This document shows, one piece after another, positions 1 to 36,761 of a stretch of DNA of 36,761 nt. How positions within the stretch are numbered: position 1 is the stretch's first letter; the number at the start of each line of letters is the position of its first letter. This stretch comes from Westiellopsis prolifica IICB1. Its GTDB lineage: Bacteria; Cyanobacteriota; Cyanobacteriia; Cyanobacteriales; Nostocaceae. The notes beneath the pieces are model-generated. The model saw only the letters and a list, made by a program, of their open reading frames with translations, did not search any database and was not told the origin of the DNA. The position numbers and the translations under genes are program-made. Where the stretch lies: NCBI RefSeq assembly GCF_004323185.1, contig NZ_NAPS01000001.1, positions 3,439,271-3,476,031 of the forward strand. The letters run 5' to 3'.

Positions 1-73
1 ACAAACGGGAACCCATTTATTACAAACGGGAACCCATTCATTACAAACGGGAACCCATTTATTACAAACGGGA
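1..73. repeat. 21-bp tandem repeat array, at least 3.5 units
   Basis: Units begin at 1, 22 and 43, and a half unit lies at 64-73. The unit reads ACAAACGGGAACCCATT then TATT or CATT. The window opens exactly on a unit, so the array may continue upstream. There are no spacers, so it is not CRISPR. A HIP1 octamer follows at once (75-82). Function unknown. Confidence 0.85.
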
Positions 74-434
74 AAGCGATCGCGATAAACTTTGTCTAGT
101 GGTATGCGAGCAACACACCCCACAAGCTAGCAAATACTAGTTTTGATCCCGATTTTAACTTGAGCTTAATTCTTAAAGTAGAGTTAAGCAGTAATTAAAA
201 ATGCATATACTGCAATTACCAAGCAAGAAATTTTCAGCCCCTAGTCTTATATGTACTAGGAGCTTTTTTTAATTAGATTATCTATTTCAAATCAGGTGTA
301 TATCTAAAAGAATGGTAGTAATTGAAGTACTACTTTCGGCTAATTAATAGTTAATTCTGTTGGTAGATTGGATATCAATGTTGAGACTGTTAATCTGTAT
401 TTGTTAGTAGAAAACGTTTACCAAATACAGAACA
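74..434. other. Intergenic region, no gene seen
   Basis: I see no convincing reading frame between the tandem repeat and the small membrane-protein gene. The only structured element is the terminator-like hairpin at 236-270. The stretch is either the 3' region of a gene lying left of the window or holds a short unannotated RNA ending at that hairpin. Confidence 0.4.
236..270 (+). terminator. Rho-independent terminator-like hairpin
   Basis: A stem of about 10 bp (AGCCCCTAGT at 236-245 pairing with ACTAGGAGCT at 255-264, one mismatch) has a 9-nt loop and runs directly into a T tract at 264-270. It reads on the plus strand. No open frame precedes it inside the window. Confidence 0.7.
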
Positions 435-704
435 ATGAATATTCTTGCTTGGATTGTTTTAGGTTTAATTGCTGGTGCTATTGCCAAAGCTATCTACCCC
501 GGTCATCAAGGCGGCGGTATTTTAGGAACAATTATCTTAGGTATTATTGGTGCATTTGTTGGTGGTAGTCTAGGCGTGTTCTTCGCTACGGGACGCTTTG
601 CACTGGCGGCTGCTTCTCTGAGCATTCCTGGTATTTTAGTCGCAGTTCTGGGTGCAATTGTTGCTATTTTCTTGTGGAATGCATTAAATCGTCGTACTGT
701 GTAA
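435..704 (+). CDS. GlsB/YeaQ/YmgE family small membrane protein
   Basis: This 89-residue protein is almost entirely hydrophobic and glycine-rich. Three membrane segments are visible, at about residues 3-20, 28-50 and 58-83. The loop GHQGGG after the first segment and the second glycine-rich helix match the transglycosylase-associated (GlsB/YeaQ/YmgE) family, whose members are normally 80-90 residues, so it is full length. The family lies in the inner membrane and is often stress-associated, but its biochemical role is poorly known; the 'transglycosylase-associated' name is historical. No strong ribosome-binding site precedes the ATG. The frame starting at 368 is a shadow. Two hairpins follow the gene, so it appears to be transcribed alone. 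Confidence 0.85.
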   Translation: MNILAWIVLGLIAGAIAKAIYPGHQGGGILGTIILGIIGAFVGGSLGVFFATGRFALAAASLSIPGILVAVLGAIVAIFLWNALNRRTV

Positions 705-736
705 TTAATGAAATTACACTCAATTTATAATAAAAC

Positions 737-769
737 TCAGGGAATGCATTACATTATATTTTTCCCTGA
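737..769 (+). terminator. Hairpin after the GlsB-like gene
   Basis: TCAGGGAA at 737-744 pairs with TTCCCTGA at 762-769; a T-rich run lies in the loop. It sits 33 bp after the stop codon, but no clean T tract follows, so termination strength is uncertain. Confidence 0.4.
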
Positions 770-784
770 ATTTAAAGAAAAAAG

Positions 785-826
785 TAGCGTCTATCTAAAT
801 ATAGGTAGGCGCTATTATTGTTTTTT
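785..826 (+). terminator. Rho-independent terminator
   Basis: TAGCGTCTA (785-793) pairs with TAGGCGCTA (806-814), with further pairing inside (CTA with TAG), and is followed by TTATTGTTTTTT. This is the better of the two terminator candidates after the GlsB-like gene. Confidence 0.65.
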
Positions 827-917
827 AGGACTTACGCACGGGTAACAGAAAAACAAACCGCAGAGACGCAGAGTACACAGAGGAATGAGAGTTTGAGAGG
901 TTTTTTGCGTAAGTCCT
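827..917. repeat. 91-bp MITE-like repeat with perfect 12-bp terminal inverted repeats
   Basis: The ends are AGGACTTACGCA and TGCGTAAGTCCT, perfect inverted copies. The interior holds a stretch (about 856-883) that recurs with one extra base at about 23782-23811 between coxA and coxC, without the terminal repeats. No coding capacity. Confidence 0.7.
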
Positions 918-943
918 ATTTTTAATAAACTTTGTGCCGACTT

Positions 944-1095
944 ATATCAGGTTCGGATAATTAGTTATACTTACCACAGTCATTGCACCCCACCCCTTAA
1001 TCCCCTCCCCGCGTGCGGGGAGGGGAGGTTTTGGCTTTAGACAAAACCGGGGTGGGGTTCTTCGCGAATTATAAGTAATCAAGCGAACCTGATAT
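944..1095. repeat. 152-bp MITE-like repeat, ends ATATCAGGTTCG
   Basis: Left end ATATCAGGTTCG (944-955) and right end CGAACCTGATAT (1084-1095) are perfect inverted repeats. The interior contains a GC-rich hairpin built on CCTCCCCGCGTGCGGGGAGG and a second pairing of CCCCACCCC with GGGGTGGGG. It abuts the 3' end of the nuclease gene by 3 bp and may act as its transcript end. Confidence 0.7.
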
Positions 1096-1098
1096 TAT

Positions 1099-4000
1099 TT
1101 AATTGGCGCTGAAGACAGAATTTGTGATTGTGTTTGCTTGTACTCCAATTAGAGAAGCTAACAAATCACCAGTACTTGTCACACTGATTAGTGTGTTATT
1201 TGCATCTGCACCAATACCTTGGGTAATTGTGATGTCTGCAAAATTTAAGCCATTTAACTCGATTCGATCTTCTGTGAATCCGAAGTTTTCAATCTGATCA
1301 AATCCTTCGCCAGCAGCTAGCACAAAGGTATCACGACCACTACCACTAAATACTTTATCGAAGCCTGAACCTGAATCTATTTTATTATTACCAGCTTCAG
1401 CATAAATTACGTCATCACCATTACCAGTGGAAATTTGATCATTACCTTGACCAGCATAGATAATATCGTTACCTTCACCACTTTCTATTTGATCGTTGCC
1501 ATTTCCAGCATAAATCTTGTCATTCCCAGCTTCGCCATAAAGCTTATCGTTACCTTCACCACCGTAAATAGTATCATTTCCATCACCACCATAAATGGTA
1601 TCGTTGCCTTCATCACCTTCCAAAAGATCGTTACCACCTAAGCCTGTAAGAGTATCATTTTTTTCTAAACCCCGAATGCGATCGCTTGCGGCTGTTCCTA
1701 CGAGATTATCATTACCTGGTGTACCAACAATCTCGTTGTATACTTGAGATAGTTTAAAGCTAGCCATCACCGGATCATGGTCACTGACTTGATCAGCAAA
1801 CTCAGAGTTAATATGCACAACATCAAATTCAGAACCACTGACTAAATTGTTACTCACCAAAATGTGGTCAAGTACTTGGGAATTACCTTCAAATACGTAA
1901 GTATATTGTTCATTTACTGGTAAAGTATCAACTAAGTTAGTCAGGACACCACCCTTCAAGGTTGCAATGGGATTGGAAAACTGAAAGTCGTTGAGATCAC
2001 CCATGACCACAACATTAGCGTTGGGGTCTGCTGCTAAAACGCTGTCTACAAAATTATTGACAATTTGAGCTTGTTGTGTACGTTGTGCCTCAGAACTAAG
2101 TGTTGGTGGTTGGAAGCGTCCGAATAAGGGTTGGTCGCCACCCTTAGAATTAAAGTGATTGGCTACTACAAATACTGTATTACCATTAAAGACAAACTCA
2201 CCCACCAAAGGCTTACGGCTATTAGCAAAAGCATCACCATCTGAGAGGTTGGTGTCAACTAGGCGACCAGGACTAGCTGAAAGTTCGCCATTTACGACTG
2301 TTGTATCGGTCGTCGATGTCCCACCTGGACGGTCTACAAAATCTACACGGTTAGGATTATATAAGAAACCAACACGAATATTACCACCTGGTTCACCGCC
2401 ATCTTGGTCATCCACCGGATTAATTTGACGGTATTCGTAAGTTGGACCACCAGCAGCTGCGATCGCATTAATTAAAGTTTGGTAAGTTAGATTTGCATCA
2501 ACAACAGAGTCATTTGTAGCGCCGTTGTTGTCTTGCACCTCTTCTAAACTAATGATATCTGGTGACTTGAGATTGTTAACAATCGCATTTGCCAAGCTAG
2601 TAAACTTGTCACTACCATCACCAGGATCGAGGTTTTCAACGTTGAAGGTGGCAACAGTTAGTTTATCTTCACTGGCTGTAATTGTTGTTGTCTCCCGAGT
2701 CAAATTACCAGAAGTTACACTTGGCAAAGAAGTAGTATTTAAGAGCTTAAAGTTACCAAAGCTGTAATCGATTACACCTGTAACTGAACCATTAAAGCGA
2801 TCGCCTACATTTACTTTTGGTTCATTTGTAATGATGGCATCATCAATAATAATCCGTTCTGGGTTAAAATCTCCTGGCTGGATGACAATTCCGCCACGAT
2901 TTGTCCGGGTACTAGCGTTAACACCATTATCAGCAAGTACAGGGATTTCACCAAAATCATTAGTAGGGCCGACTGCTACTGCATTATTTACCTGCACTCG
3001 CATTCCTTCTACACTTTCGTAGAAGTCAATCCCATCTTGAGACGGATCAAAAGTGCCGCTAGTTTCCACATTACCAGTTGCATCGTCTTCAATCACCGTT
3101 GTGGGGATTGTTCGTCCACCGTTGCCGAGAATTGTCGCTGTCGGTAAAGTATTATCGTTTGATAATACGGTGATTGTGGGATTATTGCTAATTTGGGTAA
3201 TCGAAAGATTGTTAGTACCCCCAGAACCACCAGGACGAAACTCTGTTACTGTACCACTAACTAAAATCGAAGCGCCAACGGTGACTGTGGGTGCAGAAGA
3301 AGTAAAGACAAAAATCCCTTCGGAAGTCGCATCATTGCTGTCAGGATTGGGATCTTGTAAATAAAAGCCATTAGAAACGACAGCTGTAACAATACCAGGA
3401 ACATTGCTAACTGTTTGACCAACAAGGGGTGAAACGTGGCTAGCACCTTGGATATCATGAATACGGATATTCCCAGCCGTAACTTCATTATCTGTGACTG
3501 TGACGGTGGTTGCGCCGTTGGTAAAGCCCGATGCAGTAGCGTTAAGAGTAACAGTTTGTGAACCATCTGCGATCGCATCATCCACAGCAGCAATATTAAA
3601 TGTTGCGGAAGTTTGTCCCGCTGCAATTTCTACTGTTGTGGGAACAGTTGCCTCACTAGTATCATTACTAGTTAAAGTCACGCTCAAGGCGTTGTCTGTG
3701 CTTCCCGTACGAGTAACTGTACCAATCGCCGCATTGTTTCCTGCTGTTTCTGAAAAGCTAGTAGGAGAAACAGTTAAACTCAGCGACGGTGTCTGACCAT
3801 TTGTCGTGTAAAATCCTAAATTATCGAAAGTATCGGTAGCGTAACCATCCCACTCCACACTTGGATCAAAAACATCAAAGGGATTAGTATCACCATTGAT
3901 CAAACCACTTTTGCGACGCAGGGTATTATCTGCTGTACTAGTCAGTCCACTTCCCCACTCTGTACCTGGATCAAAGCCAATTTGACCAATAGAATCAATT

Positions 4001-4314
4001 ATTGCGCCATTGACACCACCTTGACGCAGGACGATCGCATCATCACCATTAAACCATCCTGCGCCATTGGTTTGATCTGCCTGACCAAGAATTACTGCAC
4101 TGGCGCTACTTTGAGCAAGCACGAAGACATCGTTATCTGCGACTGTACCAGTGAGATTAATTGTCAAACCGGCAGAAGTGCTACCGTTGAAATATACCTG
4201 GATAACATAGCCATCCAAACTCAAGTCAATGGCTGCACCAGTACCGTTATAAATTTCTAGTGCTTTATTGTTGCTGCTTCCCTCAATATATTCCGAGAAG
4301 AACAAATTAGCCAT
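1099..4314 (-). CDS. Secreted multidomain endonuclease (ExeM/NucH-like) with lamin-tail, Calx-beta and RTX repeats
   Basis: This is a 1071-residue extracellular DNase of the endonuclease/exonuclease/phosphatase (EEP) fold. Domains in order: lamin-tail domain (about 1-150), Calx-beta-like domain (175-275), an OB-like region typical of ExeM/NucH nucleases (280-450), EEP catalytic domain (550-855) and RTX calcium-binding nonapeptides of the type GGNGNDxIY (875-1000) with a C-terminal tail. Catalytic motifs are visible: NVENL, LEEVQ, ANHFNSKGGD, MGDLND and SDHDPV. The RTX tail and lack of an N-terminal signal peptide point to type I secretion; no transporter is nearby. I chose the ATG at 4314 because GGAGG lies 7 nt upstream; an in-frame start 27 nt earlier lacks this. 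Likely role: scavenging phosphate or nucleotides from external DNA, or biofilm DNA turnover (inference). Confidence 0.88.
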   Translation of the reverse strand: MANLFFSEYIEGSSNNKALEIYNGTGAAIDLSLDGYVIQVYFNGSTSAGLTINLTGTVADNDVFVLAQSSASAVILGQADQTNGAGWFNGDDAIVLRQGGVNGAIIDSIGQIGFDPGTEWGSGLTSTADNTLRRKSGLINGDTNPFDVFDPSVEWDGYATDTFDNLGFYTTNGQTPSLSLTVSPTSFSETAGNNAAIGTVTRTGSTDNALSVTLTSNDTSEATVPTTVEIAAGQTSATFNIAAVDDAIADGSQTVTLNATASGFTNGATTVTVTDNEVTAGNIRIHDIQGASHVSPLVGQTVSNVPGIVTAVVSNGFYLQDPNPDSNDATSEGIFVFTSSAPTVTVGASILVSGTVTEFRPGGSGGTNNLSITQISNNPTITVLSNDNTLPTATILGNGGRTIPTTVIEDDATGNVETSGTFDPSQDGIDFYESVEGMRVQVNNAVAVGPTNDFGEIPVLADNGVNASTRTNRGGIVIQPGDFNPERIIIDDAIITNEPKVNVGDRFNGSVTGVIDYSFGNFKLLNTTSLPSVTSGNLTRETTTITASEDKLTVATFNVENLDPGDGSDKFTSLANAIVNNLKSPDIISLEEVQDNNGATNDSVVDANLTYQTLINAIAAAGGPTYEYRQINPVDDQDGGEPGGNIRVGFLYNPNRVDFVDRPGGTSTTDTTVVNGELSASPGRLVDTNLSDGDAFANSRKPLVGEFVFNGNTVFVVANHFNSKGGDQPLFGRFQPPTLSSEAQRTQQAQIVNNFVDSVLAADPNANVVVMGDLNDFQFSNPIATLKGGVLTNLVDTLPVNEQYTYVFEGNSQVLDHILVSNNLVSGSEFDVVHINSEFADQVSDHDPVMASFKLSQVYNEIVGTPGNDNLVGTAASDRIRGLEKNDTLTGLGGNDLLEGDEGNDTIYGGDGNDTIYGGEGNDKLYGEAGNDKIYAGNGNDQIESGEGNDIIYAGQGNDQISTGNGDDVIYAEAGNNKIDSGSGFDKVFSGSGRDTFVLAAGEGFDQIENFGFTEDRIELNGLNFADITITQGIGADANNTLISVTSTGDLLASLIGVQANTITNSVFSAN

Positions 4315-4450
4315 TAATACCTCCAGGATCAAAGAAGTCAAATTGAGATTTTTCCTGACTTCATAAATGTCACTAGAAGTTTAAGAATGAATTATTTTTT
4401 GCTTAATTTTGCACTGAAAGCTCAATTTTCATCAAGTTTTCTTTCTGTCT

Positions 4451-4640
4451 TGGTGTCTTGGTGTCTTGGTGGTGAAGAAAATTTATTTAACCACTAATAC
4501 CAATTTAATATGAAGACGCATACAAAGACCCCACCCGCGCTAACGCACACCCTCCCCGCTTGCGGGGAGGGTTGGGGAGGGGTAAAATTCTATGCAGCTT
4601 CACGAAGAATTGGTATAAGGCACAAAGACACGAAGATACC
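4451..4640. repeat. Nested dispersed repeats upstream of the nuclease gene
   Basis: The outer repeat is GTGTCTTGGTGTCTTGGTGG...CCACTA interrupted and resumed as AGGCACAAAGACACGAAG. Inside it lies a 120-bp element at 4497-4616 with ends ATACCAATT and AATTGGTAT and a GC-rich internal hairpin (CCTCCCCGCTTGCGGGGAGG at about 4551-4570). The outer arms resemble the inverted repeat at 11797-11848. Confidence 0.6.
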
Positions 4641-4644
4641 TACT

Positions 4645-5034
4645 TCAATCGTCTTCGTATTCAACCCAACTATTGGGGGTTTCTGACACCGCTACTTTCA
4701 GTTGCACATCTGCTGGGAGTAGTTTTTTAGTTTTGTCATAGATATATTTAGCAATCATCTCAGCAGTTGTTTCGTACTCAGGAGGTAAAATTTCGTTGAG
4801 GATGCAGTGATCAAGTCCGCCTTTAGAAACATCTTGCTTTGCCCAGCGTAAAGTTCTAAAATCAGCTACCATCACTGGGTGTGGACAATATTGAGAAGAA
4901 TGTAACTTGGATGCGGTTGCTTCGATTCGCACCGTATAATTATGCCCATGCATCCGACCGCAGGGGCCATCGTAATCTTTAATGTAATGGGCGCTGTTAA
5001 ACGAGAATTCAGTTACTAGTTTCCATTTGGGCAT
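4645..5034 (-). CDS. queD: 6-carboxytetrahydropterin synthase / 6-pyruvoyltetrahydropterin synthase family (QueD-like)
   Basis: The 129-residue product has the family's zinc-binding histidines, in FNSAHYI near the N terminus and in MHGHNY. Catalytic-type residues follow: a cysteine in GPCGRMHGH, then DHCILNE and a late glutamate in VSETPNSWVEYE. QueD converts dihydroneopterin triphosphate to 6-carboxytetrahydropterin in queuosine synthesis; related PTPS enzymes serve biopterin synthesis, and sequence alone does not fully separate them. I prefer the ATG at 5034, preceded by GAGG at good spacing; a GTG at 5064 would add ten residues and lacks a visible ribosome-binding site. It reads alone; no other queuosine genes are in the window. 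Confidence 0.82.
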   Translation of the reverse strand: MPKWKLVTEFSFNSAHYIKDYDGPCGRMHGHNYTVRIEATASKLHSSQYCPHPVMVADFRTLRWAKQDVSKGGLDHCILNEILPPEYETTAEMIAKYIYDKTKKLLPADVQLKVAVSETPNSWVEYEDD

Positions 5035-5257
5035 TGAATATTGCCTCGCAGCCAGTTCCGACACAAAATATAGAAGTATATCTTTTTTGATCGTAACTGT
5101 GCTTTTAGGTTTGGTGAGTGCGGCTGCATATAGAATTTAGGGCTACGCCGCCGCAGTTAATTTGATGTGCTAAGATGCCTTGACTGATATCTTGCACCAA
5201 CCCCGTATCCCGCCTCAGAATTAATTCTCAGGCTAATAGCATAAGTCCGTTAAAACG

Positions 5258-5359
5258 CAATACGGTTCAGATAAGACCACAATCTCTTGTAGAGACGCGC
5301 CATGGCGCGTCTCTACAGGTCAAATTTTTGCACTAAAAATCCTTAACTGAACCGTATTG
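5258..5359. mobile_element. 102-bp non-coding transposable element (MITE), copy 1
   Basis: The element begins CAATACGGTTCAGATAAG and ends CTTAACTGAACCGTATTG: 18-bp inverted repeats with one mismatch. It is flanked on both sides by the same 10 bp, CGTTAAAACG (5248-5257 and 5360-5369), a target-site duplication. The centre (5289-5316) is a perfect 28-bp palindrome built on GAGACGCG-CCATGG-CGCGTCTC. It is identical, in inverted orientation, to 25648-25749. The rest of the gap between queD and ureF (5035-5540) shows no gene. Confidence 0.9.
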
Positions 5360-5486
5360 CGTTAAAACGGACTCAAACATCGTCCTAGTCAGATTTATCT
5401 GACTTTAGCTATTAGCCAATAAATTTATTTATTGGCGGGATGAAAAGCTGATACAAGATATGAGTTGATGAATGACCAACATTTTG

Positions 5487-5507
5487 CAAAATCTAAAATC
5501 CAAAATC
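5487..5507 (+). repeat. Heptamer repeats (CAAAATC/TAAAATC) upstream of ureF
   Basis: Three consecutive 7-mers, CAAAATC, TAAAATC and CAAAATC. They are in frame with a longer ureF reading frame starting at 5472, which suggests that the extra N-terminal residues are intergenic repeat rather than protein. Confidence 0.6.
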
Positions 5508-5540
5508 GATAGACCACTCCCACGTCAAAAACAGATGCAC

Positions 5541-6230
5541 ATGGACACCATTGCTCTTACTGATCTTAATTTGTTGTGTTTATTGCAACTGGCTAGTCCG
5601 AGTTTACCAGTAGGCGGATATAGTTATTCTGAAGGTTTAGAAACTTTAGTTGAAGATGGCGCGATCGCTCAGAGAGAAAATCTCAAGCATTGGATAGAAA
5701 TGGAATTACGTTATGGGGCGATTCGCATCGAAGCGGCTGTTATGCTCCGGGGTTATTACTCAGTACAGGCGAGAGATTTGCAGAGTTTATCTCGTTGGAA
5801 TCATTGGTTGTCAGCGGCGAGGGAAACTGAAGAATTACGTGCTTCGAGTTTGGGAATGGGGCGATCGCTCATGCGTTTGCTAGTCGAATTACAACCACAA
5901 ATTCAAGGGATAGCCGATGCTGTGGGTAACTGTTGTAATTATGCGATCGCTTTTAGTGTTGCTGCTGTCCATTGGCAAATAAATATACAAGCAGCCTTAC
6001 TAGGATATCTATATTCTTGGGCAAATAATTTAATCACCACCGGAGTCAAACTCGTTCCTCTTGGTCAAACTTCGGGGCAAAAATTATTACTAGAACTACA
6101 GCCTTTACTTAGTCACGCCACAACACAAATTCTCAATTTAGAAGATGATGAACTTAGTTGCTGTACTTGGGGATTATCTTTGGCGAGTATGAGACATGAA
6201 ACGCTGTACACAAGATTATTTAGGAGCTAA
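5541..6230 (+). CDS. ureF: Urease accessory protein UreF
   Basis: UreF works with UreD/UreH and UreG to insert nickel and carbonate into apo-urease in the cytoplasm. The conserved N-terminal block LQLASPSLPVGGYSYSEGLE is present, as is the helical central part with ARETEELRASSLGMGRSL and the C-terminal region with VKLVPLGQ and a final SMRHETLYTRLFRS. From ATG 5541 the length is 229 residues, normal for the family. Upstream in-frame starts (5472, 5535) add residues encoded by heptamer repeats and are less likely. Neither ureG nor other urease genes is adjacent; the next gene is a protein kinase, so the urease accessory genes are dispersed here. Confidence 0.9.
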   Translation: MDTIALTDLNLLCLLQLASPSLPVGGYSYSEGLETLVEDGAIAQRENLKHWIEMELRYGAIRIEAAVMLRGYYSVQARDLQSLSRWNHWLSAARETEELRASSLGMGRSLMRLLVELQPQIQGIADAVGNCCNYAIAFSVAAVHWQINIQAALLGYLYSWANNLITTGVKLVPLGQTSGQKLLLELQPLLSHATTQILNLEDDELSCCTWGLSLASMRHETLYTRLFRS

Positions 6231-6244
6231 TCAATTTTGGATTT

Positions 6245-6301
6245 GCCCAATACCCCATGCCCCATGCCCAATACCCAATGCCCAATGCCCAATGCCCAAC
6301 A
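6245..6301 (+). repeat. Short tandemly repeated heptamers (CCCAATG/CCCCATG)
   Basis: Tandem 7-mers of the type GCCCAAT or GCCCCAT fill the space between ureF and the kinase gene. This is the STRR type common between genes in heterocystous cyanobacteria. Confidence 0.8.
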
Positions 6302-6374
6302 CCAGTGTATTCACCATTTATTTTTTCAAAACTTGTTACATTAAGATTAAATCGCTTGACTGGAGTATTTATCC

Positions 6375-7718
6375 ATGCTTGAGGCGGGGCAAATATTGCG
6401 CGTTCGCGAAGCGACTCCACAAGAGTCTCGCTACCAACTCAAACAAAAATTGGGACAAAATGCAGGTCGTCAAACCTGGTTAGCTGAGGATCTCGCAACT
6501 CAACCAGCAGAATTAGTCATAGTCAAGTTTTTAGCGTTTGGTGATCAGGTACATTGGGATGATTTGAAACTATTTGAGCGGGAAGCAGATGTTCTCAAAC
6601 AATTAAATCATGCTCGCATTCCTAAGTATCGCGATTATTTTTCGATTGATGACCGTATTCTCTGGTTTGCTTTAGTTCAACAATATATTCCTGGTTCATC
6701 TCTCAAAGAATTACTCAATCAAAGACAAAAATTTACTGAAGAGCAAGTCCGAAAATTTGCCTCTGATGTTTTAGAAATTCTGATTTATTTACACTCATTA
6801 ATCCCCCCTGTTTTACATCGGGATATTAAACCAAGTAATTTAATTTTGGGTGAAGATCAACAAGTTTATTTGGTTGATTTTGGTGCAGTACAAGATCGAG
6901 CCACAGCTCAAGGAGCTACTTTTACAGTAGTGGGAACTTATGGATATGCACCCATCGAACAATTTGGTGGTCGAGCCGTTCCAGCTTCCGATCTTTATGC
7001 TTTGGGAGCAACATTAATTCATTTAGTAACAGGTACTTCTCCCGCCGATTTACCACAAAGAAATATGCGGATTCAATTTAGCGATCGCACTAATTTAAGT
7101 CCTCATTTTCTGCGTTGGCTAGAAACCCTCACCGAACCAGATGTTGAGCAAAGATTTCACACAGCGCCTCAAGCTTTAGAAGTTCTCAACAGTCGTCTAA
7201 CCACTTATTCTGCTGGTTTAGTTTCTCAACCTCATGGTAGCCGCATTCATCTTAAAAAAACAGTTAATTATCTAGCAATTAAAATACCAGCACGAGGAAT
7301 ACAATCTTCCGATAGTTTTTTATTATTTTTTGTGAGTTTATGGTATGGAATTCTGCTGTTGTTCACAGGAGGTATTTTCCATCCTTTTTTATTAATTCAT
7401 TGGCTGGTTGGTTTATTACCACTGAGTATGTTGATCTTTCCTGCTTTTGGAGAAGTATATATTCGTTTTGATCATAAATACTTTTTCATGGAGTGGGAAT
7501 TATTTGGTCAATGCTATCGCAGAAAGCGAGGAAATACTTCAGCTATTCACAATGTCAGTATCAACCGTGAATCAATTTCTGTGAATCATCGACCCTTAAT
7601 GGCAATTAGTATTGAAGCAGGAGTTCAAAAATACAAATTTGGTGCCTTTAGTCCAGAAGTAGCTGATGTAGAACAGCAATGGTTAGTTAAAGAAATCAAA
7701 GATTGGTTGGGACTTTGA
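6375..7718 (+). CDS. Serine/threonine protein kinase with C-terminal membrane anchor
   Basis: The product has 447 residues. An N-terminal Hanks-type kinase domain spans about 20-270, with a likely ATP-binding lysine K51 in VIVKF, the catalytic loop HRDIKPSN (D150) and DFG (D168); the glycine-rich loop is the degenerate GQNAGRQTW. The activation segment ends in GTYGYAPIEQ. Two hydrophobic segments (about 314-331 and 337-357) follow, then a basic C-terminal domain of about 85 residues that I cannot assign. It is probably membrane-attached with the kinase facing the cytoplasm. GGAG 9 nt before ATG 6375 supports the start. The substrate is unknown. It separates ureF from nifX and has its own spacing to both, so it is unlikely to belong to either pathway. 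Confidence 0.88.
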   Translation: MLEAGQILRVREATPQESRYQLKQKLGQNAGRQTWLAEDLATQPAELVIVKFLAFGDQVHWDDLKLFEREADVLKQLNHARIPKYRDYFSIDDRILWFALVQQYIPGSSLKELLNQRQKFTEEQVRKFASDVLEILIYLHSLIPPVLHRDIKPSNLILGEDQQVYLVDFGAVQDRATAQGATFTVVGTYGYAPIEQFGGRAVPASDLYALGATLIHLVTGTSPADLPQRNMRIQFSDRTNLSPHFLRWLETLTEPDVEQRFHTAPQALEVLNSRLTTYSAGLVSQPHGSRIHLKKTVNYLAIKIPARGIQSSDSFLLFFVSLWYGILLLFTGGIFHPFLLIHWLVGLLPLSMLIFPAFGEVYIRFDHKYFFMEWELFGQCYRRKRGNTSAIHNVSINRESISVNHRPLMAISIEAGVQKYKFGAFSPEVADVEQQWLVKEIKDWLGL

Positions 7719-8007
7719 GCTTATACCTACGTGAAAAATCAGACTGTCCTAGTCGGAAAGTTCATCTTTAGCAAAATTTACTTAAAGATAGCCGTAATTA
7801 TATGGTGATCTACTAGACTAGTTGCTAAAATTACTGTAAGTATAATTATCAGGTAGTCACTTAATAGTCTCCCTGTATTTACTGAGATATTTCTCTTTGC
7901 AGTATTTAGACGCAATTCATTACACACATCGTTTTCCCAATCCCCAATCCCCGATCCCCGTTACCCCTTATCCCCAATCCCCAACCATTAACTACTAACA
8001 AATAAAA
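7719..8007 (+). repeat. Intergenic region before nifX with a CCCCAAT heptamer array
   Basis: At 7933-7986, tandem heptamers of the type CCCCAAT, CCCCGAT and CCCCTTA end just before nifX. I found no clear NtcA-type site (GTA-N8-TAC) upstream, so the nifX promoter could not be placed. No gene is seen here. Confidence 0.55.
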
Positions 8008-8424
8008 ATGAAAATAGCTTTCACAACTAGTGATCAAGTTCATGTCAATGCTCATTTTGGTTGGGCAAAGATGATTGATGTTTATGAAGTTTCCCAAGAT
8101 GGTTATCAATTTGTAGAAACTATCAAATTTAATGGAAACCTCAAAGAAGATGGTAACGAGGATAAACTTGTTCCCAAACTTAATGCTTTAAAAGAATGCA
8201 CGATTGTGTATGTTGCGGCAATTGGTAGTAGTGCTGCTGCCAAATTACTGAAAACAGGTGTCACTCCAATTAAAGCACGTTCCGAGCAAGATGAAATTGC
8301 TGATACGCTCAACAAATTAGTTGAAACTCTCAAAGGTAGTCCACCACCTTGGTTACGTAAAGCTTTGCAGCAAAAAAATCTGAATTTTGATGAATTAGAA
8401 CTAGAAGAAGAAACAACTGTATGA
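8008..8424 (+). CDS. nifX: NifX, FeMo-cofactor precursor carrier
   Basis: NifX binds the NifB cofactor and VK-cluster during FeMo-cofactor synthesis, between NifEN and apo-nitrogenase. The 138-residue product has the NifX/NifB C-terminal fold: start MKIAFTTSD, then VNAHFGWA, and the glycine- and alanine-rich IGSSAAAKLL. The acidic tail (DELELEEE) is typical of cyanobacterial NifX. Its stop overlaps the start of the next gene (ATGA), so the two are translationally coupled. In other heterocystous cyanobacteria nifE and nifN normally lie directly upstream; here the preceding genes are a kinase and ureF. Confidence 0.93.
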   Translation: MKIAFTTSDQVHVNAHFGWAKMIDVYEVSQDGYQFVETIKFNGNLKEDGNEDKLVPKLNALKECTIVYVAAIGSSAAAKLLKTGVTPIKARSEQDEIADTLNKLVETLKGSPPPWLRKALQQKNLNFDELELEEETTV

Positions 8425-8897
8425 GTGCAACAAATAGTGTTAACGGAACCGCCCCTAGTGAAGTTGTAAATTCACCTTTTTTGAAAGCGATCGTTCAACA
8501 AATTCGTGGTCAAGATACTTACGGTGTTTTCCGCAATTGGTCAGATGAATTAATCCTCAAACCCTTTGTAGTTAGCAAACAAAAGAAACGCGAAATATCT
8601 GTTGAAGGTGAGGTAGATCCAGTAACCATTGCCAGAATAATGGCATTTTATCGTGCTGTTGCTGCTCGTATTGAACAAGAAACTGGTTTGTTATCGCAAG
8701 TTGTAGTTGATTTAAGCCACGAAGGTTTTGGCTGGGCGTTAGTTTTTTCTGGTCGTCTTTTGTTGACAGTCAAAACCTTAAGAGATGCTCATCGTTTCGG
8801 TTTTGAATCGCTAGAAAAAGTAGCAGAAGAAGGAGAAAAACTAGTTCAAAAAGGCATTGAACTAGCTCAAAATTTTCCTGAAGTTGGAAGATTATGA
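8421..8897 (+). CDS. NifX-associated nitrogen fixation protein (DUF269)
   Basis: The 158-residue product shows the DUF269 pattern: an N-terminal FLKAIVQQIRGQDTYG, a central NWSDELILKPFV and a helical C-terminal half with GLLSQVVVDLSHEGFGWALV. The family is found almost only beside nifX in diazotrophs. Its exact role is unsettled; it is thought to assist cofactor handling. It overlaps nifX by 4 bp and is separated from the next gene by a heptamer array. Confidence 0.9.
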   Translation: MSATNSVNGTAPSEVVNSPFLKAIVQQIRGQDTYGVFRNWSDELILKPFVVSKQKKREISVEGEVDPVTIARIMAFYRAVAARIEQETGLLSQVVVDLSHEGFGWALVFSGRLLLTVKTLRDAHRFGFESLEKVAEEGEKLVQKGIELAQNFPEVGRL

Positions 8898-8898
8898 T

Positions 8899-8980
8899 TA
8901 GTCATTAGTCATTGGTCATTAGTCATTGGTAAAGAAAAAAGAAAAATGACGAATGACAAAGGACAAAGGACAAAGGACAA
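8899..8980 (+). repeat. Heptamer repeats between the DUF269 and DUF683 genes
   Basis: Two heptamer families lie back to back: TTAGTCA/TTGGTCA (8899-8927) and GGACAAA/TGACGAA (8946-8979). The two halves are roughly complementary, so the transcript could fold into a long hairpin inside the nif operon. Confidence 0.8.
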
Positions 8981-9184
8981 ATGACGAAGATTGAAGAACT
9001 ACAAACTCAAATCAAGCGCCTCAATAGTAAAGCAGGTCAAATGAAAATGGATCTGCATGATTTGGCGGAAGGGTTGCCAACAGATTACCAAAAACTTATG
9101 GATGTTGCGGCTGCGACTTATGAAATTTATCGTCAGCTGGATGAACTAAAGCAACAACTCAAAATCATGGAGCAAGGCAAATGA
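8981..9184 (+). CDS. Small nif-cluster protein, DUF683 (CCE_0567) family
   Basis: A 67-residue, strongly helical protein with heptad-like leucine spacing (KIEELQTQIKRLNSKAGQMK) and a central HDLAEGLPTDY, as in the short DUF683 family found beside nifW and nifX. Members form small helical assemblies; the function in nitrogenase assembly is not established. The ATG follows the heptamer array directly and the stop overlaps the nifW start (ATGA). Confidence 0.85.
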   Translation: MTKIEELQTQIKRLNSKAGQMKMDLHDLAEGLPTDYQKLMDVAAATYEIYRQLDELKQQLKIMEQGK

Positions 9185-9498
9185 GTGAAGATTGGAACAA
9201 ATTCCAAAAGCTTACACAGGCGGAGGAATATTTTGAATTTTTTGGTCTACCTTATGACCAAACAGTTGTAAGTGTAAATCGTCTACATATTTTGAAAAAA
9301 TTCTCCCAATCTATTCAAGAAATTGATGAGAATTATACTGACCTAAATTCAGAAGAGAGATTAAATAAATATTGTGAGGCTTTACAACAAGCTTATCAGG
9401 TTTTTCTGGAATCCACACCTCAAGAACAAAAGCTGTTCAAAGTATTTAAACAGAAGCCTAAAAATGTAGTCACGCTGACAGAAATCACTTCTGATTAG
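9181..9498 (+). CDS. nifW: Nitrogenase stabilising/protective protein NifW
   Basis: NifW is thought to protect the MoFe protein from oxygen damage. The 105-residue product has the normal length and the family pattern: YFEFFGLPYDQTVVSVNRLHILKKF near residues 18-42, which is written here as its start YFEFFGLPYDQ and end HILKKF. A helical middle and a C terminal ending in EITSD follow. It overlaps the DUF683 gene by 4 bp, and hesA follows 10 bp later. Confidence 0.9.
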   Translation: MSEDWNKFQKLTQAEEYFEFFGLPYDQTVVSVNRLHILKKFSQSIQEIDENYTDLNSEERLNKYCEALQQAYQVFLESTPQEQKLFKVFKQKPKNVVTLTEITSD

Positions 9499-9508
9499 GA
9501 GGTAAAAA

Positions 9509-10297
9509 GTGATAGACCTAACGCCTACCGAGTTAGAACGTTACAGTCGCCAAATGATGCTCCCGAATTTTGGCGAAGTAGCGCAGAAGCGTCTCAAGTC
9601 AGCAACTGTTCTGGTGACAGGTGTGGGAGGATTAGGCGGTACAGCAGCGCTTTACTTAGCAGTAGCAGGTGTTGGGCGGCTGATCCTAGTCCGGGGTGGT
9701 GATCTGCGACTGGATGACATGAATCGTCAGATTTTGATGACGCACGATTGGGTTGGTCAACCAAGAGTTTTCAAAGCCAAAGAAACTCTCGAAGCCATCA
9801 ATCCTGATATCCAGGTGGAAGCAGTTCATGAGTATATTACTCAGGACAATGTTGACTCCTTGGTGAAATCTGCTGATATGGCCCTAGATTGCGCCCATAA
9901 TTTTACGGAGCGTGATCTGCTAAATGCTGCTTGTGTACGTTGGCGCAAACCAATGGTGGAAGCAGCAATGGACGGGATGGAGGCTTATTTAACTACGATT
10001 ATTCCTGGTGTGACGCCTTGTTTATCTTGTCTATTTCCAGAGAAACCAGACTGGGATAGACGCGGGTTTTCAGTTTTAGGTGCTGTATCTGGAACTCTTG
10101 CTTGTTTGACAGCTTTGGAAGCAATCAAGCTGATCACTGGCTATAGTCAACCTTTGTTATCACAACTACTGACAATAGATTTAACCCGCATGGAATTTGC
10201 TAAACGTCGTTCCTATCGCGATCGCTGCTGTCCAGTATGCGGTAACAATGCACCTTGGAGATACTTGCAATCGAAATCCACAGTCATTAGTCATTAG
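9509..10297 (+). CDS. hesA: HesA, ThiF/MoeB-type adenylyltransferase of the nif cluster
   Basis: HesA is an E1-like ATP-dependent adenylyltransferase; it is thought to activate a sulfur carrier for nitrogenase metal-cluster synthesis. The 262-residue product has the nucleotide-binding GVGGLGG (about 38-44), MNRQILM, the DCAHNFTERDLLN segment, CLSCLFPE and a C-terminal zinc-type CCPVCG. There is no rhodanese domain, unlike many MoeB proteins. The start is GTG 9509, preceded by an excellent AGGAGGT. The last residues (TVISH) and the stop are encoded by the heptamer repeats that follow. Confidence 0.92.
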   Translation: MIDLTPTELERYSRQMMLPNFGEVAQKRLKSATVLVTGVGGLGGTAALYLAVAGVGRLILVRGGDLRLDDMNRQILMTHDWVGQPRVFKAKETLEAINPDIQVEAVHEYITQDNVDSLVKSADMALDCAHNFTERDLLNAACVRWRKPMVEAAMDGMEAYLTTIIPGVTPCLSCLFPEKPDWDRRGFSVLGAVSGTLACLTALEAIKLITGYSQPLLSQLLTIDLTRMEFAKRRSYRDRCCPVCGNNAPWRYLQSKSTVISH

Positions 10298-10390
10298 TCA
10301 TTGGTCATTGGTCAATGGTCAATCGTCAATGGTTATTGAAATTGGACTGTTGACTCTGGACGCTGGACTATTGACTTTGGACAAATGACA
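10281..10390 (+). repeat. Heptamer repeats between hesA and hesB
   Basis: GTCATTA/GTCATTG units, then GTCAATG/GTCAATC units, and after a short gap GGACTGTTGACT-type units. The array begins inside hesA and supplies its stop codon. It is the same repeat family as 8899-8980 and 20926-21017. Confidence 0.8.
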
Positions 10391-10414
10391 AATTTTTAAA
10401 ACTCAGGAGGTCTG

Positions 10415-10786
10415 ATGACTGTTACTTTGACAGAGAAAGCAGAATTTCGTCTACGGACATTTTTAGCAGGTTCTGCTCCCGATGCCAATGGCGCCACAAA
10501 AGGTATCCGCATATCTGTTAAAGATGGTGGTTGCAGTGGTTATGAATATGCAATGGATGTCACCAGCCAGCCAAAATCAGACGATTTGGTCATCCAGCAA
10601 GGGAAGGTTACTCTTTACGTTGATGCTGAAAGTGCGTCATTACTAAAAGGAATTGTCATCGATTTTATTGATGGTGTAATGGAAGGCGGCTTTAAGTTTA
10701 TCAACCCCAACGCAACAGAAACTTGTGGTTGTGGCAAATCATTCAAAACTAGTGATTGTCAATCAGCAGGTGTACCTTGCAACTAA
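10415..10786 (+). CDS. hesB: HesB, A-type iron-sulfur carrier
   Basis: An IscA-like scaffold or carrier delivering Fe-S clusters to nitrogenase components. The three A-type cysteines are present: C40 in GGCSGYEY and C104/C106 in CGCGKSF. The product has 123 residues and a slightly extended tail with two further cysteines (SDCQ, VPCN), as seen in nif-linked HesB. AGGAGG precedes the ATG at ideal distance. It is followed by fdxH after 108 bp. Confidence 0.93.
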   Translation: MTVTLTEKAEFRLRTFLAGSAPDANGATKGIRISVKDGGCSGYEYAMDVTSQPKSDDLVIQQGKVTLYVDAESASLLKGIVIDFIDGVMEGGFKFINPNATETCGCGKSFKTSDCQSAGVPCN

Positions 10787-10894
10787 TAAATGAATGTTGC
10801 TGGTTCTTTGTTATTTGTTGTTGAGAAGCAACAAGTCACAAACAACTATCAACAAACAAATATCAACAAATTTATTTTTGAGGAGAACACAACA

Positions 10895-11194
10895 ATGGCT
10901 ACCTACCAAGTAAGATTAATCAACAAAAAAGAAGACCTCGACGCCACAATTGAAATTGACGAAGATACTACTATCCTAGAAGGAGCAGAAGAAAATGGTA
11001 TTGAATTACCTTTTTCTTGCCACTCTGGTTCTTGCTCTAGCTGCGTTGGTAAAGTAGTTGAAGGTGAAGTAGATCAATCTGAGCAAATCTTCTTAGATGA
11101 TGAGCAAATGTCCAAAGGATTTGCATTACTTTGCGTTACCTATCCTCGCTCTAATTGCACAATCAAAACCCATCAAGAACCTTATCTTGTCTAA
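10895..11194 (+). CDS. fdxH: Heterocyst [2Fe-2S] ferredoxin FdxH
   Basis: FdxH is the plant-type ferredoxin that passes electrons to nitrogenase reductase in heterocysts. The 99-residue product has cluster ligands C42, C47, C50 and C80 (CHSGSCSSC and LLCV). Lysine and aspartate residues near the N terminus (INKKEDLD) resemble known FdxH. I chose the ATG at 10895, which has GAGGAGA just upstream and gives the family length; a frame starting at 10790 adds 35 unrelated residues. A clear hairpin terminator follows, so fdxH ends the main nif transcript. Confidence 0.95.
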
Positions 11195-11242
11195 ATATTT
11201 CATTTTTTTCTCCCCTGTATTTTTCTTTCCTTAGCTCTTCTC

Positions 11243-11275
11243 GAAGTCATAGCTATGACACGGCTATGACTTCTT
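11243..11275 (+). terminator. Terminator after fdxH
   Basis: GAAGTCATAG (11243-11252) and CTATGACTTC (11264-11273) form a perfect 10-bp stem with an 11-nt loop, followed by TTTATTA. From here to 11508 the sequence is very AT-rich and shows no gene. Confidence 0.75.
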
Positions 11276-11508
11276 TATTAAAAAATAAAAATTTATACTT
11301 AATGAAGTGAACAGTTCATAACAATCATTTTTCAAATGTTTTTCTTAATTATAAGATAACGTATTTTTATAGTTATTTTCTTATTCTTTAGATTATTTTT
11401 ATAAATAAATATCTATTTTTTGATTTTATTAATTATAGATCATTGCAATTTTTATACGTACTAATACCTCTACACTCTACCCACTAACAACCAACCACTA
11501 AGTATTAA

Positions 11509-11760
11509 ATGTTTAACAGTTTTAGTGTCACTGGTTCCTCATTAGAATTACTAAAAATTGGAGAGCAAGGAATTATTCTGTTTTGTAACACTCAGGACGA
11601 AAAGATTCTAAATCAAGTGATATCTTTGGGTCTAAGTCCGGGAATATGCTTTACGTTAGAACAAAATTTTCCTAACGTCGTTATTAAATTCAATTCACAA
11701 AAATTAGTGATAAATAAGGAAATTGCTAGTCAAATATACGTTCGCTTATTGAATAAATAA
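11509..11760 (+). CDS. FeoA-domain protein
   Basis: The 83-residue product fits the SH3-like FeoA domain: LELLKIGEQGIIL, an internal LGLSPGICFTL, and VIKFNSQKLVINKEIASQIYVRL at the end (given here as VIKFNSQ and IASQIYV). FeoA proteins support FeoB ferrous iron uptake; no feoB is present here. A solitary FeoA-like gene after fdxH fits the high iron demand of nitrogenase, but a link is inference. The ATG at 11509 has only a weak ribosome-binding site. Confidence 0.8.
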   Translation: MFNSFSVTGSSLELLKIGEQGIILFCNTQDEKILNQVISLGLSPGICFTLEQNFPNVVIKFNSQKLVINKEIASQIYVRLLNK

Positions 11761-11796
11761 TTACATGTTTAGCACTATTAAATTCTTGATTTTATT

Positions 11797-11848
11797 CTTA
11801 GTGTCTTAGTGGTGAAAAAGATAATTTTTAAAACACAAAGACACTAAG
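11797..11848. repeat. Dispersed inverted repeat CTTAGTGTCTT
   Basis: CTTAGTGTCTT (11797-11807) and AAGACACTAAG (11838-11848) are perfect inverted copies around an AT-rich loop. It lies 37 bp after the FeoA gene and could end its transcript. The arms resemble the outer repeat at 4451-4640. Confidence 0.6.
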
Positions 11849-11906
11849 AAAATTTGATTCGGTAAGTTACACCAAGATATGTACCTTTTCTTCTCAAATT
11901 AAAAAT

Positions 11907-12851
11907 ATGATTGAGAATACCGTCACACGCTACTATCACAACTTTTTACAAGTTGTTCGGAGTTACTATCAACTTACAAAACCTCGAATTATTCCTCTGC
12001 TATTGATTACTACAGCTGCTAGTATGTCGATCGCATCTGAGGGAAAATTAAATCCGATATTAATGTTAGTAACTCTGGCTGGTGGTACTTTTGCTGCTGC
12101 TAGCGCTCAAACTTTTAATTGCGTCTATGATCGCGATATCGATTATGAAATGGAACGGACGCGCCATCGTCCTTTACCTTCTGGGCGTGTCCAGCCTACT
12201 CATGCTTTAATATTTGCGATCGCTTTAGCTTGTATTTCTTTCACTTTGCTGACAGTGTTTGTGAATTTACTCAGCGCTTTGTTAGCAATGTCTGGGATTT
12301 TATTTTATGTGGGGGTTTACACCCATTTACTCAAACGCCATACTTCACTGAACATCGTCATTGGTGGTGCTGCTGGGGCGATTCCGATGTTGGTAGGTTG
12401 GGCTGCGGTAACTGGTACACTTAGTTGGACAGCATGGTTATTGTTTGCGATTGTTTTTTTGTGGACACCTCCTCATTTTTGGGCGTTAGCTTTGATGATT
12501 AGTGAAGATTATGCCAAGGTAGGTGTACCGATGCTGCCTGTAGTTACTGATAATATTACCGCCGCTCGGCAGATTTGGGTATATACTTTAATGCTTGTCC
12601 CTGCGACATTTTTATTGATAGATCCTCTGCAAAAAATGAGTGTGATTTATGGCTGTATAGCTTTTATTATGGGAGCTATCTTGATTAAAAAAGCTTGGAC
12701 GCTTTTGCAAGATTCAGAGAATAAACAATCTGCGCGATCGCTCTTTCTTTACTCTATTCTCTATATGATGCTTTTATGTGCTGCTATGGTAGTTGATAGT
12801 CTACCAGTCACTCACTATTTCACTCAAATAATGATGAGATTGGTTAATTGA
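11907..12851 (+). CDS. ctaB: Protoheme IX farnesyltransferase (heme O synthase)
   Basis: CtaB adds a farnesyl chain to heme B to give heme O, the precursor of heme A for terminal oxidases. The 314-residue product is a UbiA-family membrane protein with about eight or nine hydrophobic segments. The prenyl-diphosphate-binding motif reads NCVYDRDIDYEMERTR, and the second aspartate-containing loop SEDYAKVGVPMLP is present. Length is normal. No ctaA (heme A synthase) is adjacent, although the two genes are often together in cyanobacteria. The nearest oxidase genes are the cox operon about 8 kb downstream. Its 3' end is convergent with mop and shares a hairpin terminator. Confidence 0.93.
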   Translation: MIENTVTRYYHNFLQVVRSYYQLTKPRIIPLLLITTAASMSIASEGKLNPILMLVTLAGGTFAAASAQTFNCVYDRDIDYEMERTRHRPLPSGRVQPTHALIFAIALACISFTLLTVFVNLLSALLAMSGILFYVGVYTHLLKRHTSLNIVIGGAAGAIPMLVGWAAVTGTLSWTAWLLFAIVFLWTPPHFWALALMISEDYAKVGVPMLPVVTDNITAARQIWVYTLMLVPATFLLIDPLQKMSVIYGCIAFIMGAILIKKAWTLLQDSENKQSARSLFLYSILYMMLLCAAMVVDSLPVTHYFTQIMMRLVN

Positions 12852-12860
12852 ATTGTGTCT

Positions 12861-12895
12861 TTTGTTGTTTGTTGGTTGTGACAACAAACAACAAA
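12861..12895. terminator. Bidirectional terminator between ctaB and mop
   Basis: A perfect 14-bp stem, TTTGTTGTTTGTTG (12861-12874) with CAACAAACAACAAA (12882-12895), sits between two convergent genes. It is followed by a T run at 12907-12913 on the plus strand. Confidence 0.75.
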
Positions 12896-12910
12896 TAACT
12901 AGATGATTTT

Positions 12911-13120
12911 TTAATCAACAGCAACCATGACATCTGTTGCTTTCACCACAGCATAAGCTTCTTTACCTTCAGCAAGTTGAAGGCTATCTGCTGAAGATTT
13001 TGTAATGATAGCAGTTACTTCTACACCAGGTGCTAATTCTAATATAACTTCGGTGTTGACAGACCCTGGTACAACTTTTTTTACAGTAGCTTTCAGAGTG
13101 TTACGAGCGCTTATTTTCAT
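12911..13120 (-). CDS. mop: Molybdopterin/molybdate-binding protein, Mop (TOBE) family
   Basis: A single Mop/TOBE domain of 69 residues: MKISARNTLKATVKKV, then GSVNTEVILELAPG, and ITKSSADSLQL-EGKEAYAVVKATDVM. These small proteins bind molybdate as oligomers and are often placed near nif genes for Mo storage or homeostasis. I chose ATG 13120, where the conserved domain begins; an upstream in-frame ATG at 13162 would add 14 residues not typical of the family. It is transcribed towards ctaB. Confidence 0.88.
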   Translation of the reverse strand: MKISARNTLKATVKKVVPGSVNTEVILELAPGVEVTAIITKSSADSLQLAEGKEAYAVVKATDVMVAVD

Positions 13121-13350
13121 TTTTTTGTATCTTGACCTATTTGACTCAATAATATTACTCATCCAATCAGAACATACATGTATTTCTTTAGATTGTTTTT
13201 ATGTTTATTAGGTTGTAAATTATACAAGATAAAATATATTGATATACTCTGTTTTGTGACTAGTTTATAAATATAGCAAACGTAATTTATTATTGATTAT
13301 TGTACCTAGAAAAATTTTGAGATTCATAGTAATAATGATATATAACTCAG

Positions 13351-13379
13351 AACCCCGACTTATTAAAAAAGTCGGGGTT
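13351..13379. repeat. Dispersed hairpin AACCCCGACTT/AAGTCGGGGTT
   Basis: A perfect 11-bp stem around a short loop. It belongs to the same family as the hairpins at 13726-13756 and 29255-29285, which share a CCCCGA(C/T)TT arm. Confidence 0.65.
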
Positions 13380-13725
13380 ATTGTCTCTCATAAAAATTAA
13401 TTTTTAATTATTTAGTTACCTAATATACAGACAAAATAATTATTTTTATAATGATACTAACAAGCTTCCTATCAACAAAAATAATTCTAAACAAACTAAA
13501 AATTATCTACAATTATTCTTTATTAGTAGTCCGCGCAGGTGTACTAATCTGTCTGTACTAACGAAATAAAAATAATTGACAAGTCAAATGCCTTCAAGCC
13601 TGGTTTCCTTAGTAAATCTATTTATTGATAATAAAATGGGTAATATGATCAGATTTCAATAATGAGAATATTTTTTTATAGTTGTTAATTGAGATTTAAA
13701 TACACATATAGCATCTGAGAGACAA

Positions 13726-13756
13726 GATCCCCGACTTCTTAAAGAAGTCGGGGATC
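13726..13756. repeat. Dispersed palindrome GATCCCCGACTTCTT
   Basis: A near-perfect 31-bp palindrome: GATCCCCGACTTCTT, a single A, then AAGAAGTCGGGGATC. The preceding bases AGACAA are also found before the copy at 29255, showing that the repeat extends slightly past the stem. Confidence 0.7.
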
Positions 13757-14318
13757 TGGACTTTGCGATTTTTACAAATCATATAAGATTGCCATACTCA
13801 GAATATTTTTTATGTAAAAAGTGCTAACTTACTATAAAACTAATAATATTAATCATAAATTTACTTTTTTTTAATCGTTTTGTTAATGAATATTACTGCA
13901 AAGTTTTATAACTGAATCCTTGCCTAATTTGCTGAGAGATATAAGATATAAATGTAGGATAAATTGTTGCCTGTCAACCAAAATGAACCTGTAAAAAGTG
14001 ATTATCTAATTCTCTAATTAATGATATTCTACATCTTGGCTAGATTCTCTATTTCAGACGATTAAAGATGTATTTTAGTTATTGATAATGGGTAAATGCG
14101 TAAATCTTATTCTAAAAAATAGCCAAGTTTATTTAGAAATTAGAGAACAAAAATTGGCTAAAATTAATTCATAATCACTTTTGACAGCGGTGACTTTCAG
14201 GAATTGCAATTAAGCCTAATTATTTAGATTTAAAACAGGCGTGTATCTTCAACACTCACGCAGCTAGGAAAGAATTACAGAATTGATTTCCTTACATCAA
14301 GGAAAAGGAGCAGAAATT

Positions 14319-14915
14319 ATGAGAGCCAAGCATATTATGACTCAAGATGTAGCTACTATTCGTGGTTCAGCTACTGTGGCAGAAGCAGTCAAACTTATGA
14401 GGCTTAAAGAATTACGAGCGTTGATTGTAGAACCTCGTAACGATGCAGATGCATACGGGATTGTTACCGAAACTGATATTGTATCTAAGGTGGTTGCCTA
14501 TGGAAAAGACCCCAAACAGGTACATGTTTATGAGATTATGAGTAAGCCTTGCATCGTTGTCAATCCCGACCTTGATGTGGAATATGTTGCACGGTTATTT
14601 TCTAATACGGGTGTTTGGCGTGCGCCTGTGATTCAAGGTGAATTACTTGGCATTATTTCTGTTACTGATATTATTACCAAGGGTGATTTCCTTGAAAAGC
14701 CCAAATTAGCTTTCTTGCAAAAAGAACTCCAAAAAGCCGTATCAAATGCTCGTTCAATTTCTACTAACTACGGTGGGGATTCTAAAAAAGCTGTAGAAGC
14801 TTGGGATTTTGTAGACGAACTCGAAGCAGAAGCATGTTTTTATGGCGCACCAAAACCAGAAAAAACAGCTAGACAACTATTCTGTAATGGACGTAATCCA
14901 GTAAGTGTAGGTTAA
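14319..14915 (+). CDS. CBS-domain pair protein
   Basis: Two CBS motifs in tandem form one Bateman module: the first covers about residues 1-60 (MRAKHIMTQDVATI, RALIVEP, YGIVTETDI), the second about 66-125 (HVYEIMSKPCIVV, WRAPVI, LLGIISVTDI). A C-terminal tail of about 70 residues follows, containing EAWDFVDELEAEACFYGAP. CBS pairs usually sense adenine nucleotides or S-adenosylmethionine, and free-standing ones regulate partner enzymes. The start at 14319 is chosen for AAAGGAG 8 nt upstream; an earlier in-frame start at 14283 has none. The partner and ligand are unknown. Confidence 0.85.
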   Translation: MRAKHIMTQDVATIRGSATVAEAVKLMRLKELRALIVEPRNDADAYGIVTETDIVSKVVAYGKDPKQVHVYEIMSKPCIVVNPDLDVEYVARLFSNTGVWRAPVIQGELLGIISVTDIITKGDFLEKPKLAFLQKELQKAVSNARSISTNYGGDSKKAVEAWDFVDELEAEACFYGAPKPEKTARQLFCNGRNPVSVG

Positions 14916-14934
14916 TAAGGTAAGTATTAAATTA

Positions 14935-14970
14935 TGTAGGGTGTGTTAACTAAGTCTAACGCACCCTACA
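14935..14970. terminator. Inverted repeat after the CBS gene
   Basis: TGTAGGGTGTGTTA (14935-14948) pairs with TAACGCACCCTACA (14957-14970) with one mismatch. It lies 20 bp after the stop codon and may end the transcript, though no T tract follows. The arm CTAACGCA reappears near 16605, so it is also a dispersed repeat. Confidence 0.55.
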
Positions 14971-15651
14971 TATTTGATATTTACTTTGTTAATGATCTTT
15001 TTATGTAATTATATTTGAGAACTTTTATCAAAATTATTTTTATAATCAAAATACCCTTAACTAGAGATGTTTAGCTGTCGATTATAGTAATTGACAGGCT
15101 CGCAATTCGCATCTATAAGTTGGAATTTGAGAATTATTTTCTCACATTCTTGATAAATTGATTTGACATTAACTTAAAGATTGATATTTTACAAGATAAT
15201 AGTATCAAGGGATTCTTTTTTTTAATATTTTCTGTTTATCATAAATCTAGCTGGAACTATCCAGAGATGAACCTAAGATTAATTTTTAATTTTAACGTCA
15301 GTAAAACAAACCTCTCATACCATTTCACGTTAATCGCGATACACATAAATAATGTAGAGACGCGATATATCGCGTCTCTACAAAAAAATATGTTTCACTT
15401 TTAAAGGAAATTGGTATGACTTCTATCTCATTATGCAAAAACAAGAGAAATTATTAATGTGAGAAACAGGTTTGTTCAGAGGGAATTTTTACCAATTCAA
15501 CTCACGTTAATCTTAATAATTTTATTATCATTCATATAGTAATAATTGGAGGTTGCTATGTAACCAATATTTGTAATTTGCGAACTAAAAAAGATCTATA
15601 AGTTTGATCATATTGAGTGTAAATTATATAGACTAGTTGAGAGAGAAGGAG
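14971..15651. other. AT-rich gap between the CBS gene and a hypothetical gene
   Basis: No gene seen. It contains the MITE-like element at 15317-15417 and otherwise AT-rich DNA. Confidence 0.5.
15317..15417. repeat. 101-bp MITE-like repeat with GAGACGCG palindrome
   Basis: Ends are ATACCATTTC and GAAATTGGTAT (imperfect inverted repeats). The centre (15354-15381) is a perfect 28-bp palindrome with ATATAT at the middle. About 49 bp of its left half and core recur in inverted orientation at 26912-26960. No target duplication was recognised. Confidence 0.7.
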
Positions 15652-16020
15652 ATGAACAAGGAATTTTTACCAAAGGATGATTTACATCCTCTTCAGCTAA
15701 CTTCAGCAGATATTATATTACGGCAGCAACTAGAAAATTCTATTAGTTGTTATTTTTATAATGCTTGCGATCGCACTATTCAAAAACTATTATCTAGTTG
15801 TCGCTGGTACATTCTTAGTCACGCCAATGCTTTGACTTTAGTAGTTGAATGTCCAGACCAAATTACTAACTGGCGTGTTCTCCAAAAAATCGTGCCAATG
15901 GCAGCAATTTTAGGCGACATTATCAACAGTGCCAAAATTCGCGTTTGTCCGCCTAAAAAGCAGGGATTACCTTTTGAAATGAGAGTAGATGAGCTAGCAG
16001 TTTATCGAGATCGGGCGTAA
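15652..16020 (+). CDS. Hypothetical cyanobacterial protein
   Basis: A 122-residue soluble-looking protein that I do not recognise. Visible features are an N-terminal acidic and polar part (FLPKDDLHPLQLTSADI), two cysteines in the middle (ISCYFYNACDRT), a hydrophobic ALTLVVECP strand, and a basic VCPPKKQGLPFEMRVDEL near the end. The true start is probably ATG 15652, which directly follows GAGAAGGAG; an in-frame TTG at 15637 would add five residues. It is convergent with hupW, 52 bp apart; the gap holds heptamer-like ATTTTGG repeats. Confidence 0.6.
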   Translation: MNKEFLPKDDLHPLQLTSADIILRQQLENSISCYFYNACDRTIQKLLSSCRWYILSHANALTLVVECPDQITNWRVLQKIVPMAAILGDIINSAKIRVCPPKKQGLPFEMRVDELAVYRDRA

Positions 16021-16072
16021 TCCGATTTTAGACTTTAGATTTTGGATTTTGGATTAAATCTAAAATCTCACT

Positions 16073-16561
16073 CTAGTCATTTTTGGACTTGAGAATAGTT
16101 AGAATTTCTGCAAAAACCAAGTCAGCAGATTTTTGAACAGCAGGACTCAAATCCCAACCAAAATCAAGATTTGCCGCTTCAATTAAATAAACTATCACCT
16201 CTTGCGGAAAATCATTTTGAAAGATTTTTCTACCTGCGGCTAAAGCATTATCCCAACGAAAATCATGCAAATTATAACTGGGTTCTGGTAGAGCCTCTAG
16301 TTCTTTACCAGGAACTTTAAACACAGCGCCTGGTTCGGAACCTGTTGCACTTGCATCAATAATGATTAACTGTTTACAGCCTCTTGCTTGAAACATCACT
16401 TCCATCCCAGCAGTACCACAATCATAAATTTGCACATAAGGATGGGGATGTTCAGCAAGATATTGTTGTAAGCGTTGGGCGACTATGACACCCACAGCAT
16501 CATCGCTGCGGTTGAGATTTCCGCAACCAATAATTGTTATTTGTTCTTGGTCATTTGTCAT
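16073..16561 (-). CDS. hupW: Hydrogenase maturation protease, probably HupW
   Basis: This endopeptidase clips the C terminus of the [NiFe] hydrogenase large subunit after nickel insertion. The 162-residue product has the family's N-terminal GCGNLNRSDDAVG with the nickel-sensing glutamate replaced by aspartate-type residues, a central YDCGTAGMEVMF with the conserved aspartate, IIIDAS, and a histidine in NLHDFRW. Proximity to nif genes favours HupW (uptake hydrogenase) over HoxW (bidirectional hydrogenase), but that choice is inference; no hupS, hupL or hox genes are in the window. The gene reads alone and its 5' side faces a Uma2 remnant. Confidence 0.85.
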   Translation of the reverse strand: MTNDQEQITIIGCGNLNRSDDAVGVIVAQRLQQYLAEHPHPYVQIYDCGTAGMEVMFQARGCKQLIIIDASATGSEPGAVFKVPGKELEALPEPSYNLHDFRWDNALAAGRKIFQNDFPQEVIVYLIEAANLDFGWDLSPAVQKSADLVFAEILTILKSKND

Positions 16562-16701
16562 TTGTTGTTCGTGAATTCAGTGGGGTGGGTAAGGCTAAAC
16601 AAGTCTAACGCATGATTTTTTCCAAAACTCTTTCAGAACTATAACAAACAACTAAAATAGACATTAGTGTTTGGTCTAGTAGACTTAAAGGCAAGCCCAA
16701 A

Positions 16702-16884
16702 ATGGTACAAGCACTATCTAAAACGCTGACATTGGCGGAGTTTCTACAATTACCAGAAACTAAACCTGCTAGTGAGTACATTGACGGTAAAATTATCCAG
16801 AAACCAATACCACAAGGGAAACATAGTGCAACCTACCGAAATTATACAGATTCAGTCTCGTTACTTATAGTACAAGGAACTTGA
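16702..16884 (+). pseudogene. N-terminal fragment of a Uma2-family (DUF820) endonuclease
   Basis: The first 45 residues or so (TLAEFLQLPETKPASEYIDG, KIIQKPIPQGKHSA) match the N terminus of Uma2 proteins, which are abundant in cyanobacteria and normally about 190 residues long. Homology then stops and the frame runs through 15 unrelated residues to a stop, so the nuclease core is missing. It is a truncated remnant, not a working enzyme. Confidence 0.75.
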
Positions 16885-17272
16885 TTCTGAGTGACATTTG
16901 TGTTGATAATTGGCTAACACTGCCTTTAAGCCGACCGACCAATAATGGTTGTTTGTCGTTTGTATTCCTAAAATTTGTAGCGACTGTTTTAAAAAGTCAC
17001 GCGATCGCATGAGATTTTGTGCTTAACTTGCAGAAACGGAACTAGAGCAGAGGTGAAATATAGAACTCCTATGTGATTTTTGAAAAAAACTCAGTACACT
17101 TTCTGTTAAGAGTTCCCCGTTAAGAGTTCCCTACCTTCACGAGTAAGTTCATAAATCAAATCGGATTGCTATAGCATTTAGTTAATTCATATTGCGATTC
17201 AAACAAAGCTTATAGGTGTGTTGTACCCTAAAGCTATTTGCTTCCATGATTGAAAAGTGATGAGTTTAACCC
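16885..17272. other. Gap between the Uma2 remnant and brnT
   Basis: No gene seen. GTTAAGAGTTCCC occurs twice in tandem at 17106-17132, and a HIP1 octamer lies near 17000. Confidence 0.45.
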
Positions 17273-17560
17273 ATGAATTTTGAGTGGGATGAACGAAAAA
17301 ACGAACTTAATATTGACAAGCACGGTTTCGATTTTGCTGATGCTTATCGAGTTTTTGACTTGCCGATGGCGGTTGACCTTGATGAGCGCAACGACTATGG
17401 TGAAGATCGATGGATCGGAATTGGACTACTGGATGGACGTGTGGTGATAGTTGTTTACACTGAGCCTGATGAAGCAACAATTCGTATAATTTCCTTAAGA
17501 AAAGCACTCTCACATGAAAGGAAGCGTTATGAGCAATACCTCAAAAACCGATTGGTCTAG
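17273..17560 (+). CDS. brnT: BrnT-family toxin
   Basis: BrnT is a small RelE-like ribonuclease toxin of type II toxin-antitoxin systems. The 95-residue product has the hallmark start FEWDERKNELNIDKHGFDF, then ERNDYGEDRWIGIGLLDGR, VVVYTEPDEATIRIIS-type strands (IVVYTEPD, IRIISLRKA) and the terminal RKALSHERKRYE. Length and motifs are complete. It overlaps its antitoxin gene by 32 bp in another frame. Confidence 0.9.
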   Translation: MNFEWDERKNELNIDKHGFDFADAYRVFDLPMAVDLDERNDYGEDRWIGIGLLDGRVVIVVYTEPDEATIRIISLRKALSHERKRYEQYLKNRLV

Positions 17561-17807
17561 AATTGACGAAATGACTGACGATGAAATTGACACCTCGGAT
17601 ATTCCCCCTCTTACAGACGAATTCTTTTCAAAGGCAAAGTTAAGAATGCCTGCATCGCCATTGGCTACAGTTGCTATTCGTGTTGATTCTGAAACTCTGG
17701 CATGGTTCCAATCAAAGGGTGAAGAAGCTGAACAGCATATGGCTGCTGCACTACGAATCTATGCAGAAGCACAAAAAAAAGCTGCTACCATGCATCAATC
17801 AGCATAA
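17529..17807 (+). CDS. brnA: BrnA-family antitoxin
   Basis: A 92-residue partner of BrnT. The N-terminal half is acidic (DEMTDDEIDTSDIPPLTDE), and the C-terminal half carries the ribbon-helix-helix-type DNA-binding part (ATVAIRVDSETLAWFQSKG, then MAAALRIYAE). BrnA binds BrnT and represses the operon. I chose ATG 17529, with AAAGGAAG just upstream; a start at 17514 is possible. Only 11 bp separate its stop from the insertion sequence, so the operon's normal 3' region has been displaced. Confidence 0.88.
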   Translation: MSNTSKTDWSRIDEMTDDEIDTSDIPPLTDEFFSKAKLRMPASPLATVAIRVDSETLAWFQSKGEEAEQHMAAALRIYAEAQKKAATMHQSA

Positions 17808-17809
17808 CA

Positions 17810-17818
17810 ACTCTATAT
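17810..17818. repeat. 9-bp target-site duplication, left
   Basis: ACTCTATAT directly before the left end of the insertion sequence; identical to 19367-19375. Confidence 0.9.
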
Positions 17819-19366
17819 CATTGGTCACAAGTTAAGCTAAAAGCACTTTTGTCAATAAGTACAAATGCTCGTATTTGTCGGAGTGAAAAATTAAAATGTG
17901 GCGCTATTTATTAAGGGAGGGTTGGAAAAAAAATTCTTCGGGGCTTCGTTGAGTAGCAGGAAAGGGGGAGACAATCAGCCTGGTATTAGGTTTTCGCTCT
18001 CGCTTGACAATTCCTAAATCCCGATTTTTGGGGTCAGCAAAATACTTAATTGGGTCTGACTCTAATCCTTTTTCATAAGCTACAGAAAAATGATACATAC
18101 CTCGATAAATCATCTCTAAAGAAATATGCTCGAACGGTATTTCTAATTCATCTGCTACTCCATCTCCTAAATCTACTAAAATCGCATAAAATAGCCAAGT
18201 TCCCCAGATTTGTAATTGCACTCCATTGAGAGAACCAGTCCATAAATAACTTAAACATAGTAAGCGTTTCACCGTACAAAACGTATCCTCAATTCGCCAG
18301 CGTCTTCGATATAAATCTGCTACTACATAAGGGGGTAAAATTTGGGGTTCAAGTACACTAGTTAGATAGGAATGCCATGTCTTTCCTGACCGAATTTCTA
18401 CTAACCTTACAGTGACAATAGGTGTTTTTTTTGTGCCAGAACCTATCTTAATAATACGGTCTTTGATGTCATAACTACTGGTTAATACCTGCTCTACTTG
18501 ATAAGATGCCCCTTTCTTTATCCGAGTAATAAAATCAATTTTTCTGTTAATTAGTTCTTGCCAAAAAGTAAAATGATAGAAGCCTCTATCTAGCAGCAAT
18601 AAGGTGTTGGCTTTCACTAATCTAAGTAAATCTCCCTCCCAATGAGTATCTGCTTGCTTGGGATTTGTCCAAAACAAAATTTCTACAGGGAGATGAGTTA
18701 CTAAATCCATTAGTGTTCCCATTTTTCCCGCTAGTTGACCCTTTGGCGCATCTTCTAAACTTTTTAGTTTACAGAATAATGCTTCCAATGTTGAACCGTC
18801 TGCTATCCATATCCTTTCAAATCTTTTTAATGTAAATTGTATGCTTTCTGGTAATGGTCGAGAGCTTCTCAAAGACCATGCGTTTCTCAGATGAGGTAGT
18901 AATTCTTTAAAGACTCGTTCAAATAAAATGGCAGGAAAAGTTAAAAATCTTTGCGATAATGCTTGTTGTCTAACTTTTTGGGGTTCACACCACAAAAATC
19001 CCTCTCTGTTTAATAATCGGGTTAATTCTTGTACCCCAGGAACTTCTCGCCACAATAAAGTTAATACGGCGGCCACCATTAATGGTAGGTTGAGAATCCT
19101 GTCTCTTAATTTCAGTTGGCGGTAGTAGCTTTTTTGGGCAGCGATGGCTGGAGTTAATAGGTTTTCTAACCGACTGGCGATCGCTTCATTTTCCAGTTGC
19201 GGACGATTCTTCTTCTTCGCATGGTCTCGGTTAATGCTCTTGGTGCTACTCATGTGGGTTTAAGGGATGTCTCAATTCCTTTTTGGATATAGCTTGAGCG
19301 CCTATTTTACCGATTTTTGACATACCCCCTTGACAATTGGCTCTTTTTCTTAACTTGTGACCAATG
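17819..19366 (-). mobile_element. IS4-family insertion sequence, 1548 bp, complete
   Basis: The ends are perfect 18-bp inverted repeats, CATTGGTCACAAGTTAAG (17819-17836) and its complement (19349-19366), with weaker pairing continuing to TTGTCAA. The 9-bp duplication ACTCTATAT flanks it. A single intact transposase gene fills the minus strand. Intact ends, intact gene and a perfect duplication suggest a fairly recent insertion. Confidence 0.93.
17904..19253 (-). CDS. IS4-family DDE transposase
   Basis: A 449-residue cut-and-paste transposase. Catalytic residues are visible: D152 in WIADGSTLE, D222 in LLLDRGFY, and E322 within the IS4 signature Y-x2-R-x3-E-x6-K (YRRRWRIEDTFCTVK, Y315, R318, E322, K329). 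The N-terminal basic region (RDHAKKKNRPQ) probably contributes to end binding. The frame is uninterrupted, so it could be active. Downstream of its stop about 85 bp remain to the left end of the element. Confidence 0.93.
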   Translation of the reverse strand: MSSTKSINRDHAKKKNRPQLENEAIASRLENLLTPAIAAQKSYYRQLKLRDRILNLPLMVAAVLTLLWREVPGVQELTRLLNREGFLWCEPQKVRQQALSQRFLTFPAILFERVFKELLPHLRNAWSLRSSRPLPESIQFTLKRFERIWIADGSTLEALFCKLKSLEDAPKGQLAGKMGTLMDLVTHLPVEILFWTNPKQADTHWEGDLLRLVKANTLLLLDRGFYHFTFWQELINRKIDFITRIKKGASYQVEQVLTSSYDIKDRIIKIGSGTKKTPIVTVRLVEIRSGKTWHSYLTSVLEPQILPPYVVADLYRRRWRIEDTFCTVKRLLCLSYLWTGSLNGVQLQIWGTWLFYAILVDLGDGVADELEIPFEHISLEMIYRGMYHFSVAYEKGLESDPIKYFADPKNRDLGIVKRERKPNTRLIVSPFPATQRSPEEFFFQPSLNK

Positions 19367-19375
19367 ACTCTATAT
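19367..19375. repeat. 9-bp target-site duplication, right
   Basis: ACTCTATAT directly after the right end of the insertion sequence; identical to 17810-17818. Confidence 0.9.
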
Positions 19376-19821
19376 TGTTTTAATTCACATCAGGTGTAAA
19401 TCAAGAAAAGAGAAATATTCCCTGATGTTTTTTATTTACAAACAAAATCTAGTTTGTATTGTACCATTATTTTTAATACAAATTAAATGAAAAATACTTT
19501 TATTAATCAGCAAAAAGTTTATATTAATACATTATTAATAATAGTTCACTATTGACATTTAGTAATTATAGTTCTGATTAAAAAATACATTTTTTAGTTT
19601 TGTTTAAGAATATTATCGTTGTATGCTAATTGTTAAGTTTTAAGTCTAAAAGTTAAACTAAATTCATCCTATCCTACAACCAAGCTAATTCTTAATTAAC
19701 CAGATTTCGCCGCACATAAATTATAACCAAATTGGTTAGGTATGAATGCTGGTAATGATATTTTGAGATGCCAATCTTGGAAATTGAGCTTATATGCAGT
19801 AGACATACCCAGGAGAATTTT
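19376..19821 (+). other. Upstream region of the cox operon
   Basis: Very AT-rich with no gene. It must hold the promoter of the DUF2231-cox operon, but I could not identify an NtcA site or other recognisable operator. Confidence 0.4.
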
Positions 19822-20322
19822 ATGCTTGAGTATCTAACGCGTTTGAACGACCACAATTTACCCTATCCAGATACAATACATCCCATCGTTGTTCACTTTG
19901 TGATCGCAATGGTATTGTTTGCCTTCTGTTGTGATGCGATAGGTTATTTTACCCGCAACTCCCGGCTATTCGAGGTCAGCTGGTGGAATATGTGTCTTGC
20001 TACCGTCGCTATCTTTGTGGCGATCATTTTTGGTCAATTTGAAGCAGGTTTGGCAACACCTTATCATCTAGCAAAATCAGTGTTAAATATACATACTCTG
20101 ATTGGCTGGTCACTTTCAGGAATTATTGCTGCAATTACAGCTTGGCGTTATGTAATTCGTACGCGCAACCCCCAGAAATTACCCATTGGCTATTTGGGAG
20201 TAGGACTACTTCTAGTCACCATCGTTGGTATGCAAGTATATCTAGGAGATCAACTTGTTTGGGTGTATGGACTGCACACAGTACCGGTAGTTGAAGCAGT
20301 AAAGGATGGTATTTTGCGATGA
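19822..20322 (+). CDS. DUF2231 membrane protein, first of the cox3 operon pair
   Basis: A 166-residue protein with four hydrophobic segments and the DUF2231 motif IHPIVVHFVIAM near residue 18, plus a second histidine in LNIHTLIGW. Conserved histidines suggest a redox or metal role, but the family's function is unproven. I chose ATG 19822, preceded by CAGGAGA; a frame beginning at 19768 adds 18 residues without a ribosome-binding site. Its stop overlaps the start of a second DUF2231 gene (ATGA), so the pair is translationally coupled. Similar pairs precede coxB in cox3-type loci of heterocystous cyanobacteria (from memory). Confidence 0.82.
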   Translation: MLEYLTRLNDHNLPYPDTIHPIVVHFVIAMVLFAFCCDAIGYFTRNSRLFEVSWWNMCLATVAIFVAIIFGQFEAGLATPYHLAKSVLNIHTLIGWSLSGIIAAITAWRYVIRTRNPQKLPIGYLGVGLLLVTIVGMQVYLGDQLVWVYGLHTVPVVEAVKDGILR

Positions 20323-20924
20323 ACGCAGAACTGATTGATCAATTGGGAGCGCAACTAGGCGCGAACGGACTTCCCTACAGCATTCCTATTCATCCCAACT
20401 TAGTTCATCTGACCTTAGGTCTGTTTATCATTGCGATTCTCTTTGATATTGTCGGTGTATTTTTCCCCCTACATCAATTCGTCTACAAATATTTAGCATT
20501 ACCAGTCGAACGTGCGAACTTCTTCGATGTTGGCTGGTATAACATGCTCGCCTCAGCCTTGATTACCTTTTTGACAGTTGCAGCAGGTTTTTACGAAATC
20601 ATGCTTGCACAAGCACCAGTGGATGTCAAGAGCGCCTGGGGTATGCAAGCAATGGAAACAATGCTTTGGCATGGTGTGGGTGGTGTTATACTCCTAGCAC
20701 TAATTGTCGGGATGACGGTCTGGCGAGGATTCCAGCGCTTTATTTGGCGCAAACACGAAGATAGACAAGTGCAGTTGAGTTATCTAGCTGTCGGAATGGC
20801 GATCATGTTTGTGATGTATGTTCACGGCACATTGGGAGCGCAAATGGCTGCGGAATTCGGCATCCACAACACCGCCGACCAATTGCTCAGAGTTGGTCAA
20901 GACCTCAACGCCATGATTAAGTAA
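20319..20924 (+). CDS. DUF2231 membrane protein, second of the pair
   Basis: A 201-residue paralogue of the preceding protein. It has the IHPNLVHLTLGLFI motif near residue 25, four to five hydrophobic segments, a WHGVGGVIL segment with a histidine, and MYVHGTLGAQ near the end. The N terminus (MNAELIDQLGAQLGANGLPY) is cytoplasmic-looking. Together with its partner it may form a membrane subcomplex accessory to the oxidase; that is inference from gene order. A heptamer array separates it from coxB. Confidence 0.82.
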   Translation: MNAELIDQLGAQLGANGLPYSIPIHPNLVHLTLGLFIIAILFDIVGVFFPLHQFVYKYLALPVERANFFDVGWYNMLASALITFLTVAAGFYEIMLAQAPVDVKSAWGMQAMETMLWHGVGGVILLALIVGMTVWRGFQRFIWRKHEDRQVQLSYLAVGMAIMFVMYVHGTLGAQMAAEFGIHNTADQLLRVGQDLNAMIK

Positions 20925-20925
20925 G

Positions 20926-21017
20926 TCCTTTGTCCAAAGTCAATTGTCAATTGTCCAGAGTTTTGACAAATTACTATTGACTATTGACCATTGACCATTG
21001 ACCCTTGACTTTTTACT
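20926..21017 (+). repeat. Heptamer repeats before coxB
   Basis: Units of the type GTCAATT, TGTCCAA, then TTGACCA/TTGACTA run up to the coxB start codon. The two halves are partly complementary. This is the same class as the arrays in the nif operon. Confidence 0.75.
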
Positions 21018-21995
21018 ATGAAAATCCAGAAATTACTAAAAATACTGACCTTTGCAACGAGTGCGATCGCACTGACTACTACCAGTCTCTGGATTGGAAA
21101 ACAGGCTTATTCCTGGCTTCCTCCCCAAGCAGCTGCGGAATCATTACTCGTTGATGACTTGATTAGCTTCTTGGTAACACTTGGAGCATTTATCTTCCTG
21201 GGTGTCACCGGAACCCTGATGTATTCGGTAATTTTCCATCGGGCGAAAAAAGGTGAAATCATCGACGGGCCACCTATCGAAGGAAATATTACCCTCGAAG
21301 TCGTCTGGACAGCCATCCCCATTATGCTAGTGCTGTGGATTGCTGGTTACAGCTACCAAATCTACGAGCAAATGGGAATTCAAGGCCCAAATGAACATGT
21401 CCATTTCCGTATGCCGATGGGGATGGAATCAGCTTATGCAGCACCAAAGGAGGAAGCGGGGACACGGGGACACGGAGACACGGGGAATTTATCAAAAACA
21501 CTCTCCGCATCACCGGATCTCACACCCTCCGCGTCTAACCTAGAACCTGTAGAAAAAATCGACGTTCTTGCTAAACAATGGGCTTGGGTCTTCCACTATC
21601 CAGAAAAGAATGTCACCAGTAGCGAACTGCACTTACCAGCTAATAAAAGAGTGCGTTTAGCACTGCAATCTGAAGATGTTCTTCATGGCTTATACGTACC
21701 AGCCTTTCGCCTCAAACAAGACATAGTTCCCAACCAAACTATAGACTTTGAATTCACTCCTATTCGGCTTGGTAAATATCAACTCACTGATTCTCAATAC
21801 AGTGGTACATACTTTGCAACTATGCAAGCCGATGTTGTCGTTGAATCACCAGAAGATTATCATCAGTGGCTGACCAAAGCTGCAACCCGCAAGCTTACCC
21901 CAGCCAAAAATCAAGCAGCTTCTGAATATGCTCAAGCAGATGGCTGGACAACTGTCGCCCCTGCTGAACCACCTCTGGTTAATTATCCTGGTTAA
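21018..21995 (+). CDS. coxB: Terminal oxidase subunit II lacking the CuA site (cox3/ARTO type)
   Basis: A 325-residue subunit II with two N-terminal membrane segments (about 48-72 and 95-112) and a periplasmic/lumenal cupredoxin domain. The segment QWAWVFHYP and H223 (VLHGLYVPAFRLKQD) are kept, but the CuA loop reads DSQYSGTYFATM: both cysteines (positions 258 and 262), the bridging glutamate (260) and the second histidine (266) are replaced; only M269 remains. CuA is therefore absent, as in quinol oxidases and the cyanobacterial alternative respiratory terminal oxidase. Residues about 145-178 are low-complexity and partly encoded by an 8-bp repeat. The ATG follows a heptamer array; coxA follows after 15 bp. 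Confidence 0.9.
   Translation: MKIQKLLKILTFATSAIALTTTSLWIGKQAYSWLPPQAAAESLLVDDLISFLVTLGAFIFLGVTGTLMYSVIFHRAKKGEIIDGPPIEGNITLEVVWTAIPIMLVLWIAGYSYQIYEQMGIQGPNEHVHFRMPMGMESAYAAPKEEAGTRGHGDTGNLSKTLSASPDLTPSASNLEPVEKIDVLAKQWAWVFHYPEKNVTSSELHLPANKRVRLALQSEDVLHGLYVPAFRLKQDIVPNQTIDFEFTPIRLGKYQLTDSQYSGTYFATMQADVVVESPEDYHQWLTKAATRKLTPAKNQAASEYAQADGWTTVAPAEPPLVNYPG
21457..21485 (+). repeat. 8-bp tandem repeat inside coxB
   Basis: CGGGGACA, CGGGGACA, CGGAGACA, then CGGGG. Three units make 24 bp, which preserves the reading frame and encodes a Gly-, Thr- and His-rich stretch (AGTRGHGDTG) before the cupredoxin domain. Confidence 0.85.
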
Positions 21996-22010
21996 TAGGA
22001 AAACAAAGCG

Positions 22011-23714
22011 ATGACGAACATTACCATCGAAAATATCGGTATCGCAGGTGAACAAACCCATCACCCCAGTCCTGATAACTGGAAGCGATACTTCAGCTTT
22101 AGCACCGATCACAAGGTCATTGGTATTCAGTACCTTGTTACCTCATTTATCTTCTTTCTTGTTGGCGGTATCTTTGCCATGATACTGCGGGGAGAACTCA
22201 TCACCCCTGATTCAGATTTGATTGATCGTACCATGTACAATGGCATGTTTACCATGCATGGTACTGTCATGCTGTTCCTGTGGACATTCCCATCCTTAGT
22301 TGGTATAGCTAACTACCTCGTACCCCTGATGATCGGGGCGCGGGACATGGCATTTCCTCGCCTCAACGCTGCCGCTTTTTGGATGGTTCCGGTTGTCGGC
22401 ATCCTGTTGATGGCTAGCTTTTTTGTTCCTGGTGGTCCAGCCCAAGCTGGCTGGTGGTCTTACCCGCCCGTCAGTCTCCAAAATCCCACAGGTAACTTAA
22501 TTAACGGACAAGTCATCTGGTTGTTGGCAGTAGCCATTTCTGGTGTATCTTCTATTATGGGAGCAGTCAACTTTGTTACCACAATTGTCAAGATGCGCGC
22601 ACCAGGGATGACCTTCTTTAGAATGCCCCTGTTTGTTTGGGCAGTATTCAGCGCTCAAATTATCCAACTTTTCGGACTCCCAGCCTTGACAGCAGGCGCA
22701 GTTATGCTGTTACTCGACCTCACCGTTGGTACTGGCTTTTTTAACCCAGCGAACGGTGGTAATCCAGTCATGTTCCAGCATTACTTCTGGTTCTATTCAC
22801 ACCCTGCTGTTTATGTAATTATTTTGCCCATCTTTGGGATTTTCTCAGAGATATTCCCGGTTTATGCTCGTAAGCCTTTATTTGGTTATAAAGTAGTTGC
22901 CGTTTCCTCAATTTTAATTGCCGTAGTGAGTGCGATCGTCTGGGTACACCACATGTATGTTAGTGGTACTCCTGGTTGGATGCGGATGCTTTTCATGTTG
23001 ACGACTATGTTTGTCTCCGTACCCACTGGGATTAAAGTATTTGCCTGGGTAGCGACGATTTGGGGCGGTAAATTACGCCTAACTACACCCATGTTGTTTG
23101 CTTTGGGTGGATTGGTGTTGTTTGTCTTCGCCGGAATTACAGGTATCATGCTGTCTTCTGTGCCTGTGGATGTTCATGTCAATAATACTTACTTTGTTGT
23201 TGGTCACTTTCACTATGTCCTTTACGGGACGGTAACTATGGGGATGTATGCAGCCATCTACCATTGGTTCCCCAAGATGACGGGCAAAATGTACTATGAA
23301 GGCTTGGGTAAGTTGCACTTTTGGTTAGCGTTTATTGGTACTAATCTTAACTTCTTTCCTATGCATCCATTGGGTTTACAAGGGATGTTGCGTAGAGTTG
23401 CTTCCTACGCTCCAGAGTATGAGTTATGGAATATTGTTGCTAGTGTTGGTGCGTTTATGTTAGGTATGTCTACTCTACCTTTTATTTTAAATATGATTAG
23501 TGCTTGGGTAGGTGGCGAGCAAGCATCGGCTAATCCTTGGCAAGCGATTGGTTTGGAATGGGAAGTTTCTTCACCACCACCTGTAGAAAATTTTGAAGAG
23601 ATTCCTGTGGTGATTAGTGAGCCTTATGGATATGGAAAATCAGAGCCTTTAGTGGCTCAAACTCATAGGCATAACTATCTGTCTACTAACCCTAATTTGA
23701 CGAGTGTAGATTGA
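22011..23714 (+). CDS. coxA: Heme-copper oxidase subunit I
   Basis: The 567-residue catalytic subunit has about 12 membrane segments. Low-spin heme ligands are H83 (MFTMHGTVM) and H401; the active site has H264 in YSHPAVY with the cross-linking tyrosine Y268, H313/H314 in VWVHHMY as CuB ligands, and H399 in GHFHYV. The YSHPxV motif replaces the common GHPEV, so this is an A2-type enzyme lacking the D-channel glutamate. It pumps or translocates protons while reducing oxygen. With a CuA-less subunit II it probably oxidises quinol. Its ATG is 15 bp after coxB. Confidence 0.95.
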   Translation: MTNITIENIGIAGEQTHHPSPDNWKRYFSFSTDHKVIGIQYLVTSFIFFLVGGIFAMILRGELITPDSDLIDRTMYNGMFTMHGTVMLFLWTFPSLVGIANYLVPLMIGARDMAFPRLNAAAFWMVPVVGILLMASFFVPGGPAQAGWWSYPPVSLQNPTGNLINGQVIWLLAVAISGVSSIMGAVNFVTTIVKMRAPGMTFFRMPLFVWAVFSAQIIQLFGLPALTAGAVMLLLDLTVGTGFFNPANGGNPVMFQHYFWFYSHPAVYVIILPIFGIFSEIFPVYARKPLFGYKVVAVSSILIAVVSAIVWVHHMYVSGTPGWMRMLFMLTTMFVSVPTGIKVFAWVATIWGGKLRLTTPMLFALGGLVLFVFAGITGIMLSSVPVDVHVNNTYFVVGHFHYVLYGTVTMGMYAAIYHWFPKMTGKMYYEGLGKLHFWLAFIGTNLNFFPMHPLGLQGMLRRVASYAPEYELWNIVASVGAFMLGMSTLPFILNMISAWVGGEQASANPWQAIGLEWEVSSPPPVENFEEIPVVISEPYGYGKSEPLVAQTHRHNYLSTNPNLTSVD

Positions 23715-23726
23715 TGCGGCTAGATA

Positions 23727-23759
23727 ATGCGGAGAGTTCTGTAAGAAGATTCTCCGCAT
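23727..23759 (+). promoter_or_regulatory. Hairpin between coxA and coxC
   Basis: ATGCGGAGA (23727-23735) pairs perfectly with TCTCCGCAT (23751-23759). No T tract follows, so it may be an mRNA-stability or partial-termination element. A fragment of the 827-917 repeat interior lies just after it (about 23782-23811). Confidence 0.55.
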
Positions 23760-23837
23760 CTTCATTGAAAGAATATTGATTACAAACCGCAGAGGACGCA
23801 GAGTACACAGAGAAAGAGAGTAAGGAGAATTTCAGGA

Positions 23838-24440
23838 ATGGACGGTTATATGATTTCAGAGGAGTTGCATCTGCATCAAGCGGAGCATTCTCACGATGAA
23901 GAAGGCAATAAAATGTTTGGCTTCGTTGTGTTTTTGTTGTCTGAAAGTGTTATTTTTCTGAGTTTTTTTGCTGGATATATTATTTATAAACTCACAACTC
24001 CTAATTGGTTACCGGCTGGTGTTGATGGGTTAGAGGTGGTTGCGCCTGCTATTAATACGGTGGTTTTGGTTGCTAGTAGTTTTGTGATTTATTTGGCGGA
24101 ACGGGCGCTGCAATGTCACAATTTGTGGAAATATCGCCTGTTTTTATTGGCAACTATGGCGATGGGAATTTACTTTTTGATTGGACAGGCGATTGAGTGG
24201 AGAGGTTTGGAGTTTGGTTTTACTTCTGGCGCGTTTGGTGGAATGTTTTATCTGCTAACGGGTTTTCACGGTTTGCATGTTTTGACTGGAATTTTGTTAC
24301 AGTTAATTATTTTGGTGCGTTCTTTTATTCCGGGTAATTTTGAATCTGGTCATTTTGGTGTGAATGCAACTTCACTTTTTTGGCATTTTGTGGATGTGAT
24401 TTGGATTGTGTTGTTTGTGCTTCTCTACGTTTGGCAGTAA
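23838..24440 (+). CDS. coxC: Heme-copper oxidase subunit III
   Basis: The 200-residue product has five membrane segments, and a histidine-rich N terminus (EELHLHQAEHSHDEEGN) precedes the conserved FGFVVFLLSESVIFLSFF. The family motif GFHGLHVLTGILLQ and the terminal FWHFVDVIWIVLFVLLY are present. Subunit III stabilises subunit I. AAGGAG precedes the ATG. It closes the operon, with a terminator 35 bp later. Confidence 0.93.
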   Translation: MDGYMISEELHLHQAEHSHDEEGNKMFGFVVFLLSESVIFLSFFAGYIIYKLTTPNWLPAGVDGLEVVAPAINTVVLVASSFVIYLAERALQCHNLWKYRLFLLATMAMGIYFLIGQAIEWRGLEFGFTSGAFGGMFYLLTGFHGLHVLTGILLQLIILVRSFIPGNFESGHFGVNATSLFWHFVDVIWIVLFVLLYVWQ

Positions 24441-24474
24441 ATTACCTGACAACCAAAAAACCAAAATCAACGAT

Positions 24475-24520
24475 AAACCGTCTTGGGTGACTTATACCTC
24501 AAGCGGTTTATTTTTGTTTT
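24475..24520 (+). terminator. Terminator of the cox operon
   Basis: AAACCG-CTTG (from 24475) pairs with CAAG-CGGTTT (to 24509) around a central loop and runs into ATTTTTGTTTT. It is placed directly after coxC. Confidence 0.75.
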
Positions 24521-24525
24521 GCTCT

Positions 24526-24597
24526 GAGTGCGATCGCGTAGCGGCTGCTTTGCAGCATTGCTTTCACTAAGCACAAAAGCTAAAGGCGATCGCACTC
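24526..24597. repeat. HIP1-containing inverted repeat
   Basis: GAGTGCGATCGC (24526-24537) and GCGATCGCACTC (24586-24597) are perfect inverted copies, each holding the HIP1 octamer. A small GCTGC-TTT-GCAGC hairpin lies inside. No coding capacity. Confidence 0.7.
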
Positions 24598-24614
24598 ATA
24601 TTTTTTGAAATCAA

Positions 24615-24797
24615 TCAAAAAATTCGATTCAGAAAACGATTCATACTGCGTTTTGCTAAAGCTGTGATCGTAAGTGAAGGATTAGTACAAGCTGTCGAAC
24701 CAGGGATGAGAGAACCATCAACAACAAATAAGTTGCGATCGCCATAGACAAGACCATGAGATAATAAGCAACACGCCGTCAATGCAATATATGTCAA
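24615..24797 (-). pseudogene. C-terminal remnant of a GMC oxidoreductase
   Basis: The frame contains [20 protein letters not shown] followed by an asparagine in [13 protein letters not shown], the conserved C-terminal FAD-binding region of glucose-methanol-choline oxidoreductases (500-600 residues when complete). Only about 50 residues remain, with no start codon of its own beyond a chance TTG. The N-terminal FAD domain is missing. It is a decayed gene. Confidence 0.8.
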
Positions 24798-24869
24798 GTA
24801 AAAGAGTATTAGGAATTTATTAAATTTATAATAACTGTCTTAACTGTCTTAACTGTCCTTGCATTCTCA

Positions 24870-25106
24870 TTAAATATCTGAGAGAGTAAAAACAATCAAG
24901 TTTATAAACATGCATTTTAAGCGACTTCCAGCTTTGGCAAAAGTAAAGACAGACGCTTTCAGGTAGCAATTATATGTGCTGCTGCAATAGTATTGTGCAT
25001 TCTCCACAGGACTAATGTCTTGTGGCGAAAATTGTTGTGTTGAGTTGTCTTTTGCGTGCCATACAGTTCTTGGAATAAAAGGAAAAACCATGAATTTATT
25101 ACGCAA
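24870..25106 (-). other. Unrecognised reading frame, possibly a gene remnant
   Basis: The first 45 residues look protein-like (RNKFMVFPFIPRTVWHAKD, FSPQDISPVENAQYYCSS), and the frame continues upstream without an ATG (LTWEG), while the rest looks random. It lies on the same strand just upstream of the GMC remnant and may be another piece of the same lost operon or gene. I cannot assign a family. Confidence 0.35.
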
Positions 25107-25322
25107 ACCTTCCCAAGTAAGAAATTATAACAGTGGTTTTGATTTGAATCTGGTCGGCTTTATATAGCTGGCTAGATACAACTTCTGGATAATGCGGTGA
25201 TTGCCTACTCATAAAAATATCTTTATGTCAAGTCTTCAGTCGCAGTTTCTTCAAAACGTCCAGAAGCTTTTGTTACTATCACTTTGCTCAAGTTGAGCCA
25301 TTTTGTAACCAAAGGTAAATAT

Positions 25323-25493
25323 ATGGCAGAACTGAATTTCACGATCTACGCACAAGAAAATACTAACTGGTGCTGGGCTGGTTGTTCATATAGTGTTGCC
25401 AAGTTTTATGAGCCAGCAACCTCTTGGACGCAAGCCAAAATTGTCAATGCTGAATTAGGGCGCACAGATTGCGAAATTAATGGTTCACAGTAA
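25323..25493 (+). pseudogene. N-terminal fragment of a papain-like cysteine protease
   Basis: A 56-residue frame from ATG 25323 (AAAGG upstream) with the active-site block QENTNWCWAGCSYSVAKFY, where Q and C match the oxyanion glutamine and nucleophile of AvrRpt2-like (C70) papain-fold peptidases. The catalytic His and Asp part is missing; the frame ends where a reversed SDR fragment begins. It is a truncated gene. Confidence 0.7.
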
Positions 25494-25590
25494 TCGACGC
25501 TTCTTGTTCTGCTAATTTTAACGCGATCGCACGTCCAATTAAGGGCGATGCACCTGTTACAATTGCAACTTTTCCTGCTAAAGATGGCAT
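25477..25590 (-). pseudogene. N-terminal fragment of a short-chain dehydrogenase/reductase
   Basis: Reading the minus strand from ATG 25590 gives MPSLAGKVAIVTGASPLIGR, then AIALKLAEQEASITV before a stop: the first beta-strand and the cofactor-binding TGxxxxxG of the SDR Rossmann fold, 37 residues of about 250. It converges on and overlaps the protease fragment by 17 bp, marking a deletion or rearrangement junction. This frame is shorter than usual gene callers report. Confidence 0.8.
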
Positions 25591-25647
25591 AATCATCCCC
25601 TGTGCAAATGGATACTGAATTTTACTAAGTTGATCTTATTTTTAAAC

Positions 25648-25749
25648 CAATACGGTTCAGTTAAGGATTTTTAGTGCAAAAATTTGACCTGTAGAGACGC
25701 GCCATGGCGCGTCTCTACAAGAGATTGTGGTCTTATCTGAACCGTATTG
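25648..25749. mobile_element. 102-bp non-coding transposable element (MITE), copy 2
   Basis: Base for base the reverse complement of 5258-5359. It starts CAATACGGTTCAGTTAAG and is flanked by a different perfect 10-bp direct repeat, ATTTTTAAAC (25638-25647 and 25750-25759). Different duplications at the two sites show independent insertion, and perfect identity shows that at least one insertion is recent. Confidence 0.92.
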
Positions 25750-25763
25750 ATTTTTAAACAAGC

Positions 25764-25903
25764 TGTCGTAACGACACAAACTTCTGTCGTAACGACACAA
25801 ACTTCTGTCGTAAGGACACTAACTTTTGTCGTAAGGACACTAACTTTTGTCGTAAGGACACTAACTTTTGTCGTAAGGACACTAACTTTTGTCGTAAGGA
25901 CAC
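25764..25903. repeat. 21-bp tandem repeat array, 6 full units and a partial one
   Basis: Units begin at 25764, 25785, 25806, 25827, 25848, 25869 and 25890 (partial). The first two read TGTCGTAACGACACAAACTTC; the next four read TGTCGTAAGGACACTAACTTT. The head of the first type, TGTCGTAACGACA, is an inverted repeat. There are no spacers, so not CRISPR. It begins 5 bp after the target duplication of the 102-bp element. Confidence 0.9.
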
Positions 25904-25973
25904 GATAGTTTGATTAGTTCATCGCACAATACGCTTAGTGAGCAGAATAATTGATCCAGCAAAAAAATCCTAA

Positions 25974-25995
25974 AGACGCGCCATGGCACGTCTCT
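25974..25995. repeat. Degenerate GAGACGCG palindrome fragment
   Basis: AGACGCGCCATGGCACGTCTCT resembles the centre of the 102-bp element with one substitution breaking the symmetry (key parts AGACGCG, CCATGG, CACGTCTCT). No terminal repeats are nearby, so it is a decayed relic. Confidence 0.6.
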
Positions 25996-26039
25996 GGTGA
26001 GTTTAAATGTCAATCGAATTATCTTAATCTCAACAAATA

Positions 26040-26780
26040 TTATCTTCTAGTAGCGCTCAAATAACTTGCTAAAGCTTCAGAACCACCGATGTGTTGACCA
26101 TCAATAAATACTTGGGGAACAGTTGTTGCACCTGCGATCGCTTTTAAGGAATGAGTGGTCGCATCTTTACCCAAGACAATTTCTTCGTAGTCTAAACCAT
26201 TTTGCTTGAGCATTTCTTTGGCACGCGCACAGTAGGGACAACCGGGTTTTGTAAACAGAGAAACCAATTTCGGTTTGACTGCGCTTGGGTTAATATACCT
26301 CAGCATTGTCTCAGCATCAGATACCTTAAAGGGATCTCCTGGTTCTTCAGGTTCAATAAACATCTTTTCAACAACGCCATCTTTGACTAACATTGAATAG
26401 CGCCAAGACCGTTTGCCAAACCCCAGGTCTGATTTATCGACTAGCATACCCATGCCTTCAGTAAAATCACCATTGCCATCGGGTATAAAAGTTAGATTTT
26501 CTGCTTCCTGATCCTTTGCCCATTCATTCATCACAAAGGTATCATTGACAGACACACAGACAATTTCATCTACACCATTGTCTTTAAAAGTATTCGCCAA
26601 CTGATTGTAGCCTGGAACATGAGCTGATGAACAAGTGGGTGTAAAAGCCCCAGGTAGAGAAAAAACTACAACAGTCTTACCTTTAAACAGTTCATCAGTT
26701 GTCACATTCACCCACTGATCATTCTGGCGCAAACGAAATGTGGTGTTGGGAACTCTTTTTCCTTCATTATTTGGCAACAT
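26040..26780 (-). CDS. Peroxiredoxin-glutaredoxin hybrid
   Basis: A 246-residue fusion. The N-terminal Prx5-type peroxiredoxin (about 1-160) has the peroxidatic cysteine in [15 protein letters not shown]. The C-terminal glutaredoxin (about 170-246) has the CPYC active site in [15 protein letters not shown] and the glutathione-binding [19 protein letters not shown]. Such hybrids reduce hydrogen peroxide and alkyl peroxides using glutathione without a separate glutaredoxin. Both halves are complete. The gene reads alone; a MITE-like repeat lies upstream. Confidence 0.93.
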
Positions 26781-26872
26781 AACTAAGTTTACTCCTGGGA
26801 AGTTTGCTAATTAAAGCGTACTCGTTATGAATATGCTTGTCAACTTTCTCAAAAATGGGTGTAATAAGCTGT

Positions 26873-26964
26873 TATACCATTTCACAAAAAACCTGATACA
26901 AATACAGACCCTGTAGAGACGCGATATATCGCGTCTCTACATTATTTATGTGTATCGCGATTTA
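26873..26964. repeat. MITE-like repeat abutting the amylase gene
   Basis: One end is ATACCATTTCAC; the centre (26913-26940) is the 28-bp GAGACGCG palindrome with ATATAT in the middle; the other side (ATTATTTATGTGTATCGCGA) matches the complement of 15333-15353. The second terminal repeat is missing: similarity ends at the amylase stop codon. Confidence 0.65.
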
Positions 26965-28908
26965 AGACTCCCGTCCGGAAGCCCAGGTGTCACGCCATTT
27001 CACAGTACCTTCACCAGCAATTACCCAGCGTCGAGAAACTAGATTTTCCCGTAGGGGAGAACCTCCTTCGCGCCACATGGCGTATTTGTAGCTGATTAGC
27101 TTACCAGCACTTTCATCAAAGGGAATTTCAGCAAACCAGGTGTTGGAGTTGATGTATTCTAGTGGATAGGCTTTACCGATGTCCCAGTTACCAAGTTCGG
27201 GACAATTTCCTGTCACCACGATGGTTTCTCCGGGTTGAGTGCGTACACCATTGAGTTGTACTCGGATAATAGTTTGGCCTTTGACACGTTCACCAACATG
27301 ACTGATGGCGATCGCTTCTTTGGGTGCAAGTTCCAAATTATAAATCTTCCCGTCTTTAACCTCAAATTTGCGTCCGGTTAGTAAACAAGTGTGTTCCCGA
27401 TCTGGTAATTCAGTGTCAACTGCCTCTACACTAACAGCATCACCTCTATTTAATGCGACAAAACAACGAGAGTCACGATAGCGGCGCACATAGCAATAAA
27501 CATCTGGTGTAATATATTTTTGCCATTGACTACCCATTGATAGTGCTGGGTTAAGACGGCGTAGTCCGGAAAGTTTGCGGACATCTCGATAGATGGAGGT
27601 ATCAGTATCCCAAGATTCCATCATCGGACGATTGTAGGGATCGTTATTACCGTAGATATTATCATCACCGTTAGTATCATTATGCAGGTATTGTTCTGTA
27701 CCATAAAATAGGCAAGGGATACCGCGAGTAGTCATCAACAAAATCACCGCTAATCGCAAGATTTCGGGATCAGGGTTGATAGTTTGAAAACGGTGCATAT
27801 CATGGTTGTCGATGAAGGTGATGAGTTCGGTTGCACCGTTATAGCGATAGTCTAGATCTAATACGTTCTGAACCAAGTAAAAACCTTGTTCATCATACTT
27901 AGCTAAACCTTGGCGAATTGCCATACACAAGCCAAAATCGAGGATACTCATCCCGGAGTTATTGACGAATTCTACAGCGCGATCGTCGTTAGGATTGCTG
28001 TAAATCCATTCGCCAAAAATAAATACATCTGGTTTGTGATTGTACATCTCACCATTAAACTCTTGCCAAAACCAGATTGGCATATGCTTAACAGTATCTA
28101 CTCGTAATGCATCCACACCCCGGTCTAACCACTGTTTGATTGCAGACTTAATATAGTTGCGGTACTGAATATTGTTTTCGTTAAAAGTGGCTAGTCCTGA
28201 TAATTCACAATTTTGGACTTGCCAATCGTCTTCCCAATTGGTAACTTCACCGTAATGGTGATACCAATGGTCTTTGTCATCATTAAAATCGGCAATTTTT
28301 ACTCCATCATCATATAATTCGCCTTTACTACCACCAGTGTCTGGGCTACTATGATTACAAACAATATCTAACACTAGTTTCATATTGCGTTTATGCAATT
28401 CTGCAATCAGGCGATCGAAAACAGTGTTTTTCTGATCTTGAGTTTTATTGAGAGAAGGATCATCATCAGCAGCAATATAGCGGGGATTGATGCGTTTAAA
28501 ATCTTTTGTCCAATAACCATGAATAGCAGCACTTTCAATAAATAATTCTTCCACTTGTTCAAACAAGGGAGTTAACCAAATCGCAGTGACTCCTAAATTC
28601 TTGAGATAATCGAGTTTGTCAATCACCCCTTGCAAATCTCCACCCCAGTATTTACCCCATTCTTCACGATTGGGATCATAAAGTTCAGCATTTATCCCTT
28701 GACTATTGTCAGGATCTCCATCATAAAAGCGGTCAACAACAATAAAGTAAAGCGTTTCTTGGCGAAATTCAATATCTCTGGTGTAGAGAAATTCCAAGTC
28801 AATTTCTGTATCTGATGGTGGGGTTTGGACAATTGCTTCGACTTCTGCTGCTGGATTTTCAACTTTGTATTGAGCATCTGAAGTTTGAGAAGGAGGATTT
28901 GCTACCAT
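26962..28908 (-). CDS. GH13 alpha-amylase / cyclomaltodextrin-type glucanotransferase with CBM20 domain
   Basis: A 648-residue enzyme acting on alpha-1,4-glucans. The GH13 regions are complete: DIVCNHSSP (region I), GVDALRVDTVKH with the nucleophile aspartate (II), FIFGEWIYS with the acid/base glutamate (III) and TFIDNHDMHRF (IV). The last 100 residues or so (RVQLNGVRTQPGETIVVTGN, CPELGNWDIGKA) form a CBM20 starch-binding domain, a layout typical of CGTases and some amylases. No signal peptide is visible, so it may act on internal glycogen. Hydrolase or transferase activity cannot be settled from the sequence. The stop codon lies on the border of a dispersed repeat. Confidence 0.88.
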   Translation of the reverse strand: MVANPPSQTSDAQYKVENPAAEVEAIVQTPPSDTEIDLEFLYTRDIEFRQETLYFIVVDRFYDGDPDNSQGINAELYDPNREEWGKYWGGDLQGVIDKLDYLKNLGVTAIWLTPLFEQVEELFIESAAIHGYWTKDFKRINPRYIAADDDPSLNKTQDQKNTVFDRLIAELHKRNMKLVLDIVCNHSSPDTGGSKGELYDDGVKIADFNDDKDHWYHHYGEVTNWEDDWQVQNCELSGLATFNENNIQYRNYIKSAIKQWLDRGVDALRVDTVKHMPIWFWQEFNGEMYNHKPDVFIFGEWIYSNPNDDRAVEFVNNSGMSILDFGLCMAIRQGLAKYDEQGFYLVQNVLDLDYRYNGATELITFIDNHDMHRFQTINPDPEILRLAVILLMTTRGIPCLFYGTEQYLHNDTNGDDNIYGNNDPYNRPMMESWDTDTSIYRDVRKLSGLRRLNPALSMGSQWQKYITPDVYCYVRRYRDSRCFVALNRGDAVSVEAVDTELPDREHTCLLTGRKFEVKDGKIYNLELAPKEAIAISHVGERVKGQTIIRVQLNGVRTQPGETIVVTGNCPELGNWDIGKAYPLEYINSNTWFAEIPFDESAGKLISYKYAMWREGGSPLRENLVSRRWVIAGEGTVKWRDTWASGRES

Positions 28909-29324
28909 AGGTAAGTTGATAAATTAATTAAATTGATAATTTGGTCAAGAAACGCGGATTTGGAGAAATTAATTATCTGCTTGTACGCTTCTTTCCATCG
29001 CAAGTATCTATTTATTTATTCAAAAAAGACATCTATCCCTAGTTAGGGTTTTTTAGAACTTGCGATAGATTTACGAACTAAACTTGATTGTTTATATTAA
29101 CTAGTTATTAACTATTATTTATTTTTGGCATTTGTATCTAGTTTAGGTATTAATGATTTTTTTATAAAACAAAAAAAATGTCATGCTACCAGAGAATGGG
29201 TTTTTTGTTCAACAGATGGATATATAGCAATCCTAAATCATTGGTTCCAGACAAGATCCCCGATTTCTATAAGAAATCGGGGATCTAAAATACTCAAATA
29301 TTCAAATATTCAGAGGGTAACAAT
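28909..29324. other. Divergent intergenic region, amylase/antiporter
   Basis: This 416-bp region must hold promoters for both divergent genes. A dispersed hairpin lies at 29255-29285. No gene seen. Confidence 0.45.
29255..29285. repeat. Dispersed palindrome GATCCCCGATTTCT
   Basis: GATCCCCGATTTCT (29255-29268) pairs perfectly with AGAAATCGGGGATC (29272-29285). Together with the preceding AGACAA it is homologous to 13726-13756. It lies 40 bp before the antiporter start and could affect its expression. Confidence 0.7.
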
Positions 29325-31403
29325 TTGCTACTACAAAGCCCAATTATTGCATTTACAATCCTGTTATTAGTCATCTTCACCGTACCACCCATTTTTGAAA
29401 AGCTACGGCTACCCGGATTGGTAGGTTTGTTAATCGCAGGTGTATTACTTGGTGAAAACGGACTCAAGTTATTAAACTCAGAATCTGAAACAATCAAGTT
29501 GCTATCGGAAATTGGTAAAGTTTACTTGATGTTCGTAGCAGGTTTAGAAATTGATCTTGAGCAGTTTCGCAAAACTAGAAATCGATCAATCGGATTTGGA
29601 ACTTTAACGTTCATAGTACCTTTAATTGCTGGAATTGTTGTTGGGAGATTATTTAATTTTAGTTGGAATACTTCTGTTTTAATAGGTTCTTTACTAGCTT
29701 CCCATACTTTGTTGGCATATCCAATTGTCAGTCGCTTGGGTGTGGTGACAAATGAAGCTGTGACAGTGACAATTGGCGCCACAATTTTTACTGATACTGG
29801 TGCTTTGTTAGTGCTAGCAATTTGTGTTGGTATTCATGGTGGAGAATTTACAGCTCTGAGTTTGATTACTCTTTTAGGGGGATTAGCTATTTACTCTGCT
29901 GTTGTTTTATTTGGTTTTGACTGGGCAGGAAAAGAATTTTTTAGACGTTCTGGTGATGAACAAGGTAATCAATTTTTATTTATCTTGTTGGCATTATTTA
30001 TAGCATCTGTTGGAGCGCAGGTAATTGGCGTTGAAAAAATTGTTGGTGCATTTTTAGCAGGTTTGGCTGTCAATGATGTTTTAGGACGTAGCCCTGTTAA
30101 AGAAAAAGTTGAGTTTGTGGGTAGTGTTTTATTTATCCCTTGTTTTTTTGTAGACATGGGATTATTAATTGATATTCCTGCCTTTATCAAAACTCTCAGT
30201 TCAGTTTGGTTAGCTGTGGCAATTGTAGTGGGTTTAATTGGTAGTAAATTCTTAGCTGCATTTATAGCTAAATTATTGTATCGCTATAATACACCGGAAA
30301 TGCTGACGATGTGGTCATTGTCACTACCACAAGTTGCAGCTACACTAGCAGCAGCTTTAGTTGCCTATGAAACAGTTAATCCTGCGGGTGAACGGTTAAT
30401 AAATGAGGGTGTGTTGAATAGTGTAATTGTGTTGATGCTGGTAACTTCAATACTTGGCCCAGTGATTACAGCACGATTTGCAACTAGGCTAACAGTTTCT
30501 CAAACTGACTGGGCAAAAGATAAACTATCTACGTGGTGGCAAAAAACAGATAGTCATGATCTGAATTTCGATGAACAAACCCAGTATCCATTCACTGTTG
30601 TTGTTCCCCTATATAATCCCCAAACTCAGCGCTATTTGATCGAAATGGCTGCACTATTAGCGCGTCACGAATCAGGAAAGATTATTCCACTAGCGATCGC
30701 CAAAGGTCATGTACAAATGGATGATCCGCGCTTAACAACAGCGCTTGATCAAAGTCAGCAACGTTTGAAGAGTGTTTTGGAAATTAGTCAAGAATTTGGT
30801 GTGGAAGTCTTACCAGCAGTCCGAATTGATGACGATGTTGCTTTGGGAATTTGTCGTACTAGTCGCGAACAAAACGCCAGCTTAGTTGTCATGGGTTGGT
30901 CACGTAACACAGGCATTCGCGCCCGCTTGTTTGGTAATGTGATCGATAGCGTGTTTTGGTCTTCTCACTGTCCGGTAGCTGTGACAAGATTGTTAAGTAG
31001 TCCGACTACTATCCAGCGCATTCTTGTACCAGTGGGAGATTTAACACCTCAAACTATAGGCGCTGTCAGGTTTGCCCAAATTTTAGCAGATGCGAATCAC
31101 GCAGAGGTAGTACTCTTACATGTGGGCGATCGCAGAACACCCGAAATCCAAGTTGACAAGTTTAAGTCCGAACTGTCTGGTATAGCTTCTCAAAGTAAAT
31201 TACAAGTAAATATCGACATCCAAACCACTACTGGTGATGATGTGGCTGGGATTATTATTCGTGAAGCCAAAGCATTTGATTTAGTTGTTTTGCGCTCGAC
31301 TCGTTATCGTACCGCCGGTGGATTAGCAGTTAGCGAAGTGACAAGTCAGGTAATTAAAGAGTTGACTTGCTCAATTGTATTGTTGGGAGAACCTCATTCT
31401 TGA
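29325..31403 (+). CDS. Kef/NhaS-type cation:proton antiporter with two C-terminal UspA domains
   Basis: A 692-residue membrane protein. Residues 1-390 form a CPA2-type Na+/H+ exchanger domain with about 12 hydrophobic segments (PPIFEKLRLPGLVGLLIAGV near the start, FVAGLEIDLEQF, ASHTLLAYPIV). Two universal-stress domains follow in the cytoplasm: about 425-560 (ending VVMGWSRNTG, SHCPVAVTR) and 565-690 (ILVPVGDLTPQT, ending TCSIVLLGEP). The start is TTG 29325, preceded by AGAGGG. It exchanges K+ or Na+ for protons; the UspA part may sense nucleotides. It ends 1 bp from the convergent selenium-binding protein gene. Confidence 0.88.
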   Translation: MLLQSPIIAFTILLLVIFTVPPIFEKLRLPGLVGLLIAGVLLGENGLKLLNSESETIKLLSEIGKVYLMFVAGLEIDLEQFRKTRNRSIGFGTLTFIVPLIAGIVVGRLFNFSWNTSVLIGSLLASHTLLAYPIVSRLGVVTNEAVTVTIGATIFTDTGALLVLAICVGIHGGEFTALSLITLLGGLAIYSAVVLFGFDWAGKEFFRRSGDEQGNQFLFILLALFIASVGAQVIGVEKIVGAFLAGLAVNDVLGRSPVKEKVEFVGSVLFIPCFFVDMGLLIDIPAFIKTLSSVWLAVAIVVGLIGSKFLAAFIAKLLYRYNTPEMLTMWSLSLPQVAATLAAALVAYETVNPAGERLINEGVLNSVIVLMLVTSILGPVITARFATRLTVSQTDWAKDKLSTWWQKTDSHDLNFDEQTQYPFTVVVPLYNPQTQRYLIEMAALLARHESGKIIPLAIAKGHVQMDDPRLTTALDQSQQRLKSVLEISQEFGVEVLPAVRIDDDVALGICRTSREQNASLVVMGWSRNTGIRARLFGNVIDSVFWSSHCPVAVTRLLSSPTTIQRILVPVGDLTPQTIGAVRFAQILADANHAEVVLLHVGDRRTPEIQVDKFKSELSGIASQSKLQVNIDIQTTTGDDVAGIIIREAKAFDLVVLRSTRYRTAGGLAVSEVTSQVIKELTCSIVLLGEPHS

Positions 31404-31404
31404 T

Positions 31405-32757
31405 TTATACCCAAATATCAGAGGTAACATCACCACCAGGATAGCGGATCTCATGAGCGCGGGCGGGACCATTTGGTTCTTGACCAAAATCAACGTAGAA
31501 ATTTTCGTTAATTTTCATCCCGCCATTTTCAGTATCACAATCAATTTGCAGTAAATAGGAACCTGTTTTAGACAAATCAGGATAAAACTGATTATCCCAA
31601 CTACTAAATAGGGAGTTTGTCACATAAAGCCGCTTGCCATCAAGGCTCAGTTGTAACATTTGTGGTCCACCAGCTAGTTTATTTCCTTGCACTTCCCCAG
31701 CTTTACCTAGTAAACCACCACACCAAACTTGACCTGTGAGTTTAGGTTGGAAAGGATTACTGATGTGGTACTGGCGAATATCGCCGTGTAACCAGTTAGA
31801 AAAATAGACAAAGCGATCGTCCATTGAAATTAAAATATCAGTAATCAACGATGGCACTGGAATCGGCCAACCTTCCACTTCTACCGATGGAATGTCAATA
31901 ACTTTCTCTACGTCCCAGTGTCCGTTAGCTTTATACCAATGCCAAATATTACTGCTAAGTGCTGCACCAACAAACCCGTGAGTACTATTAGGATTGTGGT
32001 GAAAGCGCACTTCCAGAGGAATTAATCCTTCTTCACCTAAGTCAACAGTTTGAATAATTTCGTGTTTTGACCAATCCCAAAAATGCAATTGATGTCCATA
32101 ATTGCCAGCTGTAACATCGTTAAGGTCAAAGCCGGGATAATAAGTTTTAGGTGCGCCCCACTCACTACTTACCATGACATTATGGCGTGGTTGATACCAA
32201 AAGTCATAGTTAAACTGCATAGCATCAGCTTGGTGTTCCCAGCGTCCAGCAATTTCAAAATTCTCATCCAGCAATAAAAAGCCACCTGGACCATTACCCT
32301 CACTGTCGCCTAACATGGAAATCATCACATGACTATCAGCTAGACAGTGGACTGTGTGCGGTGCTGTTAAATTTGTTTTTTCTTTAATTGCTTCCGGTTC
32401 AATAATTTTATACAGTTTAGGGGCGCGAGCATCTATTGTATCAACAATATAAATTCGGCTAGAACGTTGCCCTGGAATTACTAAAAATCGTCGGGATTTA
32501 CTGTGATCACCGTGACAAGAACTACACGCATTCCAACCAAAATGATGTAACTCATCACCAATATAAGGCATGGGTAGGCGATTAATTACTTGGGAATAGG
32601 TAGGAGAGTTAGGATCAACGTCTATAGTGGCAAGATAATCTGGTGCTGCAATATCCGTACCCGTGTAGAGGGCTATTGTATAAAGGATTTTTTCCCGTTC
32701 AGCTTTGATTGCTGCTTCTGGAGAAGCATAGCCAGGACCACAGCAAGCATGACTCAT
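31405..32757 (-). CDS. Selenium-binding protein 56 family (SBP56/methanethiol oxidase-like)
   Basis: A 450-residue beta-propeller protein. It begins [20 protein letters not shown], has [11 protein letters not shown] with the conserved CSSCH, then [11 protein letters not shown], and ends with [15 protein letters not shown]56 proteins bind selenium through cysteine; bacterial and human relatives oxidise methanethiol to formaldehyde, H2S and H2O2 with copper. I chose ATG 32757, preceded by AGGAG; an in-frame start 99 nt earlier lies inside the upstream NIL gene. The NIL gene ends 26 bp before it, so the two form an operon, suggesting a sulfur-related role. Confidence 0.88.
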
Positions 32758-32783
32758 ATTTTTATCTCCTAATTTCAGTAAAA

Positions 32784-33362
32784 TTACAACCAAATTTGTA
32801 GATCTAACTGCTTTAAATATCTCAAGCCAGAAACAATCTGTTCGCGATCGCCCCAAATTTCTAAATTAAACCAACCGTCATTTTCTGTGTTGGTATCTAA
32901 CAATGCTCCGGTAATATTGATAGTTAAACCACACTGAGTAACTAATCCTGCAATTATTGGAAAAGAACGGTAATTTTTGGGAATACAAACTTGAAACTTT
33001 GCACGATTTGTTTGATATTGGGCGATTTTCCCTTCATCTAATTTTTTGACATAATTGGGACATAATATTTGTAAGTCTTGGATTTTCTGTTCTGTAAGGG
33101 TTTTAAAATTAAGCTGTTCAACTTTCACACTTAATCCTCGTAGATAAGTAATACCTGATTCTAGTTGTTCAGAACTTCCTTGAATTTCTAAATTCAACCA
33201 AGCATCCTTTTTAGTTTCAATTTCAAAAGCAGCAGCAGCAATATTGACACTCAAACCGTAGCGAGAAATTAATCGAGAAACAATCGGTTGACAATGGTAT
33301 TTCTCAGGAATGCTAATTTCAATGCAACCTTGGGTGGGATTAACTGTTGTAGATACATCCAT
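32784..33362 (-). CDS. Protein with two NIL domains
   Basis: A 192-residue protein containing two NIL-type ferredoxin-fold domains, about residues 12-80 and 115-190. Each has the pattern hydrophobic strand, [16 protein letters not shown] or [16 protein letters not shown], then WLNLEI or WFNLEIWG followed by a helix. NIL domains usually sit at the C terminus of MetN methionine importers, where they bind methionine. No ABC module is present here. ATG 33362 is my start; TTG 33371 is possible. It is probably the first gene of an operon with the selenium-binding protein. Confidence 0.82.
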
Positions 33363-33550
33363 CAGCTTCAATCCACTAATTCATAATATTTTTAATGTCA
33401 GCAATACATAGCCAAAATCCCTATTTTTAATCCCAACACCACTTTTGTAGTTCTGATATGCAAGCTAAACTACAGCATATTGATGGTTTTAATGTAGATT
33501 AACATAATCCAATTCCAATTTCAACGCATAACCGAAATTGTGCGCCGTAT

Positions 33551-33628
33551 CAATACGGTTCGGTTAAGAATTTTCGTCATGATTTTGGGGTTGTACCAGT
33601 ACCAGACGCGATGAATCGCGTCTCTACA
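33551..33628. repeat. Degenerate one-ended relative of the 102-bp element
   Basis: It begins CAATACGGTTCGGTTAAG (one change from the 102-bp element end) and contains the AGACGCGAT...ATCGCGTCT palindrome with a third type of centre (33604-33623). The other terminal repeat is absent. The remaining gap 33363-33550 shows no gene. Confidence 0.65.
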
Positions 33629-33641
33629 GGATTTAAACTGG

Positions 33642-34244
33642 TTAAATTTGTTCGTTGTTGACTTTGATTACACGTGACTTATGTTGCTGTTGCAATTGAT
33701 ACATATGATTAAACAAATTCCAGCAATATTCTTCCGGTAATCCACAGGTAACAGCACCCCGGAGGACAACGTTGAAATACCAATCGTTCGGTGCGTGTTC
33801 TTTTGCTAACTTGTCAATTACTACGTAAGTACGGACACTTTTGTAAACTTGTCCTTGACAGTGAATGTCCACAAATTCGTGGCGATAACCTTTACGGGGA
33901 ACCTCTTCTCTTTCATCTAAGCGATCGCTAATTCGCCAAGGTAGTTGGTAAAGCACGCCATGTACAGTGCTGGCTGGATCTTCAATCACATCAAGTACTC
34001 CACAGTTGCGAAATGTAGAATAGCGATAAAATCCCAGTCGATAGCCTTTGAGTATAGCAGGCCCAATTACATAACTGTGGGTATTTTCGCCAAGCGATCG
34101 CTTCAAATCTACAGGACACATACAAGAACCGTAAGCAAAATACAAAAACATTGGTTCCTGCTGTTGTTGTAGTCCCACGCCGATGTTGGCAGCACTGCTA
34201 GAATGCACCCAAGTATGATGTGAATTTCTACCCTGCTTACTCAT
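33642..34244 (-). CDS. Gamma-glutamylcyclotransferase-like protein
   Basis: A 200-residue protein with the GGCT fold signature FLYFAYGSCMCP (about residues 32-43). Next come GPAILKGYRLGFYRYS, VHGVLYQLP and the acidic loop DEREEVPRKGYRH, which carries the probable catalytic glutamate. Family members cleave gamma-glutamyl amines or amino acids to 5-oxoproline; the substrate here is unknown. About 30 residues precede the conserved domain, including a QQQQ run; the true start could be an internal ATG near FLYFAY. A TTG at 34262 is the longest option. The gene reads alone. Confidence 0.82.
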   Translation of the reverse strand: MSKQGRNSHHTWVHSSSAANIGVGLQQQQEPMFLYFAYGSCMCPVDLKRSLGENTHSYVIGPAILKGYRLGFYRYSTFRNCGVLDVIEDPASTVHGVLYQLPWRISDRLDEREEVPRKGYRHEFVDIHCQGQVYKSVRTYVVIDKLAKEHAPNDWYFNVVLRGAVTCGLPEEYCWNLFNHMYQLQQQHKSRVIKVNNEQI

Positions 34245-34379
34245 TGATCTTAAAAGTATCAACTACAATCGGTAATTATACTATAGATTATGATTGTAAA
34301 TTATAATTACATCTAAATATCGCTCAAAAAACCGTATATTAAATCTGGGATTATTGATAACTGTTCACTGATAACTAAC

Positions 34380-35795
34380 TTAACCTTGCGCCTCTCTAAG
34401 AAGCTGATTCCACGCTGCAATTACAACTTGTAAATTCTGCGGTAAGCGATTGTGAGAAATATCGTTGTATTGAACCGTACCATCACTACTAGTCAGAGTA
34501 TAAATAATGTAATCGGCTGCACCAGAAGGCGCAGGATAACTGAGATTCTGAAATTCGTTGACTCCTTTTTTTTCTAGCAATTGCTGAAACTGTCGTAACT
34601 TTCGTAAAGAAACGCGGCGAACACTACGTTCAGAATCATTAGCATCACCCATGCGAGTCCGAATCAAAAGTCCATCATCCAATAAAACAGTTTCGTAGGT
34701 TCTACCAATAAAACCACCACTAGAAATTTCACGGAAAACTACCCCACTTTCTAAAAGCGGCGGTAAATCGCTAGTGGGAATTGGCACAGATTGAAGATGA
34801 TTATTATCAGTAATTTTACTAGCTTGTTTATCTAGCCTAATCGTATCTGGTTCACCAACTCGATAAACCAAACGCTGTTTTCCATCGCTGACAGTTACTC
34901 GCCAACCAGGTACAATACTTGGCGCACATAAAATCAGTGGTTCACTAATACCTAGACAGCTATCTGGCCATTCTCGTCGTTCTACTCCAACTATCCGCAG
35001 TCGAGAAAATGGTACTCCTAACTCTTCTTCTGCATCTGCCAAAATAGCATCAACTATGGATTTTGGTAAAGCGCTACTGCTTGCACTTTGATTGAGTCTG
35101 ACTTGAGAACCATCACGATTAGCACGATAGACTAAACGTTGTTTTCCTGCTTGCAAGTTTACTTCCCAAGCCTGTTGGGCAATTTCAATACAGGCCTCGT
35201 CAGGACGTCCTAAACCTAAACAGCCATCTGTGGTGATTTCTTTAAAGTTAACAACGCGTATTTTAGAAGTAGGCAACTTTGTCAGTTGGGATGCAGCAGC
35301 TAAAACAGCATTTTTCACAGAAGTGGGTAAATTTTTTGATTGGTTATTTACGGAAGTATTAGGATTAGCTAAACGTAAAGAACGCCCGTTATTATTAGTG
35401 TGATAAATCCAGTTTTCAGTCCCGTTAGATACGATTACCCGCCAACCCGGAACCAAAGCTTGAGTACAAAATTCATCTGGTTTCGGCAGTCCTAAACAAC
35501 CATCTGACCAAGTTTGTTGCTGATATTCAGCTATTTTCAATTTACTGGGCAAAACTCCCTGAGTGCGCGATACATCTTTCAGTACAGCTCTTGCGACTGG
35601 TAAAGGTAAACCGTTTCTTTTATGATTAACTTCTAAAATTTGATTGACTTTTTCTGGCAAAATATTTCTGGGAGCAGCTGTAGCACTCTTTAATAATGCG
35701 AAATTGCTACCAACAGATAAAATACCAGTTAATATCAAAGCGGTGAAAAATTTGATTTGTTTGGTGGTAATATAATTTTTAATGGTGGTTTTCAT
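34380..35795 (-). CDS. Exported protein with three cysteine-pair repeats
   Basis: The 471-residue product is not a family I recognise. A signal peptide is clear: basic MKTTIKNYITTKQIK, a hydrophobic core, and a likely cleavage after SATAA (about residue 41). Three repeats of about 80 residues follow (64-143, 155-235, 243-322), each with a helix of the type LPxxVxxAVL, then DGCLGL-PDE-C with two cysteines ten residues apart (100/110, 192/202, 280/290), and a strand of the type WRVxVxxGKQRLVYR. A separate C-terminal domain (about 350-471) contains VVFREISSGGF. The cysteine pairs suggest disulfides in an exported protein. ATG 35795 is chosen; the upstream TTG is unlikely. Confidence 0.7.
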   Translation of the reverse strand: MKTTIKNYITTKQIKFFTALILTGILSVGSNFALLKSATAAPRNILPEKVNQILEVNHKRNGLPLPVARAVLKDVSRTQGVLPSKLKIAEYQQQTWSDGCLGLPKPDEFCTQALVPGWRVIVSNGTENWIYHTNNNGRSLRLANPNTSVNNQSKNLPTSVKNAVLAAASQLTKLPTSKIRVVNFKEITTDGCLGLGRPDEACIEIAQQAWEVNLQAGKQRLVYRANRDGSQVRLNQSASSSALPKSIVDAILADAEEELGVPFSRLRIVGVERREWPDSCLGISEPLILCAPSIVPGWRVTVSDGKQRLVYRVGEPDTIRLDKQASKITDNNHLQSVPIPTSDLPPLLESGVVFREISSGGFIGRTYETVLLDDGLLIRTRMGDANDSERSVRRVSLRKLRQFQQLLEKKGVNEFQNLSYPAPSGAADYIIYTLTSSDGTVQYNDISHNRLPQNLQVVIAAWNQLLREAQG

Positions 35796-36046
35796 GGAAA
35801 ATACTGCCAAATAAATTCAATCATAATTAACTACAGTCATTAGTCAAAGTTTTACTAATGACAAAAAGCAGAAATATCTAAAGATAAATCCATATATCAC
35901 CCCATTGTTGAGTGAATCAGGATGTTTATTGGGTGTTTTTTGTAAACACAGATATAAAACTGGACGGAAATAGCTGGAGTTTTTGTTCCTATACAGAACA
36001 TCAAAAGGCAAAGTAAAGGGTTTAAATCCTTTGCTAATAGCACAAA

Positions 36047-36135
36047 TCGTCTTCAGACGACTTAAATCAATCAAACAGTCTGCTTAAAGCAGACTTTCAC
36101 TATCAGACTGCGATTTCAATCGCAGGTGTTTTTTT
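36047..36135. repeat. Three consecutive small palindromes with a T tract
   Basis: TCGTCTTCAGACGA (36047-36060), AGTCTGCTTAAAGCAGACT (36077-36095) and CTGCGATTTCAATCGCAG (36108-36125) follow one another, and the last runs into GTGTTTTTTT on the plus strand. It lies between two minus-strand genes, downstream of the one ending at 36156. The remaining gap 35796-36155 holds only an unconvincing frame (35844-36074). Confidence 0.65.
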
Positions 36136-36155
36136 GAACATTTGGGATGCTCCCT

Positions 36156-36620
36156 TCAAACTAATACATGATCGGGCAAATCAAATCTAATAGTTGTAGC
36201 CGCCCAGTCTTTGAGGTCTGGTGCTAATAGGATAAGTTTTCGTAGGATTTCATCATTTACCCACAGCACCAAGGGAAACTGAAACTGTTTAGCAAACTCA
36301 TCGCGCATTAAATTGGTGGAAATGATGAGTTGATTAATTGCGACCACCGACTCTAAACCGTATACCATTAAAGCTTCGGGCTGGTTAGGGTTAGAACCAA
36401 GGGCGTTGGTAATAGTGGTATAGAGGGTTTGTGTGGAAGCTGACAAAGATAATTGCGCGATCGCTATTGGTGAAAATTCATGTAACAAACTTAGTAAGTG
36501 CTGTTTTTTATGAGAGTTACAGCAAGCTAAAAGTAAGGAAAATTGACCCTTGGAAAGGTTAATCGCCCTTGCTAATCTTGCGATCGCGGCTGTAGTGCTT
36601 GTCTCAACTAAGCTAATCAT
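36156..36620 (-). CDS. Hypothetical protein, probably the N-terminal part of a larger cyanobacterial protein
   Basis: The 154-residue frame reads LARAINLSKGQFSLLLACCN, then LMVYGLESVVAINQLI, FPLVLWVNDEILRKLI and LAPDLKDWAATTIRFDLP before a stop. From memory, this resembles the N-terminal NTPase-like region of large cyanobacterial proteins that continue into TPR repeats. Here it stops right after the segment, so it is likely truncated, though a short stand-alone form is possible. The ATG at 36620 lacks a strong ribosome-binding site. No continuation was recognised downstream. Confidence 0.55.
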   Translation of the reverse strand: MISLVETSTTAAIARLARAINLSKGQFSLLLACCNSHKKQHLLSLLHEFSPIAIAQLSLSASTQTLYTTITNALGSNPNQPEALMVYGLESVVAINQLIISTNLMRDEFAKQFQFPLVLWVNDEILRKLILLAPDLKDWAATTIRFDLPDHVLV

Positions 36621-36662
36621 TGGTTCATCTAAATATATTTTTATACAGTTTTGTGAATCACT

Positions 36663-36745
36663 AGTAATAGGGATCGGGGATCAGGGATCGGGGATTGGGG
36701 ATTGGGGATTGGGGATTGGGGATAAGGGGGAAGGGGGACAAGGGA
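36663..36745 (+). repeat. GGGGATT/GGGATCG heptamer array
   Basis: Tandem heptamers GGGGATC, AGGGATC, then several GGGGATT units, decaying to AAGGGGG-type sequence. It is the complement of the CCCCAAT array before nifX (7933-7986). Confidence 0.8.
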
Positions 36746-36761
36746 GACAACTAACTACTAA

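Follow-up and report, generated by a model that had tools for sequence, protein, structure and literature searches.

Recent 102 bp MITEs with the terminal inverted repeats and target duplications of IS4-subgroup elements in Westiellopsis prolifica IICB1

Nezha is reportedly one of the MITEs of cyanobacteria. Bacterial MITEs, those of cyanobacteria included, are short, non-coding and multicopy and are bounded by terminal inverted repeats (TIR), and this holds likewise for the elements described here. Cyanobacterial examples are listed in a 2024 review (PMC10969869). In Anabaena sp. 90, according to the paper on that genome, there are 147 MITEs and no matching insertion sequence (IS), and an autonomous mechanism was suggested (PMC3542288). 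The IS4 subgroup of transposase-encoding elements is defined, in the relevant portion of PMC2266710, by ends of the form -AATR--------WTW, target duplications of 10–13 bp, a length of 1400–1650 bp and a YREK motif. The present elements were found in a stretch of 36,761 nucleotides, referred to here as the window, from the genome of W. prolifica IICB1 (7.3 Mb in 29 contigs).

The preliminary description of the window had reported two identical 102 bp units at separate sites, and the two are perfect reverse complements of one another, with identity exact over the full 102 bp (Table 1). The 18 bp TIRs, one position of which had been given as A or T, agree at 17 of 18 positions, with A at one end and T at the other at position 14, and agreement stops beyond position 18. 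Each copy has its own perfect 10 bp duplication, CGTTAAAACG for copy 1 and ATTTTTAAAC for copy 2, and the two duplications differ, as had been claimed. The units had also been judged too short to code for anything; both are intergenic and no open reading frame (ORF) of at least 80 aa overlaps either one. Rfam gave nothing at gathering scores across the window and nothing up to an E value of 1 within 5100–5540. A sigma-70-type promoter at copy 1 was dropped as a candidate feature, with none found in 5064–5480 and 1.4 expected.

Table 1. Coordinates in the window of the two MITE copies and their associated features
Feature	Position	Strand	Remark
Copy 1 host repeat, second dispersed palindromic repeat	5184..5466		~171 bp once MITE and one duplication are taken out
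Copy 1 left target duplication CGTTAAAACG	5248..5257		perfect 10-bp direct repeat
MITE copy 1, 102 bp	5258..5359	+	reverse complement of 25648-25749; among five identical genome copies
Copy 1 left TIR CAATACGGTTCAGATAAG	5258..5275	+	IS4-subgroup end pattern (PMC2266710 Table 1)
Perfect 30-bp palindrome TGTAGAGACGCGCCATGGCGCGTCTCTACA, REP-like core	5288..5317		terminator-like on +, stem then T run
Copy 1 right TIR CAATACGGTTCAGTTAAG	5342..5359	-	identical to ends of IS4-subgroup elements in related genomes
Copy 1 right target duplication CGTTAAAACG	5360..5369		perfect match to left one
Copy 2 left target duplication ATTTTTAAAC	25638..25647		present once at empty orthologous G002 site
MITE copy 2, 102 bp	25648..25749	-	orientation opposite to copy 1
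REP-like palindrome core of copy 2	25690..25719		sequence
Copy 2 right target duplication ATTTTTAAAC	25750..25759		perfect match to left one

Seven copies were found in the genome. Five, spread over three contigs, are 100% identical along their full length, a sixth has 99% identity and a seventh 94%, and all seven are flanked by exact 10 bp duplications that are all different. The five identical copies fit the recent activity that had been deduced from the identity of the first two. When the genome was searched for the TIR pattern with up to three mismatches, 106 forward and 108 reverse matches were obtained, as against 4 and 7 for a reversed control. A set of 51 complete elements from this genome was then examined, drawn from the identity matches and from 100 of the 214 TIR-pattern places, and is not an exhaustive sample of the elements with such ends. 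Flanks were readable in 49, the other two having N in a flank. Most genomic copies had been expected to carry 10 bp duplications and they did so, with an exact duplication in 40 of the 49 and one mismatch in six; the three that failed were L230 (two mismatches), L016 (four) and L014 (five). When the left flank of one element was combined with the right flank of another, none of the 2352 pairings was exact and two had no more than one mismatch.

The length was 113 or 114 bp in 33 of the 51 elements. Most of these belong to a sister family that is one TIR base apart from the family in the window, with CGG where the window elements have CAG, and they include 14 identical elements of 114 bp and seven identical elements of 113 bp. 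A lone CGG-type TIR lies in the window at 33551–33568 (+), followed by a MITE-like body and a degenerate palindrome with no right end; this is a decayed element of the sister family. Similar elements were found on plasmids in two records, both from Nostoc, and the better match was full-length, at 78% identity, with CCCTATTCCC on both sides. An exact 30-base pattern had no match in the genome contig database, from which the records of W. prolifica IICB1 itself were possibly left out. Matches to the element sequence occurred in 32 of 59 genomes, a tally that cannot be used as the distribution of the MITE because many of the matches cover the palindrome alone. The 102 bp units are real transposons of recent date, non-autonomous and bounded by ends of the IS4 subgroup.

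Other repeated DNA surrounds or adjoins three of the five identical copies, namely copy 1, L002 and L005. The host repeat of copy 1 has the ends ATATCTTGCA and TGCAAGATAT and is present in many copies in the genus. Twenty copies of it were aligned, 12 from this genome and eight from the same-genus genomes G001, G002 and G003. The insertion point was uninterrupted, with a single target, in all 20 of these copies, which were picked from the match list, most of them because both halves stood side by side. The target was exactly CGTTAAAACG in 14 rows and a variant with one or two base changes in six. At the locus in G002 orthologous to that of copy 2, ATTTTTAAAC is present once and continues into the same tandem repeat. 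This repeat, of the kind CTGTCGTAACGACACAAACTT, lies to the right of copy 2 at window positions ~25763–25900 and is shorter in G002. To the left of copy 2, at ~25477–25590 (-), is a reading frame stopped after 37 codons, presumably a short-chain dehydrogenase start judging from its first residues; it is probably a pseudogene.

For the third identical copy, L002 (contig C8, position 1400663), a paralogous stretch on contig C12 carries GATTTAAACC once. The element is also absent at the orthologous locus in G002, since only 56 bp separate the matched flanks there. The fourth, L005 (contig C1, position 826194), is absent at the corresponding place in all three of G001, G002 and G003; the dispersed repeat that adjoins or contains it is likewise missing in these genomes, so this empty site is imprecise. 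Empty sites had been predicted for relatives, and they were found at the host repeat copies, at the G002 orthologue and at the C12 paralogue. Identical copies in opposite orientation inside one window, in an assembly with N gaps, could be taken to mean that recombination, gene conversion or an error of assembly, and not transposition, duplicated the unit. Against this, each site has a distinct duplication, empty sites exist and the five identical copies lie on three contigs; we regard such an origin as having a negligible probability. The copies are true insertions, as the preliminary description held, with different duplications and with empty counterparts for copy 1, copy 2 and L002. The elements inserted at sites that exist empty, generated 10 bp duplications and were recently amplified as identical copies.

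A full-length IS with the same 18 bp ends, which had been suggested as the source of the transposase, was found in related genomes and not in the assembly of this one. Using the profile of the IS4 N-terminal domain (PF13006), 217 family-level genomes were searched; 107 contained matches, and 30 loci were taken from these. In five of the loci (L120, L121, L129, L140 and L141) the element is 1471–1488 bp long, has CAATACGGTTCAGTTAAG at either end and is flanked by exact 10 bp duplications, and a further IS of this kind, L143, has an exact 10 bp duplication and a single changed end base. The list of IS end pairs comprised 15, nine of them with an exact 10 bp duplication and six without. The transposase of L129, a 411 aa ORF, matches Nterm_IS4, DDE_Tnp_1 and the NCBIfam IS4 family model and carries the Y(2)R(3)E(6)K motif, YHQRWEVENTIDELK; no PDB chain matched it at an E value of 0.001. 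The ends, size, motif and duplication length of this IS all agree with the subgroup definition as set out in PMC2266710. Both ends of the MITE likewise fit the end pattern in Table 1 of that source, and its 10 bp direct repeats fall inside the range of 10–13 bp given there. When 60 bases from the ends of MITE and IS were compared there was no clear similarity past the TIR. The MITE is therefore no simple deletion derivative of these IS copies, and an internal sequence common to the two was dropped as a candidate. The likely driver of the MITEs is this 1.47–1.49 kb IS4-subgroup IS of related genomes.

The preliminary description had placed the transposase elsewhere in the same genome, and here it was not borne out by the assembly, which has N gaps. 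The PF13006 profile had no match in it, and the L129 transposase no close relative, the best local identity being 27%, in other IS4-family members. The MITE copies therefore look orphaned. The same query had 44% identity over 63 residues to a stretch of a 97 aa frame, which may be a remnant. Some of the N gaps run across copies of an ISAs1-like element, and with such gaps an unassembled or missed copy of the partner is possible. Within the genus, G002 has a full-length CGG-type relative of the transposase at 65% identity, plus fragments, and G001 and G003 have fragments. Relatives at 56–59% identity were found on cyanobacterial plasmids, accounting for four among the best 12 of 700 records, and plasmid-borne relatives would fit a visiting partner that was present transiently.

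The genome has other transposases that might move the MITE in place of a missing partner. It contains 38 DDE_Tnp_1 matches, among them ORF 17904–19253 (-) in the window, which fits the NCBIfam IS4 model, and ISAs1-like elements would be further candidates, as ISAs1 elements also give duplications of 8–10 bp. However, the window IS that contains this ORF has the ends CATTGGTCACAAGTTA, which differ from the MITE TIR. Duplications of 9 bp were found in two of its four like-scoring loci (L091, the window copy, and L092) and none in L093 and L094. Its transposase is at best 24% identical over a full alignment, and 27% locally. Thirty of the 38 DDE_Tnp_1 loci were scanned for ends with up to six mismatches and no TIR pair was found; the only end within two mismatches of the TIR is a lone one at L114, which lies ~240 bp beyond the part that L114 and its sister copies have in common. 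A generic search for ends and duplications around resident DDE_Tnp_1 transposases covered five loci. With no matching end pair in the 30 scanned, the resident loci were rejected as partners, and mobilisation by another resident transposase seems improbable. In five loci (L114, L115, L116, L118 and L119), which we take to be ISAs1-like, copies of one element are broken by long N runs, and every one of the five carries an in-frame stop in an identical position, following ...GHWGVENR.

Evidence connecting the MITE with the IS of related genomes came also from the targets. The comparison took in 84 of 114 TIR-bounded pairs, those whose duplications are exact, and left out the other 30. A TWWA centre was present in the duplications of 11 of 15 CAG-type ISs and 19 of 31 CAG-type MITEs, and in those of two of 30 CGG-type MITEs, none of six CGG-type ISs and neither of two mixed elements. 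The mean number of A/T in the central four bases was 3.67 for the CAG-type ISs and 3.48 for the CAG-type MITEs, and 2.03 and 2.17 for the CGG-type MITEs and ISs, respectively. The difference in central A+T between the CAG-type and CGG-type MITEs was reached by none of 20 000 permutations. These counts are not independent because many of the elements come from single genomes: this genome contributed 29 of the 30 CGG-type MITEs, G008 contributed 13 of the 31 CAG-type MITEs, and G123 four of the 15 ISs of the CAG type. Within this genome alone, counted by hand, a TWWA centre was present for seven of nine CAG-type MITEs versus two of 29 of the CGG type.

In a tree of the transposases built from 22 rows, 20 of them different, one branch with a support of 94 out of 100 separated 14 CAG-type from six CGG-type rows. 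Two lineages of transposase are thus told apart by the TIR base, and target choice need not be set by that base. The MITE and the full-length IS of related genomes have both their ends and their target preference in common. A preference common to CAG-type ISs and MITEs gives indirect support to mobilisation of the latter by that transposase.

The palindrome within the MITE, which occupies positions 31–60 of the element and is perfect, would permit a different reading, namely that the units spread through a REP palindrome system, moved by a REP-associated tyrosine transposase, with the outer TIRs incidental. The core is a palindrome of the GTAG type present in 138 strict copies genome-wide, and the genome has four Y1_Tnp matches. 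HUH enzymes, to our knowledge, normally produce no target duplication. The MITE copies, however, are bounded by TIRs and 10 bp duplications and not by the palindrome, so that what would be expected of a REP moved by a RAYT, a palindrome-bounded unit with no target duplication, is not what is seen. The palindrome was found with a looser pattern in 41 of the 51 examined elements and, among the places listed, at many for which no TIR was listed, and one 139 bp element, L031, has TIRs and an exact duplication yet lacks the palindrome as defined by the search pattern. Among the Y1_Tnp proteins scanned, two match the IS200/IS605 model, and their scores against the REP transposase model are under its cut-off. 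We consider this route highly improbable. A 268 aa protein with a Y1_Tnp match, encoded at L241 (contig C1, 732778–733116) near CGG-type TIRs at 733432 and 734213, is possibly a REP-associated transposase. The folding energy of the element in single-stranded form is -32.1 kcal/mol (z -10.4), and so strong a fold is expected of an inverted-repeat element. A terminator scan of copy 1 found one terminator-like stem followed by T, against 0.3 expected in shuffles, and the terminator-like palindrome is 112 bp upstream of a ureF-like ORF.

From these comparisons we infer that an IS4-subgroup transposase moves the MITE, and it is very probable that the MITE was inserted in trans by a DDE transposase of this subgroup making staggered cuts 10 bp apart in targets of the TWWA type. 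The MITE would act as a non-coding transposon with 18 bp terminal inverted repeats. The transposase, supplied in trans, would bind both ends and cut the element out; insertion would then take place at the staggered cuts, preferably where the centre is T(A/T)(A/T)A, and repair of the gaps would yield the 10 bp duplication. Cut-and-paste chemistry is established for the IS4 family and would extend here to the MITE. The source of the transposase may have been an IS copy that has since been lost, one that is unassembled, or one brought in transiently. A wider scenario can be offered tentatively. The CAG-type and CGG-type MITE families might each be tied to a separate lineage of IS4-subgroup transposases that differs in the targets it favours, both families having been amplified in a genome where neither transposase remains. 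The MITEs would then be a hit-and-run record, passengers left behind that spread terminator-like REP palindromes.

These elements are a further MITE of a known class, for which the evidence from sequence is unusually complete and whose driver was not found in the assembly of this genome. They provide a cyanobacterial MITE family that ends, duplication length and target preference tie to a specific transposase lineage, and the matching partner emerged only once related genomes were searched. Two MITE families and two transposase lineages make up matched and mismatched pairs, and the question of orphan MITEs is thereby directly testable. Among the ten papers listed by a search of the full-text literature for the letters of the TIR, none fitted by title.

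Relative to the IS4 subgroup as described in PMC2266710, the MITE has the end pattern and the duplication length and the partner IS has the size and the YREK motif; elements of the subgroup encode a transposase, whereas those in the window are 102 bp long and lack one. In IS4 of Escherichia coli, one end agrees with the MITE TIR in 13 of 18 bases and the other in 14. Its duplication is 12 bp, recovered here as a positive control, compared with 10 bp for the MITE, and its transposase is 24% identical to that of L129 over 382 aligned positions. The GTAG-type REP palindromes, in the portion of PMC3733652 that describes them, resemble the MITE core, which likewise starts with GTAG, ends with CTAC and is abundant outside the MITE. 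The likeness is to the general description of the type, and the palindrome here is inside a TIR-bounded transposon. Finally, the MITEs of Anabaena sp. 90, as summarised in PMC3542288, have no matching IS at home, whereas for the W. prolifica elements related genomes supplied an IS that matches.
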